From Catellatospora paridis (lineage in GTDB: Bacteria > Actinomycetota > Actinomycetes > Mycobacteriales > Micromonosporaceae), in contig NZ_ML769312.1 in the NCBI RefSeq assembly GCF_009720365.1, positions 62,001 to 126,000 of the forward strand: a DNA stretch of 64,000 nt, read 5' to 3'. The notes under the pieces were generated by a model, which made no database searches, was not told the DNA's origin, and saw nothing but the letters and a program-made list of their open reading frames with translations. A program made the translations under genes and the position numbers. Within the stretch, counting starts at the first letter, position 1. Each line of letters starts with the position of its first letter. Shown piece after piece: positions 1 through 64,000 of the stretch.

Positions 1-3000
1 GACCTGGTGCCGCTGCCGTGGCTGACCCTGGGCCCGGGCCTGTATGCGGGCTTCAACTGGCACAACTTCGACAGCGCCAGCGCGGGCCGGGCCGGGCTGT
101 GGGTGCACGTGGCGCGCTACACCGGCTTCACCGGCGGATACCACGTCGGGTTCCGGTTCCGGGCGCGGGTGGCGGTCCGCGCCAACCCGGACGTGGTGGC
201 GGTTCCCACGCCGTGGGTGCCCGGCAGCGCGCTGCTGCGCATCCCCGAACCCGACGCGTTCGCGCACGGGTTCACGGTCGACCAGGCGGCGCTGCCGCAG
301 GCCCTCCAGGACCAGCTGACGGCCGCTGCCGCGGCCGCTGCCGCCGGCACCGGGCCGGCCGTGCCCGCGGTGCCCAGCGTGCCGCTGCAGCCGGGGCTGC
401 TGCGCAACACCGGCCACCTGCCGAACGCGCCCCGCGCGGTGGCGCTGCCGCGGCACGTGGTCGACGGGCACGGCATCGGGCAGGGCCTCGTCCGGGTCGA
501 TCAGTCGGCCGTCGACGAGCTGCGCGGCTTCCTGCTGCCGGAGCTGCGCGAGCGCGGCTTCCTGCCGCCGGACGCCGCCCGCCCGTTCCACACCGGCGAC
601 CAGGCGGTCGAGTGGACCCGCAAGGCCGGACTGGACAGCCAGCTCGACAACCTCGAACTGGTGGACAAGATGGTCTCCGGCAACGGGCTGGACTCGCACT
701 ACAACAGCCTGCACCAGGACGGGGTCAGCTTCACTCTGCGCCACCGCGACAAGCGCGGCCACGTGCGCAGCGCGCGGGTCACCCTGAGCGCCGAGCAGTA
801 CGCGGGGGCCACGAAGCCCGACGGGACCTCGGTCCACTTCATCCGCCGCACCGACGAGTACCACATGGTCAACCTCGGCATGGGCATGGACAACGCCGGC
901 CAGGGCGTGGGCGGCGGCCGCGACTTCGTGATCGGCGCCAAGGTCGGCGGCGGTATCAAGGACATCCCGCTCGGCCAGTTCATGCGCGGCGGAGTCGAGG
1001 GCAAGGCCGGCAAGGAGTTCTGGACGCGTACAGGTCTGCTGTCCAACCGTCCCGAGCTGCTGGAATACCCCGGGCAGCTGGACGAGTTCCGGCTGCCCAG
1101 CCGGTTCCGGGTCACCGTCGAGTACGACGACGGCACCGCGGAGTTCACCCCGGCCCCGCGCCGGGAGCACCTGGCGACGGTGCACCTGCCGCCCGCGTTC
1201 AACTCGCCGGCCATGGAGCTGGGGGCGTCCCAGCCCACCGACGCGGGCGTGCTGGACCAGGCCGTCATCTCCTACTTCGACACCACCGGGGTGCTGCCGG
1301 CGATGCGCGAGCTGCAGCCCCGGCTGACCGGCCCCGGCCAGGCCACCGACGAGGAGGTGGCCAACTTCGGCGGCACCATCAGCCTGGGCGCCCACGCCAA
1401 GGAGATCATGCAGCACCTGTACACGACCGACACGCTGTTCAAGGCCCACCTGGTCGCCGACGAGCACGGCGGCCTGGCCGTGTCCGGCACCATGGGCGAC
1501 AGCACCTTCGTCGGCGCCACCGCCGACAAGTACGTGCTGGGCCTGATCAAGCTGCAGCTCTCGGAGGCCTCCACGAGTTCGAGCAGCAGCCACTCCGTCA
1601 ACGTGGAGAAGTTCGCGTTCGGCGTCGGCGGCGACCCCAAGGCCGACGGGCTCACCAACGTCGGGCCGGAGTTCGCGGCGAGCCAGAGCTGGGGCTGGAC
1701 GAAGTCGGAGACCCACGGGCGCACCGGCGCCAAGGAGTTCCTGGACCTCGACTTCCACCGCGCGTACGCGTTCGAGACCTGGGTCGATCTCACCGTGCGC
1801 GCCTCGTACGAGCGCCAGGGAAAGATCGTCTTCGTGGCGGGCGGCAACACGCCCGTCATCGGCGCCAGGGCCCACACCGACACCAGGAACGTCGACCACC
1901 GTCGGATGATCTACCTGCTTTCCGAGCCCGAGGCGCTGGCCCGCTACGGCGAGAACCGGGTGCCGCTGAACGACGCCCAGTTGCTCGACGCGATGACCAG
2001 GTGGCAGCGCGGCGAGCTGGTGCTGCCCGGCGACACCGTGGCCGCCGTGCTGACCCGCTGGCAGCGCGAGAGCACCGCCGCCGCGGCGGCACCCCCTGCC
2101 GCCGCCCCGGCTGCCGCGCCCCCGGCGCCGTCCGGGGACATGCGCCGCCGCGGTTTCGCCATGGACCTGCGGACCCGGCACAACACGCTGCGCAGCCCCG
2201 TCGTCGACCAGGGCGTGCGCGACGCCTTCACGGCGCGGTTCACCACCGAGAACATGAACCTGCAGCTGGACGACCCGGCCGAGGCGTTCGCCAACGTCGG
2301 GGTGCCCGAGTACCTGACCCGCCCCGGCCCGCGCGCGCTCGGCCACGCCGCGGTGGCCGACGCGACCCTCGACCCCACCCCCGACGGCCGCCAGACCGAC
2401 GTCTTCACCACCGTCTTCGAGGCCGTCGAACGCGCCGCCCCGGGACTGCTCGGCCGGCGTCCCGAGGTGTGGACCGACAACGGGCGCAACATCGGCCGGC
2501 TGCAGGGCGGCATCGACACCCTGCAGGGCATGCTCGCCGGCGGCCGCGATCACGCCCTCTACGAGGACATGATGCACACCGAGGGGGTATGGATCTACCT
2601 GTTCAACCCGGTGGGCTGGGCCACCGCCGACGTGGTGGCGGTCAACCTGCGGTTCGAGATCGACGGACCGCCGCAGGTGCGCTCGTTCATCGCGGAGTCC
2701 GGGGTGGAGAACTACGGGCACGGCTACGTCCAGCACAGCAGCGGGGCCAGCCGCTCCGGCTCGCGCTCGTACACGGCGGGCAAGGTCGGCTTCAGCGGCG
2801 ACCACGGCACGTCGGGCGGCCCGGCGATCGGCCTGGCCGAGGGCAACAGCCGCCGGACCGGCATCTCGACCGTCGGCACGACCGAGCAGACCGTGTACGA
2901 CTGGAGCGGCCACTACCGGGTGCGGTTCCCGTACACCCTCCGGGTCGACGTGCACCGCCTCGACATGGTCGGCCGCATCCTCAACATGATCGCGATGCGG

Positions 3001-6000
3001 TCGTACCGCCGCATGGCCGGGCACCACATCCCGGTGACCGCCGAACGGACGGGGACCGTCGAGCTCAAGGTGCCGCGCGGGCTCGCTGAGACGCCGCCCA
3101 TCGCCGGGCCGTCGCAGCTGCCCGACCTGACGCCGGTGCCCCCGCTGCCCGGTGACGCCTACCTGACCGCCGTGCTGCTCGACGACGCCCTGCCCGTGGC
3201 GCGACGGCTGCTCGCCCGTGCCTTGGGCAGCGGCGCCGACAGTGCCCGCTACCGGGGCAGCATCGCGCTGCCGGTGCTGCTGTCGCGCTCGCACCTGACC
3301 AACCACCTGCCCGAGGCGCTGCGGCCGGAGGGCTACCGCGTCGCCGAGGGCCTGTTCCTGCCCGGCCACTCCAGCGACCAGGTCGCCCTGGACATGCACG
3401 CCGAAGTGTTCGACATGGAGATCATCTCAGAGATCGTCGACGCCACCGGCACCGGCCGCTACGCCAAGCACCAGACCGGCACCACCGCGGGCATGTCCAG
3501 CGACGCGTGGGCGGCCACCCTCGACGGCGGCGTCGGCCAGAAGGACGTCGTCAGCGTCAACGATTCTGCGCACGCCGACGACGCCTGGGGGACGAACAAG
3601 GTCAACGAGGGCACCGGCGCCGCCCGCATGGCGCCCCGGGGGCAGAACGCCGCCGGCACCGGCAACTACCGCCGCGAGCAGCACCTCAAGCAGCAGGGCC
3701 CGGTCTACCTGGTACGCATGCGGGCCCTGGCCACGTTCACCGCCCATCGCACGCACCAGAAGCTGTTCGGCGACGCGGTGCCGACCGGCACGTTCCACAG
3801 CGACCCGGTGACCGGCGACGTCTACATGGAACTGTTCGTCGACGAGATGATCGAACTGCAGCGGCGGCTGGACGAGCGCCGAGCGGCGGCCGCGCCGGCC
3901 GACGACCCCGTGTCCTGGCCCCCGCTGCCGCCCTGGGCCCCGCGGGTCAACCTCGACCAGCAGCTGGCCGCCGCGGCCGACCGCGGGATGCCCGCGGACC
4001 AGGCCCCCGGCAACGTGGCCGGCGTGCTGCGCGACCAGCTCAGCCGCGACGCCCGCAGCCTGGCCAACCTGGTGCACCAGCCGCCGGGCTCGCACGTGTC
4101 CGCCGACCGCCCCCGCGACACCCGCCCCGTGGTGCTCACCAGCAGCGCGGCCCACATCGCCCACGAGACCTACCGCGCGGTACTGGACTGGTCCCGGCAG
4201 CACACGCTCGCCCAGCGGATGCAGACCGCGCTCGACGAGCTGCGTGCCGACCCCACCCGGCAGGCGGAAGCCGACCGGCTGGAGACCTGGCTGGAGTCCT
4301 ACCGGCAGTGGCTCGACGCGCCCGTCTTCACCGTCGACCCGAGCGCCGACAACACTGTCCTGGTGACGCAGTGGCGGACCCGTACCACCGAGGTCATCAA
4401 CTGGGTCAACGCCACCCGGCCGGTGCCCGAGGGCCGCACCGCGGTCGGGCCGACCGCGCTGCCGCCGCGGGCGTCGGTGCTCGCGCTCAACCCGGTGCAC
4501 ACCACCCGCCAGCTGGCCCGCGAGCTCGGCCGGCACATCCTGGTCGAGCACACCGCGGCAGGCGGCCAGGTGATCCGGCACCGCAGCGACCCGACCGGCC
4601 GGGTGTACCGCACCGACGCCGACGGTCGGCCCGAGACGGCCGCCGCGGCCGCCACCCGGCTGCCCCCGGCCACGCTCCGCGAACTGGCAGCGCACCCGTT
4701 GTCGGCGGACGACCTGGCCGGGCTGTACCGCGACTCCTGGACCCTGCGGCAGACGTTCGAGCAGGCGGTACGTGAACGGCTGCGCGACAACGCCCACGTC
4801 CGCGACGCGCAGCGGCGCATGGAGCGGCTGGAGGACCAGCACGGCGACAGAGTCCAGGCGCTCGCCGACCGAGCCGCTGAGATCGTACGGTGGTGGACCC
4901 TCGGGCTGACCGACACCGACGCCATCACCACCAGGTTCGGCCACGTCGACCCGAGCGCGCCCCTGTGGGACCAGGTCATGCAGGCGCTGAACGACCCCGC
5001 ACCGCTCATCGACGTCATGGAGGCGCTCGCCGACGACGGCCGAGCCGCCGCGATCCACACGGCAGCGGTGATCGGCCATGGGCACGGGCTCAACCTCGCC
5101 CCGCTGCCGCCGGACCCCCGGCGTCACCGGCCCGCCGACCAGGGGGCCGCCACCGGCCAGCCGCCCATCCCGGCAGCACCCCCGCCCCCGCCGCCGGCGG
5201 CCCCCCGCCCACCGCTGCGGTTCACCCGGTCCGGCGCGGCGGTCCCGCCCCCGCCGGTCGTGTCGACGACCACCACTTCGGCCGTGGTCCCGCCGATCAC
5301 GGTGACCACGGCCGACACCACGGTCGAGACCACGCCACTCAGCCCTGCCGCGCCGCTCATCCCACCCGCGCCGCTCATCCCACCTCCGTCGCTCAGCCCG
5401 GCCACGCCGCTGCCGACCGGGCCGCTGATCCCAACGACGGCGCTCGTCGCCGCCACGTCGTCGACGCTCGGCACCCTGCTGTCCCCGAGCGTGTCACCGA
5501 CTCCACCAAGGCCGGCCTCCTCGCCCGTGGTCACCGTGCTGAGCGAGGACCTTCCGGCCGTCCCGTCGACGTCGTCCGGTTCCTCGGGCGCACCGCTGAT
5601 CCCGACGATCCTGCTCACCGTGCCGCCCCCACCCGCCGGCGGCAGCTTCCAGCCGATCGGCGAGCCGGACGGCCAGGGCCGCACCGCGTACACCTGGCAC
5701 GCGACGAACCGGCCCTCGGTGCTGGCGGTGCTGCCCCCGCAGGACGCCCCGGCTGTGCCGGGCGATCTCGGCGCCCAGGTCGCCGCACTGACACCGCTCG
5801 CCGACACGACCGTGCTGCTCGCCGCGCCCGGCCTCGACCCGGCAGTGCTGGTCGCGGCGGCCACCGGTGCGGCGACGGCCCCGGTGGGCGGGGAACCCCG
5901 GGTGGTGCTCATCGTGGCCGATCAGACCGCCCGCGACCTGCGTGAACAGATCCAGGAACTGTCCGACCGCCAGCCGGAGACGATCTTCCTGGTGGCGGCG

Positions 6001-6375
6001 GGACCGTGGCGCGTCGACGGCGGCGTCCTGTTCGCCGGGACCAGCCAGACGGTCGTACGCTGGGCGGCGTTCCTGTCGGGCCAGCAGATCAGCCCCGCCC
6101 ACGGGGCCAGTGGGATGGGGCCGAATTCGCTGCTGCGGGTGCGGGTCAACGCGGTCCGGCAGACGCTGCGCGAACTCGCCGAGTCGGTCCGGGCCAACGC
6201 CGGAACCGACCCCGGCGTGGCGGACCGGACGCTCAACCTGGAGATCGCCACCCTGCTCGCCGACGCCACCCGGCTGCTCAACCCCGGAGCCTCCGGCACC
6301 ACGCACACCGTCGGCGACATCGAGGCCCGGCTCGACGACCTGATCGGACAGGTGTCGTTGCTCAGCCAGGACTGA
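1..6375 (+). CDS. Giant modular protein of unknown function (5' end outside the window)
   Basis: The frame is open from base 1. GTG at 7 is only the first possible start inside the window, so the gene almost certainly begins upstream. From base 7 it codes 2122 residues. Ala/Pro linkers (about residues 105-130 and 690-712) separate beta-rich stretches near 238-388, 477-615, 852-1019 and 1098-1278. These share a loose pattern: alternating polar/hydrophobic strands, Ser/Gly-rich loops and a closing FRVTVEYDD or YRVRFPYTLRVDV type strand. A Pro/Thr-rich tail (about 1700-1878) leads to a final alpha/beta domain (about 1880-2040) and a helical end. I do not recognise the family. Such giant proteins in actinomycetes are often surface or secreted effectors, but that is inference, and no signal sequence can be seen because the N-terminus is missing. 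Confidence 0.85.
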   Translation, partial: DLVPLPWLTLGPGLYAGFNWHNFDSASAGRAGLWVHVARYTGFTGGYHVGFRFRARVAVRANPDVVAVPTPWVPGSALLRIPEPDAFAHGFTVDQAALPQALQDQLTAAAAAAAAGTGPAVPAVPSVPLQPGLLRNTGHLPNAPRAVALPRHVVDGHGIGQGLVRVDQSAVDELRGFLLPELRERGFLPPDAARPFHTGDQAVEWTRKAGLDSQLDNLELVDKMVSGNGLDSHYNSLHQDGVSFTLRHRDKRGHVRSARVTLSAEQYAGATKPDGTSVHFIRRTDEYHMVNLGMGMDNAGQGVGGGRDFVIGAKVGGGIKDIPLGQFMRGGVEGKAGKEFWTRTGLLSNRPELLEYPGQLDEFRLPSRFRVTVEYDDGTAEFTPAPRREHLATVHLPPAFNSPAMELGASQPTDAGVLDQAVISYFDTTGVLPAMRELQPRLTGPGQATDEEVANFGGTISLGAHAKEIMQHLYTTDTLFKAHLVADEHGGLAVSGTMGDSTFVGATADKYVLGLIKLQLSEASTSSSSSHSVNVEKFAFGVGGDPKADGLTNVGPEFAASQSWGWTKSETHGRTGAKEFLDLDFHRAYAFETWVDLTVRASYERQGKIVFVAGGNTPVIGARAHTDTRNVDHRRMIYLLSEPEALARYGENRVPLNDAQLLDAMTRWQRGELVLPGDTVAAVLTRWQRESTAAAAAPPAAAPAAAPPAPSGDMRRRGFAMDLRTRHNTLRSPVVDQGVRDAFTARFTTENMNLQLDDPAEAFANVGVPEYLTRPGPRALGHAAVADATLDPTPDGRQTDVFTTVFEAVERAAPGLLGRRPEVWTDNGRNIGRLQGGIDTLQGMLAGGRDHALYEDMMHTEGVWIYLFNPVGWATADVVAVNLRFEIDGPPQVRSFIAESGVENYGHGYVQHSSGASRSGSRSYTAGKVGFSGDHGTSGGPAIGLAEGNSRRTGISTVGTTEQTVYDWSGHYRVRFPYTLRVDVHRLDMVGRILNMIAMRSYRRMAGHHIPVTAERTGTVELKVPRGLAETPPIAGPSQLPDLTPVPPLPGDAYLTAVLLDDALPVARRLLARALGSGADSARYRGSIALPVLLSRSHLTNHLPEALRPEGYRVAEGLFLPGHSSDQVALDMHAEVFDMEIISEIVDATGTGRYAKHQTGTTAGMSSDAWAATLDGGVGQKDVVSVNDSAHADDAWGTNKVNEGTGAARMAPRGQNAAGTGNYRREQHLKQQGPVYLVRMRALATFTAHRTHQKLFGDAVPTGTFHSDPVTGDVYMELFVDEMIELQRRLDERRAAAAPADDPVSWPPLPPWAPRVNLDQQLAAAADRGMPADQAPGNVAGVLRDQLSRDARSLANLVHQPPGSHVSADRPRDTRPVVLTSSAAHIAHETYRAVLDWSRQHTLAQRMQTALDELRADPTRQAEADRLETWLESYRQWLDAPVFTVDPSADNTVLVTQWRTRTTEVINWVNATRPVPEGRTAVGPTALPPRASVLALNPVHTTRQLARELGRHILVEHTAAGGQVIRHRSDPTGRVYRTDADGRPETAAAAATRLPPATLRELAAHPLSADDLAGLYRDSWTLRQTFEQAVRERLRDNAHVRDAQRRMERLEDQHGDRVQALADRAAEIVRWWTLGLTDTDAITTRFGHVDPSAPLWDQVMQALNDPAPLIDVMEALADDGRAAAIHTAAVIGHGHGLNLAPLPPDPRRHRPADQGAATGQPPIPAAPPPPPPAAPRPPLRFTRSGAAVPPPPVVSTTTTSAVVPPITVTTADTTVETTPLSPAAPLIPPAPLIPPPSLSPATPLPTGPLIPTTALVAATSSTLGTLLSPSVSPTPPRPASSPVVTVLSEDLPAVPSTSSGSSGAPLIPTILLTVPPPPAGGSFQPIGEPDGQGRTAYTWHATNRPSVLAVLPPQDAPAVPGDLGAQVAALTPLADTTVLLAAPGLDPAVLVAAATGAATAPVGGEPRVVLIVADQTARDLREQIQELSDRQPETIFLVAAGPWRVDGGVLFAGTSQTVVRWAAFLSGQQISPAHGASGMGPNSLLRVRVNAVRQTLRELAESVRANAGTDPGVADRTLNLEIATLLADATRLLNPGASGTTHTVGDIEARLDDLIGQVSLLSQD

Positions 6376-6409
6376 ACCTCCCGCGACGCCGGATCAGCCC
6401 TCTCACGGT

Positions 6410-7135
6410 TCAGGCCGCGAAGCGGTCCGGCGCGGCACGCAGCCCCAGCCACACCGCGATCACCTCGGCCCGGTTGCGCGCGGCCAGCTTGGCGTAGATG
6501 TGGTTGACGTGGTTCTTGACCGTCTTCTCACTGATGTACAGCGTCTGGGCGATCTCACGGTTGGTCCGGCCCAGCACGATGAGCTCCATCAGCTCGGCCT
6601 CGCGCCGGGACAGCCGGTGGTCGGCGGGCGGGGCGACGACCGCGGGCTGTGGCAGCGCCGCGTCACGGAACGTGCCCACGATGCCGCTCAGCACGCCGGG
6701 CGACAGGAACGGCTCCCGGCGTGCCGTACACAGCACCGCGCTGACCAGGTCGTCGGCGGTGAACTGCCCGTGCACCAGGTAGCTCGTCACGCCCAGCCGC
6801 AGCGCGTGCTGGACCTGGTGTGACTCGTCGGTGTCGGCGACCACCAGCACCGCGGCCGCCGCGGCCACCCCGGCCAGACTCTGTTCCAGCTGGTGGCGGC
6901 CGGTGCCGAGGACGATCACGTCGGGGCTGAGCCGCCGCCCCCGGTGCAGCGAGTCCGGGTCGGCGGCGGCCTCGCCGACGACCGCGACCCGGGCGTGGGT
7001 CTCCAGAATGGAACGCAGGCCGAGCCGCATCACCAGGTTGTCGTCGGCGACGAAAACCCGGATCCGCAACGGGCCGTAGTCTTCGCGGGGCAGATCAGGC
7101 ACCTTCGGGACGGAGTACAGCGTCACGGTGGTCAC
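6410..7135 (-). CDS. NarL/FixJ-type regulator with degenerate receiver
   Basis: The 241-aa protein has an N-terminal receiver-like domain (about 26-145) and a LuxR helix-turn-helix (about 176-225, with REIAQTLYISEKTVKNHV). The acidic pair D31-D32 is kept. The phospho-acceptor position holds Gly77 (DVIVLGTG instead of the usual DVVLLD), and the conserved Lys near the end of the receiver is His122. It is therefore unlikely to be switched by ordinary aspartate phosphorylation and may sense a ligand or a partner protein. The start is GTG 7135, with a G-rich ribosome site (GAGGGG) directly upstream. It is convergent with the giant gene, whose stop lies 35 bp away, and divergent from the LAL regulator. 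No histidine kinase gene is nearby. Confidence 0.9.
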   Translation of the reverse strand: MTTVTLYSVPKVPDLPREDYGPLRIRVFVADDNLVMRLGLRSILETHARVAVVGEAAADPDSLHRGRRLSPDVIVLGTGRHQLEQSLAGVAAAAAVLVVADTDESHQVQHALRLGVTSYLVHGQFTADDLVSAVLCTARREPFLSPGVLSGIVGTFRDAALPQPAVVAPPADHRLSRREAELMELIVLGRTNREIAQTLYISEKTVKNHVNHIYAKLAARNRAEVIAVWLGLRAAPDRFAA

Positions 7136-7260
7136 CCCCTCGTTATCGGAGCTTCACACCTTCGTTGCCGGGCCGTGTCCGAGACATCGTTGATATCAGT
7201 GACATTCGCTTACCGGGCCCGGCCCGGTCGGCGATGCCGGCTCATTCGGCCCAGTTAGGG

Positions 7261-10059
7261 ATGCGGCAAGTTGTGACGAGAATGTTCGGACGGGACCTGG
7301 AGGCGGCCCAGCTGCGCGAGGTCGTGGCGAAGCTGGCCGGTGGCCACGGCGGCGTCGCGTGGCTCGAAGGCGAGCCGGGCATCGGCAAGTCGGCGCTGGT
7401 CGACGCGATGACGCGGGACGCGCAGGCGGTCGGTTGCCGGGTGCTGCGCGCCAGCGGCGACGAACTGATGCGGGCGTTCCCGCTGCGGATGATGGCCGAC
7501 GCCCTCGACGTCGGTGCCGGGTCGGCCGATCCGGTCCGGCAGCAGATCGCCGGGCTGCTGCGCGGCGAACCGGTGGAGGCCGGCACCCTCGACCCGGTGC
7601 TCGCCGCAGGTGAGCGCATGCTGGCCCTGGTGGACCGGCTCTGCGCGGAGCAGCCGCTGCTGCTGGTGCTGGAGGACGTGCACTGGGCCGACGAGCCGAG
7701 CCTGCTGCTGTGCCACCGGCTCAGCCGCGCGGTCGACCAGATCCCGCTGCTGCTGGTGCTGACCAGCCGCCCGGTCGCCGCGCGCACGACCGCCGCCCGG
7801 ATGCGCACGCTGGTGCGCGAACGGCCGGGCGCCCACCTGGACCTGGAACCGCTGACCGCCGCCGATACGGCCGCGCTGGCCACCCGCCTCGCCGGCGGCC
7901 TGCCGGGCCCACGCCTGCGGGCGGAGCTGGCCCGCGCCGGAGGCAACCCGCTCTACCTGCGGGAGATGATCGAGGCACTGGTACGCGACAAGGCGCTGGA
8001 GGGCAACGGACCGGTACGCGAACTGCGCGCCGACCTCACCACCACCGCACCCTCGCTGGTGGCCGCGATCACCCGGCGGCTGGACTCGCTGAGCGAGCCG
8101 ACGGTCCGCGCGCTGCGGCTGGCCGCGCTGCTGCGCCGCGAGTTCGACGCGGGTCACTGGAGCGAGGTCAGCGGCCGGCCCATCACCGAACTCGCCGCGG
8201 CCACCGAGGAGGCCGTGGCCGCCGGAGTGCTCGCCGCGGCGGGGGAGCGGCTGACGTTCCGCCATGACGTCATCCGCCAGGTGCTGGCCGACCAGCTGCC
8301 GGTGGCGGTGCGGCACGGCCTGCACCGCCACGCCGCCCGTGCGCTGGCGCAGCTGGGCGCCGGGGTGGACGAGGTGTCCCCGCACCTGCTGGCGACCTCC
8401 GGGCCGGTCGGCGGCTGGGCGCTGACCTGGCTGGCCGGGCTGCCCGAAGCCATGCTGTACGCCGCCCCCGACGTCGCCGTCGAGCTGCTGGTCCGGGCGA
8501 CCACGCCACCCGTGCCCGCCGACGAACTGCACGACACCCTGTCGACGCGGCTGGCGCTGGCCCTGTTCTGGCTCGGCCGCGACGAGCAGGCGTGCCAGGT
8601 CGCCGAGCAGGTGCTGCACCGCACCGCCGACCCGGCGCGCGAGACCCGGCTGCGCATCCTGGCGATCCGGGCCGCGGGCCGGATGCGCCGGTTCGAACAC
8701 GCCCTCGCGCTGACCCGTCCCGCCACGCAACTGCCGCCGCAGTGGCAGGCGCGGCTACAGGCATGGCGGGCGATGATCCTGGCGTTCGTCGACCGGCTCG
8801 ACGAGGCCGCGGCGGAGGCGAGCGCGGCCATGGACAGCGCACTGGCCTGCGGCGACTCGCTCGCGATCGGGTACGCGCACAACACCCTCGCCTACCTGGC
8901 GCCCGCTGCTGACCAGCTGCGCCACATCGACGCGGCGATAATGGCCCTCGGCGACGACGTGGAGGCGACCGACCTGAAGATGCTGCTGACCGGCAACCGC
9001 CTGCACCGGCTGCTGGCCAACGGACGGCGCGACGAGCTCGAGGCCTCGCTCGCGGAGGCGCTCGTACGGGCGGAGCAGGTGGGCAGCATCCGCGCGGGGA
9101 TCATGTTCGCCCAGGCGGCCGGGGCCTGCTACGCATACGGCCGCTGGGACGACGCGGTGATCTACGCCGACCGGCCCGACCAGGAACTGCTGGCCACGCC
9201 CGCGCTGTCCTACCTGCACGCGATCGTGGCGCTCATCGCGATGCACCGCGACGACCACGCGACCGCCGACGCCAGGCTGCACGCGGCGGGCTTCCTCGAC
9301 CCGGCCGCGCAGGGTCGCTGGGTGGGCGCCTTCGGGGTCGTCGCCGAGGCCGTGGCCATGCACGCCGAGACCGGCGGCGACCTGACCGCGGGCCTGGCCG
9401 TGCGCGCGTCCTACCTCGACCTGCCACCGGGGCCGGCCCGCGCGGCCCGCAGCGACGAGGCGACCCTGCTGGTCCGCGCCGCCCTGGCCTTGGGCGACCG
9501 GTCGACCGCCGACGCGGCCGCCGCGGCGGTCGAGGCCGATCCCGACCCCGCTCCGGACCGTCTGCTGGCGATCCGCTGCTGCCGCGCCATGCTGTCCGCC
9601 GATCCCGCGGAACTGCTCGCGACGGCCGGCGAGTACGAGCACTGGGGCTGGCTGCCGCGTCGCGCGTTCGCGCTGGAGGAGGCGGCCGTGCTGCTGGCAG
9701 GCCGGGGGGACCAGGCCGGTGCCCGTGCCGCCTTCACCGAGGCGCTGGGCACCTGGCTCGAACTCGGTGCTACCTGGGAGACCAGGCGCGCCGAGGCCCG
9801 GCTGCGTCCCTTCGGCATCCGCCGCGGTCCCCGCACGGTCCGCCGCCGCCCCGCGCACGGCTGGGATGCGCTGACCCCCAGCGAACGCCACGTCGCCCGG
9901 CTCGTGGCCAAGGGTTTGTCTAATCCGGACATTGCCGCGGAACTGTTCGTGTCCCGCAACACCGTGCAGACCCACGTGTCGAGGGTGCTGAGCAAACTGC
10001 AGATGCGCTCGCGGATCGAACTCATCCAGCAGGCGGCCGACGGCGACCGGGCCGGGTGA
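7261..10059 (+). CDS. LAL-family (AAA ATPase plus LuxR) transcriptional regulator
   Basis: This is a 932-aa protein of the large ATP-binding LuxR (MalT-like) class. A Walker A motif (EGEPGIGKSALVD, about residues 35-47), a Walker B motif (LLLVLEDVHWADE, about 134-146), a long helical TPR-like middle and a C-terminal LuxR helix-turn-helix (about 870-927, with SNPDIAAELFVSRNTVQTHV) are all visible. The family couples ATP and inducer binding to promoter activation. I chose ATG 7261; the frame stays open up to 7165, and ATG 7282 (MFGRDLE) is also possible, as no start has a strong ribosome site. The gene is divergent from the degenerate NarL-type gene, so it may control that gene, the giant gene or both. 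That link is inference. Confidence 0.9.
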   Translation: MRQVVTRMFGRDLEAAQLREVVAKLAGGHGGVAWLEGEPGIGKSALVDAMTRDAQAVGCRVLRASGDELMRAFPLRMMADALDVGAGSADPVRQQIAGLLRGEPVEAGTLDPVLAAGERMLALVDRLCAEQPLLLVLEDVHWADEPSLLLCHRLSRAVDQIPLLLVLTSRPVAARTTAARMRTLVRERPGAHLDLEPLTAADTAALATRLAGGLPGPRLRAELARAGGNPLYLREMIEALVRDKALEGNGPVRELRADLTTTAPSLVAAITRRLDSLSEPTVRALRLAALLRREFDAGHWSEVSGRPITELAAATEEAVAAGVLAAAGERLTFRHDVIRQVLADQLPVAVRHGLHRHAARALAQLGAGVDEVSPHLLATSGPVGGWALTWLAGLPEAMLYAAPDVAVELLVRATTPPVPADELHDTLSTRLALALFWLGRDEQACQVAEQVLHRTADPARETRLRILAIRAAGRMRRFEHALALTRPATQLPPQWQARLQAWRAMILAFVDRLDEAAAEASAAMDSALACGDSLAIGYAHNTLAYLAPAADQLRHIDAAIMALGDDVEATDLKMLLTGNRLHRLLANGRRDELEASLAEALVRAEQVGSIRAGIMFAQAAGACYAYGRWDDAVIYADRPDQELLATPALSYLHAIVALIAMHRDDHATADARLHAAGFLDPAAQGRWVGAFGVVAEAVAMHAETGGDLTAGLAVRASYLDLPPGPARAARSDEATLLVRAALALGDRSTADAAAAAVEADPDPAPDRLLAIRCCRAMLSADPAELLATAGEYEHWGWLPRRAFALEEAAVLLAGRGDQAGARAAFTEALGTWLELGATWETRRAEARLRPFGIRRGPRTVRRRPAHGWDALTPSERHVARLVAKGLSNPDIAAELFVSRNTVQTHVSRVLSKLQMRSRIELIQQAADGDRAG

Positions 10060-10097
10060 GCGGCGCGGTCGCGCGCCGGGCACCGGCCCGGACCCGG

Positions 10098-11021
10098 TCA
10101 GCGCATCGTCCACTTCTGGTTGCTGCTGCCCATGCACGTCCACAGCTGGGTGCCCGTGCCGTTGGCGGTGCCGTGGTCCCGGACGTCCACGCACTTGTCG
10201 GCCTGGCGCCCGACGAGGTCGTGGGCCGTGTTCAGGGTGAACCGCTGGGCGCTGCCGCCGTTGCAGCGGGCCACCTGGATGACCGTGCCGTTGGCGGTCG
10301 AGGCCCATGCCGCGTCCAGGCAGAAGCCACCGGTCCGGATGGTGCCGTCCGACTTGATCGTCCACTGCTGCTGGCTGGAGCCGTTGCAGCTCCACAACTG
10401 CACCGGGGCGCCGTCGCGCGCGGCCGCCTGCAGGCACTTGCCTGACTCGTGGCCGACGATCGGCCGTCCGCTCGGCGCGGCCGGGGACGGCGACGGGCGC
10501 GGGGGCGGGGGCGGCTGAGCCACCGGCTTGGCCGAAGCGCTGGGCTGCGGAGCCGTCACGGCGTTGGTCGGCGGCTTCGCGGTGGCGCTCGGGCGGGGCT
10601 GCTGAACTCCGGCCGGACGACCCGTTTGCGGCGGCCGGCTCGGCGCGGAAGGATCCGGCGAGCTGCCGGGTGATCCCGCGTCGAGCGAGGCGGCGGGCCC
10701 CGGGGTGGCGGTAGGCCCCGCGGTGGCGGTGGGCTCGGTGGGGTCGGTAGGCAGCGGTGCGCCGGGCAGGTCGAGTCCGTTGCCGGCGGTGGAACGGGTC
10801 GGCACCGGATCGGCCAGCGAAGGCCCGTTGCCGGTTCCGGTCGCCGCCACCACGGCGGCGGCGGTGACAAGAACCGCGCCGAGGCCGGCGGCGAGGGCGA
10901 GCTTGGGACTCCACGCACCGGCCCGCCGGTCGGCGGGGCCGTCCATCGCGGCCAGCAGGTACGGGCGTGGCGCGCCCTCCGGCACGTCGAGGGTGTCGTC
11001 GGCGTCTTCCTGGTGGGTCAC
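10098..11021 (-). CDS. Membrane-anchored CBM13 / ricin-B lectin protein
   Basis: The 307-aa protein has a short cytoplasmic N-terminus, one transmembrane segment (about 40-60), a long Pro/Thr/Ser linker (about 65-185) typical of wall-spanning stalks, and a C-terminal ricin-B lectin domain (about 185-307) with repeated QxW-type motifs (QQW, QRF, QKW) and paired Cys. It should bind carbohydrate outside the cell. Its start is GTG 11021 after GAGGACG. It lies 50 bp downstream of the 751-aa gene on the same strand and ends 38 bp from the convergent LAL gene, so it is probably the last gene of the leftward cluster. The carbohydrate ligand cannot be read from the sequence. Confidence 0.85.
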   Translation of the reverse strand: MTHQEDADDTLDVPEGAPRPYLLAAMDGPADRRAGAWSPKLALAAGLGAVLVTAAAVVAATGTGNGPSLADPVPTRSTAGNGLDLPGAPLPTDPTEPTATAGPTATPGPAASLDAGSPGSSPDPSAPSRPPQTGRPAGVQQPRPSATAKPPTNAVTAPQPSASAKPVAQPPPPPRPSPSPAAPSGRPIVGHESGKCLQAAARDGAPVQLWSCNGSSQQQWTIKSDGTIRTGGFCLDAAWASTANGTVIQVARCNGGSAQRFTLNTAHDLVGRQADKCVDVRDHGTANGTGTQLWTCMGSSNQKWTMR

Positions 11022-11071
11022 GGGTCGTCCTCGGGTTCGGTTGACAGGGTCGTCCGGCGGGCCGCGCCGGG

Positions 11072-13327
11072 CTAGCGGCGGCGGGCCGCGTCGGCGCGCA
11101 GGCTTTCCAGGACCTGCTCGGTGGACGGGCCGCCCGCATCGGGACCCGCGAGTTCGCGCAGCAGCACCCGGCGTACGCCGTCGGGGCCGGTGGCGGTGTC
11201 GAGCACCGTGAACACGGTGCCCGGTGCGAACAGGACCTCGTCACGGTCGGAGAGCACCCCGGGGCGCCGCCCGGTGAGCGAGTACACGGTGAACCCGTCG
11301 TAGCGGTCGCCGTCCGGAGCCTGCCCGCCCGCCCGCAGCAGGCCGGGGCTGATAAGGACGTCGCCCGCCCGGTGCGGGACCGGGTCGGCGGGAGCCCAGG
11401 CGCGCACCGGGCCCAGCGCGGTGGGCAGCCGGTTCAGGCCGCTGAGCAGGCAGGCACGCAGCGCGGGTTCGGTGCCGGTCCGGTCCGGTCGCAGCGTCGC
11501 CGCGACGGCGACCAGGTCGGCCACGACGGCGTCGGCGGATTCGTCGACGCCGGGCCGGATGCCCGGCAGCCGCACCAGCAACTGGGCGACGTCACGGGCG
11601 TGCACGTCGTACCGGGCGCCCAGGTGCTCGCGGACGCGCCGCTGCTCGTGGACGTTGCTGCGGCGGGGTGCGGGTGCGGGCACCGCGCCCGGCTGGCGGC
11701 GCAGCGGCGGCATCGGTGGCAGCGCGGCCGCCGCCGGAGCCGTCGGCGCGGTGGACACCGCCGGTGGCGGAGCCGCGTCGCGGGCGGTCGGCCAGGCGGT
11801 GGAACGTCGTGTGGTGCTCGGCGGGGCGGGCTCGGGTTCCGCCGTCCGGTGCCCCGGCGGCGGGGGTGCCGGCACCTCGGTGGCCTGCGGCTGCGACGGT
11901 GGCGCGGCGGCGGACGCGCGTGGCACGGTGACGGCCGCCGCGGACAGGGTCGCGGGCGCGGCGACGGCTGCCGGGGCCGACCCCACCTGCGGGGCCGTCA
12001 GCAGCGGCGGAGCCGGGGGCACCTGGGGTGCGGACACCACCGGCGGCACGGCCGGTACGGCGGGCGCGGTCAGCGGGGCGGGTATCGCGGAGTTCACCGG
12101 TGCGGTCGCGTCCGGGTCATGGTCCGTGGGCTGCTGGCGGTGCCGGGCGGATCGCGGGTCGGCCTGCGGGGCGGTGGCCTCGGTGCGCTGCTCGAAGCGC
12201 AGGCTCTCGCGGATGTCGGCGGGCAGGCGCGCGGCGAGCAGCCGGGCGAGGTCGTGGGCTTCGGCACCGGTCACGTCGACGAGGAAGGTGGCGCCGCCGT
12301 CAGCTGGGCGCAGCCGCACGTCGTCGCCGTGCGGGGCGTCCGCCTCGCGCAACCAGTAGCCGCCGCGTACGACCTCGACGAGCCACCGGTCGCCCACGTC
12401 CTCGACCGGGCGGCCCGTCACCAGCTGTCCCGAGGTGGGGCTGATCCACGAGTCGATCCGGGGCGCCGGCTCGTCGGCCAGGTAGGACATCGTCTGTGCG
12501 ACGGGCCGGGGCCCGGTGCGACCGGCGGCGTCGACGGGCACGTGGTAGGTCGTGCCGCGCGAGCGCACCGGCAGCCCGGCCGTGCGTCCGACGGTGACGC
12601 GCAGCTCCGTGCTGAGCCGCCCCGCCACCGTGTCGAGCAGCGAACCCCAGGGGCCGTACGGCATCAGCACCAGCCCGCCCAGCGCGGTGCGCGGCAGGCG
12701 GCTGAGCCAGCGGTACACCTTGCGCGGCGACGGCGGCTCGCGATCGGGCTGCCCGACCAGCACCACCACGCGTTCGGCGTCGACCTCGATCGCGTACGCG
12801 GGGTCGTCCGGAGGCAGCGGCCGACGATGGGGGCGGTGCAGCCAGAAGCCGGCGGGCAGGTCGTGCGCGACCAGGCCGTGCAGCCGGCCGAACGGCTGCC
12901 GGGGCAGCGGGACCTGCCACTGCGGGGCCGGATGGCGGGGCGCGCCGATGTCGCGGGCCCGCTCGCCCGGCCGGTGCAGGCGCCAGGAGTGGGCGCGGGG
13001 CCGCCGGACGACGAACAGGGAGCCCGGACCGACGAGCATGGTCGGTCCCAGCGGTGCGACGACGTCGATGCTCAGCCGGTCGGCGAGCTGCTGGGCGATC
13101 GGCCCCGTCCCGGCCGCGGAGCAGGCGAGCCGGATCGAGGCCGCCCTGGGCAGCTCCGCACCGATCAGGCGGGCCACCGGCTCCGGCGACAGCGGGGCGT
13201 CCCCGGCGAGCAGCACCGTGTGCCGGTCACGCTCGGACGGCAGCGCCTCGACCAGGTGGCGCGGAAGCCCATCGTCCACGCCGATCACCAGCGTGTGCCC
13301 GTACCAACGGGCCGTCAACTCGCTCAT
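11072..13327 (-). CDS. Pro-rich hypothetical with possible C-terminal ADP-ribosyltransferase-like domain
   Basis: The frame opens at 13384, but ATG 13327 has AGGAGG eight bases upstream and gives 751 aa. Residues 1-110 look like a small alpha/beta domain (HTVLLAGD then later LFVVRRP) whose layout resembles the end of the giant protein. Residues about 110-370 are further globular sequence of unknown type. About 385-560 is a Pro/Ala/Thr linker. The last 190 residues contain R642 (VRAWAP), S683 (VYSLTGRR) and E697 in DRDEVLFAPGTVFTVL. This order and the EVLFxPGTxFxV end are reminiscent of ADP-ribosyltransferases, but the first Glu/Gln of the usual ExE/QxE pair is Arg here. It probably shares an operon with the flanking regulator and lectin genes. 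The function is not established. Confidence 0.8.
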   Translation of the reverse strand: MSELTARWYGHTLVIGVDDGLPRHLVEALPSERDRHTVLLAGDAPLSPEPVARLIGAELPRAASIRLACSAAGTGPIAQQLADRLSIDVVAPLGPTMLVGPGSLFVVRRPRAHSWRLHRPGERARDIGAPRHPAPQWQVPLPRQPFGRLHGLVAHDLPAGFWLHRPHRRPLPPDDPAYAIEVDAERVVVLVGQPDREPPSPRKVYRWLSRLPRTALGGLVLMPYGPWGSLLDTVAGRLSTELRVTVGRTAGLPVRSRGTTYHVPVDAAGRTGPRPVAQTMSYLADEPAPRIDSWISPTSGQLVTGRPVEDVGDRWLVEVVRGGYWLREADAPHGDDVRLRPADGGATFLVDVTGAEAHDLARLLAARLPADIRESLRFEQRTEATAPQADPRSARHRQQPTDHDPDATAPVNSAIPAPLTAPAVPAVPPVVSAPQVPPAPPLLTAPQVGSAPAAVAAPATLSAAAVTVPRASAAAPPSQPQATEVPAPPPPGHRTAEPEPAPPSTTRRSTAWPTARDAAPPPAVSTAPTAPAAAALPPMPPLRRQPGAVPAPAPRRSNVHEQRRVREHLGARYDVHARDVAQLLVRLPGIRPGVDESADAVVADLVAVAATLRPDRTGTEPALRACLLSGLNRLPTALGPVRAWAPADPVPHRAGDVLISPGLLRAGGQAPDGDRYDGFTVYSLTGRRPGVLSDRDEVLFAPGTVFTVLDTATGPDGVRRVLLRELAGPDAGGPSTEQVLESLRADAARRR

Positions 13328-13408
13328 CGCAGGGCCTCCTCGGCCGACATCGTCCCCCGCCGAGTGGCGGACGGGGAGGCCCATACGGGGCCCATTCGGT
13401 CAGCGCGG

Positions 13409-14602
13409 TCAGTGCTGGCGCGGTTCCGCCATGGGGAACTCGTCCTCGTCGTGACCGGCAGGACTGTGCTCGACCAGCCGATACCCGCGCTTCATCACGG
13501 TCTGGACCAGCTCGACGCCCCGCAGCGCGCGGCGCAGCCGCGACACCGCCATCTCGATCGCGTGGTCGTCGGCGCTGGCCCAGAACGGCAGCTGCCCGCG
13601 CACCTCGGCGGGGGACAGCACCCGGTCGGGGTGGCGGGCCAGCACGCGCAGCACGGCCATCGGCCCCTGCTGCAGCGTGATCAGCTCGCCGTCGAGCAGG
13701 ACGGCCTCACCGCGGATCTCCAGGGTGTGCCGGTCGGCCTCCAGGCGGTGCGCCCGCTGCCGCAGCGCGTCCCGTACGGCGGCCGTGAGCTGCTCCGGGT
13801 AGGGGGCCGCGGCGACCTGCACGGGGATCTTCAGCTCCCGCAGCGGTGCGGCGGTCAGCGGGCCGAGGCAGACCGTGGCCACGTCGGAGGTGAGGGCCTG
13901 GCGCAGCTCGTCGAACTGGTCGCAGGTGCGGGCGTGCCACAGCAGGCTCCGGACGGCCTCGGCACTGGTCAGCGTGATCGCGTCGACGTGGCGCCGGACG
14001 ATCTGGTTGACCAGGCGGCGCATCGTGTCCGGGCTGATCGAGGGCAGCACCTGGAACGTCGGCACGGCCACCACCTCGTGCCCGGCCTCGCTGAGCGTAT
14101 GGGCCAGCTCGTGCATGGCCGGGGTGTACAGCTGCAGCGCGATCGTCTGGCCCGGTGGCAGCCGGTGGCGCAGGTGCATGACCAGGCCGTCGGTGGTGTT
14201 GTCCACCGCGGACGAGATGTCGGTGAAGCCCAGGGCCCGCAAGGCGTCGGCGCAGCGGGGATTGCTGGCCAGCAGCCTGGCGTGGCCGAACCTGGCCAGC
14301 AGCGGCACGTCCAGCCGCCAGCTGCGCGCGGCGGCCATCCAGTAGTTGAACTCGACCGCGGCGGTGACCACGAGGTGGTCGATGGGGCTGGTCAGGCAGG
14401 CCATGGTGGCGCGCTGGAGGGTTTCCTCCACCGGCTGGGCCAGCGTGCGCACGGACTGCACGCTGACGACCCGGGCGCCCTCGGCCGCCAGGTCCGCGGC
14501 CATGGGGTGGCGGCGCAGTTCGCTGATCACGGCCACGGCGAAACCCGCCAGCGCGCCGACGGGCGGCGGATCTGGCGGGCGTTGCCTGGCTCGTGTCGGC
14601 AC
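13409..14602 (-). CDS. HemD-like / winged-helix transcriptional regulator
   Basis: Of 397 aa, the first 260 or so form a uroporphyrinogen-III synthase (HemD) fold. They are followed by an OmpR-type winged helix (about 285-385; GQLPFWASADDHAIEMAVSR and VQTVMKRGYRLV). This architecture is known for actinobacterial regulators such as the NnaR type, where the HemD part acts as a sensor rather than an enzyme. Start GTG 14602 follows GGAAGGG; the frame extends to 14719 without support. It heads the leftward cluster with the 751-aa and lectin genes (gap 81 bp). No nitrogen-assimilation genes are nearby, so a local target is at least as likely as nitrate/nitrite control. Confidence 0.85.
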   Translation of the reverse strand: MPTRARQRPPDPPPVGALAGFAVAVISELRRHPMAADLAAEGARVVSVQSVRTLAQPVEETLQRATMACLTSPIDHLVVTAAVEFNYWMAAARSWRLDVPLLARFGHARLLASNPRCADALRALGFTDISSAVDNTTDGLVMHLRHRLPPGQTIALQLYTPAMHELAHTLSEAGHEVVAVPTFQVLPSISPDTMRRLVNQIVRRHVDAITLTSAEAVRSLLWHARTCDQFDELRQALTSDVATVCLGPLTAAPLRELKIPVQVAAAPYPEQLTAAVRDALRQRAHRLEADRHTLEIRGEAVLLDGELITLQQGPMAVLRVLARHPDRVLSPAEVRGQLPFWASADDHAIEMAVSRLRRALRGVELVQTVMKRGYRLVEHSPAGHDEDEFPMAEPRQH

Positions 14603-14981
14603 GGGACCCTTCCGGCGGCGTTGAGGACACTCCTTAATACGCGTCGCGCGGCGGCTCGGATTGGCCGCCCCGCCGGTTTTTCGCCCCCGGGCAAACCGCC
14701 GACGAAATGTTTCCGGCATGTTTCCGCTCGTTCACCAGACGGAGCATGCCACGAGTCGCAAATAGATGGTTCTTGACCGTTATGCCCGGCGAGATGGGTC
14801 CGTTTCGAGGGAAAGGACGGTGCACGGCCGCCCGTCCGGTGAGCAACAAGGCGGTTACGTTTCACGTTGCGCACAGGTGTTCCGTAACCGAAGCGCCACC
14901 CGAACACTGACTGGCGACAACGACTCCCGCCACGGACATCGATCCCGGCGGGGTCCACCACTGACATGTCGGGAGAGGCGT
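14603..14981. promoter_or_regulatory. Divergent promoter region between HemD/wHTH regulator and sugar ABC operon
   Basis: The 379 bp hold no convincing gene. They contain a direct repeat of ATGTTTCCG at 14707-14715 and 14718-14726. The 11-bp period is one helical turn, as OmpR-type winged helices prefer. A longer-range inverted pair GGTTACG (14853-14859) and CGTAACC (14883-14889) lies nearer the ABC operon. These are candidate binding sites only. Confidence 0.5.
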
Positions 14982-16169
14982 GTGGCTGAGGTCGCGCTCG
15001 CCGAGATAGGCAAGCGGTACGCAGACGGCACCAGGGCGGTCGAGAATCTGAGCCTGCAGATCGCCGACGGCGAGTTCCTCGTCCTGGTCGGCCCGTCAGG
15101 CTGCGGCAAGAGCACCGCACTGCGCATGATCGCCGGACTCGAGGACATCAGCGAGGGCACCCTGCGCATCGGTGACCGCGTGGTCAACCGGGTGCCGGCC
15201 CGCGACAGAGACGTCGCGATGGTGTTCCAGAGCTACGCGCTCTACCCGCACCTCGACGTCTACGACAACATCGGCTTCGGGCTGCGGCTGCGGGGCATGC
15301 GGGACAAGGAGATCGCACCCCGGGTCAACGCGGTCGCCGACACCCTGGGGCTCACCGAACACCTGCGGCGGCGTCCGGCGTCGCTGTCGGGCGGCCAGCG
15401 CCAGCGCGTCGCGATGGGCCGCGCGATGGTGCGCGAGCCTGCCGTCTACCTGATGGACGAGCCGCTGTCCAACCTCGACGCCAAGCTGCGGGTGCAGATG
15501 CGCGCCGAGATCGGCCGGATCACCCGGCGCACCGGCGTGACCACCGTCTACGTCACCCACGACCAGACCGAGGCGATGACGCTGGGCGACCGCGTGGCGG
15601 TCATGCGCAAGGGCCTGCTGCAGCAGGTCGCCGCCCCGCAGGAGCTCTACGACAACCCGGTGAACATGTTCGTCGCGGGCTTCATCGGCTCGCCGCCGAT
15701 GAACCTCGTCGAGGGCGTGTTCACCGACGACGGCGGCGTGCTGCGGCTCGCGCTGGGCGAACGGAACCTACGGGTCGACGACGCCCTGCTGCACACGAAG
15801 CCGGGGCTGCGCGCCTACCTGGGCCGACGCGTCGTGGTCGGGGTACGCGCCGAGGACCTGCGCGACGCCGCGCTGGACCGGGCCGACGAGGACACGGTCC
15901 TGACCGCCGAGGCCGAACTGACCGAGGCGCTGGGCTCGGACCTGTACGTGCACTTCAGCCTGCCCGTGCCCGCGGTGGTCAGCGAGGACACCCGCGAACT
16001 GGCCCGCGACGCCGGCGCCGAGCCGCAGCACGAACGGGCCGACCGGACCGCGGTCGTGGCCCGGTTCAGCCCGCGCTCCACGGCTCGGGCCGGTGACCGG
16101 ATCTCCGTCGCCGTCGACACCGCGCGACTGCACGTGTTCGACGCCGACACCGGTCGCAGCATCCACTGA
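14982..16169 (+). CDS. Sugar ABC importer ATP-binding protein (MsmK/UgpC type)
   Basis: The 395-aa cytoplasmic ATPase of a carbohydrate importer shows Walker A (GPSGCGKST, about 38-46), signature LSGGQRQRV (about 135-143), Walker B (VYLMDEPLSNLDAK, about 155-168) and the H-loop (VTHDQTEAM). A C-terminal TOBE-like region follows, as in MsmK/UgpC/MalK. GTG 14982 follows GGGAGAGG; the frame is open further upstream but the family alignment begins here. It is the first gene of a four-gene import operon. In many actinobacteria one such ATPase serves several importers from a separate locus; here it is linked to its own lipoprotein and permeases. Confidence 0.93.
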   Translation: MAEVALAEIGKRYADGTRAVENLSLQIADGEFLVLVGPSGCGKSTALRMIAGLEDISEGTLRIGDRVVNRVPARDRDVAMVFQSYALYPHLDVYDNIGFGLRLRGMRDKEIAPRVNAVADTLGLTEHLRRRPASLSGGQRQRVAMGRAMVREPAVYLMDEPLSNLDAKLRVQMRAEIGRITRRTGVTTVYVTHDQTEAMTLGDRVAVMRKGLLQQVAAPQELYDNPVNMFVAGFIGSPPMNLVEGVFTDDGGVLRLALGERNLRVDDALLHTKPGLRAYLGRRVVVGVRAEDLRDAALDRADEDTVLTAEAELTEALGSDLYVHFSLPVPAVVSEDTRELARDAGAEPQHERADRTAVVARFSPRSTARAGDRISVAVDTARLHVFDADTGRSIH

Positions 16170-16252
16170 ATCGACTTCCGGCTGCCGGGGCTCCTACCCC
16201 CCGGAAACCAGTCGGACAGAGGTACCGCTTCTTCTCCAGAAGGGAATGTTAG

Positions 16253-17563
16253 ATGAGAATCAGTCTGCGCGCAGCCGCGCTGGCCTCGGTCGCCGTCCTG
16301 GCCGCCGCCGGGTGCAGCGGCACGGCCGACCCCACCACCACCGGAGGCGCCGGCCCCCTGGCCGGCCAGTCCCTGGAGGTGGCCGGCACCTGGTCGGGCA
16401 CCGAGCAGGAGAGCTTCCAGCAGGTGCTGGACGCGTTCGCCACCAAGACCGGCGCGACGGTCAAGTACACCTCCGGCGGCGACGACCTCGCCGCGCTGAT
16501 CAACAGCCGGCTGGCCGGCGGCTCGCCGCCGGACGTGGCGCTGATCCCGCAGCCCGGCGTCGTCAACGAGTTCGCCCGCAAGGGCGCGATCAAGGAGCTG
16601 ACCGGCGAGGCCGCCACCGCGGTCGCGGCCAACTTCTCCCCGGCCTGGCAGCAGCTCGGCTCGGTCGACGGCAAGCTCTACGGCGTCTATTTCAAGGTCG
16701 CCAACAAGTCGGTGGTCTGGTACCGCACCGACAAGTTCGCCGAGGCCGGCGTGCAGCCACCGGCCACCTGGGAGGACTTCGTCAAGGTCACCAAGACCCT
16801 CGCCGACGCGGGCATCTCGCCGATGGCGGTGCCCGGCGGCGACGGCTGGACGCTGACCGACTGGTTCGAGAACGTCTACCTGCGGGTCGGCGGCTCGGAG
16901 AACTACGACAAGCTGTCCCGCCACGAGATTGCCTGGACCGACCCCACCGTGGTGCAGACGCTGCAGCTGCTGGGCCAGTACTGGGGCGACGCCAAGGCGG
17001 TGCAGGGCGGCGCGAAGGGCGCGGTCCAGCTGAAGTTCACCCAGTCCATCGCGGACGTCTTCGGTGAGAAGCCGCAGTCGGCGATGCTGTTCGAGGGCGA
17101 CTTCGTCGCTGCGGAGATCAACAAGCTGGGCAAGGTCAAGGTCGGTGAGGGCGCCAAGTTCTTCGACTGGCCGGCCGTCAACGGCTCGAAGCCCGCCGTC
17201 GTGACCGCCGGCGACCAGGCCGTGGCGTTCAAGGACAGCCCGGCGGCCCAGCAGCTGATCGCCTTCCTGGCCTCGCCGGAAGCCGCGAAGATCATGGCGG
17301 CCAAGGGCGGGTTCCTGTCGGCGAACAAGAACCTGGACACCAAGGCCTACCCCGACCCGACCACGGTCGCGCTCGCGGAGTCGGTGGTCAAGGCAGACCT
17401 GCTGCGCTTCGACCTGTCCGACCTCACGCCGCAGACCTTCGGCGGCGGCACGGGAGCCTCGATGTGGCGTCTGCTGCAGGACTTCCTGACCAACCCGGCC
17501 GACCCGGCCGGCACCGCCGCCAAGCTCGAGGCAGCCGCCAAGAAGGACTTCGGAGGTAAGTGA
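16253..17563 (+). CDS. Sugar-binding lipoprotein (family 1 extracellular solute-binding)
   Basis: The 436-aa protein has a lipoprotein signal peptide with the lipobox ending AAAG-Cys21, so it should be anchored outside the membrane. The mature part has the family-1 solute-binding layout (AGTWSGTEQESFQQVLDAF at the start; later YGVYFKVANKSVVWYRTDKF). The presumed ligand is an oligosaccharide; trehalose or another alpha-glucoside fits the downstream treS, but that is inference. ATG 16253 has AGAAGGGA upstream. Its TGA overlaps the ATG of the next permease by one base, so the two are translationally coupled. Confidence 0.93.
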   Translation: MRISLRAAALASVAVLAAAGCSGTADPTTTGGAGPLAGQSLEVAGTWSGTEQESFQQVLDAFATKTGATVKYTSGGDDLAALINSRLAGGSPPDVALIPQPGVVNEFARKGAIKELTGEAATAVAANFSPAWQQLGSVDGKLYGVYFKVANKSVVWYRTDKFAEAGVQPPATWEDFVKVTKTLADAGISPMAVPGGDGWTLTDWFENVYLRVGGSENYDKLSRHEIAWTDPTVVQTLQLLGQYWGDAKAVQGGAKGAVQLKFTQSIADVFGEKPQSAMLFEGDFVAAEINKLGKVKVGEGAKFFDWPAVNGSKPAVVTAGDQAVAFKDSPAAQQLIAFLASPEAAKIMAAKGGFLSANKNLDTKAYPDPTTVALAESVVKADLLRFDLSDLTPQTFGGGTGASMWRLLQDFLTNPADPAGTAAKLEAAAKKDFGGK

Positions 17564-18981
17564 TGACACGCGCGTCCGAGCCGGTCGGCGAGGTCGTCAC
17601 AGCGGTCGCTGTGCACGGCTCGCAGGCACCGGTCGACGGCCAGACCCCGACGGCGGCGCCCCGCGCCGACCGGCCGGGCGCGCCCGGCGCGCGGTCCGCG
17701 CGCCGGGAGGGCCAGCCCTGGAAAGACAAGCTGACCAGCGTCTGGTTCCTCGCCCCCGCCGTGATCGTCCTGCTGACCCTGGTGGCGTACCCGATCGTCT
17801 ACACGGTCTGGCTCAGCCTGCACAGCTCCGACGGAGCCTCCTTCGTCGGCATCGACAACTACGTACGGATGTTCACCGCGCCGGAGACCCGCCACGCCAT
17901 CGTCAACAACATCGTCTGGGTCGTGGTCGCGCCCTCCCTGGTGACCGCGATGGGCCTGGTCTTCGCCGTGCTGATCGAACGGGTGCGGCTGGCCTCGGTG
18001 TTCAAGGCCGTGGTCTTCATGCCGATGGCGATCTCGTTCCTCGCCGCCGGGGTGACCTTCCGCATGGTCTACGACGAGAGCCCCGACCGCGGCCTGCTCA
18101 ACGCGGCCGTGGTGACGGTGCACGACGCCTTCAGCCCGCCGTCGCAGTACTTCGGCGCACGGCCCCGCGACGGCGCGCCGCTGACCGAGGCCGCGGGCGG
18201 CTTCGAGACCACCGCGACCACGGGCACGACCGTGCTGATGCCGCTGGTGGGCTTGCCGCAGGACCGGGTGCCCGCCGACGCCGTCCCGGCGGCGGCCCCG
18301 CCGGGCGGCGGGTTGGCCGGGGTGGTGTGGCTGGACTTCACCCCCGGCGGCGGAGGCACCGCCGGGGTCATCGACCCGGTCGAGCGCGGACTGCCGGCCA
18401 TCACGGTCCAGGCGCTGCGCGACGGCGCCGTGGTGGCCACCACGCAGACCGGCCCGGACGGCAGGTTCGCCTTCGCCGGGCTCGCCGACGGCGGCTACAC
18501 GGTGCGGCTGAGCCCGGACAACTTCACCGCCCCGTTCAACGGGGTGACCTGGCTCGGGCCGTCGCTGGTGACCCCGTCGATCATTCTGGCCTACATCTGG
18601 ATCTGGGCGGGCTTCGCCATGGTGCTGATCACGGCGGGCCTGTCGGCGATCCCGCGCGACGCGCTGGAGGCGGCCCGGGTCGACGGCGCCTCCGAGTGGC
18701 AGGTGTTCCGGCGGGTGACCGTGCCGCTGGTGCGCCCGGTGCTGGTCGTGGTGCTGGTGACCCTGACCATCAACGTGCTCAAGATCTTCGACCTGGTGAT
18801 GGTGCTGGCCCCGGAGTCGTCGCAGGACGACGCCAACGTGATCGCCCTGCAGATGTACCGGGTCTCGTTCGGCGGGGGACTGGACTTCGGGCTCGGCAGC
18901 GCGCTGGGCGTGCTGCTGTTCCTGCTGGTCCTGCCGGCGATGTTGTTCAACATCCGACGCATGCGGAGGGAGCAGAGGTGA
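17563..18981 (+). CDS. Sugar ABC permease with large extracellular beta-domain insertion
   Basis: This is a MalF/UgpA-type permease of 472 aa, about 150 longer than usual. TM segments lie near 60-85, 112-138 and 145-168. The core then breaks at GLLNA (about 177-181) and resumes at LVTPSIILAYIWIW (about 335-350), with the EAA motif (EAARVDGASEWQVFRR) at about 369-384 and further TMs after. The insert at about 183-335 contains a prealbumin/SdrD-B-like unit: GVVWLDF, then TQTGPDGRFAFAGLADGGYTVRL. E. coli MalF carries its P2 domain between TM3 and TM4, a similar place. ATG 17563 is preceded by GGAGG. The last codons overlap the next start (GTGA). Confidence 0.92.
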   Translation: MTRASEPVGEVVTAVAVHGSQAPVDGQTPTAAPRADRPGAPGARSARREGQPWKDKLTSVWFLAPAVIVLLTLVAYPIVYTVWLSLHSSDGASFVGIDNYVRMFTAPETRHAIVNNIVWVVVAPSLVTAMGLVFAVLIERVRLASVFKAVVFMPMAISFLAAGVTFRMVYDESPDRGLLNAAVVTVHDAFSPPSQYFGARPRDGAPLTEAAGGFETTATTGTTVLMPLVGLPQDRVPADAVPAAAPPGGGLAGVVWLDFTPGGGGTAGVIDPVERGLPAITVQALRDGAVVATTQTGPDGRFAFAGLADGGYTVRLSPDNFTAPFNGVTWLGPSLVTPSIILAYIWIWAGFAMVLITAGLSAIPRDALEAARVDGASEWQVFRRVTVPLVRPVLVVVLVTLTINVLKIFDLVMVLAPESSQDDANVIALQMYRVSFGGGLDFGLGSALGVLLFLLVLPAMLFNIRRMRREQR

Positions 18982-19898
18982 GCGTCGACATCGATACGCG
19001 GGTCCCCGATCTCGTGCCGGCCGGGGTGGCCCCGACCGGTCCGCCGCGGCGCAGCCTGGTCTCCCGGCTGGTCGGCCGGCTGGGCAGCACGGCGGTCAAC
19101 GTCGTGGTCGCGGTGCTGGGCGTGTTCTGGCTCGCGCCGGTCGTCGGGCTCGCCGTGGCCAGCCTGCGCACCACCGCTGACAACAGCTCCACCGGCTGGT
19201 GGACGGTGCTGACCGAACCCTCCCGGCTGACCCTGGACAACTATGCCGCGCTCATGCGCAACGAGAGCGTGCTGCACTCGCTGTGGAACACGGTGCTCAT
19301 CACCGTGCCGTCCACGGTGCTGGTGGTGGTGCTCGGCGCGCTGGCCGCGTACGCCCTGGCCTGGATCGAATTCCCCGGCCGGGACTGGCTGTTCGTGCTG
19401 ATCGTGGCCCTGATCGTGGTGCCCGTGCAGGTGGCGATCATCCCCGACGCCAAGCTGTTCGGCTCGCTGGGCGTCTACGGCAGCATCGCCGCCGTGATCG
19501 CGTTCCACGTGGCGTTCGGGCTGCCGTTCGCGATCTTCCTGCTGCGCAACTTCTTCCTGGCCATCCCGAAGGACCTGCTCGAGGCGGCCCGGATGGACGG
19601 CGGACGGGACTTCACCATCTTCCGCCGCGTGGTGCTGCCGATCGGCTGGCCCGCGATCGCCTCGCTGGCGATCTTCCAGTTCCTGTGGGTCTGGAACGAC
19701 CTGCTGGTGGCGCTGGTCTTCGCGACGTCGGACAACGCGCCCATCACGTACACCCTGCGCGAGCAGATGCGTGCCTTCTCCTCCAACGTCGACGTGATCG
19801 GTCCGGGGGCGTTCCTGTCGATGGTGGTGCCACTGGTGGTGTTCTTCGCCTTCCAGCGGTACTTCGTCCAGGGTGTCCTGGCCGGCTCGGTCAAGTGA
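18978..19898 (+). CDS. Sugar ABC permease (MalG type)
   Basis: The second membrane subunit of the importer is 306 aa, with about six TM helices and the EAA loop EAARMDGGRDFTIFRR that docks on the ATPase. GTG 18978 overlaps the preceding TGA by the GTGA arrangement and has GGAGGGAGC upstream. The frame is open further back inside the first permease gene but is not used there. The N-terminal 30 residues are cytoplasmic and Pro/Arg-rich. Transcription probably stops at the hairpin just downstream (19907-19947). Confidence 0.93.
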   Translation: MSVDIDTRVPDLVPAGVAPTGPPRRSLVSRLVGRLGSTAVNVVVAVLGVFWLAPVVGLAVASLRTTADNSSTGWWTVLTEPSRLTLDNYAALMRNESVLHSLWNTVLITVPSTVLVVVLGALAAYALAWIEFPGRDWLFVLIVALIVVPVQVAIIPDAKLFGSLGVYGSIAAVIAFHVAFGLPFAIFLLRNFFLAIPKDLLEAARMDGGRDFTIFRRVVLPIGWPAIASLAIFQFLWVWNDLLVALVFATSDNAPITYTLREQMRAFSSNVDVIGPGAFLSMVVPLVVFFAFQRYFVQGVLAGSVK

Positions 19899-19906
19899 CA
19901 CGGCGT

Positions 19907-19947
19907 GCCGTGGGCGTCCGGCCGGGACCGGACCGGCCGCCCACGGC
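19907..19947 (+). terminator. Terminator of the sugar ABC operon
   Basis: A nine-base stem GCCGTGGGC (19907-19915) pairs with GCCCACGGC (19939-19947), with an inner GGCCGG/CCGGCC stem. It starts nine bases after the permease stop. There is no U-tract, as is common in actinobacteria. Confidence 0.7.
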
Positions 19948-20007
19948 GTCACGCTCACGCGGCAGCACCACCGGGCCAATCCGGATCAAGCCAGTAGAGA
20001 GGGGTAC

Positions 20008-20574
20008 GTGTTGCCTGTCTTGACGAACGAGCGGCCGTCGGCGTGTGCCGACAGGGCGGCGCCGGACCAGCCCCTGCCGGCGGACGTGCGGATGCAGGCG
20101 ATCTGGCACGCCTACGCGGACCCCCTGCTGCGGTTCCTGCAGCGGCTGAGCCAGGGCCGCCAGCACCTGGCCGAAGACCTGCTCCAGGAGACCCTGATGC
20201 GGGCCTGGCGGCACATCGACAACCTGCCCGACGACGTCGAGTCCCTGGGTCCGTGGCTCTACACGGTCGCCCGCCGCGTCGCGATCGACGCGGCGCGGGC
20301 CAGGCAGGTGCGCCCGACCGAGATCGCCTTCAGCGACACCGGACGCGAGCCGGTGGCCGCCGACATGTTCGACAGCGTGGTGGCGGCGCAGGTCATCCGC
20401 GGCGCGCTGCCGCGGCTGAATCCCGAACACCGCATGGTGCTCGTCGAGCTCTACCTGCGCCAGCACTCCACCCGCGAGGCGGCGCTGCGACTGGGCATAC
20501 CCGAGGGCACCGTCAAGTCACGCGTGTACTACGCCCTGCGGGCGTTGAGTGCGATAGTCGGCGCCGCCGAATGA
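20008..20574 (+). CDS. ECF-type RNA polymerase sigma factor
   Basis: The 188-aa protein has a sigma-70 region 2 (about residues 28-100; [17 protein letters not shown] is the typical 2.2-2.3 stretch) and a region 4 helix-turn-helix (about 130-185; [20 protein letters not shown]). No extra C-terminal domain is seen. GTG 20008 follows GAGAGGGG; TTG 20011 is an alternative. The frame runs back to 19873 with no ribosome site. A zinc-finger anti-sigma candidate lies 2 kb downstream, on the far side of treS, so the three genes may form one regulatory unit. A perfect hairpin separates this gene from treS. Confidence 0.9.
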
Positions 20575-20652
20575 GACGGCGCCCGTAGCCGACGCGCCCG
20601 CGTCCATCCTCTCCCCACCCCCCGGGGATGGACGTTCAGCGGCGTGTCCACC

Positions 20653-20695
20653 GCGATGCGGGGCAGGGTCGGTGCCCTGCCCTGCCCCGCATCGC
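20653..20695 (+). terminator. Perfect 16-bp hairpin between sigma gene and treS
   Basis: The arm at 20653-20668 (GCGATGCGGGGCAGGG) is exactly complementary to 20680-20695, with an 11-base loop. It lies 78 bp after the sigma-factor stop and 54 bp before the treS start. It is probably a factor-independent terminator; its place could also allow attenuation of treS. Confidence 0.75.
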
Positions 20696-20749
20696 CTCCC
20701 GGTCGCCACCTCCGCGGCCGGCGTCCCTCCACACCATCTGGAACGCCTG

Positions 20750-22525
<1,776 letters not shown>

Positions 22526-22550
22526 GGAACAGGCGGATCGGCTGAACCGA

Positions 22551-22588
22551 CGTACCCGGCGGGACGTAATACATTACTGGCGGGTACG
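22551..22588 (+). promoter_or_regulatory. Nested dyad upstream of the anti-sigma gene
   Basis: CGTACCCG (22551-22558) and CGGGTACG (22581-22588) form an inverted repeat. It surrounds a second dyad GTAAT-AC-ATTAC (22566-22577). The element ends 27 bases before the GTG of the zinc-finger gene, a good position for an operator or promoter. The binding protein is unknown. Confidence 0.45.
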
Positions 22589-22615
22589 CCGGGCAGTCGA
22601 GCGTGAGGAGGGTTT

Positions 22616-22942
22616 GTGGAAGGCCGAAGGGTGCCGCGACGGGCCGGGCCGGGCTGGGGGTCGTCCCGACGCCCGCTTTCCCGGCGGGTGCCGGAACCGC
22701 CGGGACCGGGCGGCGCTGCGTGCCCCGCGGACACCGGCCCGTCCATGGCCGGGCTCTATCTGATCGGCGCGCTGCCCGCGGAGCAGACCCAATCGTATGA
22801 GGGGCACCTGCTGCACTGCCCCGCCTGCCAGACCGACTGCGACCAGATCGGCCCGGCAGTCGACGCGCTGGCGACCCTGCGGGTGGGCGACGCCGCCGAG
22901 CTTGCCGAACAGAGTCCGCTCGCCGGTGACGACCGCCCCTGA
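22616..22942 (+). CDS. Zinc-finger anti-sigma factor-like protein
   Basis: The 108-aa protein carries the ZAS signature H64-x3-C68-x2-C71 (HLLHCPAC) after GLYLIGALPAEQTQSYE, which matches the start of anti-sigma domains. There is no transmembrane segment or sensor domain, so it would act in the cytosol. Residues 1-43 are Arg/Pro-rich. GTG 22616 follows GAGGAGGG and is well supported, but the conserved part begins at Met44. Its likely partner is the ECF sigma factor at 20008-20574, with treS between them; that pairing is inference. Confidence 0.75.
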   Translation: MEGRRVPRRAGPGWGSSRRPLSRRVPEPPGPGGAACPADTGPSMAGLYLIGALPAEQTQSYEGHLLHCPACQTDCDQIGPAVDALATLRVGDAAELAEQSPLAGDDRP

Positions 22943-23034
22943 GGGACTTGGACCGGGCCGGCTTCGCGCTGTTCCAACAAGCGGTCAGCGCCGTGGTCGG
23001 CCAAGCGGCGCTGCGGCCGGCCATGCCGCGCGAG

Positions 23035-23421
23035 CTAAGAGGCGTCGAAGGATTCCCGCGATTGCTGGATGCCGGCGGCGTTGTCGACCGCCCAGCGGGC
23101 GAGGTGTCGTGCGACGGCGAGCAGGCTGATGCCGCGCGGGGTGAGCGCGTAGTCGACGCGCAGGGGTTTGGTGTCGTGAAGGGTTCGGGTGACCAGCCCG
23201 TCGCGTTCCATGCCGCGCAGGGTGGCGCTGAGCATACGTTGGGTGATGGGCTCGCTCAGCCGGCGGAGCTCGTTGAAGCGCTTCGTGGAGTGCCCCAGCT
23301 GGCAGATGACCACCACGGACCACTTGTCGCCGATGCGTTCCAGGACGTCTCGCACCAGTTCGCGGCCCTGACCGCAGAGCACCAGTTCCTGTTCGCTCAT
23401 GGAGGTGGTCGGGTGTGCCAT
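23035..23421 (-). CDS. HxlR-family transcriptional regulator
   Basis: This is a 128-aa HxlR winged-helix protein (FNELRRLSEPITQRMLSATLRGMERDGLV, with the typical DKWSVVVICQLG before it). Cys residues in VLCGQG and VVICQLG are in places used for redox or electrophile sensing in this family. ATG 23421 has no Shine-Dalgarno but sits 7 bases after a TATACT -10, so the mRNA is probably leaderless. It is divergent from two oxidoreductase genes, the usual arrangement for quinone- or aldehyde-responsive HxlR regulators, and probably represses itself and them. Confidence 0.9.
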   Translation of the reverse strand: MAHPTTSMSEQELVLCGQGRELVRDVLERIGDKWSVVVICQLGHSTKRFNELRRLSEPITQRMLSATLRGMERDGLVTRTLHDTKPLRVDYALTPRGISLLAVARHLARWAVDNAAGIQQSRESFDAS

Positions 23422-23428
23422 GAGCACC

Positions 23429-23444
23429 AGTATATGGCGTATAC
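23429..23444 (-). promoter_or_regulatory. HxlR operator overlapping its own -10
   Basis: The dyad GTATA-TGGCG-TATAC (23430-23444) overlaps the reverse-strand -10 TATACT (complement of 23429-23434). A regulator bound here would block its own promoter. Assigning the dyad to HxlR is inference from position. Confidence 0.55.
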
Positions 23445-23615
23445 CAGGTGCCGACCTGCGACCCAGTTGGTACCTCCGGCGATACCAGGGCACTTTGAAG
23501 TGCCTTCTTGTCGCTCTTGCCGGGATTGCGCACACTCGAAGGACGGTACGGATCCGGTACCTGGTACGTGATGGAAACCACACGTGAGCATTGAGCCACT
23601 CATCGGGGGAAGATC

Positions 23616-24599
23616 ATGAAAGCTGTCGGTCTGCACGAGTTCGGGGGACCGGAGGTGCTGAGGGTCGTCGACGTGCCCGAACCGCACGCCGGCCCAGGCG
23701 AAGTCCGGGTCCGCGTGCACGCTGCCGCCGTCAACCCGGCGGACACGCTGCTGCGCAACGGCACGCAGGAATGGGCCCTGGAAGGGGTGCCCGCGCCGTA
23801 CGTGCCCGGGATGGACGTCGCGGGCGTGGTCGACGAGATAGGCCCCGACACCGACACCAGCCTGCGCACCGGCGATCCGGTGATGGCCATGCTGCTGCCG
23901 TTCCTTCCCGCCGACGACGGATCGGTCGCCTACCGGGGCGGCGGCTACGTCCAGTACGCGGTCCTGCCGGCGAAGTCGGTGGTCCGCGCCCCGGACGGGT
24001 TCAGCCACGAGGCCGCGGCGACGCTGCCGATGAACGGCCTGACCGCGCTGCTGGCCTTCGACCAGCTGGCGCTGCCGCCCGGCTCGACCCTGGCCGTGAT
24101 CGGGGCCGCCGGGGCGCTCGGCGGATACCTCGTCCAGCTGGCCGCCCACGCCGGGCTGACCGTGATCGCCGACGCCGCCCCAGCCGATGAGCAGCTCGTC
24201 CGCGACCTCGGCGCGACCGAGGTCGTGCCCAGAGGCCCCGAGGTCGTCGACAGCATCCGGGCGCGGTATCCCGACGGCGTGGACGCGGTCGCCGACGTGG
24301 CGCTGTTCGGGCCCCGGCTACTCGGCGCCGTCCGCGACGGCGGCACCTTCATCCGGTTCCGGCAGACCGAGGAGCCCGGCGGCTACCCCGCCGACAGCAC
24401 CCGCGGCATCAAGGTGCTGTCGCCGTTCGTGCCCGAATACGACGGCCGCACCGACAAGCTGGACGAGATCCGCCGCCTGGCCGGCTCGGGCGTGCTCACG
24501 CCCCGGATCGCCGAGGTGCTGCCCGCAGACCAGGCATCGGATGCCCACCGCCGGCTCGAGGCAGGCGGGGTACGCGGGCGGTTCGTCCTGACCTTCTGA
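23616..24599 (+). CDS. Zinc-less alcohol dehydrogenase / quinone oxidoreductase (NADPH)
   Basis: The 327-aa medium-chain reductase of the quinone oxidoreductase type has an N-terminal GroES-like part (AAVNPADTLLRNG) and a Rossmann domain (AVIGAAGALGGYLVQLA, about 150-166). The zinc-ligand cysteines of classical alcohol dehydrogenases are absent. It would reduce quinones, enones or aldehydes with NADPH in the cytosol. ATG 23616 follows GGGGGAAG. The SDR gene starts 46 bp later and is probably co-transcribed. Both face the HxlR gene, which fits an electrophile-detoxification pair. Confidence 0.9.
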   Translation: MKAVGLHEFGGPEVLRVVDVPEPHAGPGEVRVRVHAAAVNPADTLLRNGTQEWALEGVPAPYVPGMDVAGVVDEIGPDTDTSLRTGDPVMAMLLPFLPADDGSVAYRGGGYVQYAVLPAKSVVRAPDGFSHEAAATLPMNGLTALLAFDQLALPPGSTLAVIGAAGALGGYLVQLAAHAGLTVIADAAPADEQLVRDLGATEVVPRGPEVVDSIRARYPDGVDAVADVALFGPRLLGAVRDGGTFIRFRQTEEPGGYPADSTRGIKVLSPFVPEYDGRTDKLDEIRRLAGSGVLTPRIAEVLPADQASDAHRRLEAGGVRGRFVLTF

Positions 24600-24645
24600 C
24601 AACAGTCCGACGCATCCGAAAGACACATCCGAAAGAGGAACAACC

Positions 24646-25410
24646 GTGTCCGCACGCTTCACTGACAAAGTCATTTTGATCACCGGCGCCACCTCCGGCA
24701 TGGGCCGGGCCGTCGCCGAGCGGGTCGCCGCCGAGGGTGCCAAGGTCGTCTTGGCCGCCCGCGGCAAGGACGCCGGAGACGCCTTCGCCGCGCAGTTGCG
24801 CGCAGCCGGACACGACGCGCTGTTCGTGCCCACCGACGTCACGGTTGCGGCCGAGATCGCCGAACTGGTCCGGCAAGCCGTCGAGCGCTACGGCCGGCTC
24901 GACGGCGCGTTCAACAACGTCGGCGCCGCCACCGCATACGGCCCGATCGCCGACATCGACGCCGATGCCTGGCGCGCAGACCAGGCGCTCAACCTCGACA
25001 GCGTCTTCTACGGACTCAAGTACGAGATCCCCGCGATCCAGGCGGCCGGTGGCGGCTCGATCGTGAACAACTCGTCCAACCTCGGCGTCACCGGCGCGCC
25101 CGGCATGGCCTCCTACAGCGCCGCCAAGCACGGCGTCGTCGGGCTCACCCGTTCGGCTGCGCTCGACACGGCCACTTCGGGGGTTCGGATCAACGCGCTT
25201 GTGACCGGCGGAGTCGACACGCCGCTGCTGCGCGGCGCGATGGGCCCCAACCCGGAGGAGGCCATCAAGGCCGCCGGTGCGATGCACCCGGTCGGACGGA
25301 TCGCGCAACCGGAGGAGATCGCCGCGTTCGTCGCGTTCCTGCTCAGCGACGAGGCCAAGTTCATCACCGGCGCGGCGCTCGCGATCGACGGTGGCATGAC
25401 CGCACGTTGA
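24646..25410 (+). CDS. Short-chain dehydrogenase/reductase
   Basis: The 254-aa classical SDR has the TGATSGMG cofactor motif (about residues 11-18), NNVG in place of NNAG, catalytic Ser in VNNSSN and the YSAAK motif (Tyr-x3-Lys). Length and the C-terminal ITGAALAIDGGMTA are standard for glucose-dehydrogenase-like and 3-oxoacyl-reductase-like SDRs; the substrate cannot be deduced. GTG 24646 follows AGAGGAA. It forms a likely operon with the upstream quinone oxidoreductase under HxlR control. Confidence 0.92.
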   Translation: MSARFTDKVILITGATSGMGRAVAERVAAEGAKVVLAARGKDAGDAFAAQLRAAGHDALFVPTDVTVAAEIAELVRQAVERYGRLDGAFNNVGAATAYGPIADIDADAWRADQALNLDSVFYGLKYEIPAIQAAGGGSIVNNSSNLGVTGAPGMASYSAAKHGVVGLTRSAALDTATSGVRINALVTGGVDTPLLRGAMGPNPEEAIKAAGAMHPVGRIAQPEEIAAFVAFLLSDEAKFITGAALAIDGGMTAR

Positions 25411-25585
25411 CCGCCAGTGTCATGATCGCGCAGCTCGGCTGCACGCGTATCCGTATTTAGCGACCTTCCGGACACTCACCCTGCCCACTCGCCCGCCATG
25501 GTGTGGGGAATATCCGGGTTCCGGAGGTGGGGGATGAGCTGCGTTGTTAGGTTCGCAGGGTCTGCCTGAGGACGGAGGTGCTGCC

Positions 25586-26611
25586 ATGTCTCACCATCTC
25601 GACACGCCGCTGGCCCGCCAGAACGGCCGGCTCTATATAGACGATCTTTACGTGTTTCAGGGTGACGGGTCGACGGTCCTCATCATGGACGTCAACTCGA
25701 CCATCACCGGCCCGGACGTGCAGGCGGGACTGCACCCCGAGGCGCGCTACGAGTTCAAGGTCCATGTCGGCGGCGAGGCGTTCGAGTCGCTGACATTGCG
25801 GATCGCCGCGGAGGGCGAACCCGACGCGCAGGGGCGCCAGCAGATCACCGTGCACAGCCTCACCGGTGACGAGGCCCGGGACGACAGCGCGACCGGCACG
25901 CTGCTCGTACGCGGCCCGACCGGTGAGCAGATCTCCGGCGGCGGCGTACGGGTGTGGACCGATCGTGTCGCCGACCCCTTCTACATCGATCTCGACCAGC
26001 TGTTCACCATCAACGCGGCGGTCGCCAAGGGCACCGCGGTCGACAGCGCGAAGTGGGACCCGAAGCAGGCGAAGAACTCGTTCGCGAACACCACTGTGCA
26101 GGCGATCGTGGTGGAGGTCTCCCACGAGCATCCGATCCTGCGGCCGGGCGCGCAGGTGGGCGTGTGGTGCTCCACGAAGCTGGCCACTGACGCGGGCGGC
26201 TGGCGGCAGATCAACCGGGCGGGCCACCCGATGATGTGGCCGATCTTCTGGCCCACGGACACGGATTTCTCGAATCCGGCCAACGACCGCCATCCTTCGG
26301 AGGACCTGGAGGGCGCGGGCAAGTACCTAGCCGACCAGGTCAGTGCCGTCCTCGCCGCGCAAGGCGACGTGGCCGATCCGCAGGGGTACGGCTGGACGGT
26401 CGCCCGGCGGCTGTTCCCGGACGTGCTGCACTACGAGGTCGGCACCCCGGCGACGTTCGGGTTCGCCGGCATCAACGGCCGCACCCTCGCCGACTTCGCC
26501 CCCGAGGTGATGTTCTCCCTCGTGCTGGGCCGGGCCACGCCGGGCGCACTCGGCCCGTCGACCAACGAACAACTCCGCACTTCTGCCTTCCCTTACGTCG
26601 TCAAGCCGTAG
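25586..26611 (+). CDS. DUF4331 family protein
   Basis: The 341-aa protein starts MSHHLDTPLARQNGRLYIDD and continues with VLIMDVNSTIT, the typical opening of DUF4331 proteins. Their biochemical role is unknown. No signal peptide, membrane segment or cofactor motif is evident. ATG 25586 has GGAGG at a good distance, so the open frame back to 25544 is not used. It stands alone, with 175 bp of noncoding DNA before it and an aldo/keto reductase remnant after it. Confidence 0.88.
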   Translation: MSHHLDTPLARQNGRLYIDDLYVFQGDGSTVLIMDVNSTITGPDVQAGLHPEARYEFKVHVGGEAFESLTLRIAAEGEPDAQGRQQITVHSLTGDEARDDSATGTLLVRGPTGEQISGGGVRVWTDRVADPFYIDLDQLFTINAAVAKGTAVDSAKWDPKQAKNSFANTTVQAIVVEVSHEHPILRPGAQVGVWCSTKLATDAGGWRQINRAGHPMMWPIFWPTDTDFSNPANDRHPSEDLEGAGKYLADQVSAVLAAQGDVADPQGYGWTVARRLFPDVLHYEVGTPATFGFAGINGRTLADFAPEVMFSLVLGRATPGALGPSTNEQLRTSAFPYVVKP

Positions 26612-26828
26612 TCCAGAGCCAGCCCGCACCGCTGGCGCGCGCCGACGATGACGCTGCGGGCTGTGCCGGCAACCAGGCCAGCGCCACCCGCGCCACGCTG
26701 ACCTCGTGTCGGGCGGCGACGGCGCGCAGGACCTCGAACACGTCGTGACCCCGTTCACGGTCCGGCGGAAGCCACGAAGCCGTTGAGATGGCGCGTTGCC
26801 GATACGCCCAATGCCCGGCCTCGTTCAC
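26601..26828 (-). pseudogene. Aldo/keto reductase remnant (C-terminal piece)
   Basis: A 75-codon reverse frame includes PPDRERGHDVFEVLRAVAA followed by RHEVSVARVALAWLPAQP. This matches the region before the end of aldo/keto reductases (a DRERGYDV stretch and VSVAQVALAWLLAQP in intact members). The N-terminal barrel, catalytic Tyr/Lys and the end of the family are missing and the last residues have drifted. It is read as a decayed fragment, not a small functional gene. Confidence 0.65.
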
Positions 26829-26884
26829 GTCAGGGGTGAACGCAACAGACTCATCGCCCGGGTTTCAGCTCGCCCCAGGTATTC

Positions 26885-26936
26885 AGTGTTGCTAGGTACC
26901 GGTAGTCAGTGTTACTTTATACCGGTACCTAGCAAC
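26885..26936 (+). promoter_or_regulatory. PadR-type double operator of the efflux operon
   Basis: Two related boxes, starting AGTGTTGCT at 26885 and AGTGTTACT at 26908, lie exactly 23 bp apart and agree at 16 of 23 positions. Overlapping them is a perfect 17-bp inverted repeat: GTTGCTAGGTACCGGTA (26888-26904) against 26920-26936. The same box pair, with the same 23-bp spacing, precedes the padR gene at 28750. Confidence 0.75.
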
Positions 26937-26963
26937 GCCGAGTAGCCGGAAGGAGGGCGTTCT

Positions 26964-27032
26964 ATGGGCAGGCTGACCTACGCCGCCCTCAAGGGCTTCG
27001 GTTTCACTCCCGCCAACGTCATCGTCGAATAA
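26964..27032 (+). CDS. 22-codon leader ORF before the ABC exporter
   Basis: ATG 26964 is preceded by AAGGAGGGCGTTCT, the best ribosome site of the operon, and the frame ends at TAA 27030-27032 after 22 codons (starts MGRLTYAALKGFGF, ends TPANVIVE). The exporter ATPase starts 15 bases after this stop, with its own AGAAGAGG. The peptide may be a regulatory leader (ribosome arrest or coupling) or a small functional partner. I do not know a named family for it. It lies directly after the PadR operators, so it is the first gene of the transcript. Confidence 0.65.
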   Translation: MGRLTYAALKGFGFTPANVIVE

Positions 27033-27047
27033 GAAGAGGCACCCCCC

Positions 27048-27818
27048 ATGCAGACCCCACCCCCCGCGATCCAGGTCAAGGGATTGCGTAAGTCGTACGG
27101 AAAGCTCGAGGTCCTCAAAGGTGTGGACTTCAGTGTCGCCCCGGGCAGTATCTTCGCGTTGCTGGGTTCCAACGGCGCCGGTAAGACCACGGTCGTGCGT
27201 ATCCTGTCCACGCTGCTCAAACCGGACGCCGGCACGGCGAGCGTGGCCGGGTTCGACGTGGTGGCCCAGGCCGGGCGGGTCCGTGAGTCGATCAGCCTGA
27301 CCGGCCAGTTCGCCGCGGTCGATGAGATCCTCACCGGCCGGGAGAACCTCATCATGGTCGCCAGGCTGCGGCAGGTGAGCAACCCCGGCCAGGTCGCCGA
27401 CGACCTGCTGCGACGCTTCGACCTGACCGACGCCGCGGCCCGTCGGGTGGCGACCTACTCCGGCGGTATGCGCCGCCGCCTGGACATCGCGATGAGCCTG
27501 ATCGGCGGGCCGCCGGTCATCTTCCTCGACGAGCCGACCACCGGTCTGGACCCCGAGGCCCGCCTGGAGGTGTGGAAGGAGATCCAGGCCCTGGCCGACA
27601 GCGGCGTCACCGTGCTGCTGACCACCCAGTACCTGGAAGAGGCCGAAAAGCTCGCCGACCGGATCGCGATCCTGCACCAGGGCACGATCATCGTGTCCGG
27701 CACCCTGGCCGAACTGCGCCAGCTGCTGCCCGCCGCCAAGGCCGAACTCGTCGAACGCCAGCCCACCCTCGAGGAGATCTTCCTCGCCATCATCGGAAAC
27801 AAGGAGGCGCGGGTATGA
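27048..27818 (+). CDS. ABC exporter ATPase (DrrA-like)
   Basis: The 256-aa nucleotide-binding subunit of a drug-type exporter has Walker A (GSNGAGKTT, about 39-47), signature YSGGMRRRLD, Walker B (VIFLDEPTTGLDPE) and the H-loop region LLTTQYLEEAEKLADR, all typical of the daunorubicin-resistance DrrA class. It lacks most of the C-terminal extension of full-length DrrA (about 330 aa). ATG 27048 follows the leader ORF; the stop overlaps the permease start as ATGA. Probable role: efflux of a toxic or lipophilic compound under PadR control. Confidence 0.93.
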   Translation: MQTPPPAIQVKGLRKSYGKLEVLKGVDFSVAPGSIFALLGSNGAGKTTVVRILSTLLKPDAGTASVAGFDVVAQAGRVRESISLTGQFAAVDEILTGRENLIMVARLRQVSNPGQVADDLLRRFDLTDAAARRVATYSGGMRRRLDIAMSLIGGPPVIFLDEPTTGLDPEARLEVWKEIQALADSGVTVLLTTQYLEEAEKLADRIAILHQGTIIVSGTLAELRQLLPAAKAELVERQPTLEEIFLAIIGNKEARV

Positions 27819-28576
27819 GCGCGCACGTGCTCAGCAACACCGGAGTGATGCTCGGGCGGTCCATCCGGCACGTGACCCGCAGCATGGACACCATCATCAC
27901 CGTCACGATCATGCCGATCGCGTTCATGCTGCTGTTCCGTTTCGTGTTCGGCGGCGCCATCCAGACCGGCTCCGGCAACTACACCAACTACCTGATGCCC
28001 GGCATCCTGCTCATCGCGATCTCCAGCGGCATCTCCTACACCGGCTTCCGGCTGTTCAACGACATGCAGAGCGGCATCTTCGAACGCTTCCACTCGATGC
28101 CGATCGCACGCTCGGCGGTCCTGTGGGGCCACGTGCTCACCTCGCTGGTGTCCAATGCCATCTCCGTGGTCGTCATCATCGCCGTCGGTCTGCTCATGGG
28201 CTTCCGCACCTCGGCGGGAGTGCTGGAATGGCTGGCCGTGGCCGCGATCCTGGCCCTGTTCACCCTCGCCCTGACGTGGCTGGCGATGATCGCGGGACTG
28301 GCGGCGTCCTCGACGGACGGGGCCACCGCGTTCTCGTACCCGCTGATCTTCCTGCCCTTCATCAGCTCGGCGTTCGTGCCCACCGCCACGATGCCGGGTC
28401 CGGTACGGGCCTTCGCCGAGAACCAGCCGGTCACCTCGATCGTCAACGCGATCCGGGCGCTGTTCGACCAGCAGCCGGTCGGCACCGACATCTGGATCGC
28501 GCTCGGCTGGTGCGCAGCCATCCTCGTGATCGCCTACGCGTTCGCGATGCGGGTCTACCGCCGCAAGGTCGCCTGA
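27815..28576 (+). CDS. ABC exporter permease (DrrB-like)
   Basis: The 253-aa ABC-2 type membrane protein has about six TM helices. The segment RFHSMPIARSAVLWGHV is the conserved amphipathic loop after TM2, and FIDSAFVPTATMPG-like sequence (FISSAFVPTATMPG) before the last TMs is typical of DrrB. ATG 27815 overlaps the ATPase stop by four bases, with AAGGAGG upstream. The last codons lie inside a 22-bp tandem repeat that also forms one arm of the following hairpin region. Confidence 0.93.
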   Translation: MSAHVLSNTGVMLGRSIRHVTRSMDTIITVTIMPIAFMLLFRFVFGGAIQTGSGNYTNYLMPGILLIAISSGISYTGFRLFNDMQSGIFERFHSMPIARSAVLWGHVLTSLVSNAISVVVIIAVGLLMGFRTSAGVLEWLAVAAILALFTLALTWLAMIAGLAASSTDGATAFSYPLIFLPFISSAFVPTATMPGPVRAFAENQPVTSIVNAIRALFDQQPVGTDIWIALGWCAAILVIAYAFAMRVYRRKVA

Positions 28577-28610
28577 CCTGACCGGACCGGTCGCCTGACC
28601 TGGCCGGACC
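28567..28610 (+). repeat. 22-bp tandem duplication across the permease stop
   Basis: Bases 28567-28588 (GGTCGCCTGACC, then TGACCGGACC) are repeated at 28589-28610 with one change. The first copy contains the last codons and TGA of the permease. The second copy is noncoding and overlaps the left arm of the terminator. Confidence 0.8.
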
Positions 28611-28643
28611 GGCCGCCCATGACCACCGGGCGACCGGTCCGGC
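28603..28643 (+). terminator. Terminator of the exporter operon
   Basis: GCCGGACCGGCCGCCC (28603-28618) faces GGGCGACCGGTCCGGC (28628-28643). Fifteen of 16 positions pair, with a 9-base loop. It starts 27 bases after the permease stop and has no U-tract. Confidence 0.7.
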
Positions 28644-28749
28644 ATACCGATGGTTGCCCGGCTCCTGCCAGTGGGCGGATCGTCTCAGCGTGGCGAACCG
28701 CGTGGGGAGGTGGCGGCATGGCGAGCAGCCGCAGACCATCGTGGTACTA

Positions 28750-28795
28750 AGTGATACTGTATAGTGGTACTCGGTGTTACGGGGTACCCGGTGGC
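28750..28795 (+). promoter_or_regulatory. PadR double operator of the padR operon
   Basis: Boxes at 28750 (AGTGATACTGTATA, then GTGGTACT) and 28773 (GGTGTTACGGGGTACCCGG) are 23 bp apart. The first agrees at 17 of 23 positions with the box at 26908 before the exporter. Seen alternatively, 28741-28763 and 28764-28786 are 23-bp tandem repeats. The element ends 14 bases before the padR ATG, which supports autoregulation. Confidence 0.7.
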
Positions 28796-28809
28796 GAAGA
28801 GAGGCCGCT

Positions 28810-29136
28810 ATGGAAAATCTGACAGAGATGCTGAAGGGCACGCTCGAGGGTTGCGTTCTCGAAATTGTCGGTGGCGAGGAGACCTATGGGTACGCCATCA
28901 CGCGCCGACTGAACGACCTCGGCTTCGCCGACGTCGTCGAGGGGACGGTCTACACCATCCTGCTGCGACTGGAGAAGAACGGACTCGTCCAGGTGGCGAA
29001 ACGACCATCCGAGGTAGGCCCGCCGCGCAAGTTCTACTCGCTCAACGACGCCGGCCGCGAAGAACTCGCGATGTTCTGGGCGAAATGGCAATACGTCTCA
29101 TCACGCATCGACAGCCTCAAGGAGGGCGGCAGGTGA
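28810..29136 (+). CDS. PadR-family transcriptional regulator
   Basis: The 108-aa PadR winged-helix protein is of the short, subfamily-2 type (TYGYAITRRLNDLGF, then VVEGTVYTILLRLEKNGLV, then GPPRKFYSLNDAGREEL) with a short C-terminal dimerisation helix. ATG 28810 follows AGAGAGG; the in-frame start at 28774 lies within the operator and is unlikely. It overlaps the next gene by GTGA. PadR proteins usually repress multidrug exporters and respond to hydrophobic ligands. Operator pairs shared with the exporter operon point to that target. Confidence 0.93.
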   Translation: MENLTEMLKGTLEGCVLEIVGGEETYGYAITRRLNDLGFADVVEGTVYTILLRLEKNGLVQVAKRPSEVGPPRKFYSLNDAGREELAMFWAKWQYVSSRIDSLKEGGR

Positions 29137-29489
29137 ACTTCTGGGAAACCATCACAGGCAGCGATCTCACCAGGGAATGGAAGGCGTTCGAGGTCCGGGC
29201 GCAAGCATTGCCGGCCGACTACCAGGCGGCCTGGGAACAGATCAAGAACAACCTCTACCCCTATGGCGATTTCACCGGTCGCAACCTGTTGCCGATCCTC
29301 GACTCCGCCCTCGGGCTGCTCGAGGAGACATCGGCCGACGGGCAGAGCATCCACGAGGTGCTCGGCGACGACATCCCAGGCTTCTGCACGGCGCTGGCCG
29401 GCGGGGAGGGGTCCCGCACCTACCGCGACCGGTGGCGCGAGCAGTTGAACAGGAACGTCGCAAGAAAACTTGGCCGGCTAGGAGGCTGA
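29133..29489 (+). CDS. DUF1048 family protein
   Basis: This 118-aa helical protein is of the type often found next to PadR regulators (EWKAFEVRAQALPADYQAAWEQIKNNLYPY). There is no signal peptide or membrane helix. GTG 29133 overlaps the padR stop and has AAGGAGGG upstream. The first 15 residues (NFWETITGSDLTREWK) resemble the start of the following gene. Function unknown; the context suggests an accessory role in the PadR/exporter response, perhaps as a partner of the regulator. Confidence 0.85.
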   Translation: MNFWETITGSDLTREWKAFEVRAQALPADYQAAWEQIKNNLYPYGDFTGRNLLPILDSALGLLEETSADGQSIHEVLGDDIPGFCTALAGGEGSRTYRDRWREQLNRNVARKLGRLGG

Positions 29490-29490
29490 C

Positions 29491-29817
29491 GTGGGAATCC
29501 AAGACATCATCGAGGGCAAGAAGCAGTGGCGGGCGCACGTGGCTCGGGTCAAGGCACTCCCGCCGGACTACCAGATCGTCTACAAGGAGATGCAGAAGTA
29601 CCTGTTCAAGGTCGGACCCATCGACCTTGCTGATGGGCGTCTGCTCCCCGGGATCGTCGACTTCTTCGAAGGAGGCGCCGCCGACGGCAAGGGAGTACTG
29701 GAGCTCATCGGCACCGACGTCGCCGCCTTCTGCGACGACCTGATCAAGGACTCGCGCACCTACGCGGACGTCTACCAGGAGTCCATCAGCGCGAACCCCG
29801 GCGTGGACGAGAAGTAA
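29491..29817 (+). CDS. DUF1048 family protein, second copy
   Basis: The 108-aa paralogue of the preceding gene has the same plan: GIQDIIEGKKQWRAH at the start, LPPDYQIVYKEMQKYL in the middle, and FCDDLIKDSRTYADVYQE matching FCTALAGGEGSRTYRDRW near the end. GTG 29491 directly follows the previous stop, with AGGAGG five bases upstream. It is the last gene of the padR operon. No function is known for the family. Confidence 0.85.
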   Translation: MGIQDIIEGKKQWRAHVARVKALPPDYQIVYKEMQKYLFKVGPIDLADGRLLPGIVDFFEGGAADGKGVLELIGTDVAAFCDDLIKDSRTYADVYQESISANPGVDEK

Positions 29818-29896
29818 CATCCGCCCTCGACATGCGAGCGCACCAACGTTGTGGCTGGGCAGTGGCGAACCGCCTGCCCAGCCAAACGTCGGCGGT

Positions 29897-30604
29897 TCAC
29901 TCCTTCTTCGCAGCGGACACGTCGACGCATACGATTCCCCTGTTGCCGTCCTGGTCGGCGATCACGGTGAGCGAGGGTGCGTTGCTGTCATCGACGACGG
30001 TCCCACCCGCGGCGAGGGCGGCGGCGATCCGTTGCTCGGCCACCTCGGGCGCCACGTAGACCTCGATGTGGAACCGCTGACGCGGGGTCTCGTGCTCGGC
30101 GGCGTCCCCGAACCACAGGTTCGGCACCCGGCCCGTGGCGTCCCGGATCTCGTCGCTGGGGGACCCGTGGCCCTGGGCCTCGGGGTTCCCGGTCAGCAGG
30201 GCGGCCCACACCGGGGCGATGGTCGCGGAGTGCGCCGTGTCGAGGCCGAGCTCGATCATGCTTACCGAGGCCGGGTCGGCGTCGACCTTGTGGTCGGCGG
30301 CGATCTCGGTGATCCGTCGCGCGAGGTCGACATCCTGCTGGGTCACCCATTCGATGACGTGCTCGGTGCCCTCGCCGTCGCGGTAGACGGCGTCGTCGGT
30401 GATCAGCTTGAGGTCGACGTACCCGTTGCCGATCGACACGCGCGGGTGGTGGCCGAGCGCGTCGCCCGCCTCGCCCACCGCGGCGACGAACCGTGCGCCG
30501 GTGCCGAAGTCGCCGACCCGGTAGCGGGCATGCAGTCCCTGTGCCAGCTTGCGCCAGTCGGTCAGGTTGGCCTCGGCGATCTTCTCGCCCTTCAGCATGT
30601 CCAT
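29897..30604 (-). CDS. Pterin-4a-carbinolamine dehydratase / VOC fusion protein
   Basis: Of 235 aa, residues 1-100 match 4a-hydroxytetrahydrobiopterin dehydratase (DWRKLAQGLHARYRV; FVAAVGEAGDALGHHPRVSI has the paired His). A glyoxalase-like VOC half (about 115-235; NLWFGDAAEHETPRQRFHIEVYV) follows. The third pterin-dehydratase His appears to be Asp in KLITDDAVY, so dehydratase activity is doubtful. ATG 30604 lies 8 bases after TAGGGT (complement of 30613-30618), so it looks leaderless. ATG 30649 (MSASAAAEPE) is the alternative, with AGGAAA upstream. It is divergent from the cyclase-family gene. Confidence 0.82.
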   Translation of the reverse strand: MDMLKGEKIAEANLTDWRKLAQGLHARYRVGDFGTGARFVAAVGEAGDALGHHPRVSIGNGYVDLKLITDDAVYRDGEGTEHVIEWVTQQDVDLARRITEIAADHKVDADPASVSMIELGLDTAHSATIAPVWAALLTGNPEAQGHGSPSDEIRDATGRVPNLWFGDAAEHETPRQRFHIEVYVAPEVAEQRIAAALAAGGTVVDDSNAPSLTVIADQDGNRGIVCVDVSAAKKE

Positions 30605-30796
30605 AGACGGGGACCCTATCTCGGGTTCAGCCGCAGCGCTCGCGCTCATCGCGTCGCCCGTTTCCTGGTGCTGGGCCGGCTGTCGGCCCGCCGATGTAGT
30701 GTCATGCCAGCTCATGAGCGGGCCATGGCATGTCGAGGGAGAGGGCGGGATTCCCCCTGCGGTGCCTCGAACCGCGTGACCGGAGGAGTCGCTGGG

Positions 30797-31753
30797 ATGA
30801 CGGCAAGTCGACCGATGCCCACCCAGGACGACGTGCTCGGGTACTTCAACACGCTGTCTAACTGGGGACGGTGGGGCGTCGACGACGAGCTCGGCACTCT
30901 GAACCACATCACCGACGACGTCCGGCTGGCGGCGGCGCGGGCCGTGCGCCACGGCAAAAGTGTGTCGTGCGCGTGGGAGGTATCCGTACCGGAAGACATG
31001 GAGCGGTCGACGACGACGTGCCCCTGCGCCGCCGACATGCCGGGCGCCGAGAACATGCCGGTGGCCGCATTCCACGCCGACCGGCGCTGGGGCTTTTCGT
31101 CCGAGCGGCTCGGCATCGCGTTCCACGGCAACACCCTCACCCACATCGACTCGCCGTGCCACATCTTCTGGGACGGCATGATGTACAACGGGCGGTCGCA
31201 CTCGTTGGTCGACGCCGCCACGGGATCGGCGTGGGCGGCGGTGACGGCGGCGGCGAACGGGATCATCACGCGTGGTGTCCTGCTGGACATCGCGGGCGTC
31301 CGCGATGTGCCGTGGTTGGAACCGGGGCAGGGTGTGTCTCCCGACGATCTCGAGGAGGCCGAGCGTCGTCAGGGTGTGCGGGTGCGGCCCGGCGATGCGG
31401 TGCTCCTGCGGACCGGTTACGGCCGCTTCCGGCACGAGGCCGGTGAGGCCGGTGGTTTCACGCAGGCGGGCTGGCACGCGTCCTGCCTGCCGTGGCTGCA
31501 TGAACGGCAGGTCGCGCTGATCGGCGCCGACACCCCCCAGGACGTTCAGCCGTCGGGATACCCAGACGTCCTGATGCCGGTTCACGCCGTGAGCCTCGTC
31601 GCGATGGGCCTGTGGATGCTCGACAACTGCGACCTGGAGGCGTGCGCGACGACGGCTGCCGAACTCGGCCAATGGGACTTCCACCTCGCAGTCGCACCGG
31701 TCCGCTTCGCCGGTACGTCCGGCAGCCCGGTCAACCCGATCGCCACATTCTGA
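30797..31753 (+). CDS. Cyclase-family metal-dependent hydrolase
   Basis: The 318-aa protein is of the cyclase/kynurenine-formamidase-like superfamily, with the signature HGNTLTHIDSPCH (HxxTxxDxPxH type, metal-binding His/Asp; about residues 112-124) and later GADTPQDVQPS. Family members hydrolyse amide or lactone bonds such as N-formylkynurenine; the substrate here is unknown. ATG 30797 has CGGAGGAG upstream. It is a single gene, divergent from the PCD-VOC fusion. Nothing in the neighbourhood points to tryptophan breakdown, although an IDO-like protein is encoded 28 kb away. Confidence 0.87.
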   Translation: MTASRPMPTQDDVLGYFNTLSNWGRWGVDDELGTLNHITDDVRLAAARAVRHGKSVSCAWEVSVPEDMERSTTTCPCAADMPGAENMPVAAFHADRRWGFSSERLGIAFHGNTLTHIDSPCHIFWDGMMYNGRSHSLVDAATGSAWAAVTAAANGIITRGVLLDIAGVRDVPWLEPGQGVSPDDLEEAERRQGVRVRPGDAVLLRTGYGRFRHEAGEAGGFTQAGWHASCLPWLHERQVALIGADTPQDVQPSGYPDVLMPVHAVSLVAMGLWMLDNCDLEACATTAAELGQWDFHLAVAPVRFAGTSGSPVNPIATF

Positions 31754-31863
31754 CCGTGGCAGGCCGGCGACGGCGATGACGTCAGCGGACTCTGAGGTGC
31801 ACGCCAGGCCTGAGCGGGAGATGACCGCGTAGCGGCAGCGCTACTCGTACGGAATCGCTTTAC

Positions 31864-31892
31864 TTGACAGCGTCAATGTGACCGCTAACACT
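31864..31892 (+). promoter_or_regulatory. Promoter and operator of the alpha-galactosidase gene
   Basis: TTGACA (31864-31869) and TAACAC (31886-31891) are 16 bp apart. The -35 lies within the dyad TTGAC-AGC-GTCAA (31864-31876), a likely repressor site. It is 39-67 bp upstream of the chosen start. Confidence 0.55.
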
Positions 31893-31930
31893 GATGCGGA
31901 CCTATGGGTGAATGTCCTCGGGAGGGTCCG

Positions 31931-33775
31931 ATGAGCCGTGTCCTGGTACGCCCGGCGGAAGAGCGCCGGATGGTCAGCGCAGTGCTGACCATTGTGGCGC
32001 TGCTGCTCGCCGTCGGGCTCGCGGTCAGCCCGCAAGCGCCTGCCGCCGCGTGGGACAACGGTGTGGCGTCCACCCCGCCGATGGGCTGGAACAGCTACGA
32101 CTCGTTCAACTGGAGCGTCACCGAGGCCGACGTCCGGGCCAACGCCGACTACATGCGCGACAACCTGCGCCAGCACGGCTGGCAGTACATCGTGATCGAC
32201 TGGGCGTGGTACTTCCCGGGTCGGCACAACAACAGCCCCAACCAGGACGCGAACCTGCAACCCCGGCTGCGGATGGACGCCAACGGCCGGCTGCTGCCGG
32301 ACACCACGCGGTTCCCGTCGGCGACGGGCAGCAACGGCTTCAAGCCGCTTGCCGACTACGTACATGCGCAGGGGCTGAAGTTCGGCGTGCATCTCATGCG
32401 CGGCATCCCGCGCCAGGCGGTGGCCGACAACGTGCCGATCCTCGGGACCAGCTGCCGCGCCAACCAGATCAACAACAGCACGACCGCGGCCTGGCTCAAC
32501 CTGATGTGGGGCCTGAACATGTCCAATACATGTGCGCAGGCCTATCTGGACTCGGTGTTCCAGCTGCTGGCCGGTTGGGGCGTCGACTTCGTGAAGGTCG
32601 ACGACATCGCGGCGCCGACATACCGGCAGGCGGAGGTCGACGGCTACCGGCTGGCGATCCAGCGCAGCGGCCGACCGATGGTGCTGAGCCTGTCGCCCGG
32701 GGCGACGCCGGTCGCCAGCGGCTCGCATGTGCAGGCCAACGCGCACATGTGGCGGATCGTCAACGACCTGTGGGACAACTGGTCGGCGCTCGACGCGCTG
32801 TTCGAGCAGCTGCGTGCCTGGACGCCGTACCGGGCGACGGGTGCCTGGCCCGACCCGGACATGATCCCGATCGGGCGGTTGTCGAAGTACGGGCCGGTCG
32901 GCTCGCCACGCTATTCCGGGCTCACCGCCGACGAGCAACGCACCCTCATGACACTGTGGGTGATCAACCGGGCCCCGCTGATGTGGGGCGGGAACCTGGT
33001 CGAGAACCGCGCCGCCGAGCTGGCCTTGATGACCAATACCGCGGTGCTGGCGGTCGATCAGAACAGCACCAACAATCGCCAGGTCACTGCGGGCACCCGG
33101 CAGGTGTGGACCGCCGACGTGCCCGGCGGCAACCACAAATACGTGGCCCTGTTCAACCGCGAAGGCGCGGCGGCGAACGTGTCGGTGAACCTCGCCGAGC
33201 TCGGCGTCGGGTCGGGCACCGTGACCGACCTGTGGTCGGGCGCGAACCTCGGCACGGCAAGCGGTACCTTCACCCGCTCCCTGCCCGCGCACGGCGCCGG
33301 CCTCTACCGGGTCGCGACGCAGACCACCACGCCGACGCCACCGCCGACTCCCACATACACGCTGACCGCGCGGCACAGCGGCAAGCTGCTGGACGTCTAC
33401 AACGCCGCCACGGCCGACGGCGCGAACGTCGTGCAGTGGGTCGCCAACGGGCAAGCCAACCAGCGGTGGCAGTTCCGTGACGCCGGCGGAGGCTACTACA
33501 ACGTCGTCAGCCTCAACAGCGGCAAGTGCTTGGATGTGTACGGCGGCGCGAGCGCCACCGGCGACGGCGTCCGCGTCGTGCAGTGGACCTGCGGCACCGG
33601 CACCAATCAGCAGTGGCGCATCCAGGACGCTGGTGGCGGCTACCTCCAGCTCGTCGCCCGCCACAGCAACAAATGCCTGGACGTGGTCAACGCCGCCACC
33701 ACCGACGGCGCTCAGGCCGTCCAGTGGACCTGCGGCACCCGCACCAGCCAACACTGGCAGCGCACCCAGGCATAG
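31931..33775 (+). CDS. Secreted alpha-galactosidase (GH27) with CBM13 lectin domain
   Basis: The 614-aa secreted enzyme has a signal peptide (hydrophobic core AVLTIVALLLAVGLAVS, cleavage near AAA-WDNG), a GH27 barrel (STPPMGWNSYDSFNW; nucleophile Asp in VDFVKVDDIAAP near 223; acid/base in AWPDPDM near 311), a C-terminal beta domain to about 465 and a ricin-B/CBM13 trefoil (about 475-614; QRW, QQW and QHW repeats). It should release terminal alpha-galactose from plant polysaccharides or glycans. ATG 31931 follows GGGAGGG; ATG 31904 is upstream but unsupported. It is monocistronic. Confidence 0.93.
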   Translation: MSRVLVRPAEERRMVSAVLTIVALLLAVGLAVSPQAPAAAWDNGVASTPPMGWNSYDSFNWSVTEADVRANADYMRDNLRQHGWQYIVIDWAWYFPGRHNNSPNQDANLQPRLRMDANGRLLPDTTRFPSATGSNGFKPLADYVHAQGLKFGVHLMRGIPRQAVADNVPILGTSCRANQINNSTTAAWLNLMWGLNMSNTCAQAYLDSVFQLLAGWGVDFVKVDDIAAPTYRQAEVDGYRLAIQRSGRPMVLSLSPGATPVASGSHVQANAHMWRIVNDLWDNWSALDALFEQLRAWTPYRATGAWPDPDMIPIGRLSKYGPVGSPRYSGLTADEQRTLMTLWVINRAPLMWGGNLVENRAAELALMTNTAVLAVDQNSTNNRQVTAGTRQVWTADVPGGNHKYVALFNREGAAANVSVNLAELGVGSGTVTDLWSGANLGTASGTFTRSLPAHGAGLYRVATQTTTPTPPPTPTYTLTARHSGKLLDVYNAATADGANVVQWVANGQANQRWQFRDAGGGYYNVVSLNSGKCLDVYGGASATGDGVRVVQWTCGTGTNQQWRIQDAGGGYLQLVARHSNKCLDVVNAATTDGAQAVQWTCGTRTSQHWQRTQA

Positions 33776-33886
33776 AACCGTGCCGCCCAGCGAAGGTGCT
33801 CGGTCGGATGCGACGTGACCGCGGCAGCGCGTTCATGTTCACGGGGCTGCGCGGAGTAGCTTCCGGAACCGGCTACGGTACCTGGC

Positions 33887-34185
33887 ATGCCAGAAGCCTT
33901 CGATCAGGCAGCGCTCGATATCGGCGTCGAGCCGCGGGCAGAGTCTGCGGTGCCGGGACTGCGATACATCGCCGACTGGCTCAACGCCGATGCCGGCGCT
34001 GCCTTGCTCCAGGGCATTGATTCCGAACCCTGGTCAGCGCAGCTGAAGCGGCGCGTGCAGCACTACGGGCACCGATACGACTACGGTCGCCGAGCCGTGG
34101 CCGCCGACCAGTGAGTGATCCGCGATGCTGGCCCGCTGGGTCGATGGGCAGAGCCAGCCGCACCACGCGAGCAGCTCAGGCAGGC
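33887..34185 (+). pseudogene. AlkB-like dioxygenase pseudogene
   Basis: Seventy-five codons from ATG 33887 match the start of AlkB-type 2-oxoglutarate dioxygenases (VPGLRYIADWLNADAG, then PWSAQLKRRVQHYGHRYDYG). TGA at 34112-34114 interrupts the frame. Directly after it the same frame continues with AGPLGRWAEPAAPREQLRQA, which resembles the next family segment (LGPLPxWAxPLAxRL). The iron-binding HxD...H half is absent. A TACGGT -10 sits 7 bases before the ATG, so the gene once had a leaderless promoter. It is a nonsense mutation plus truncation rather than a real small gene. Confidence 0.75.
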
Positions 34186-34249
34186 CCGCCGGTCGCGGTG
34201 CCGACGTGGAGCATGCGGTGGCTGGATTGCGACTCCGCTGAGCCACGAT

Positions 34250-34804
34250 TCACCCAGCGTTCTCCTCGCCGAGGGCGTCCGAGCATCGAGCGAGAAGGCG
34301 ATCAACGAAGGCCAAATCCCTTTGCCCGATCGAGGTCTTGAAGATCGGCAGCGGGTAGGGAACTGGAGCCGGGTCCTCAGCGAACAATGGCTGCGACTGG
34401 GCCTGGATGGGATTCACCCCGAGCAGCCTCAGCAAGTGCGGGCCGGAGCCGCTTTTGTCGCGCAGCACGCCTTGCAGGATGTGTCCGGTCCCGGCGAGGT
34501 CGTGTCCCAGTCGGCGAGCCTCACGCAGTGCGTAAACCAGCGCCTGTTCGGTCCCGCGTTCAAATCGTGGTCGCGATGGGCACAGCTCCATCGTGGCGTA
34601 CTCCACGCGCTGATCGACGGCTTGGTAAGTCACCCCCTGGACTGTCAACGCCCCATGCGCGGCGCAGCCGTCGTCTTGGAGCAACTCCAGCAGCAGGTGC
34701 CGCGTGCCGACCGTGTCATGGCCACGGCTTGCCGCTGATTGGTAGGCCGCCATGACGACAAGCCGCGCACGGTCACTGAACGAGGGTGATGACAGGACAG
34801 CCAC
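34250..34804 (-). CDS. Clp N-domain protein (double Clp-N repeat, no ATPase)
   Basis: The 184-aa protein consists of two Clp amino-terminal repeats: FSDRARLVVMAAYQSAAS with GTRHLLLELLQD, then FERGTEQALVYALREARR with GTGHILQGVLRD. These helices in ClpA/ClpC bind substrates or adaptors. No AAA module is attached. Free-standing Clp-N proteins are common in actinobacteria, and their role is poorly defined. GTG 34804 lies 7 bases after TAGCCT (complement of 34812-34817), so a leaderless start is likely. The two clpP genes are 16 kb away. Confidence 0.85.
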   Translation of the reverse strand: MAVLSSPSFSDRARLVVMAAYQSAASRGHDTVGTRHLLLELLQDDGCAAHGALTVQGVTYQAVDQRVEYATMELCPSRPRFERGTEQALVYALREARRLGHDLAGTGHILQGVLRDKSGSGPHLLRLLGVNPIQAQSQPLFAEDPAPVPYPLPIFKTSIGQRDLAFVDRLLARCSDALGEENAG

Positions 34805-34871
34805 CCCGAAGAGGCTAGCTGACTTCCTTGCCGGCAGTGCCCGCCGTGGGGTGCCGCCAGACAGCTCGGTC

Positions 34872-35282
34872 AGGGGTGAGCCGCCGCGGGCGTCCCTTCA
34901 GCGGCTTGCGTCATCGCCGGTCACCCCCAGCCTGCGGTGCGGGGCAGTGGCGATGGCGCTCGCTGCGTACCCTGCCCGCTGTGAACTACACGGCACCGAA
35001 CTTCTCGAAAATCTCGCCGGACCGCTATTTCTTCGGGCTTGGCATGTTCCTGTTTTGTATGGGCTTCTTCCTCGACAAGGAGAAGTTCCTCATCGCGGGC
35101 GGTGTTCTCTTGATCGTTGGGCAGTTGATGCGCGTGGAGACCGCGATCAGGCAGCGCAGTTCCAACTAAGTCATAAAGCGCATACGGTTCAGCGACGGAG
35201 ATCCGGTTGTTGGCGGCGTAGCGCAGCGCAGCCGCCAACCAAGGGTGAGCCGCCGCAGGCGGCCTTATCGGGGTTTGGGTCA
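34872..35282 (+). repeat. Two imperfect copies of a short repeat flanking a small gene
   Basis: Copy 1 starts near 34872 and copy 2 near 35241. Both contain GGGTGAGCCGCCGC, continue GGCG-CC, and end TTG-GTCA, about 75% identical over 48 bp. They flank the 62-aa membrane-protein gene in the same orientation. Copy 2 includes the hairpin GCCGCC-GCA-GGCGGC. Confidence 0.5.
34981..35169 (+). CDS. Small two-TM membrane protein
   Basis: A 62-aa protein begins at GTG 34981: a short polar N-terminus (NYTAPNFSKISPDR), TM1 (YFFGLGMFLFCMGFFL), a charged turn DKEKF, TM2 (LIAGGVLLIVGQLM) and a basic tail. The frame opens at 34828, but that upstream part is Arg/Pro-rich shadow sequence. TACCCT (34968-34973) lies 7 bases before the GTG, which supports a leaderless start there. 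Codon use is less GC-rich than its neighbours. Function unknown; it lies between two copies of a short repeat. Confidence 0.6.
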   Translation: MNYTAPNFSKISPDRYFFGLGMFLFCMGFFLDKEKFLIAGGVLLIVGQLMRVETAIRQRSSN

Positions 35283-35491
35283 CGGCGACGTGATCCTTCT
35301 CGTGTGCGACGACTCAGCGATGAGCGGAGGTCACTGGTTCTCGCGTCCTGGGGATCATGACCGCTGGTCAAGTAGGCCAGGTAGCGCAGACGCCGGACAG
35401 GGCGCCCACCGCATGAAGATCGGGCCAGAGCGGCGAGCGCACCACATGTCCGGATCTAGCCGATGACAGCGCGCCAGCTCACGCTGCGAGA
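35170..35491. other. Noncoding stretch with hairpins
   Basis: I see no gene in these 322 bp. They hold a hairpin GTTGGCGGC (35209-35217) / GCCGCCAAC (35231-35239), the second copy of the short repeat, and otherwise unremarkable sequence. Confidence 0.5.
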
Positions 35492-36214
35492 ATGTCCTTG
35501 CAAGTCGGACTTCCACGGCGAACGATCAGTGCCGTGTCGATCGTAGGTATGGATGCCGAAATCGCGACTGGCGGAGTCGTCGTCGTCATCGATGTCATCC
35601 GGGCTTTCACGACGGCCGCGGTCGCCTTTGAGCGTGGCGTGACAGAAATTGCCTGCGCGCCGTCGGTCGAGGTCGGCCGAGGTCTCCGGCGGCTACATCC
35701 GGATCGTCTTCTGGTCGGGGAGGCCAACGGGCTCAAGCCCCCAGATTTCGACTTCGGGAACTCGCCGTTCGAGATGTCGACGGCGCAGCTCGACGGCCGA
35801 CGTTTGATCCAGGCGACATCGAACGGCACGCTCGGGCTCGCCCGGTGTCCGGATCCGGCGGCGCTGCTCGCGGTGTCGGCGCTGAATGTCGGTGCCACCG
35901 CACGATGGATCGCGAGCAACCACGCCGACATTCCGCGCACGCTCATCTGCACCGGGCGGACCGCTGAGGACTGGGCCTGTGCGAGGTACCTGGCTGACCT
36001 TCTCGACGGGTCGGCGCCGGCATGGGCGGACCTGGTCACGGGCATAATGCACGGCGCTGCCGAGCATGCTCATGCCTATGCGCGACTACCCGCGTCCGAA
36101 CGCGTTGATCTTTCCGGGAACCTCCGCTTCTGTTGCGATGTCGACCGATCCGAATTCGCCATGGTCGGCGAAGCCCGCAAAGATCACGTTGTCCTCGCCA
36201 AGGTGCCGTGCTGA
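35492..36214 (+). CDS. 2-phosphosulfolactate phosphatase family protein (ComB-like)
   Basis: The 240-aa protein has the ComB family features VVVVIDVIRAFTTAA near the N-terminus, GEANGLKPPDFDFGNSP (about 72-88) and SNGT in the middle. ComB hydrolyses 2-phospho-3-sulfolactate in coenzyme M synthesis. In bacteria without coenzyme M the family is widespread, and its substrate is usually not known. The start is uncertain: ATG 35492 has no clear ribosome site, and GTG 35534 is possible. It lies in the decayed stretch between repeats and an IS remnant but is itself intact. Confidence 0.82.
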   Translation: MSLQVGLPRRTISAVSIVGMDAEIATGGVVVVIDVIRAFTTAAVAFERGVTEIACAPSVEVGRGLRRLHPDRLLVGEANGLKPPDFDFGNSPFEMSTAQLDGRRLIQATSNGTLGLARCPDPAALLAVSALNVGATARWIASNHADIPRTLICTGRTAEDWACARYLADLLDGSAPAWADLVTGIMHGAAEHAHAYARLPASERVDLSGNLRFCCDVDRSEFAMVGEARKDHVVLAKVPC

Positions 36215-36260
36215 CCTGCCTCATTCCGCAGCCCGCCGACCAGGTCAGACACCGCGCAGC

Positions 36261-36387
36261 ATGCCCCGCATCGCCGCGCTGCCAGCCGGGTCGGTGGTTC
36301 TCGCTGAGGACGAGACCCACCTGGACCTGCTCGCGCGGGTGCGGGACGGCTGGATCCCGGTCGGACCAGGCGATCCCGTCTATGATC
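36261..36387 (+). mobile_element. IS630-family transposase remnant
   Basis: About 40 codons read ALPAGSVVLAEDETHLDLL followed by ARVRDGWIPVGPGDPV. This matches the segment with the first catalytic Asp of IS630-type DDE transposases (ALPxGSVVLxEDETxLxLxPxxRxxW). Nothing recognisable of the element remains on either side, and no terminal repeats were seen. The HAD gene starts 34 bases later. Confidence 0.65.
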
Positions 36388-36420
36388 CACTGGCAGCGCG
36401 GCCGTTACGGGGGGACGCAA

Positions 36421-37077
36421 GTGATCGAAGCGATCTTTTTCGATGTCGGCGGGACGATTCTCGACGAGTCCCGCGAGTTCGAAACCTGGGCGGACTGGTT
36501 CGGCGTTCCGCGGCATACGCTTTCGGCGGTCTTCGGTGCGGTGGTCGCCCGGGGTCTGGACTGGCAGGAGACGTTCCGGACCTTCCGGCCCGGGTTCGAT
36601 CTCGCGGCCGAGCTCGAGCGCCGGGCAGCTGCCGGCAAGCCGGAGTCGTTCGGCGAAGAGGATCTCTACCCTGACGCGCGATCGTGCCTGAGCTCTTTGA
36701 AGGATCAGGGCCTGTTCGTGGGCTTGGCCGGCAATCAGCCGGCTCATGCTGAGACGATCCTGCGCGCTCTCGACCTCTCCGTGGATGTGATCGGCACGTC
36801 GCATGGTTGGGGCGTGGCCAAGCCGTCACCGGCCTTTTTCGAGCGCGTCATTCGGGAAGGCGGTGGCGATGCGTCTTCGATCCTGTACGTCGGCGATCGG
36901 CCCGACAACGATGTACGCCCGGCCATGGAGGCCGGTATGCAGACGTGCCTGATCCGGCGCGGTCCGTGGGGTCACATCCTCGACATGCCAGCCGTGTCTG
37001 AGCAGTGCCTGTTTCGCATCGATTCGCTGGACGAACTTCCGAGCCTGGTTGCCAAGCACAACACGGCAAGCGGCTGA
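36421..37077 (+). CDS. HAD-superfamily hydrolase
   Basis: The 218-aa cytosolic phosphatase-like protein shows HAD motif I as FFDVGGTILD (nucleophile Asp; the second Asp of DxD is replaced by Gly, as in some HADs with DxGGT), Lys in GVAKPSPAFF and motif III YVGDRPDNDV. The cap (about 20-85) is helical, as in subclass I. GTG 36421 follows GGGGGGAC; in-frame ATG 36382 is inside the IS remnant. The substrate is unknown. It might once have formed a unit with the ComB-like gene before the IS insertion, which is inference. Confidence 0.88.
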   Translation: MIEAIFFDVGGTILDESREFETWADWFGVPRHTLSAVFGAVVARGLDWQETFRTFRPGFDLAAELERRAAAGKPESFGEEDLYPDARSCLSSLKDQGLFVGLAGNQPAHAETILRALDLSVDVIGTSHGWGVAKPSPAFFERVIREGGGDASSILYVGDRPDNDVRPAMEAGMQTCLIRRGPWGHILDMPAVSEQCLFRIDSLDELPSLVAKHNTASG

Positions 37078-37084
37078 TTCGCCG

Positions 37085-37460
37085 ATAGTGCGGGGAGACA
37101 CGGCCGGGTGGCGATGTCGTTGTGCACGCCGTCGCCGCCGGCCGGTCCGCGTCGGTTGACGACGAAGTACGACTGGATGCCTTCGGCGAAGTATTCGCCG
37201 ATGTTGCTGCCCGCGTAGGTGTTGCGCCACAGGCCCGCCGCGCGAGCGGCGTTTCAGGCATTGGCGAGCTCAGGCGTGATCGCCGGGTCGATGTGCTGCA
37301 GGGACATGTAGTGCAGGGTGTGCCCGAACTCGTGCACGAACACGTTCTCCGCACCCTGGTTGTCCATGACGTTGCTCTCGCTGGCCAGCGACAGCGGGAA
37401 CGAGGTCGCTGTGCCGACCCGGCACATCGAGCACACCGGCTGTCGGCTTGTTACTCAACC
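37085..37460 (-). pseudogene. Zinc metallopeptidase pseudogene
   Basis: The reverse strand encodes VFVHEFGHTLHYMSLQHID (HExxH zinc motif) in a 60-codon frame starting at 37436. It stops at TGA just after TPELANA. The same frame then continues with NAARAAGLWRNTYAGSNIGE and YFAEGIQSYFVVNRRG, where a Glu would be the third zinc ligand. Reading the TGA as a mutated TGG (Trp) restores a smooth sequence. Both ends of the enzyme are missing. It is a clear fragment of a secreted or surface metallopeptidase. Confidence 0.75.
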
Positions 37461-37530
37461 GTGACGTATTTCGAGGATTAACGATGCGTCGTATGGGGAA
37501 ACGTCAGCGAAATCCGACCATCACGACGAT

Positions 37531-37983
37531 GTGAGCGAGCGGCCGATGACCGAAAAGCTGGAGCTGCGCCTGTACACCTCGTCGGCGGGCGTGTACCTGA
37601 CCGCCCGCGGGCGGCTGGACTCGACCACCGCACACCAGCTGGGAAGAGCGATCGGTGTCGCGCTCGACCGCTATCCCACCGACCGGCTCACCGTGGACTG
37701 CGCAGGCCTCGACGCGATCGACGCTGCGGGAATCAGCGTGCTGATGCTGTTCCGGTCCAGTGCGCTGCGAGTAGGCGTACACCTCACGATCGCCGATCCG
37801 CCGCCGCACATCCGCGCTGCCATCCGGGCCCTGCGTGCCGACCAGCTCCTTGTGCCCACATCCCACGACCATGCGGATGGTGTCCCATCGCTGCATCGCC
37901 CGGCCCCGCGCCGCTCCAGCGCCGCACCTCACCACTGTCTGCGTCCACCGACTGGCACGCGGCGCCCACGGCGGACACGATGA
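37531..37983 (+). CDS. STAS-domain protein (anti-sigma antagonist-like)
   Basis: Of 150 aa, residues about 8-105 form a STAS domain (YLTARGRLDSTTAHQLG, VDCAGLDAIDAAGISVLMLF). The usual phosphorylated Ser in the D-S-S-G motif is replaced (DAAG), so it is unlikely to be switched by a SpoIIAB-type kinase. The last 40 residues are basic and low-complexity. GTG 37531 and ATG 37546 are both possible starts, neither with a strong ribosome site. No anti-sigma kinase is adjacent. Confidence 0.8.
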   Translation: MSERPMTEKLELRLYTSSAGVYLTARGRLDSTTAHQLGRAIGVALDRYPTDRLTVDCAGLDAIDAAGISVLMLFRSSALRVGVHLTIADPPPHIRAAIRALRADQLLVPTSHDHADGVPSLHRPAPRRSSAAPHHCLRPPTGTRRPRRTR

Positions 37984-38029
37984 TGCTCAGACAATCGTGA
38001 TCGTGTCGGACCAGAAGCTTTGTTGCCGC

Positions 38030-38251
38030 TCACTCAGCGGCCTGGGTCGTCGTGTCGGCCCGGTCGGGCAGGAAGATCTCTTCGATGGTCAGGCCGAAGA
38101 TGTCGGCGATCGTGAACGCCAGCGGCAGGCTGGGGTCGTACCGCTCGGTCTCGATGGCGTTGATGGCCTGTCGGGAGACTTTGCACCGGTCGGCGAGGTC
38201 GGCCTGGCTCCACCGGCGGGCTGCTCGCAGTTCGCGTAGCCGGTTCTTCAT
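38030..38251 (-). CDS. Small XRE-family DNA-binding protein
   Basis: The 73-aa helix-turn-helix protein (RRWSQADLADRCKVSRQAINAIE) is of the Cro/CI type, with the short C-terminal FGLTIEEIFLP. It is the second gene of a two-gene unit with the upstream membrane protein: the gap is 13 bp and a GAAGG precedes ATG 38251. Such small XRE/membrane-protein pairs are common in Gram-positive bacteria; their signals are mostly unknown. It may bind the tandem repeats at 38701-38742. Confidence 0.9.
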   Translation of the reverse strand: MKNRLRELRAARRWSQADLADRCKVSRQAINAIETERYDPSLPLAFTIADIFGLTIEEIFLPDRADTTTQAAE

Positions 38252-38264
38252 CGGTGCGGTGCCT

Positions 38265-38672
38265 TCATCGGTTGAAGCGGGTGCGCAGGTCCGCGGTCAC
38301 ATGCCAGATCATCATGCCGCCGATGATGATCAGTTGCGTGAGCTGGTGGACCTGGATGACGCCGGCGGAATCGAGCACGGCGGCCACCTGCAGTGCCACG
38401 AGGACTACCGCGAACGCGATGGCCATGCTCTCCAGCTGAATCTTGCGGAGGTATTCGTCCGCACGCCAGAACGCCCGCAGCATGGCCCAGGCCATGGCGA
38501 GCGCGAACACGCCGGTGGCGGCAATCCACCATGCCTTCTGGGTCGCGCTCTGTTCCGGACTGCTGCCCAGTGCCAGGGCCACCCAGCCCAGCGTGACCAC
38601 CGGTAGGCCGTCGATGAGGACGGCACGGCGGGCCGCACGCGCCACTTCGTTCTGCTGTGCTGGTTCCGTCAT
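38265..38672 (-). CDS. Small four-TM membrane protein, partner of the XRE regulator
   Basis: The 135-aa protein has four hydrophobic segments (VLIDGLPVVTLGWVALAL; WWIAATGVFALAMAWAM; SMAIAFAVVLVALQVAA; LTQLIIIGGMMIWHVTA). ATG 38672 lies 6 bases after a TACCTT -10 (complement of 38679-38684). A TTGACT -35 (complement of 38702-38707) is 17 bp further, so this is a well-formed leaderless promoter. It is cotranscribed with the downstream XRE gene. Its function is unknown. Confidence 0.85.
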   Translation of the reverse strand: MTEPAQQNEVARAARRAVLIDGLPVVTLGWVALALGSSPEQSATQKAWWIAATGVFALAMAWAMLRAFWRADEYLRKIQLESMAIAFAVVLVALQVAAVLDSAGVIQVHQLTQLIIIGGMMIWHVTADLRTRFNR

Positions 38673-38700
38673 GGCACGAAGGTAAGCCGTCCCTTCCATT

Positions 38701-38742
38701 TAGTCAAGCGTCCATGACATTGTGACAAGCGAGCATTACATT
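38701..38742 (-). promoter_or_regulatory. 21-bp tandem repeat over the -35 of the XRE operon
   Basis: 38701-38721 and 38722-38742 are tandem copies, identical at 15 of 21 positions (core CAAGCG followed by ATnACATT). The first copy covers the -35 TTGACT. Two sites two helical turns apart suggest cooperative binding of a regulator, perhaps the XRE protein encoded by the operon. Confidence 0.6.
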
Positions 38743-38829
38743 GATGGGGCGTCTTCCCCGTCGGCTCCCGCGGCCACCACGGAGATCGCACTGGTCGGCG
38801 ATGGAAACGAGCCGGCAGCTCCGGGATGC

Positions 38830-38856
38830 GGCGACTGTCCATCCGAGACAGTCGCC
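38830..38856 (-). terminator. Terminator hairpin downstream of the aquaporin gene
   Basis: GGCGACTGTC (38830-38839) pairs perfectly with GACAGTCGCC (38847-38856), loop 7. A T-rich run follows on the plus side. It lies beyond a second hairpin after the aquaporin stop. Confidence 0.7.
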
Positions 38857-38876
38857 TGTTTCCTTCGGAGAGCCGG

Positions 38877-38896
38877 ACGCCTGGTTGACCAGGCGT
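38877..38896 (-). terminator. First terminator hairpin after the aquaporin gene
   Basis: ACGCCTGG-TTGA-CCAGGCGT is a perfect 8-bp stem with a tetraloop, 50 bases after the aquaporin stop. With the hairpin at 38830-38856 it makes a tandem terminator that isolates the XRE operon. Confidence 0.7.
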
Positions 38897-38945
38897 CACC
38901 TTCCTTGGGCTCAGGCGTCGGGGCGGGTTCGTCGGCCGCCGGCGG

Positions 38946-39689
38946 TCACGCGGGTTCACCGTATGGCTGGATGCGGCGTACCAGCAGGTGGTGGACCGCG
39001 GCGCCGAGGGCCGCGCCCAGGATAGGCGCGAGCAGGTAGATCGCCAGATCGGTGGACTGGCCGGAGAGCAAGGCCGGGCCGAACTGGCGGGCCGGGTTCA
39101 CCGATCCGCCGCTGAGGGGCCCGAACACGGCGATTACCAGCGCGACGGCCGCGCCGATGGTGTAGGGCATCAGGCGCACGAGCCCCGGGCGGGCCACGAA
39201 CAGTCCGATCAGCAGGGTCAGGACGAGCATGCCGGTGGTCTCGGCGAGGAACACCGAGTCGGGTCGCCAGGCCGGGGAGGGCCTGATCGCCGCGTGCGCG
39301 ACCGATGGAAGGGAGACCGCGCGGCCCCAGGTCAGGCGGGCCAGGGCCGTGCCGGCCACGGATCCGGCGAGCTGGGCGAGTATGTAGGGCAGGACCCGGC
39401 GGCCGGGGAAGGCGTCCATGAGCCACAGTCCGACCGTCACGGCGGGGTTGGTGTGTCCGCCGCTGCGGCGCCCGGGCGGGCTGAGGATCAGGCCGGTGAG
39501 GATGGTCCCGCTGATGGCGCCGATGACGACGAGCGCGACGCGCAGGTCGGCGATGTAGAGCGCGGAGGCCGGGTCGCGCAGCCATCGCACAACTGTCACC
39601 GCGAGGAACAGCAGGACCGTGGCGAGCAGGAACTCGTCGGCGGCACGCAGCAGAATCTGCCTGTGCTCGGCAGCGGTGGAGGCGCTCAC
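38946..39689 (-). CDS. MIP-family channel (aquaporin/glycerol facilitator)
   Basis: The 247-aa membrane protein has six TM helices and both half-helix motifs: GGHTNPAVT (about 77-85) and GGSVNPARQFGPAL (about 195-208). The Arg after the second NPA is kept. It would conduct water or small neutral solutes. GTG 39689 follows GGAGATCTAC. It is transcribed in the same direction as the carboxymuconolactone-decarboxylase-family gene upstream but 166 bp apart. Selectivity cannot be settled from the motifs alone. Confidence 0.92.
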   Translation of the reverse strand: MSASTAAEHRQILLRAADEFLLATVLLFLAVTVVRWLRDPASALYIADLRVALVVIGAISGTILTGLILSPPGRRSGGHTNPAVTVGLWLMDAFPGRRVLPYILAQLAGSVAGTALARLTWGRAVSLPSVAHAAIRPSPAWRPDSVFLAETTGMLVLTLLIGLFVARPGLVRLMPYTIGAAVALVIAVFGPLSGGSVNPARQFGPALLSGQSTDLAIYLLAPILGAALGAAVHHLLVRRIQPYGEPA

Positions 39690-39855
39690 GTAGATCTCCA
39701 GGTGTTCGGATCCGGGCGCTTCGGGCCGACGCGGGTGACCGGGCGCTGCGCGGGGACACCTCGGGTCCGTGGCCGCCGGATCGGGCGTCCTGTCACTCGG
39801 TCGAGCGGCGGGCCGCCGGTGCGGCCCTGGGCGCGGTGTGGCTGTCGGCTGTGGT

Positions 39856-40353
39856 TCAGCTGACCGGTGTGTAGTGGCCGGGCACCGACCGGGTGGTCAC
39901 CCCGATGCGGTTGAACGCGTTGATCGTCACGATCGCGGCGATGAGGTGGGCGAGTTCGGTCTCGTCGAACTGCTCCGCGGCCCTGGCGTACACGGCGTCG
40001 GGGACGAATCCGTCGGTGATCACGGTGATCGCCTCGGTGAGCTCGATGGCCGCGATCTCCCGTGCCGTGTAGAAGTGCCGTGACTCCGTCCACGCGCCCA
40101 GCTGCATGATCCGCTCGAAGGTCTCGCCGGCGGCCAGCGCGTCCTTGCTGTGCATGTCCAGGCAGAACGCGCAGTGGTTGAGTTGCGATGCGCGGATCTT
40201 GACCAGCTCCAGTAGTTCCGGCTCCAGGCCGCGCCCGGCGGCGCCGTCCAGGCGGATCAGGGCCTTGTACGCCTCGGGGGCGAGCTTGGCGAAGTCCAGG
40301 CGGGCGGGGTGCTCGGGAAGCCGGGTCACGTGATGTGTTTCGTTGATCGTCAT
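39856..40353 (-). CDS. Carboxymuconolactone decarboxylase-family (AhpD-like) protein
   Basis: The 165-aa protein has the AhpD-like motif KIRASQLNHCAFCLDMHSK (CxxC plus His), found in the alkylhydroperoxidase-like CMD proteins that use the Cys pair in peroxide or disulfide chemistry. ATG 40353 is 7 bases after TACGGT (complement of 40361-40366); GTG 40362 is possible. It is divergent from a MocR regulator, with 47 bp between the two starts, so it is very likely that regulator's target. Confidence 0.9.
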   Translation of the reverse strand: MTINETHHVTRLPEHPARLDFAKLAPEAYKALIRLDGAAGRGLEPELLELVKIRASQLNHCAFCLDMHSKDALAAGETFERIMQLGAWTESRHFYTAREIAAIELTEAITVITDGFVPDAVYARAAEQFDETELAHLIAAIVTINAFNRIGVTTRSVPGHYTPVS

Positions 40354-40373
40354 GCCCACCACCGTACGGCGGA

Positions 40374-40395
40374 AGTGGTACCAGAGTATGGTCCA
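40374..40395. promoter_or_regulatory. Shared control region of the CMD and MocR genes
   Basis: The intergenic space holds GTGGTACCAG and then ATGGTCCAT, two related half-sites about one helical turn apart. The spacing resembles direct repeats bound by MocR/PdxR proteins. A TATGGT -10 for the MocR gene overlaps the second site. Confidence 0.45.
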
Positions 40396-40400
40396 TTCCT

Positions 40401-41867
40401 GTGACAGAAGCGCAGACCAATTCTGCCCAGCCGCCGCCCGTCACCGGCGCCGACCTGCACCTGGAGCTGCACGGATCCCGGCTGCGCGCCGGGCTCACCG
40501 CCGCCCTGCGAGACGCCGTACGCACCGGCCGCCTGGCGCCGGGCACCCGGCTGCCCGCATCCCGGTCACTGGCCGCCGACCTCGGTGTCTCCCGCAACAC
40601 CGTGGTCAACTCCTACGCCGAGCTGGTCGCCGAAGGCTGGCTCACCGCCCAGCAGGGCTCAGGTACCCGGGTCGCCGACCGCACCGAACCGCCCCCGGCC
40701 ACGCCCGAGCCCCCCAGCGCCGCACCCAACTCGCGCCGGCCCCGATACGGGCTGCTCACCGGCATACCCGATCTCGCGAACTTCCCCCGCAGCCAGTGGC
40801 TGGCGGCCGCCCGCCGGGCACTGGCCGCCGCCCCGAACGACGCCTTCGGCTACGGCGACCCGCGCGGGCGCGTCGAACTGCGGGCCGCGCTCGCCGACTA
40901 CCTCGCGCGGGCCCGCGGCGTGTACGCCGACGCCGACCGCATCGTCGTGTGCTCCGGCTTCCATCACGGCCTCGCACTGATCGCCCACGTGCTCAAGGAG
41001 CGGCAGGTCCGCGCGGTGGCCGTCGAGGCGTACGGCCTGGACCTGTACCGCGACCTGCTGACCAACGCCGGCCTGGACACCCCGCCGCTGGCCGTCGACG
41101 AGCACGGGGCGTGCACCGACGACCTGGCCCGGCTGCCTGAGGCAGGCGCGGTTCTGCTGACCCCGGCGCACCAGTTTCCCACCGGCGTCGCGCTGTCCCC
41201 GCAGCGGCGCGCGGCGGCCGCCGACTGGGCGCGTGCCACCGGAGGCCTGCTGCTGGAGGACGACTACGACGGGGAGTTCCGCTACGACCGCCAGCCGGTC
41301 GGCGCCCTGCAAGGACTGGACCCCGAGCGAGTGGTGTACTTCGGCTCGGCGAGCAAGTCCCTGGCCCCGGGCGTACGGCTGGGCTGGATCGTGCCGCCCC
41401 CCGAGATGATCCCCGACATCGTGGCGGCCAAGGGCTACGGCGACTACATGACCAGCACCCTGGAACAGCTGACCCTCGCCGAGTTCATCACCTCGGGCGG
41501 GTACGACCGCCACGTGCGCTCGATGCGGCAGCGCTACCGGCGCCGACGCGAGCAACTGGTCGCGGCACTGCACCAGCGCGCACCCGGTATCCGGGTCGCC
41601 GGCATGGCTGCGGGCCTGCAAACCGTACTCGACCTGCCACCCGGCACCGAGAACTCGGTGATCCAGCGGGCGGCCCGGCGGGGACTGGCGGTCAGCGGCC
41701 TGGCGCAGTTCGCCCACCAGGCCCCCGACGCCCGCTCGCCGCAGCCGCCCCGAGACGGCCTGGTGGTCAACTACGCGGCACCGTCGGACAGCGCCTGGAC
41801 CGGGACGCTGGAGGCACTGTGCGACGCAATGCCCGCCTCAGCAATCGGCAGCTGTTCCCATGCGTAA
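40401..41867 (+). CDS. MocR-family (GntR-aminotransferase) regulator
   Basis: Of 488 aa, the N-terminal GntR winged helix (about 25-95; LPASRSLAADLGVSRNTVVNSYAEL style) is followed by a PLP-dependent aminotransferase-I-like domain (about 120-480). The PLP-binding Lys is in FGSASKSLAPG, and the DDYDGEFRY motif is present. MocR proteins sense PLP or amino acids; some are PdxR activators of vitamin B6 synthesis. GTG 40401 is preceded by a TATGGT -10 and no ribosome site. Its likely target is the divergent AhpD-like gene, since no pdx genes are adjacent. Confidence 0.93.
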   Translation: MTEAQTNSAQPPPVTGADLHLELHGSRLRAGLTAALRDAVRTGRLAPGTRLPASRSLAADLGVSRNTVVNSYAELVAEGWLTAQQGSGTRVADRTEPPPATPEPPSAAPNSRRPRYGLLTGIPDLANFPRSQWLAAARRALAAAPNDAFGYGDPRGRVELRAALADYLARARGVYADADRIVVCSGFHHGLALIAHVLKERQVRAVAVEAYGLDLYRDLLTNAGLDTPPLAVDEHGACTDDLARLPEAGAVLLTPAHQFPTGVALSPQRRAAAADWARATGGLLLEDDYDGEFRYDRQPVGALQGLDPERVVYFGSASKSLAPGVRLGWIVPPPEMIPDIVAAKGYGDYMTSTLEQLTLAEFITSGGYDRHVRSMRQRYRRRREQLVAALHQRAPGIRVAGMAAGLQTVLDLPPGTENSVIQRAARRGLAVSGLAQFAHQAPDARSPQPPRDGLVVNYAAPSDSAWTGTLEALCDAMPASAIGSCSHA

Positions 41868-41975
41868 CGCCTATACGAGAAGGGATGTAGGGGCGGCGAC
41901 CGCGATGTCCGCTCCGCGCGAGATCATCTCTGGCGGAGGGCGCGAAGATGGATCGATGAACTGCCGGCCCCTAGA

Positions 41976-42974
41976 ATGCGTGAGGTGGACCTTTCGCATC
42001 TCGGCGCACCGATCGGGCCGATGATCCGGATCTACGGCGGGTTCGGCAACCGGATGTACCGGCTCGACACCGACCAGGGGTCGTTCGCGGTGAAGGAGTT
42101 GAACCTCGTCGACCGCCGCTGGACATATCGCGTCGAGGACGTGTTCAGGTTCGAGCGGGCGGCCTTCGCCGCCGGTATCCCGATGCCAGAGCCGATCTCG
42201 GTCAGCCACGACACGCTCGTCCACCGATGGGTCGAGGGAGAGAAGGTGCCTGAAGCACCGGTGTCGGCGGCGTACGCGTGCGAGATCGGTGAGATCCTCG
42301 CGCGTATCCACGCGCTCGACGTCGCGTGGACCCAGGTGCCGATCGAGGAACCGACGTCACGGGACTGGCCCGAGCTCGCCGCGCGGGCGTCGGCGACCGG
42401 ACAGCCGTGGGCCGACGAGCTCGCCTCTCACGTCGAGACGTTCCTCGCGATTGCCCACTTCGTCGACACCTGCGAACGGCCGGGCCCCGTCGTGCTGACC
42501 CACAGGGACATCCAACCGTGGAACCTGCTCGCTCGTGAGGGTCGGCCGGTGGTGCTCGACTGGGAGCTCTCGGGGCTGCTCGACCTGTCCGGTGAGCTCG
42601 GCTCGACCGCGCTGAGCCTCGCGAAGGGGCCTGGCTTCGACGGCATCGAGCCCGCCATCTTCCGCTCGGTCCTCGACGGTTATACCGCGGGGGGCGGGGC
42701 GCTGCCGCCGTCGGGTCCAAGCTGGTTCGTGTTCATGATCGGCGGCTGGCTGGGGTTCACGAGGTGGAACATCCTCCGCTGCCTCGCCGGTGTCGAGGCG
42801 AGCACCGGCCCTGAGCTTGCGCTGTCGCACGAGTCCGTGCGCAACGGCGTGCGCGGCCTCCCCGACCTGTTCGGCCGACTTCCGGAGCTCCAGGCGCTGC
42901 TCAGACCTGCTCCACCGCGACGCCGATCGACGCGAGCGCCTGTACCTCCTCGTCGGCGGCCTCGGTGGTGGTGA
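41976..42974 (+). CDS. Aminoglycoside phosphotransferase-family kinase
   Basis: The 332-aa protein kinase-like fold has the APH catalytic loop THRDIQPWNLL (about 167-178) and metal-binding VVLDWELSG. The N-lobe has GGFGNRMYRLDT and the Lys in FAVKEL. It phosphorylates a small molecule; antibiotic, homoserine-like or choline-like substrates are all possible. ATG 41976 lacks a strong ribosome site. The last 25 residues (RPAPPRRRSTRAP then VPPRRRPRWW) are Arg/Pro-rich and lie opposite the 3' end of the DeoR gene, with a 74-bp convergent overlap. They are probably a recent extension. Confidence 0.85.
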   Translation: MREVDLSHLGAPIGPMIRIYGGFGNRMYRLDTDQGSFAVKELNLVDRRWTYRVEDVFRFERAAFAAGIPMPEPISVSHDTLVHRWVEGEKVPEAPVSAAYACEIGEILARIHALDVAWTQVPIEEPTSRDWPELAARASATGQPWADELASHVETFLAIAHFVDTCERPGPVVLTHRDIQPWNLLAREGRPVVLDWELSGLLDLSGELGSTALSLAKGPGFDGIEPAIFRSVLDGYTAGGGALPPSGPSWFVFMIGGWLGFTRWNILRCLAGVEASTGPELALSHESVRNGVRGLPDLFGRLPELQALLRPAPPRRRSTRAPVPPRRRPRWW

Positions 42975-43674
42975 CGACGACGTGCAGTGCCGATGCCGGC
43001 GCGACGAAGGCCAGCGCTGTGCGGGACAGCTTTGCGGGCTCGGTGACCGCGATGACGCGCCTGGCCGAGGCGATCATGGCTCGTTTGACGGCGGCGTCGG
43101 CGAGGTCGTAGGCGGTCAGGCCTTGTGCGGCGGTCAGGCCGCAGCACCCGATGACGGCCGTGTCGAAGCGCAGTGCGGCCAGGGACGCCTCCGCGAGGGG
43201 GCCGATGAGGGACAGTTCGCCAGGGCGTGGCTCGCCGCCGGGCAGCAGCAGTCTGAGCTGCGGTGCTGTGGCCAGCGCGTTGGCGGCGTGCAGCGACAGC
43301 GGCATGACGGTCAACCGGCGGTGGGCCAGCGCGCGGGCCACCTCGAGGCAGGTCGTGCCGCTGTCGATGACCACCGCCTCGCCATCGGCGATCATGTCGG
43401 CCACCGCCGCGGCGATACGGCGTTTGGCCTCGGCGCCCTCGTGCGCGCGTGCCGCGAACGGGGGTTCCTCTCCGCGCAGGAGCAGGCTTCTTGCCCCGCC
43501 CCGGTACCGCTCGAGCGCGCCCTGATCGGCGAGGGTGTCCAGGTCGCGGCGGATGGTCATCTCCGACGCGTCGGTCAGCTCCGCCAGCTGGGCCACCGTC
43601 AGCTGTCCGGACTGGCGTACCGCGGTGACGATCTTTCGGTGTCGCTCAGCGCTCACCATGGCATTGAACACCAT
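42901..43674 (-). CDS. DeoR/GlpR-family transcriptional regulator
   Basis: Of 258 aa, the N-terminal DeoR helix-turn-helix (LTVAQLAELTDASEMTIRRD) is followed by the DeoR sensor domain (ADGEAVVIDSGTTCLEVARAL; later FDTAVIGCCGLTAAQGLT), which usually binds a sugar phosphate. I chose ATG 43674, with GGAG eight bases upstream; ATG 43659 (MVSAERHRK) is nearly as good, and the frame is open to 43764 across the operator. It is divergent from an MFS transporter with a perfect inverted repeat between them, so it probably represses that gene. Confidence 0.9.
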   Translation of the reverse strand: MVFNAMVSAERHRKIVTAVRQSGQLTVAQLAELTDASEMTIRRDLDTLADQGALERYRGGARSLLLRGEEPPFAARAHEGAEAKRRIAAAVADMIADGEAVVIDSGTTCLEVARALAHRRLTVMPLSLHAANALATAPQLRLLLPGGEPRPGELSLIGPLAEASLAALRFDTAVIGCCGLTAAQGLTAYDLADAAVKRAMIASARRVIAVTEPAKLSRTALAFVAPASALHVVVTTTEAADEEVQALASIGVAVEQV

Positions 43675-43692
43675 GAGCAGCACTCCAGGCCA

Positions 43693-43728
43693 GTTTCGAA
43701 CATGAAAGTTGTTTGTTATGTTCGAAAC
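43693..43728. promoter_or_regulatory. Operator between DeoR regulator and MFS transporter
   Basis: GTTTCGAACAT (43693-43703) and ATGTTCGAAAC (43718-43728) are a perfect 11-bp inverted repeat with a 14-bp spacer. The right arm covers the putative -10 TATGTT (43717-43722) of the MFS gene, as expected for repression. Confidence 0.75.
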
Positions 43729-43729
43729 C

Positions 43730-44941
43730 ATGTTACGTTCGTTGCGCTCGGCCCGGATGACCACCTTCGCCTACTTCGCCCTCAACGGTGTCGTCCTGGG
43801 CCTGTGGGTCGTGCACATTCCAGCAATCGAGCACCGGGCCGGTATCAGCCACGCCACCCTCGGCTGGCTGCTCCTGCTGCTCGGCGGTGGCGCGTTCGCC
43901 GGGATGCAGGTCGCCGGGCCGCTCACCGACCGCTTCGGCGCCCGCCGGGTCGTCCCCCTCAGCGGCGCACTACTGAGCGCATCTCTGATACTGCCGTCTC
44001 TGGCGACGAACGCCTGGACGCTGGCAGCCGCACTGCTGGTGTTCGGCATAGGCAACGGCTGCCTCGACGTCAGCATGAACGCCCACGCCGTCCAGGTCGA
44101 AGCCGCCTACCAGCGGCCCGTCATGTCAGCGTTCCACGCATTGTTCTCCGTCGGCGGAGTACTGGCCGCGCTGCTGGGCGCCCGAACCCTCAGCTGGGGA
44201 TGGAGCCCCGCCACCACACTGACCGCCGTCAGCGTCCTCGGCCTCGCCGCCACGCTCGTGTCCGCGAGCAGCCTGCTGCCCCCGCAACAACCCGCGACCA
44301 CGCCCGAACACTCCGCACGCCCGTCCGTGCGGCAGCCAGTGCCGCGACGCATCTGGGCGCTCGCCGCGCTCGCCCTCATGCTCATGCTCAGCGAAGGCGT
44401 CGCCGCCGACTGGAGCGCGCTGGCGATGCGCGACGTGCTCGGCACCTCCGCGGCCACCGCCGCGTTCGCGTACGGCGCATTCGCCACCGCGATGACCGCC
44501 GGCCGGTTCCTCACCGACCGAGTCGCGGCCCGGTTCGGCCCGGTCTCGATCGTCCGCTACGGATCGGTCATCGCCGCCGCCGCCATGACCCTGATCGTCG
44601 TCTCGCCGACCGTGCCGGGAGCCGTCCTCGGCTGGGCCCTGTTCGGCATCGGCCTGTCGGGCTCGGTCCCGCAACTGTTCAGCGCGGCCGGTCACACCGA
44701 CCCGGCCGGTGCCGCGACCAACATGTCCCGCGTGGTCGGCCTCGGCTACGTCGGCATGCTCGCCGGTCCCGCCGTCATCGGCGCGTTGACCCACCTCATG
44801 CCGCTCAACCACACATTCCTGCTGCCCGTGGTCTTCTGCCTGACCGCAGCAATCGCCGCCCCCATCCTCAAACCCGCTCAGCCCCGGCCGGGCGATCGCG
44901 CGACCGCCGCCGTACAAGCTGTCAGCCAACCGGTGGGGTAG
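43730..44941 (+). CDS. MFS transporter
   Basis: The 403-aa major facilitator protein has about 12 TM helices. The loop 2-3 motif appears as GPLTDRFGARRVVPLSG, and its half-repeat as RFLTDRVAARFGPVS. The fold resembles FucP/YbjJ-like MFS proteins often paired with DeoR or ROK regulators. ATG 43730 lies 7 bases after TATGTT; there is no Shine-Dalgarno, so a leaderless start is likely, and ATG 43718 would lie within the operator. The substrate is perhaps a sugar or sugar acid, inferred from the DeoR partner. Confidence 0.9.
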   Translation: MLRSLRSARMTTFAYFALNGVVLGLWVVHIPAIEHRAGISHATLGWLLLLLGGGAFAGMQVAGPLTDRFGARRVVPLSGALLSASLILPSLATNAWTLAAALLVFGIGNGCLDVSMNAHAVQVEAAYQRPVMSAFHALFSVGGVLAALLGARTLSWGWSPATTLTAVSVLGLAATLVSASSLLPPQQPATTPEHSARPSVRQPVPRRIWALAALALMLMLSEGVAADWSALAMRDVLGTSAATAAFAYGAFATAMTAGRFLTDRVAARFGPVSIVRYGSVIAAAAMTLIVVSPTVPGAVLGWALFGIGLSGSVPQLFSAAGHTDPAGAATNMSRVVGLGYVGMLAGPAVIGALTHLMPLNHTFLLPVVFCLTAAIAAPILKPAQPRPGDRATAAVQAVSQPVG

Positions 44942-44942
44942 C

Positions 44943-45479
44943 TCAGTCGATGAGTCGGTCGAGCAGTTCGAAGGTGTCGTACTGCTGGTTGTAGTCGCCG
45001 AAGTGTCCGTCGTCGCGGATGATCTGCGTACCGCCGAGGCGCTCGAACATGACGCGACCCTGCGCGGCGTCACACCCGTACGGATCGCGGGTGGAGTTGA
45101 TGAAATAGATGTCGCGCACATGAGCACTGATCGCGGCCCAGTCGTACTCGGCCTGCAGCACCGGCTCCTCGGAATCGTTGGGCTTGGTCGAGTACCCCGC
45201 CACGAGTATCGCCTGCGCCACGGTGACGTCGAGGTGTTCCAGCAGAGCCAGCAGGAATGCCGCACCGCCCGAATGCCCGACAAGCACGGTTCGCTCATCG
45301 AATCGATGGCCGGCCAGCACCTTCGGCAACAAGGTGGCTACAGGCTCGGCGTTCATGCCGGGGTAGTGCGGGATGTCGACGGCATACCCGCGTTCACCGA
45401 GGCGCACGCCCAACCATCGAAACCAGAGAATCTCCGGCGACCCGCCCGTGCCGTGGAAGATGATCGCGTTTGGCTGCAT
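44943..45479 (-). CDS. RBBP9/YdeN-type alpha/beta hydrolase
   Basis: The 178-aa small serine hydrolase has nucleophile Ser in VLVGHSGGAAF (about 67-77), Asp in INSTRDPYG and His in RDDGHFGD, the standard triad of the RBBP9/YdeN group. The N-terminal IIFHGTGGSPEILWFRWL forms the oxyanion region. ATG 45479 sits 8 bases after TAGCGT (complement of 45488-45493), so it is probably leaderless. Its stop faces that of the MFS gene with one base between. The physiological substrate is unknown for this family. Confidence 0.9.
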   Translation of the reverse strand: MQPNAIIFHGTGGSPEILWFRWLGVRLGERGYAVDIPHYPGMNAEPVATLLPKVLAGHRFDERTVLVGHSGGAAFLLALLEHLDVTVAQAILVAGYSTKPNDSEEPVLQAEYDWAAISAHVRDIYFINSTRDPYGCDAAQGRVMFERLGGTQIIRDDGHFGDYNQQYDTFELLDRLID

Positions 45480-45554
45480 ACGGCAGCACGCTACCGTCTG
45501 CCCCCACCCGGGGAGGCGACTGATCCCATCGGCCGGCAGCTGTCCGGAAGCAGA

Positions 45555-46046
45555 TCAGCCCTTCGCTTCGCGGACGTCCTGTCCCTGCTCGGCAAACGCC
45601 TTGAAGTCCTGCATGTGCTGGAGCGACTGCTTGCGGAAGGCGCCGGGCATCAGGAGCCCCACCAGCCGCATCAGCAAGCCGCTGAACCGGTATTCGCTCT
45701 CGCTCACCCAGAGCGTCGTCTCCGGACCGGCTTCGGTCAGCCGGTCCCGCTGGGCGCTCCACATGCCCTTGCTGACGATCTCGCGGTCGAAGTGAACGAC
45801 GCTGCCCTTCGGGATCCCGCGCAGGTCTGCCGGTTCCCGGCGGGTGATGGTCTCGGTGGCCTCGATCCTCTGCTGCCCCATCTGCAGCACGACCCGCGAC
45901 TTGGTGCCGATCTGCCCGTGCACCCCGCTCAGCGGCTCGTGCAGCACCATGCCCCGCAGCCACTTCGGCAGGTGCGCCGGGTCGGCGAGCAGCTGCGCCA
46001 CCCTCTCCCGCGGCAGGGCGATCTCGATCGAGACGGTGTACTTCAT
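45555..46046 (-). CDS. SRPBCC (START-like) family protein
   Basis: The 163-aa protein of the SRPBCC fold (KYTVSIEIALPRERVAQLLA at the N-terminus; ETTLWVSESEYRFSGLLMR near the end, with a C-terminal helix MQDFKAFAEQG) would bind a small hydrophobic ligand. ATG 46046 has TGGAG upstream; the frame is open to 46118 without support. It lies 75 bp upstream of the hydrolase on the same strand and may be cotranscribed, though the hydrolase seems to have its own promoter. Confidence 0.87.
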   Translation of the reverse strand: MKYTVSIEIALPRERVAQLLADPAHLPKWLRGMVLHEPLSGVHGQIGTKSRVVLQMGQQRIEATETITRREPADLRGIPKGSVVHFDREIVSKGMWSAQRDRLTEAGPETTLWVSESEYRFSGLLMRLVGLLMPGAFRKQSLQHMQDFKAFAEQGQDVREAKG

Positions 46047-46502
46047 GGCGGAGCGCTCCAGGTTCCCGAGTGAACGGGCGTACCCTAGCAGCCTCGCCTC
46101 ATGCTGAGCGTGTCCCAACCTCGTTTCGGCTGGTGAGCTGGGATCGACAACCGGGTCGTTCCGCTCGGGTCGGATCGACGCGGGTCACGATGCGGTATTG
46201 ATCAGGGCGGTGCCGAAAGGGTCTCGGATCAGGTACTGCTGGGCGGCTGCGGGTACCGGTCGGAGATCATCGTGTAGTTCTACCGCACCAGGCGACACGC
46301 GATACGGAGACCAGGCGGGGACCACGCGCTATGCGCTCCGGCGCATCGCCTACCTCGGGCAGGCGCCAAACCGTCACCGATGCCGATAGCCTGGAACGCT
46401 GCACGAGAGCACGGGTTCGTGGTGGCCTTCTGGAGGCGTTTCGGCTGTTCGCGGCGATACGCCTCGTGTGACAATCGCGGTGTGCCCGTGCCGTATATAG
46501 AG
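46047..46502. other. Noncoding stretch with a VOC-like remnant
   Basis: There is no intact gene here. On the reverse strand, about 46190-46300 reads AVELHDDLRPVPAAAQ then QYLIRDPFGTALINTAS and stop, which resembles the end of a glyoxalase/VOC protein (the YLIRDPFGT segment). The rest shows nothing recognisable. Confidence 0.45.
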
Positions 46503-47081
46503 ATGTCGAACGTGGCGCGTACTGCCTTTTTCGTCAGTGTCGGCGCCTTGTCGGCGGGCGAACTGCTACGGACTCTCCTGCAAGCGGGCCGCGGCCGCCG
46601 CGGAGCGCAGCTCGTCGATTTGCGTGCGGAGGCCGTGTTCAGGGTGATGTTCGTCGGGGCGATCCTGCTGCTGCCCACCGGCCGGGCTGTCGCCCCGGCC
46701 GCTGTCATCGGCGGAGGTGTGTGGATCTTCGCGCTCGGGCTGGTGATCGGGTGGCTTGGGCTGCTGCTGCGCTGGTGGTCTTTTGTGAGCCTGGGGGAGT
46801 ACTTCACCGTGGTGGTGAAGACCAGTGACGACCAGCCCGTCGTCGACCGCGGTCCATACCGGGTCCTGCGACACCCGAGCTACACCGGTCTACTGCTCGC
46901 CTTCACTGGATTCGGCTTGATGCTGGGAAACTGGGTCAGTGCCGTAGGCTCGTTCGTCTTGTTGCTGATCGCCCTGATTTATCGCCTTCGGATCGAAGAA
47001 TGCGCTCTGAGCGCCGCGTTGGGCGACCGCTACCGGCAGTTTGCCGCGTGCCGCGCCCGGCTTGTCCCCTACGTGTGGTAA
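46503..47081 (+). CDS. Isoprenylcysteine carboxyl methyltransferase-like membrane protein
   Basis: The 192-aa integral membrane protein has the ICMT/phospholipid-methyltransferase C-terminal motif: DRGPYRVLRHPSYTGLLL (about 112-129), followed by a hydrophobic hairpin and RIEECALSAALGDRYRQF with the paired Glu. Bacterial members methylate unknown lipids or small molecules with SAM. ATG 46503 is my choice; GTG 46482 is also possible, and no ribosome site decides. It is followed by the MerR gene and its operator, and is not clearly part of an operon. Confidence 0.85.
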   Translation: MSNVARTAFFVSVGALSAGELLRTLLQAGRGRRGAQLVDLRAEAVFRVMFVGAILLLPTGRAVAPAAVIGGGVWIFALGLVIGWLGLLLRWWSFVSLGEYFTVVVKTSDDQPVVDRGPYRVLRHPSYTGLLLAFTGFGLMLGNWVSAVGSFVLLLIALIYRLRIEECALSAALGDRYRQFAACRARLVPYVW

Positions 47082-47128
47082 TCCGGGCCACGGAGCCTGG
47101 AACTCCCTGCCCAAACGACCCCTCCGGC

Positions 47129-47159
47129 TTGACGTTCCACCCGGTGGAAGGTGCACGCT
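47129..47159 (+). promoter_or_regulatory. MerR-type promoter with operator in a long spacer
   Basis: TTGACG (47129-47134) is followed by the perfect dyad TTCCACC-C-GGTGGAA (47135-47149) and a weak -10 (CACGCT, 47154-47159). The 19-bp spacer containing the dyad is the classic MerR arrangement. Transcription would begin at or next to the ATG at 47166. Confidence 0.7.
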
Positions 47160-47165
47160 CAGTCC

Positions 47166-48113
47166 ATGGACGACGCACTCGACCTCTACACGATCGGGCA
47201 GGTCGCCGACCGCACCGGCATGCCTGTCCGGACCATCCGATTCTGGTCCGACAGCGGAGTGGTGCCCCCAGTGGAGCGGTCCACCGGCGGATATCGGCTG
47301 TACGACGTGGCGGCGGTGGCCTGGCTCGACCTGGTGCGGACGCTGCGTGAGCTCGGTCTCGGGCTCGAGGCGATCCAACGGCTGCTGGCCGGACAGGCGA
47401 CCCTCGGCGAGTTGGCGCAGTCGCAGGTCGAAGCCCTCGACGGCGAGATCCGCACCCTGCGCCTGCGCCGCGCCGTCCTGCGCACTGTCGCCGCCCGGAG
47501 CAGCAGCAGAGAGGAGACGGTACTGATGCACCAGTTGGCCAAGCTGTCGGCGGGGGAACGCCGCCGGATCATCGACGACTTCGTCGACAGCGTATTCGCC
47601 GATACCGCAGACGATGACAGCACGGTGATCGCCGCGTGGATGCGCGACGTGCCCGCGGAACTACCCGACGATGCGACGACCGCGCAGGTGGACGCCTGGT
47701 TGGAATTCGCCGAACTGGTCACCGACGAGGGCTTCCAGTCCAAGATCCGGTCCATGGTGCTCGACGGTGCGGGTGACAACCGCCTCGAGTTCGGGCTGAA
47801 CATCAGGCCGCTTGTCATGGAGCTCGCGGGCCACGCGATCAAGCGTTCGATCGCGCCCGGTTCACCGGAGGGCCGGGCGGTGCTGGACCGGATCGTGCCC
47901 CGAGACCTGCCCGTCGAGGAGACGTCCGCCCTGATCGGCTGGCTGGAAGTCGTCGCTGATGCCCGGGTGGAAAGGTACTGGCAGCTTGTCGCCGTGCTCA
48001 ACGGCACTGATCCCGGTGCACCGGCCGTGCCCGCGTTCGAGTGGCTTCTCGGCGCGCTTCGCGCTCACCGCGAATGCCATGACCGGGATGCGTTGCCGGG
48101 TCGGCCGACATGA
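47166..48113 (+). CDS. MerR-family regulator with long C-terminal sensor domain
   Basis: Of 315 aa, the MerR winged helix (YTIGQVADRTGMPVRTIRFW, then STGGYRLYDVAAVAWLDL) is followed by a dimerisation helix (about 70-115) and an uncharacterised C-terminal domain of about 190 aa that is helical and acidic (FVDSVFADTADDDSTVIAAW). No metal-binding Cys cluster is present, so it is probably a ligand sensor. ATG 47166 coincides with the expected transcription start (leaderless). The dyad in the promoter spacer indicates autoregulation. No obvious target gene is adjacent. Confidence 0.88.
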   Translation: MDDALDLYTIGQVADRTGMPVRTIRFWSDSGVVPPVERSTGGYRLYDVAAVAWLDLVRTLRELGLGLEAIQRLLAGQATLGELAQSQVEALDGEIRTLRLRRAVLRTVAARSSSREETVLMHQLAKLSAGERRRIIDDFVDSVFADTADDDSTVIAAWMRDVPAELPDDATTAQVDAWLEFAELVTDEGFQSKIRSMVLDGAGDNRLEFGLNIRPLVMELAGHAIKRSIAPGSPEGRAVLDRIVPRDLPVEETSALIGWLEVVADARVERYWQLVAVLNGTDPGAPAVPAFEWLLGALRAHRECHDRDALPGRPT

Positions 48114-48252
48114 CGGTTCGCCGACGGCGTTACGGCGGACGGCGAGCGCAGGTGTCACCAGCGGGTTGACCTTGGCCTCGGGTCAAATGGCCCAGGCAAC
48201 GGCAGGTAAGTGGTCTGGTCGTCAGCCAGGCCGGTCCATTAGGGTCGGCGGC

Positions 48253-48912
48253 ATGACGCCTGCCGTTGCCGCCAGTGCCTTCGACTCGCTGCGCCTGGAC
48301 GCCGTGCCCGACCAGGAGGCGCTGCGCCGGGCCTACGAACTCCCCAGCGACGCCGCCGTGCGCAAGCAGATGACCGAACTCACCGAGCAGACCCGGAGGT
48401 TGATCGGCTGCTCGTCGCTGGTCCTGGTCGCCAGCGTGGACGCCGAGGGCAACTGTGACGTCACCCCGCGCGGCGGCCCCGCCGGGTTCGTCGCCGTCCT
48501 GGACGCGCGCACGGTGGCGATACCGGACGCGACCGGCAACAAGCGTCTGGACACCCTGCAGAACGTCATCGCCACCGGGCGGGCCGGGCTGCTGTTCGTC
48601 ATCCCGGGGCGCGCCACGACGCTCAGGGTGAACGGCCGGGCCTGCGTCTCCACTCGCCCCGAGTTGCTGTCGCAGCTGACCGCCGTGGGCAAGCCGCCGG
48701 CCAGTGCGCTGGTAGTGGGGATCGAGGAGGTCTACCCACACTGCCCCAAGGCGCTGCTGCGCAGTGGGGCCTGGAAGCCGGAGCAGTGGCTGCCGGCGGA
48801 CGCCCAGCCGACCTCGGCCGAGGTGACTCTGGCCCAGCTGCGGATGCCGGAGCTGACGATCGCTGACATCGAGCAGGCGGAGGCGGATTCGCTGAAGTAC
48901 CGGTATGAGTGA
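48253..48912 (+). CDS. FMN-dependent PPOX-type flavoprotein (MSMEG_1061-like)
   Basis: The 219-aa split-barrel flavoprotein of the pyridoxamine-phosphate-oxidase superfamily has SLVLVASVDAEGNCDVTPRGG (FMN-binding start of the barrel), DATGNKRLDTLQNVIATGR and RPELLSQLTAVGKPPASAL in the usual order. Such proteins reduce F420- or FMN-linked substrates or bind heme; the specific reaction is unknown. ATG 48253 is 7 bases after TAGGGT (48240-48245), so a leaderless start is likely. It stands alone, followed by a perfect CCGCGGGC/GCCCGCGG palindrome (48939-48954). Confidence 0.88.
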   Translation: MTPAVAASAFDSLRLDAVPDQEALRRAYELPSDAAVRKQMTELTEQTRRLIGCSSLVLVASVDAEGNCDVTPRGGPAGFVAVLDARTVAIPDATGNKRLDTLQNVIATGRAGLLFVIPGRATTLRVNGRACVSTRPELLSQLTAVGKPPASALVVGIEEVYPHCPKALLRSGAWKPEQWLPADAQPTSAEVTLAQLRMPELTIADIEQAEADSLKYRYE

Positions 48913-49062
48913 CGGGACGCACGGCGATCGTGTGATCACCGCGGGCGCCCGCGGGGCTGTCGTCACCCAACTGGTGCTCTGACCGCATACCTTCACCGGG
49001 TCAGGTGGCCGTGGGCGGAAAAGGCCCGCCATGCGTCCCGGGCACCTGCTTATGATCAAATC

Positions 49063-49911
49063 GTGCAGTTGCTTTCTGGCAGCAACGATCCGCTGGTCAA
49101 GGCGTTCCCGGCCGAGCTTGCTCGCGACGCCGAGGCGGTTCTTGCGATCATGCCTGCGTCTCGCTTGTCGCTCCATGCACCGTTCGTGGTCGTTGTCCAG
49201 GGTCAGCAGGTCTGTATCCCCGGGCGTCTCTACAACGACGAGCCGCCGACGGAAGTGGAGGCGTCGCTCTCGCAGCGCCAACGACAGCTTCTGCACTGCC
49301 TGTACTCACGGCACTGCGACGGGAGGGTCAGGCAGCGCCACATCGCGAAGATCGTTGGCTCTGCGGACCCGTGGGTCATCCCGTTCGTCGTGCAACTTGT
49401 CGGCGAGTACGTCGTGGAAATCCTGGTCGCCATCTGCGATGACATTCGTGATCTCGTTGCGCCTGGCGCCAGCGGCCACCTCGCTTACGGGCAGTTCATC
49501 ATGGACAACCCGGCCTTCTTCGCACGCATTCAACGGCAGGTGGTGAGCTACTGGAGCTGCTACTACCGTTCCGCTTACCCGACATTCCGCGGCTACCCTG
49601 GATGCACACTTCTCGATCTCCTGCGGGCCGCTGCCTCCGACAGAGCAGGACACCCCTGGCCCAACCTCACACCAGCTGCCAGCACCAGGCTGAGTGCCGG
49701 ACGCAGAGTCAACTGCGCGGTCAGACCGCATCGGGTACGTCGGCACCCAGCTGCGGCGATGGCCGCAGCCGGGAGCGGTAGGCGAGGCCGCCGGCGGCGA
49801 TTCCGCCCAGCAGCGCAGTGCCGTGCAGGTCGGCGGCCATCGTCAGGCCCACCCCCACGATCAGGGCCACCAGGCAGTATGTCCAGCGGGGCGCGCGGCC
49901 GCGCCGGCTGA
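49063..49911 (+). CDS. Conserved hypothetical protein with read-through tail
   Basis: GTG 49063 lies 6 bases after TATGAT (49051-49056), a leaderless start. Residues 1-200 look like a conserved cytosolic protein found in actinobacteria (RQRQLLHCLYSRHCDGRVRQ, PWVIPFVVQLVGEYVVEIL, then VSYWSCYYRSAYPTFRGYPG). I know no function for it. After about residue 205 the sequence becomes Arg/Pro/Gly-rich and runs opposite the end of the rhomboid gene for 191 bp. This suggests the original stop was lost. The true size is uncertain. Confidence 0.65.
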   Translation: MQLLSGSNDPLVKAFPAELARDAEAVLAIMPASRLSLHAPFVVVVQGQQVCIPGRLYNDEPPTEVEASLSQRQRQLLHCLYSRHCDGRVRQRHIAKIVGSADPWVIPFVVQLVGEYVVEILVAICDDIRDLVAPGASGHLAYGQFIMDNPAFFARIQRQVVSYWSCYYRSAYPTFRGYPGCTLLDLLRAAASDRAGHPWPNLTPAASTRLSAGRRVNCAVRPHRVRRHPAAAMAAAGSGRRGRRRRFRPAAQCRAGRRPSSGPPPRSGPPGSMSSGARGRAG

Positions 49912-50404
49912 TGAGCAACCCCGCCAGGACCGCGAGTGCCACGTAGGACCACAGGGCGTCCACGGCCGACGTGGCGACGGCGAGGGCGTACACGGCGCCG
50001 ATCGCTGCGGGCAGCGGGTCGCGGCCGTGCCATGCCGCGACCGCGGTGCCGCCGGCCAGGCCGCACAACCCGATCGAGCTGCCGGCGCCGACAGTGTCGA
50101 ACAGCAGCCCGCCGGCTTGGCCCAGGGCGACACCGCCGAGGAAGTACAGCAGCCAACGGCCGGGGCCGACGGCACGCTCCGCCAGCCATCCGAGCACCAG
50201 CAGAAAGCCCAGGTTGCTGACGGTGCCCGGGACACCGCTGTCCTGGACGAGCGAGGACGTGACCAGCCGCCAGAGCTGACCGTCGGCGATGAGAGCAGGA
50301 TCGCGCCGCAGGCTCGTCTCCAGCGACGGATAGGCGAACTGCAGCAGGCTCGGTACTGCGGTCAGCAGGAAGACGATCGCGGTGACACGGGGGAACGGCC
50401 GCAT
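49721..50404 (-). CDS. Rhomboid-like membrane protein
   Basis: The 227-aa polytopic protein with six or so TM helices has the rhomboid layout: WRLVTSSLVQDSG before TM2, GSSIGLCGLAGG (Ser candidate for the GxSG-type motif) and His in ADLHGTALLGGIAAG in the last TM. The Ser motif departs from GxSGxxxG, so it may be a rhomboid-like pseudoprotease. ATG 50404 is 6 bases after TATCAT (complement of 50411-50416), leaderless. Its 3' end overlaps the tail of the convergent conserved-hypothetical gene. Confidence 0.82.
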   Translation of the reverse strand: MRPFPRVTAIVFLLTAVPSLLQFAYPSLETSLRRDPALIADGQLWRLVTSSLVQDSGVPGTVSNLGFLLVLGWLAERAVGPGRWLLYFLGGVALGQAGGLLFDTVGAGSSIGLCGLAGGTAVAAWHGRDPLPAAIGAVYALAVATSAVDALWSYVALAVLAGLLISRRGRAPRWTYCLVALIVGVGLTMAADLHGTALLGGIAAGGLAYRSRLRPSPQLGADVPDAV

Positions 50405-50581
50405 GTCGGCATGATATGGCCGCGCGGCACCTGACTCGTCGGCCGGCTCAGACGCTGTCGGCTGCGCAGCGGCCCGCGCAGGCGATCGGCGACTGCGGCA
50501 TCAGGAGCGCCCTGGAGCACCTCGGCCGGTTGCCCGCTCTGCCGGTAGCGAACTCACCTGTCAGGTCGTGGCCGTCCCGGC

Positions 50582-50587
50582 TATAAA
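50582..50587 (+). promoter_or_regulatory. -10 element of the ClgR-like gene
   Basis: TATAAA ends six bases before the ATG, so transcription would begin at the start codon itself. There is no ribosome site. The -35 (TGTCAG, 50559-50564) is poor. Confidence 0.55.
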
Positions 50588-50593
50588 CGATCC

Positions 50594-50977
50594 ATGCTGA
50601 ATCCGGCGGAGCGGGCACACGCCCAGGCACCTGCGCGTCGAGTGCTGTTGCGCTCGGTGCTGGGCGAAGCACTGCGGCGTCTGCGCCTCGAACAGGGGCG
50701 CACGCTGGCCGAGGTCGCGCTGGCAGCGCGGATCTCGATGCCCTACCTGTCCGAGGTCGAGCGCGGCCTCAAGGAGGTCTCCTCCGAGGTGCTCGCGGCG
50801 TTGTGCGCGGCGCTGGGCATCGAGCTGTCGGACCTGCTCGTCGCCGTCGCGTTTCACATCTCGGCGAGCAACGGCGCGGTCACGGTGCTTCCGGTCCGCC
50901 GGACGGCCGTGGGGCGGTTCGAGGTGGCGGCGCCGCCGACTCGGCGAGCCGGCGACGCCTACGCCCTGGCCGCCTAG
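50594..50977 (+). CDS. ClgR-like XRE regulator of Clp protease
   Basis: The 127-aa protein has an XRE domain (about 20-85): [20 protein letters not shown], then [29 protein letters not shown]. The [15 protein letters not shown] stretch is characteristic of ClgR, the activator of clp genes in actinobacteria. ATG 50594 appears leaderless. It is convergent with the second clpP gene, and the stops overlap by four bases. This fits regulation of the clpP pair. ClgR proteins in other genera end in a degradation tag; here the end is AYALAA, an AA end that Clp could recognise. Confidence 0.85.
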
Positions 50978-51597
50978 TCTGTCGGCGTCGTTTTCACGGT
51001 GGAGATGACCTGATCGGCCAAGCCGTACGCGACGGCCTCGGCGGCGCTGAAAGTCTTGTGCCGGTCGAGGTCGTGCCGGATCTTCGGCGCGGGATGACCC
51101 GTGTGACGGCTCAGAATGTCGTCCATCTCGGCTCGCACCCGCGACACGTCGCGGGCCCGGATCGCGAGGTCCGGCAGCGAGCCCTGAGCCACGTCGAAGG
51201 AGCCCTCCTCGGTCGACGGCTGGTGCAGCACCACCTTGGCGTGGCGGAGCACCGCCCGCTTGCCGGCCGTGCCCGCCGCCAGCAGCACGGCTGCCGCCGA
51301 GGACGCCTGCCCGATGCACATGGTGGCGACGTCCGGCCGGACGTACTGCATCGTGTCGTAGATCGCGGTCAGGGCGCTGTAGGAGCCGCCCCGTGAGTTG
51401 ATGTAGAACGAGATGTCCATGTCGGTGCTCTCGGCCTGCAGATGCAGCAGCTGCGCGATGATCACGTTGGCGACGTCGTCGGTGATCTCCGTGCCGAGGA
51501 AGATGATCCGCTCCGACAGCAGCCGGGAGTAGATGTCGTAGGCGCGTTCGCCGCGCGAGGTCCGCTCGACGACGGTGGGAATCGTGTACTGGCCCAC
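50974..51597 (-). CDS. clpP: ATP-dependent Clp protease proteolytic subunit
   Basis: The 207-aa ClpP subunit has catalytic Ser in [14 protein letters not shown], His in AKVVLHQPS and Asp in HDLDRHKTF. The core [20 protein letters not shown] is typical. In actinobacteria two different ClpP proteins form a mixed barrel fed by ClpX or ClpC. GTG 51597 follows AGGGG and starts four bases after the stop of the first clpP, so the genes are one operon. This copy departs more from the consensus (GxASS in place of GxAAS) than typical housekeeping ClpP, so it may be an extra, conditional pair. Confidence 0.92.
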
Positions 51598-51601
51598 GGC
51601 C

Positions 51602-52198
51602 CTAGACCCCCATCCGCTGCTTGACCACGCGCGGGCGGATGTCGTCGAGGTGGGTGACGATGTGATCGACCATCCCGTAGTCGAGCGCCTCCTGCGCGCT
51701 GAACCAGCGATCGCGCTGCCCGTCCTCGACGATCGCGGCCACCGGCCGGCCGGTGTGCCCGGCGGTCAACACGCTCATCATGTTGCTGAGCCGCTCCAGC
51801 TGCCCGGCGTAGATCTCCACGTCGGCCGCGGTGCCGCCGAGACCGGCCGACCCCTGGTGCATCAGGACCTGTGCGCTGGGCAGCGCGAACCGCTTGCCCG
51901 GTGTACCGGCGCACAGCAGGAACTGTGCCATGCTGCCTGCCAGCCCCATCGCTACGGTGATCACATCGTTGGGGATGAGCTGCATCATGTCGTACACGGC
52001 CAGCCCTGCCAGCACGGACCCGCCGCGCGAGTTCAGGTACAGCGCGACGTCGCGGCGCGGGTCCTCGGCGGACAGCGCCAGCAACTGGGCGCATATCCGG
52101 TTGGCGATCTCGTCCTCGACGTCGGATCCGAGCACGATGATCCGCTCGTGCAGCAGTCTCTTGCTGAGTTCGTCGTCCAGGGTGGCGGTGACAGCCAT
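51602..52198 (-). CDS. clpP: ATP-dependent Clp protease proteolytic subunit
   Basis: The 198-aa first ClpP of the operon has Ser in [15 protein letters not shown], His in [10 protein letters not shown] and the later [17 protein letters not shown] with the Asp region. It has [21 protein letters not shown] in the core. ATG 52198 has AGGAG upstream; the frame is open to 52303 through the promoter region. There are no clpX, clpC or tig genes beside it, unlike the main clpP1P2 locus, which supports a secondary Clp set. It is probably under the ClgR-like protein encoded downstream. Confidence 0.92.
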
Positions 52199-52213
52199 GT
52201 GTGTGCTCCTGTT

Positions 52214-52251
52214 CCCTCGGGTCGTTCGCGTTCCACGATCACGCCCGAGGG
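52214..52251 (-). promoter_or_regulatory. Inverted repeat upstream of the clpP pair
   Basis: CCCTCGGG (52214-52221) and CCCGAGGG (52244-52251) are perfect arms 22 bp apart, starting 15 bases before the clpP ATG. The repeat could be an operator. It does not fit the published ClgR motif (CGCT-N5-GCG), so the binding protein is open. Confidence 0.45.
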
Positions 52252-52310
52252 TGCGGTCCACCAAGGCAATCTGCTGACAGCGACTTAGCCCAGAGCAGAG
52301 CAACGGCCGC

Positions 52311-52349
52311 CACCTCAGGTGGCTCGCCGTCGACGAGCCACCTGAGGTG
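52311..52349 (-). terminator. Terminator of the X-Pro peptidase gene
   Basis: CACCTCAGGTGGCTCG (52311-52326) is perfectly complementary to 52334-52349 with a 7-base loop. It starts 21 bases after the peptidase stop and lies before the clpP promoter. Confidence 0.8.
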
Positions 52350-52370
52350 AGTGCCGTTTCCTGTCTGCGG

Positions 52371-54788
52371 CTACGGGTCGAGGGTCAGCGTCCAGGTGTC
52401 GATCCGGCCGACGTCGACGGCCGCGGCATCCTGTACGCGCAGCCGCCACGTGCCGTTGGCGGTCTCGCTGGACAGGTTCACCGTGAAGGTCTGGTGGATG
52501 TCGTCGGCGTTGCCGCCGGAGCGGTTGCTCAGCGAGTAGCTCGACCCGTCCGGTGCGACCAGGCTGACCACCAGGTCACCGCGGTACGGGTGGACGACGT
52601 GCACCTCCGCCTTCGACGTCGCCGATGCCGTGCCCGGACAGCCGCTGATGGTGACCGTGCTCTCCACCGCGGCCCCGGCGTCCGGGATCGCCACATCGGT
52701 CGGGTTGGTCGCCTTGCAGGCGGGGTTCCCGTTGACGGTGAGCGTGTAGACCGTGGTGTGGGTGGTGCCGGCGCGCGTGCCGGTGATGGTGACCTGGTAG
52801 GTGCCCGGCGGGGTCGACGCGGCGGTGGTCAGGGTCAGTGTGGAGCTACCGCCGGACGGCACGGTCGACGGGCTGAAGTACACGGTCGACCCCGGTGGCA
52901 TTCCGTACGCCGACAGCGCCACGTTCTGCACGGTGCCGCCGGTCACCGCCGTGGCGACGGTCGCGGTCAGGGTGCCGCCCGGGTTGGTCGCGCCCGCCGC
53001 CGGGGACACCCAGATCGGGTACTCGGTGCCGGTGGTCAGGCCTGTCTGCGCGATCGTCAGGGTGCTGGCGACCGGGTTGAGCCGCAGCACGGCCCCGGCT
53101 GGCGGGCGCAGCGTGTAGTCGTAGTCGGTGGAGATCACCACGAGGCCGATGCGGTGACCGGCCGCGAACACGTAGTCCTTGGGCTGCATGGCGAAGTTCA
53201 GCGTGTACTCCGTGCCCTGCACGACCTTCTCGCTGGTGGCGCGGCTGTTGCGGTTCTGCGGGTCGATCCAGCCGCGGGTGACGATCACCGGGGTGGTGCC
53301 GGTGCCCGTGCCGCCGTAGTCGACCAGCAGCGCGGTCACGTTGGCGTCGTTGCGGTTGGTGACGGCGAGCCGGAGCGAGACGCGAGGCGATCCGGTCAGC
53401 GTGACCGCGGCGGCCAGGTTGCCGGTCCGGTAGACCAGCCGGCTGCCGTTCGCGCTGTCCGGGTTCGCGACCAGTGTCGTCGCCGTGGTGGTCCGCCCGT
53501 TGTCGGTGAGCGCCTGGGCCGTGGTGCCGGTCGGCGTGCCGAGGGTCAGCCCGCCGGGTGCGGTGGTCGAGCCCGCGTCGAGCTTGAACACGGCCTCGGT
53601 GGCGCCGGGGTTGGGCCAGTCGGCGTACTGTCGCCAGGCGCCGTCCTTGAACTGCACCTCGGCCCGGGGTTCGGTGAGGATGCCGTTGTCGATGCCCTTG
53701 AGAAAGTATTCGAACCAGCGCTCGACCGTCGCCTTGTAGTCGGCGCGAGAGGTCGTGCCGTGGCCGCCGTTGTGCAGCCAGATCTTGCGCGGGACGTTGT
53801 TGGCCCGCAGCGCGTCCCACCACTGCGCGTAGTGCTGGCCCTTGACGTTCCAGTCGGACTGGCCGTGGATGACGAACACGCCCGCGGTGACCTTGTTCGC
53901 CTTGCCGACGTAGTCCCGGTCGGCCCAGAACTGCTTCCAGTCGCCGGTGATCCGGTCCTGGTCGGTCTCGATCTGGTTGATCCGGCTCGTGCAGTCGGTC
54001 CGGTCGACCACCGCACGGGCCAGCACGTCGGCGTCCTCGCCCTGGTATCCGCCCGGGGCGACGACGAGCCCGTTGGCCCGGTAGTAGTCGTACCAGCTGG
54101 AGATCGCCGAGATCGGCACGATGGCCTTGAGCCCGGCCACGCCGGTGGCGGCGGCCATGTTCGGCAGCGTGCCGTTGTACGAGACGCCGATCATGCCGAC
54201 GTTGCCGGTGCTCCAGGACGCCGTCACCTGGGCGCCTGATGCGCTGTAGCCGCGGGCCCGACCGTTGAGCCAGTCCACGACCGCGGTGGTGGCCAGCGTC
54301 TCCTGCATGTCTCCGCTGGTCGGGCAGCCGTCCGAGGCGCCGGTGCCGAGGCTGTGGCCGAGCACGACCGCGTATCCCCTGGGCACGAAGTAGTCGTCGT
54401 ACCAGTCAGGCAGGTCCGGCACCGGCCGGGCGACATTGACGCCCGGTCCGGCCGTGGGTGATGCGCCCGGGATCAGCGGGAACAGGCTCTCCTGCGGCAG
54501 GGCGCTGACGTTCACGCCGTGGTTGGCGGCGTTGGCCAGGCCGTTGCGGTACGGACTCTGCTCGAACACGACGGGGACCGGCCCGCCTGTCGACGGCCGG
54601 GCGATGTCGATGGCGATCCGGTCGAGCCGGCCGTCGCCGTTGGAGTCGACGCTGGACTCGACGTAGACCCGCTCCTCGATCTGGGCGAGCGCGGCCGACG
54701 GCGGCGCCGCGCTCGCACCGGCGGTCGACACCGGGAGCGCGGCTGCGAGCAGTGCGAGAACGAGCGTTGCGCGGTGGGTGAACCGCAT
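52371..54788 (-). CDS. Secreted X-Pro dipeptidyl-peptidase (S15/CocE type) with P-like domain
   Basis: The 805-aa secreted protein has a Sec signal peptide (LVLALLAAALPVSTAGASA), an S15/CocE hydrolase with Ser in IGVSYNGTLP, Asp in HGQSDWNV and His in LHNGGHGTT, and a C-terminal jelly-roll. It then has an Ig-like unit (about 610-690) and a P/Homo-B domain at the end (AEVHVVHPYRGDLVVSLVAP, ANGTWRLRVQDAAAVDVGRI). P domains are known from subtilisin-like convertases and other secreted actinobacterial peptidases. ATG 54788 has GGAAGGAA upstream. It is monocistronic and ends at a strong terminator. Confidence 0.92.
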   Translation of the reverse strand: MRFTHRATLVLALLAAALPVSTAGASAAPPSAALAQIEERVYVESSVDSNGDGRLDRIAIDIARPSTGGPVPVVFEQSPYRNGLANAANHGVNVSALPQESLFPLIPGASPTAGPGVNVARPVPDLPDWYDDYFVPRGYAVVLGHSLGTGASDGCPTSGDMQETLATTAVVDWLNGRARGYSASGAQVTASWSTGNVGMIGVSYNGTLPNMAAATGVAGLKAIVPISAISSWYDYYRANGLVVAPGGYQGEDADVLARAVVDRTDCTSRINQIETDQDRITGDWKQFWADRDYVGKANKVTAGVFVIHGQSDWNVKGQHYAQWWDALRANNVPRKIWLHNGGHGTTSRADYKATVERWFEYFLKGIDNGILTEPRAEVQFKDGAWRQYADWPNPGATEAVFKLDAGSTTAPGGLTLGTPTGTTAQALTDNGRTTTATTLVANPDSANGSRLVYRTGNLAAAVTLTGSPRVSLRLAVTNRNDANVTALLVDYGGTGTGTTPVIVTRGWIDPQNRNSRATSEKVVQGTEYTLNFAMQPKDYVFAAGHRIGLVVISTDYDYTLRPPAGAVLRLNPVASTLTIAQTGLTTGTEYPIWVSPAAGATNPGGTLTATVATAVTGGTVQNVALSAYGMPPGSTVYFSPSTVPSGGSSTLTLTTAASTPPGTYQVTITGTRAGTTHTTVYTLTVNGNPACKATNPTDVAIPDAGAAVESTVTISGCPGTASATSKAEVHVVHPYRGDLVVSLVAPDGSSYSLSNRSGGNADDIHQTFTVNLSSETANGTWRLRVQDAAAVDVGRIDTWTLTLDP

Positions 54789-56609
<1,821 letters not shown>

Positions 56610-56643
56610 ACAGAGCAGACGGCCCGGCGCTCCATTGTGGGGC

Positions 56644-56679
56644 GGCCCTGGCCGGCGGAGCCAACCGCCGGCCAGGGCC
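56644..56679. terminator. Terminator after the xylanase gene
   Basis: GGCCCTGGCCGGCGG (56644-56658) pairs perfectly with 56665-56679, loop 6. It sits 35 bases after the xylanase stop. Since the PLC gene ends nearby on the other strand it may serve both. Confidence 0.8.
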
Positions 56680-56793
56680 CGGTGCACTAATAGATGAACG
56701 CCGATGTAAGCGCCAGTCCGGTCCGGTCCGGTCTTCGCACCCGCCGGACACCTGCCACCACGGACGGTGTCCGAGCGGTCCGGCGGTGCCGGG

Positions 56794-58224
56794 CTACTGG
56801 ACGGCTGCGGCGGCGGTGAGAAGGTTGGCGTACCAGGTGGTGTAGGGCAGGTCGGTGGCCGGGTAGTTGGCCAGCGGGGTCGTGGCGAGCGAGGCGGCGT
56901 CGAAGTCCCAGCCGCGCACGATCTTGCCGGCGTTGCGGCTGGAGGTGATGAAGGACTTGTTGGACGCGGTGGACGCGTAGAAGATCGCGCCTTCGGCGAG
57001 CAGCGCGCTGTCGCCGGCCTGGAACTCGTCGAACGCCACCTGCTCGTGGCGGATGCGGGTGGAGCCGACCCGGTCGGTCGCGTAGCGCAGGGTGGTGGCC
57101 GGGGCCGCGCCGTCTGCGCCGGTGCTGACCGTCACCCGCGCGGTTCCGCTGGTGGAGACGTTGGTCGTGAAGCGGGGGTCGGACGTCATGGCGTGGGTCG
57201 CGCTGTTCCACGCCACGGTGGCGGTCGACGGGTCCAGCGTGGCGTCCCAGAACCAGTTCTGGTTCTGCGACGCGCTGCGGTGGATCTCCTTGAGCGCGTT
57301 GCCGGTCGGGCTGACGAAGGCGATCGACGGAAGGACGCCGGAGTCGTACTGCCGGCTGGCCGACCAGGCGATGTCGCCGTCGGCGGTGAACCGGCCGACC
57401 TGGTACCACAGGGTGTTCGCGTTCTGGGACTTGTGCACCTCGACGAGCAGGCCGCTGTCGTTCAACGCGACCGCGGGCGTGGTCCCGGAGCCGTAGCGGC
57501 CGTGGCGCAGCCAGGTGACCCGGCCGTCGGAGCCGTATGTTCCGCTCCAGTACCACAGGGCGCCGCCGGCGTCGTGTACTTCGACGACCTGGCCGTTGGC
57601 GTTGATCGCGACACTCGGGTTGGCGCCGGAGTCGGCCTTGTAAGCGCTGCGCGTGCCGGCGTGGCCGGACAGCAGCGTGATGATCCGTCCGCGCAGCGAA
57701 CCGATCGTGCCGAGGGCGCCGGGTACGTCCTTGGACAGCACGAGCCGTGCCCCGAACGCGTCCGAGAGTTCCCTGTTCAGCGCGGCGAGGTCGCCTGCCG
57801 CGTACGACGTGTTGTCGGTGAGGTTGTCCTTGATGTCGAGCATCACCAGCAGCGGTGCGTGATCGGGATGTGCGGCCGACCAGGCGGCCACCGTCTGCAG
57901 CCACGGTCGCAGGTTGTTCGACGCCGGATTGCCGGCGTGGTCGACCTGGTCACCGGGCGAGTTGTGGCCGACCCCGTAGTCGCCGGCCGTGGCGTAGCCG
58001 TTGTCGTGGATGTCGAACTCGATGAACCGCACGCCGCTGTCGAGTTGCGCGGTGATCGATCCCCTGGTCCCGGCGATGTTGCCCGAGTAGCTGTTGTGGG
58101 TCGCGCGGAAGACGGCGGAGGCGAAGGGCAGGTCGTCGGGCGGGGCGGCGGCGGCAGGAGTGGCGGCGGTCGTGGCCGCGATCGCGAGCAGGGCCGCGAT
58201 CGCCGCGGTGGCGAGTCTTCTCAC
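56794..58224 (-). CDS. Secreted PI-PLC-like protein with inserted repeat domain
   Basis: The 476-aa secreted protein has a signal peptide (AIAALLAIAATTAATPAAAA) and a phosphatidylinositol-specific phospholipase C X-like fold starting VFRATHNSYSGNI (first catalytic His), then FIEFDIHDNG and VGHNSPGD (second His region). After LRGRIITLLSG the fold is interrupted at about 190-350 by three repeats of the type GxxPxVAxNxxGxxVEVHxxxxxxLWYxxG. The PLC end (GKIVRGWDFDAAS) then follows. GTG 58224 is 7 bases after TACGTT (complement of 58232-58237), probably leaderless. The inserted unit may bind a sugar or protein. Confidence 0.85.
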   Translation of the reverse strand: MRRLATAAIAALLAIAATTAATPAAAAPPDDLPFASAVFRATHNSYSGNIAGTRGSITAQLDSGVRFIEFDIHDNGYATAGDYGVGHNSPGDQVDHAGNPASNNLRPWLQTVAAWSAAHPDHAPLLVMLDIKDNLTDNTSYAAGDLAALNRELSDAFGARLVLSKDVPGALGTIGSLRGRIITLLSGHAGTRSAYKADSGANPSVAINANGQVVEVHDAGGALWYWSGTYGSDGRVTWLRHGRYGSGTTPAVALNDSGLLVEVHKSQNANTLWYQVGRFTADGDIAWSASRQYDSGVLPSIAFVSPTGNALKEIHRSASQNQNWFWDATLDPSTATVAWNSATHAMTSDPRFTTNVSTSGTARVTVSTGADGAAPATTLRYATDRVGSTRIRHEQVAFDEFQAGDSALLAEGAIFYASTASNKSFITSSRNAGKIVRGWDFDAASLATTPLANYPATDLPYTTWYANLLTAAAAVQ

Positions 58225-58352
58225 GAGCGGCAACGTACGCCGGTTCGGTGACGGCAATCCATACGCGACCTGAACCGGCGAACTACACCAGCGAGGGCGC
58301 TCCCCGATACCGGGGCTGGACGTGAGGACCGCACGCCGGTGACGCGGGTCCG

Positions 58353-61300
58353 TCAGCGCCCGGTCGGTGGTTGCTCGGCCAGCAGCAGCGGACCGCCGTG
58401 ACCGGGCAGCCCCCGGTCGACCGGGATCGCCTCCTCGACCGCGCCGTCGGCGGTGACGCCGTGAGCGCGGGTCTGCCCGGCCAGGCGCTCGTAGTAGGCC
58501 GATACCGCGGCGGGCACGTCCCGGATGGCGTTGAGCAGCGTGCCTCCCGCCTGCTCGACGACGTCGGCCTCGTGGATCTCGAAGGCCCGGATTCCCTGCA
58601 GCACGGCGGTTTTCAGGTCGCCGAGCAGTTGGACGTCGGCGTGTGCGTACGTGCGGCACAGTGCGGTGACCCGGCGCAGGTCATCCCCGGTCAGCAGCAG
58701 TTCCTTGACGGCGGTCATGGAGTTGCGCACCAGGGTGACGTCCGGCCGGGCGGCCATGGCGGCGAGTTCGGTGTCGAGGTGCCGGATGTCGCGCTCCGGG
58801 TCGCAGAAGCCGACGGTGTGTTGCCACAGGGTGCGCAGGTCGTCGTGCAGGAGCCCGTCGAGGTAGCTGACCAGGAACCGGCGGTGTCCCTCGATGACGT
58901 ACTGCGCTTTGAAGGGCGTCAGGTCCCGGGGGTCTTCGCCCATGGTGGTGACCGAGGAGGTGAAGCCGTAGTCGGCGGTCAGCGCGTTTCTCATGGCGAC
59001 CAGCAGGTACAGGAACCGGACCCAGGTCCGGAACAGTTCTTCCAGGGGCAGCGCGTGCAGGCCGTGCTCGGTGAGCACCACGCCCCAGCGGGCGCCGAAC
59101 TGCAGCCGGCGCAGGTGGCCGATCTGGTACATCGAGAGCTGGGAGTCGATCTCGGCGTGCGCGTGGTGCAGCACTTTGCGGTATGCCGCGGTCGCGTCCA
59201 TGCCGACGTAGTTGCGTACGATATGCGGCCCGCCGATGTGCAGGTGGATGAACTCGCTGACGTCGATCACGGCGCCGCCGATCGCCATCCAGTAGCCCGT
59301 GTCGGGGGTGTCGTGCTGCGCCAGGTCCGATATCTCGAAGCGGGGGGTCTGCTGCGCGTGGCCGAGGTAGGTGGTGAAGACGTCCTGGGCGAGGCGTCCG
59401 TCGGCCACCAGCTGGCGGAGGAACTCCCGGCCGTCGCCGGGCACGATGCCGGTCAGCGCCTGGAGTACGGCGACGGAGAAGCGTGCACTGCCGCAGACGT
59501 AGACGAATGCGCCGCGGCCGCCGTCTGCTTCGGGCCGCAGCAGTTCCCAGAGTGCGTCTGCCTCGGCGCGGATCACGTCGTCGACCCGCCGCCGCTGCCC
59601 GGCACCGACGACATGGCGGCGGCCGTCGAACTGGATCGCGGCATCGGCGCGGGAGAACGCGACCGACAGGTTCAACCGGCCCGCGGCTGCCGCCGAATCC
59701 AGGTCGGTGTGTTCGACGAATTCGTCCGGCGTTCGGATGCCCAGGTAGAGCCGGTTGTCGCCCGGGCCGGTGCGGGCGGCGACGAACCCCAGGAACGGGG
59801 CGATCCCGGAGCCGGCGGCGAACATGACGACGGGTCGGGCCGGGTCGGCCGGCAGCCGGAACCGGGGCGTGGCCACGATCTGCAGGGACAGCCGCTGCCG
59901 GCCGTCGAGGCCAGCCCGGCGCAGGAAATGCGATGCCGCGCCCTGGCGTTTGCGCGGGTACGACCACGGCGTGCGGGCCGAGGTGTAGTCGAGGCCGGCG
60001 ACGACCAGTTTCAGGGTGGTCGCCGGTTCGCCGGGCGGCGGAGCCGAAGCGATCGAGTACAGCCGGAACGGCTCGGGCGCGACGACCGCGCAGAAGGCGT
60101 CGCTGTCGCCCGCGTCGGCCTTCCACAGCCGGGTGACGTCATACCCGCCGGCGTACAGCAGGTTCAGCACGTCCCACAGTTCCCACTGGTCCTCCAGGCG
60201 GGCGTCGACGACCCGCTGCCACGCGCCGACCGCCGTGAGTCTCACCAGTCGTTTGGCCACCTCCCGGCCGATCGGCCGGAGCTGGGCGAAGCGCAGCAGC
60301 GTCCGCAGCGGCAGGACGTCGACCTCGCCGTAGCCCTCCCGGCACGCCACCGCCGCCCGCCATCGCGGGGTGAGCGGCACCAGCTCGTCGCCGGTGGCCT
60401 GCAGGGCGGCGACCGTGCGGCGCACCAGGTCGTCGTCGTGCTCGGCCAGCACGCCGACCCGGTCACCGGGCAGGTGGTGCACGCCCTGGCCGGTGACGTC
60501 GATGTCCAGGTGGCAGGTCCAGGCGCCGGACTCGCCGGTGACGACCCGGCCCCGGCGGGCGGTTCCGAACACCACGGGCGCGCCGACCGGGGGGCGGCGC
60601 TCCTCGCGCACGACGGCCAGTTCCCCGTCGACCTTGTCCCAGGTCCGGTCCTTGAACAATCCGGTGAACCGGGCGCCGGTGGTCACCTGCCGGCCGACCT
60701 TGAACGCCACTTCCAGGAAACCGTACGCCTTGATGCGGTGCAGGCCCATCCAGCCGCGGTCGCCGACGTAGGCGTTGAGCACGGCGTTGTAGACGCCGCG
60801 CAGGGCGCTGCTGCGGGTGTCTTCCACGTACTGGCGCACCGACACCTCGCGTAGCGCCGCGACGAGTTCCTGCCAGTGCCGTGGGAAGTATCCGGCGAGG
60901 TAGGTGCTCTGCTGCCCGACCAGCGAGCCGTAGTCCCTGCGCTCGAGGAACGCGTCCAGCGCGTGGATCTGCGGTTGGGCGGTGCCGCTCGGGCTGGGCG
61001 CGCCGTCGAAGATCGGCACTCCGGCGGTGCCGACCGTCTTTGCCCACAGCACCTGGTCGAGCGGATGCCGGGCGCGGGGGTTGGGATCGATCTGGGGGTA
61101 GATGGCCTGGGTGACGTGCTGCAGCTGGTCGAGGATCACCAGCAGCGCGCCTTCCAGGGCGGCCGGGTCGTCGGCGACCACGGCCTCCTGGGCGTCGAGC
61201 ATGGCGCCCAGCACGGGGGTGAGCCCCATCGCGAATTCGGTGGTGACCAGGTAGAACACCCGCTCGGCGGCGTTGTTCCAGGTCGGCACGAGTAGGTCCA

Positions 61301-62078
61301 TGTTGTCCAGCACCCGGGGGCCGGACGGGTCGCGCAGGCGCCAGTTGTAGAAGAACAGGTCGATGTACGACACGGCCGGGGTCTGCTTGCCCAGCCGTCG
61401 CGACACGGTCGTCCATGGCCGCAGCAGCGAGTCGGGCAGCGCGGCCGGCGGGTCGATCGCCATGTACTGGTAGGCGTGGGCGAACACGCCGAGCAGGGTC
61501 GAGGCACGCAGCAGGTACCGGTCGGGCAGCGCCTCGCGTCTGGCGTCGAGGACCGGCATCGCGTCGAACGCCCGGCGCAGCGTGAGCCGGCGGAACAGCT
61601 CAGGCAGCCGGTCGGTCATCTCGTCCCAGGCGCGGTGCGAGTCCGGGAAGGCCAGCAGCGGTGGCTGCGCGGGCAGGAACCCGTGCGCGACCGACAGGAA
61701 CCCGTCGAGCTCGTGGCCGACCTGCCGGTTGTGCGCCTGAGCGGCCTGCACCACCCGTCGTGCGGCGACCTCGGGCGGGGTTTCCGGCCGGTGGACGGTC
61801 AGGTGCGATTCGTCGACGACCATGGTCGCGTTCGGGTCGAGGAACATCCACGCCAGGTCGTACCGGCCGATCCGGATCCGATCCCCGGGAACGAGCGCCT
61901 GACGGCGGGTCAGCCGCTGATCGTTGACGTACGTGCCGTTGGTGCTGCCGAGATCGGTGAGCACGAGATATTCGTCGATGAGCTCCAGGCGTGCGTGGCG
62001 CCGGGAGATGCCGGGGTCGTCGAGTGCCACCGCGGCCACGCCGCTGTCACGGCCGAAGGTGACCGGCAGCGCGCACAC
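58353..62078 (-). CDS. FHA / IDO-like heme / NADPH-FAD reductase / cytochrome b5 fusion protein
   Basis: At least 1241 aa, with no signal peptide. In order: an FHA domain (1-85; GISRRHARLEL, DLGSTNGTYVND); an indoleamine-2,3-dioxygenase-like domain (about 125-485; VAHGFLPAQPPLLAFP, LGVFAHAYQY, SYIDLFFYNWR; His447 in LHRIKAYG is the proximal-ligand candidate); a P450-reductase-type FAD/NADPH module (about 500-905; RLYSIASAP, MFAAGSGIAPFLGF, YVCGSARFSVAVLQ) without a flavodoxin domain; a cytochrome b5 domain (about 924-993; HIGG for HPGG, His971/His974); and a helical C-terminus. GTG 62078 is the first standard start, but FHA strand 1 lies upstream, so translation may begin at ATT 62135. It overlaps the CBS gene, so they form one unit. 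Confidence 0.88.
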   Translation of the reverse strand: MCALPVTFGRDSGVAAVALDDPGISRRHARLELIDEYLVLTDLGSTNGTYVNDQRLTRRQALVPGDRIRIGRYDLAWMFLDPNATMVVDESHLTVHRPETPPEVAARRVVQAAQAHNRQVGHELDGFLSVAHGFLPAQPPLLAFPDSHRAWDEMTDRLPELFRRLTLRRAFDAMPVLDARREALPDRYLLRASTLLGVFAHAYQYMAIDPPAALPDSLLRPWTTVSRRLGKQTPAVSYIDLFFYNWRLRDPSGPRVLDNMDLLVPTWNNAAERVFYLVTTEFAMGLTPVLGAMLDAQEAVVADDPAALEGALLVILDQLQHVTQAIYPQIDPNPRARHPLDQVLWAKTVGTAGVPIFDGAPSPSGTAQPQIHALDAFLERRDYGSLVGQQSTYLAGYFPRHWQELVAALREVSVRQYVEDTRSSALRGVYNAVLNAYVGDRGWMGLHRIKAYGFLEVAFKVGRQVTTGARFTGLFKDRTWDKVDGELAVVREERRPPVGAPVVFGTARRGRVVTGESGAWTCHLDIDVTGQGVHHLPGDRVGVLAEHDDDLVRRTVAALQATGDELVPLTPRWRAAVACREGYGEVDVLPLRTLLRFAQLRPIGREVAKRLVRLTAVGAWQRVVDARLEDQWELWDVLNLLYAGGYDVTRLWKADAGDSDAFCAVVAPEPFRLYSIASAPPPGEPATTLKLVVAGLDYTSARTPWSYPRKRQGAASHFLRRAGLDGRQRLSLQIVATPRFRLPADPARPVVMFAAGSGIAPFLGFVAARTGPGDNRLYLGIRTPDEFVEHTDLDSAAAAGRLNLSVAFSRADAAIQFDGRRHVVGAGQRRRVDDVIRAEADALWELLRPEADGGRGAFVYVCGSARFSVAVLQALTGIVPGDGREFLRQLVADGRLAQDVFTTYLGHAQQTPRFEISDLAQHDTPDTGYWMAIGGAVIDVSEFIHLHIGGPHIVRNYVGMDATAAYRKVLHHAHAEIDSQLSMYQIGHLRRLQFGARWGVVLTEHGLHALPLEELFRTWVRFLYLLVAMRNALTADYGFTSSVTTMGEDPRDLTPFKAQYVIEGHRRFLVSYLDGLLHDDLRTLWQHTVGFCDPERDIRHLDTELAAMAARPDVTLVRNSMTAVKELLLTGDDLRRVTALCRTYAHADVQLLGDLKTAVLQGIRAFEIHEADVVEQAGGTLLNAIRDVPAAVSAYYERLAGQTRAHGVTADGAVEEAIPVDRGLPGHGGPLLLAEQPPTGR

Positions 62079-62127
62079 CTGCTCACTGGTCGCCTGGGTG
62101 TGCCGATCGGTCAGGACCAGCCGGAGC

Positions 62128-62610
62128 TCAGGAATGGTAGATCACCGCTCGGCACAGGTCGGCGCGCGACAGGGTGCCCACGAGCTTGCCGTCGTCGACG
62201 ACGGGAAGCCTCCGGATCCCGCGGTCGATCATGACGATCGCCGCTCGGGCGAGCTCGTCGGTCGAGCGGACGGTCGCCGCGTCGCGTACGACGAGGGGGT
62301 CGACGGGCCGGTCGGCGAGGGTGCGGCCCCGCTCCAGGAAGATCCGGAACGCGTCGGCGAGCGTGCCACCGCCGGCGGTGACGTCATCGAAGCCGGGCAG
62401 CATCGCCCGCACCAGGTCCTCTTCCGACAGTGAGCCGACGAACCGGCCTTCGTGGTCCAGCACCATCAGCTGGCCGACCTCCGAGACGCTGACCACCTCA
62501 GCCGCCCGCCGGATGGTCGCACCGAGCCGGATGTACGCCGGGAACGCCGTCATCACGTCGCCGACTCGCACGCCACCTCCCAGGTCCTGTCCGCGGTCGT
62601 CTCGCGCCAT
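62128..62610 (-). CDS. CBS-domain pair protein
   Basis: The 160-aa protein consists of two CBS motifs (VGDVMTAFPAYIRLGATIRRA with LMVLDHEGRFVGSLSEEDL; then VVRDAATVRSTDELARAA with RRLPVVDDGKLVGTLSRADL). CBS pairs bind adenine nucleotides or SAM and act as energy or ligand sensors. ATG 62610 has AGGTG upstream, and the open frame to 62841 is not supported. Its last codons overlap the FHA-heme gene, which suggests the two proteins are made together and that adenylate or NAD state may control the redox enzyme. Confidence 0.9.
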   Translation of the reverse strand: MARDDRGQDLGGGVRVGDVMTAFPAYIRLGATIRRAAEVVSVSEVGQLMVLDHEGRFVGSLSEEDLVRAMLPGFDDVTAGGGTLADAFRIFLERGRTLADRPVDPLVVRDAATVRSTDELARAAIVMIDRGIRRLPVVDDGKLVGTLSRADLCRAVIYHS

Positions 62611-62859
62611 CCGTGCCACACCTGGCCAGCCGAATCCGGTACGAGAAGGGCTCTGGACGCGCTCGCAGCCGATCCGGTGTACGCCCTGAAGTCCGAATCG
62701 GTCGGCAGCGATGAGTTTAGCCAGACCAGTGACCGGCGATGATCCGATGATCGGCGGACGCCGCGGTCCGTTAGGCCGACCTCGGCGTCGGCAGCGTGAC
62801 CGGGCCGGTACCCGTACCCGATGTCGCGGTCCTGGTGTCACCCCGGCCGCGCAACTCGA

Positions 62860-63768
62860 TCAGCCCGGGCGGCGTCCCCATGCCGAGATCAGCGGCGCGA
62901 GCGTGAGGTCGAGCTCGCCGGCATCGACGGCGGTCAGGTGCCCGTCGATCTCGGCGTCGTCGGCCAGCCCCGCGGCGAGCAACTCGGCGCGGACCATGCG
63001 CACCGTCGCGGTCTCCAGCCGGTCGCAGGCCACCCCGCCGACCGGGAAGCAGCCGGCCGCCGTGACATCGACCAGGCCCGCCGCACGCAACGCCCGCGGC
63101 AGCGTGCGGCCGAAGCGCAGATCGGCGCCGCGGCGGGTCATCAACTCCCGGACCGCGCGCCGCAGCCGGTTGGCGCGCCGCTGCGCCGGGCCGACCTCAT
63201 CGAGGCAGGCCAGCGGCTGCAGCTCGGTGTCGGCATCCTCTACCAACAGCCAGCCGCCGGGCCGCAACGCCGCCACCATCGTCGCCAACGCCCGGGCACG
63301 GTCGGGCACGTGAACGAGCACGAGCCGCGCGTGTACCAGGTCGAACGAGCCCGGCTGCGGCGGCGGGTCCCCGACGACGTCGTGCCGGCGCACCTCGTAC
63401 CCGCTGTGCGGGTCCAACCAGGCCGGATTGATGTCCGTGGCCAGCACGTGACCGGTTGGTCCGACGGCCGTGGACAGTGCCTCGGGAATGCTGGGGCCTC
63501 CGGCGCCGACTTCCCAGCAGCGCCAGCCCGCCTTCACGCCGAGCCGGTCGAAGTGCCCGCGCGTGACACCGTCGAACAGCTCGGCCAGCCAGGTGAACCG
63601 CTCGCCCGCCTCGACCCGGGCGTTGTCGAGCAGGTAGCGGTGATCCGGAGAAGACTCGAGGGCGTCCGGCGATGGGAGCCCGGACTGCGCGCCGGCAGTA
63701 TTCACCGGCCCGCCCGCGGTCGTGTCCGGCTCGGACCCGGGGTCGACGACGGGCTGCGACGAACTCAT
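62860..63768 (-). CDS. Class I SAM-dependent methyltransferase
   Basis: Of 302 aa, after a disordered Ser/Pro/Gly-rich N-terminus (1-45) comes a Rossmann methyltransferase: CWEVGAGGPSIPEAL (motif I, SAM-binding), VLATDINPAWLD (acidic residue after strand 2), FDLVHARLVLVHVP (motif IV) and LRPGGWLLVEDAD. The substrate is unknown. ATG 63768 follows GAGGA; the frame is open back to 63882. It lies 249 bp upstream of the CBS gene on the same strand, so it may have its own promoter and need not belong to the FHA unit. Confidence 0.9.
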   Translation of the reverse strand: MSSSQPVVDPGSEPDTTAGGPVNTAGAQSGLPSPDALESSPDHRYLLDNARVEAGERFTWLAELFDGVTRGHFDRLGVKAGWRCWEVGAGGPSIPEALSTAVGPTGHVLATDINPAWLDPHSGYEVRRHDVVGDPPPQPGSFDLVHARLVLVHVPDRARALATMVAALRPGGWLLVEDADTELQPLACLDEVGPAQRRANRLRRAVRELMTRRGADLRFGRTLPRALRAAGLVDVTAAGCFPVGGVACDRLETATVRMVRAELLAAGLADDAEIDGHLTAVDAGELDLTLAPLISAWGRRPG

Positions 63769-63979
63769 GCTCACATCCTCACGACCTGCCGCGTGCTGTG
63801 CCAGCACGACACGGGATGAAACCAGACACAAGCCCAGGGTCGGTTGAAGGCTACGGAGCCAGCTCAGCGCCCAGCTGCTCAACTGGTGATTCTGCTGATT
63901 CCCGCATCGGAGGTTTCTGCTGGAATCGACGCCTGCCGATTAAGGCTCAGTCGAACAGCATCTCAGAAGGGATCTCGAC

Positions 63980-64000
63980 ATGACTCGCACCAGCAGCCGA
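63980..64000 (+). CDS. Start of a truncated gene at the window edge
   Basis: ATG 63980 is preceded by AGAAGGGATCTCGAC, a good ribosome site, and seven codons (MTRTSSR) remain before the window ends. It is divergent from the methyltransferase with a 211-bp promoter space. No function can be given. Confidence 0.5.

Follow-up and report, generated by a model that had tools for sequence, protein, structure and literature searches.

P450 BM3 (CYP102A1) joins a Cys-ligated P450 heme domain and an FMN domain to a reductase of the NADPH-P450 reductase (CPR) type, and flavohemoglobin places a globin heme domain and an FAD/NAD module in one chain, without cytochrome b5. The family of indoleamine dioxygenase (IDO; Pfam PF01231) comprises IDO1, IDO2 and prokaryotic enzymes. 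IDO1 is reported to work in vitro with CPR, with or without b5, and both the in vivo role of this support and the cellular electron source of the enzyme are described as still unclear in the accessible text of PMC13142367. PrnB, MarE, TyrH and SfmD, related to IDO and TDO, carry a His-ligated heme and act on varied aromatic substrates; PrnB failed to form a product with the redox partners offered to it, among them b5 and P450 reductase, as far as the accessible text of PMC11791213 goes, so that kinship with IDO does not predict activity.

Here, we describe a gene that shares features with each of these systems, in a 64,000-nucleotide stretch of Catellatospora paridis DNA (hereafter the window). 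A single polypeptide contains an FHA domain, an IDO-related heme domain, a CysJ/CPR-type FAD/NADPH reductase, cytochrome b5 and a helical C-terminus, and the adjacent gene encodes a two-CBS protein (Table 1). The fusion architecture is real: the open reading frame 58353–62078 (−) is present, and its frame stays open up to 62138. Pfam, NCBIfam and Foldseek confirm the order of FHA, IDO-like, reductase and b5 domains given in the original prediction, which missed the C-terminal domain.

The fusion shares profile kinship, the proximal His and an Asn-Trp core with IDO, and its electrons would be reductase-driven, as those of IDO1 are reported to be in vitro. Unlike IDO, it lacks Arg231 and the G[GA]SxxQSS and GTGG loops, carries a fused reductase, b5 and other domains, and occupies a separate branch of the tree. 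It is predicted to be His-ligated like PrnB, MarE, TyrH and SfmD, whereas the redox partners of PrnB, by the description in the accessible text of PMC11791213, are separate and here they are fused. As in P450 BM3, which tops the Foldseek list, a heme domain is fused to a CPR-type reductase, and the family differs from P450 BM3 in having an IDO-type domain and cytochrome b5. The FAD/NADPH part resembles CysJ and NADPH-P450 reductase in sequence and fold, but a flavodoxin domain was not detected, and 33 of 36 members have Phe as the C-terminal aromatic of the module. With flavohemoglobin the fusion has in common the presence of heme and flavin modules in one chain; the IDO-type domain and b5 set it apart. 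A search of the open-licence literature did not find a description of the FHA/IDO/reductase/b5 architecture with a CBS partner. The parts are already known, and their combination, its breadth and the CBS partner are apparently undescribed.

Table 1. Features of the fusion gene and its CBS partner (window positions)
Feature	Position	Strand	Evidence or remark
Fusion gene: FHA, IDO-related heme, FAD/NADPH reductase, cytochrome b5, helical C-terminus	58353–62135	−	~1260 aa
Probable AUU start codon	62133–62135	−	Lies within the end of the CBS gene
FHA domain	61866–62063	−	Pfam PF00498, E = 9.7e-19, 68 bits (cut-off 20.7)
IDO-like heme domain	60771–61694	−	PF01231, E = 5.3e-30; residues 129–436; aligned domain extends to ~60588
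Codon of predicted proximal heme His (His447, numbered from GTG 62078)	60738–60740	−	36/36 aligned members
CysJ/CPR/P450-BM3-type FAD + NADPH module	59376–60557	−	NCBIfam NF004859, E = 1.4e-29; Foldseek
Cytochrome b5 domain	59112–59330	−	PF00173, E = 2.4e-12; two heme-ligand His, each 36/36
C-terminal helical domain, without recognised relative	58428–59126	−	pLDDT 93.0; best Foldseek E = 0.052
Two-CBS partner gene	62128–62571	−	Pfam, two CBS stretches, E = 3.7e-22

The fusion is not due to chance: it occurs in 12 of 300 Micromonosporaceae genomes, the window's included, with 88–100% identity over the IDO part and open frames of 1240–1280 aa. Across the phylum, 396 genomes gave four matches, and a Pfam search named the same four: the window's own genome, a second (G439) with 46% identity over the IDO part in a frame of 1331 aa, a third (G461) with 38% identity over this part in a frame of 1177 aa and another match in a 636-aa frame, and a fourth (G322) with a match within a 439-aa frame. 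The best 80 matches of a GTDB genome scan extend the family to at least 59 loci in six phyla. These matches correspond to 78 loci, 18 of which (L093–L110) match by the reductase part only; removal of L085, which has no long frame, from the remaining 60 leaves 59, many from metagenome bins. In 57 of the 59, permissive patterns recognise the IDO His, FAD and b5 motifs; the other two are fragments. An alignment of 36 members was built from 33 of these loci, the window and two distant genomes, leaving out near duplicates and fragments; because two reductase motifs served to gather the members, which were then ranked on their resemblance to the window protein, the conservation counts given here hold within this selected set. 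One Chloroflexi bin (54-19) holds two fusion copies, L061 and L064. Among viral contigs, 78 stretches matched a search pattern and none was confirmed as a relative of the fusion, and a viral origin was rejected on this absence. Six of 72,556 plasmid records matched, all of them haloarchaeal with 27–29% identity, and the three inspected contain ordinary IDO-sized genes.

The heme domain is IDO-related, and sequence comparison places it in a clade separate from canonical IDOs. In the window protein it scores 105 bits against PF01231, far beyond the Pfam cut-off of 26, which bears out the predicted IDO kinship; the lack of such a match, which would have overturned the original prediction, did not arise. 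The family profile retrieved 25 PDB matches at E ≤ 0.001, all of them IDO1 or IDO2 chains, and aligned with four canonical prokaryotic IDOs at an hhalign probability of 99.9; the best PDB sequence matches of the window protein itself were CysJ, IDO2 and P450-BM3-type reductases, with IDO1 lower down. The proximal His, positioned by alignment with canonical IDOs, is invariant (36/36) and coincides with His447, the residue originally proposed as the heme ligand. At the level of sequence, the IDO-type profile match and this invariant His are also what a putative member of the heme-dependent aromatic oxygenase superfamily would show. The tryptophan-site motifs of the canonical enzymes are gone. 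Arg231 (human IDO1 numbering), the substrate-site arginine, is present in five of five canonical prokaryotic IDOs, whereas the 36 members have Ala (23) or Gly (13) instead, in a region of uncertain alignment where the absence of Arg is surer than its exact aligned partner. Immediately before this column lies an invariant W-x-K (Trp and Lys 36/36). The loops G[GA]SxxQSS and GTGG[ST] are each found in five of five canonical prokaryotic IDOs and in none of the 36 members. A branch with 100/100 support divides the 36 fusion domains from the five canonical IDOs in a tree for which the program flags long branches. The label 'heme oxygenase-like' attached earlier to the protein is misleading: up to E = 1, no heme-oxygenase family in Pfam or NCBIfam matched the window protein, and the HO-1 entries among its PDB matches come from engineered HO-1/CPR fusions, for which the alignment covers the reductase.

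The reductase module follows the heme domain. The sulfite-reductase flavoprotein profile of NCBIfam covers residues 508–901 with a score far below the model's own cut-off; the module is therefore a relative of CysJ and not CysJ itself. In Pfam, NAD_binding_1 is just at its cut-off (E = 2.6e-4) and FAD_binding_1 below it (E = 0.0072), and no flavodoxin (FMN) domain matched the window protein up to E = 1. The functional positions are well preserved: the FAD-site Arg and the cysteine of the CG motif are invariant (36/36 each), as are both b5 histidines, and the NADPH 2'-phosphate site has Ser in 31 and Thr in 5 of the 36 members, followed by Arg in 28. These residues, together with the profile matches in Table 1, substantiate the reductase and cytochrome b5 assignments of the original prediction.

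An AlphaFold2 model of 1139 residues, calculated with the 36-row alignment and excluding the FHA domain, has a mean pLDDT of 87.5 and a pTM of 0.89. The best 50 of 674 Foldseek matches are P450-BM3, CysJ and P450-reductase structures, together with some engineered HO-1/CPR fusions, and all 50 match via the reductase and none via the IDO part. The C-terminal helical domain, modelled alone with high confidence (Table 1), resembles nothing recognised: beyond the weak Foldseek match, a PDB profile search gave a best E of 0.14, and Pfam searches over the 36 members returned seven families with at most three members each (best E = 0.0031) and none for the window member.

In 53 of 59 loci, a CBS gene on the same strand precedes the fusion on its upstream side (clustering of all frames), so that the coupling to a CBS sensor proposed for the window holds at the gene level. 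The six loci without it comprise four from Aquimarina and two that start at a contig end. In 52 of the 53, the CBS gene overlaps the fusion frame or ends at most 282 bases away; the distance is 931 in L087, a locus interrupted by an N run. For the window, the likeliest CBS start by comparison with relatives is GTG 62571, which has GGGAGG upstream; the open frame reaches ATG 62610 and continues further. Among 56 aligned CBS proteins, the S-x-x-D motif, presumably an adenine nucleotide contact, has Ser in 51 and Asp in 56 for copy 1, and Ser in 55, Asp in 47 and Asn in 9 for copy 2. CBS aside, clustering of all frames found no neighbour common to most of the 59 loci. FHA, detected in the window protein as predicted, is present at E ≤ 0.001 in 35 of 55 N-termini (Pfam, four fragments left out) and is therefore optional and outside the family core; we used the Pfam count, since a regular-expression count (22/59) missed Pfam-confirmed cases. 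Other additions occur: a C-terminal cNMP-binding domain in L078 (L078:5139-6143) and a C-terminal extension like saccharopine dehydrogenase in L076 (L076:4744-6045). The window's gene downstream of the fusion, 56794–58251 (−), has a weak PI-PLC-C1 match (E = 8.3e-8), and that upstream of the CBS gene, 62860–63882 (−), is class I methyltransferase-like. PADLOC matched neither the fusion nor the CBS protein up to E = 0.01, and a reading of the pair as an anti-phage system was rejected on these grounds.

The original prediction began the fusion at GTG 62078; the frame itself stands, but comparison of junctions indicates that in the actinobacterial clade translation probably starts at a conserved AUU. 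The CBS gene ends at 62128, an 8-base overlap with the fusion (ATT-CCT-GA). In the actinobacterial FHA clade (29 loci plus the window; the pattern required T after CA), 27 of the 30 overlapping junctions have ATT and three (L058, L059, L081) have ATG at the same position. CAT occurs in 29 of 29 junctions with a pattern also permitting CAC (26 loci of this clade, two more of the window's genus and the window). These counts are not independent because many of the species are closely related. The ATT rests on a CAT His codon in the CBS frame, yet the fusion genes of those 26 loci use CAT for just 70 of their 929 His codons. The codons after ATT specify a fairly conserved Leu-Arg-Leu; codons 3–6 show much synonymous variation, and codons 2 and 14–19 vary more. 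The probable AUU start spans Micromonosporaceae, Streptosporangiaceae, Treboniaceae and one Pseudonocardia. A programmed +1 frameshift joining CBS and FHA (TCC TGA) is less likely than AUU initiation, because ATG occupies the same site in three of the 30 junctions and Ktedonospora (L053) has a separate ATG past a gap.

We give roughly even chances to an explanation in which the fusion would be a self-sufficient, His-ligated heme oxygenase that passes electrons from NADPH through FAD and b5 to the IDO-type heme, where O2 would be activated to oxygenate something other than tryptophan. Specifically, NADPH would reduce the FAD of the CysJ/CPR-type module; because the FMN domain is absent, electrons would be routed to the fused cytochrome b5 and from there to the IDO-type heme, which would bind and activate O2 on a substrate that is probably not tryptophan. 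This path is proposed because of the domain order, the conserved residues and the reported support of IDO1 by P450 reductase, with or without b5, in vitro. The co-encoded CBS protein, the standard partner of the fusion, would probably sense an adenine nucleotide, FHA would be an added phosphothreonine docking or gating module in some lineages, and the C-terminal helical domain a structural or regulatory element. The failure of PrnB with b5 and P450 reductase and the copy-2 Asn of nine of the 56 CBS proteins count against this explanation. We infer heme and flavin content, electron path, O2 chemistry, substrate and regulation from these comparisons, including any gating by phosphorylation (FHA) or nucleotides (CBS), as the original prediction also supposed.

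Apart from CBS, the cassette has no neighbour common to most loci, and a role in stress, detoxification or sensing therefore fits no worse than a metabolic one; readings of the former kind keep substantial weight. The fusion may be an NADPH-dependent detoxifier or scavenger of a small molecule such as NO, O2 or peroxide, resembling flavohemoglobin in function but built on an IDO-type heme domain instead of a globin. We consider this unlikely overall, and several features speak for it: the heme domain and reductase share one chain, the cassette mostly lacks pathway neighbours yet carries sensor-type domains (CBS, FHA or cNMP), and the remodelled stretch contains the invariant Trp and Lys. Slightly less probable is a redox or gas sensor, in which the reductase and b5 would do no more than adjust the redox state of the heme, and the signal would be relayed by FHA, CBS and the C-terminal domain. 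The frequency of signalling-type modules (CBS in 53/59 loci, FHA in 35/55, a cNMP-binding domain in L078) suits such a sensor, but a full NADPH reductase seems to us costly for a pure sensor, and an output domain was not recognised, the C-terminal domain having no recognised relative.

The self-sufficient indoleamine/tryptophan dioxygenase of the original prediction appears improbable. The PF01231 match would agree with it, as would the in vitro activity reported for IDO1 with CPR, whether or not b5 is present (PMC13142367, accessible text), but Arg231 and both loops are absent throughout the 36 members and present in all five canonical prokaryotic IDOs. The genomic context also argues against it: in the window's genome, a TDO-like gene is directly followed by kynureninase (contig C16:190088-192230); by contrast, two of the three haloarchaeal canonical IDOs examined adjoin kynU. 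With the IDO signatures lost and a TDO of its own next to kynureninase, the protein is therefore probably not an indoleamine dioxygenase. TDO matched in 13 of 14 genomes searched, as did kynureninase, in 11 of them above its cut-off. The window's genome has a second TDO-like gene, on C10.

Four loci (L061, L065, L067, L071) show a different context, a bacillithiol-type cluster in which the cassette lies with genes for BshA-type, BshB1-type, PIG-L/cNMP and 390-aa proteins. Among the cluster proteins scanned, two glycosyltransferases exceed the NCBIfam cut-offs for BshA and two deacetylases those for BshB1. The PIG-L protein (~1015–1060 aa) includes a cNMP domain (Pfam, L061 and L067) and is weakly Mca-like in the two scanned. 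The ~390-aa protein was found in the same four genomes of 30; a GQQ motif suggested BshC, an identity rejected because NCBIfam gave no such match up to E = 0.1 and hhalign a probability of 0.6%. BshA above cut-off occurs in five of the 30 genomes: once in each of these four, at the cluster, and in the Aquimarina genome of L084, where a BshA-type gene was not found in the flanking DNA examined. In the two-copy Chloroflexi bin, the cluster was found at L061 and not at L064. Another genome, that of L086, has a BshC match above and a BshA match below cut-off, side by side in a 1297-aa open frame (G717:C26:61910-64741). The actinobacterial hosts probably produce mycothiol. The fusion could be linked to sugar-thiol metabolism, but a role in oxidising a low-molecular-weight sugar thiol of the bacillithiol or mycothiol type, or in an oxidation that depends on one, is very improbable for the family, given that the cluster occurs in four of 30 genomes, BshA above cut-off is absent from 25 and the 390-aa protein does not match BshC.

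We return to the self-sufficient heme oxygenase. More broadly, and tentatively, at a little under even chances, the family may represent an undescribed, widespread class of His-ligated self-sufficient oxygenases, a counterpart to P450 BM3 with an IDO-type heme, with b5 in place of the FMN domain and with gating by a nucleotide-sensing CBS partner and, in some lineages, by FHA-phosphothreonine or cNMP modules. With IDO-type domain, reductase and b5 naturally fused, an electron route like that of IDO1 can be put to a direct test within a single chain, and the CBS protein that nearly always accompanies the fusion gives a means of approaching how nucleotides control heme oxygenation. If the explanation is true, a His-ligated oxygenase in one chain would also lend itself to use as a scaffold for biocatalysis.
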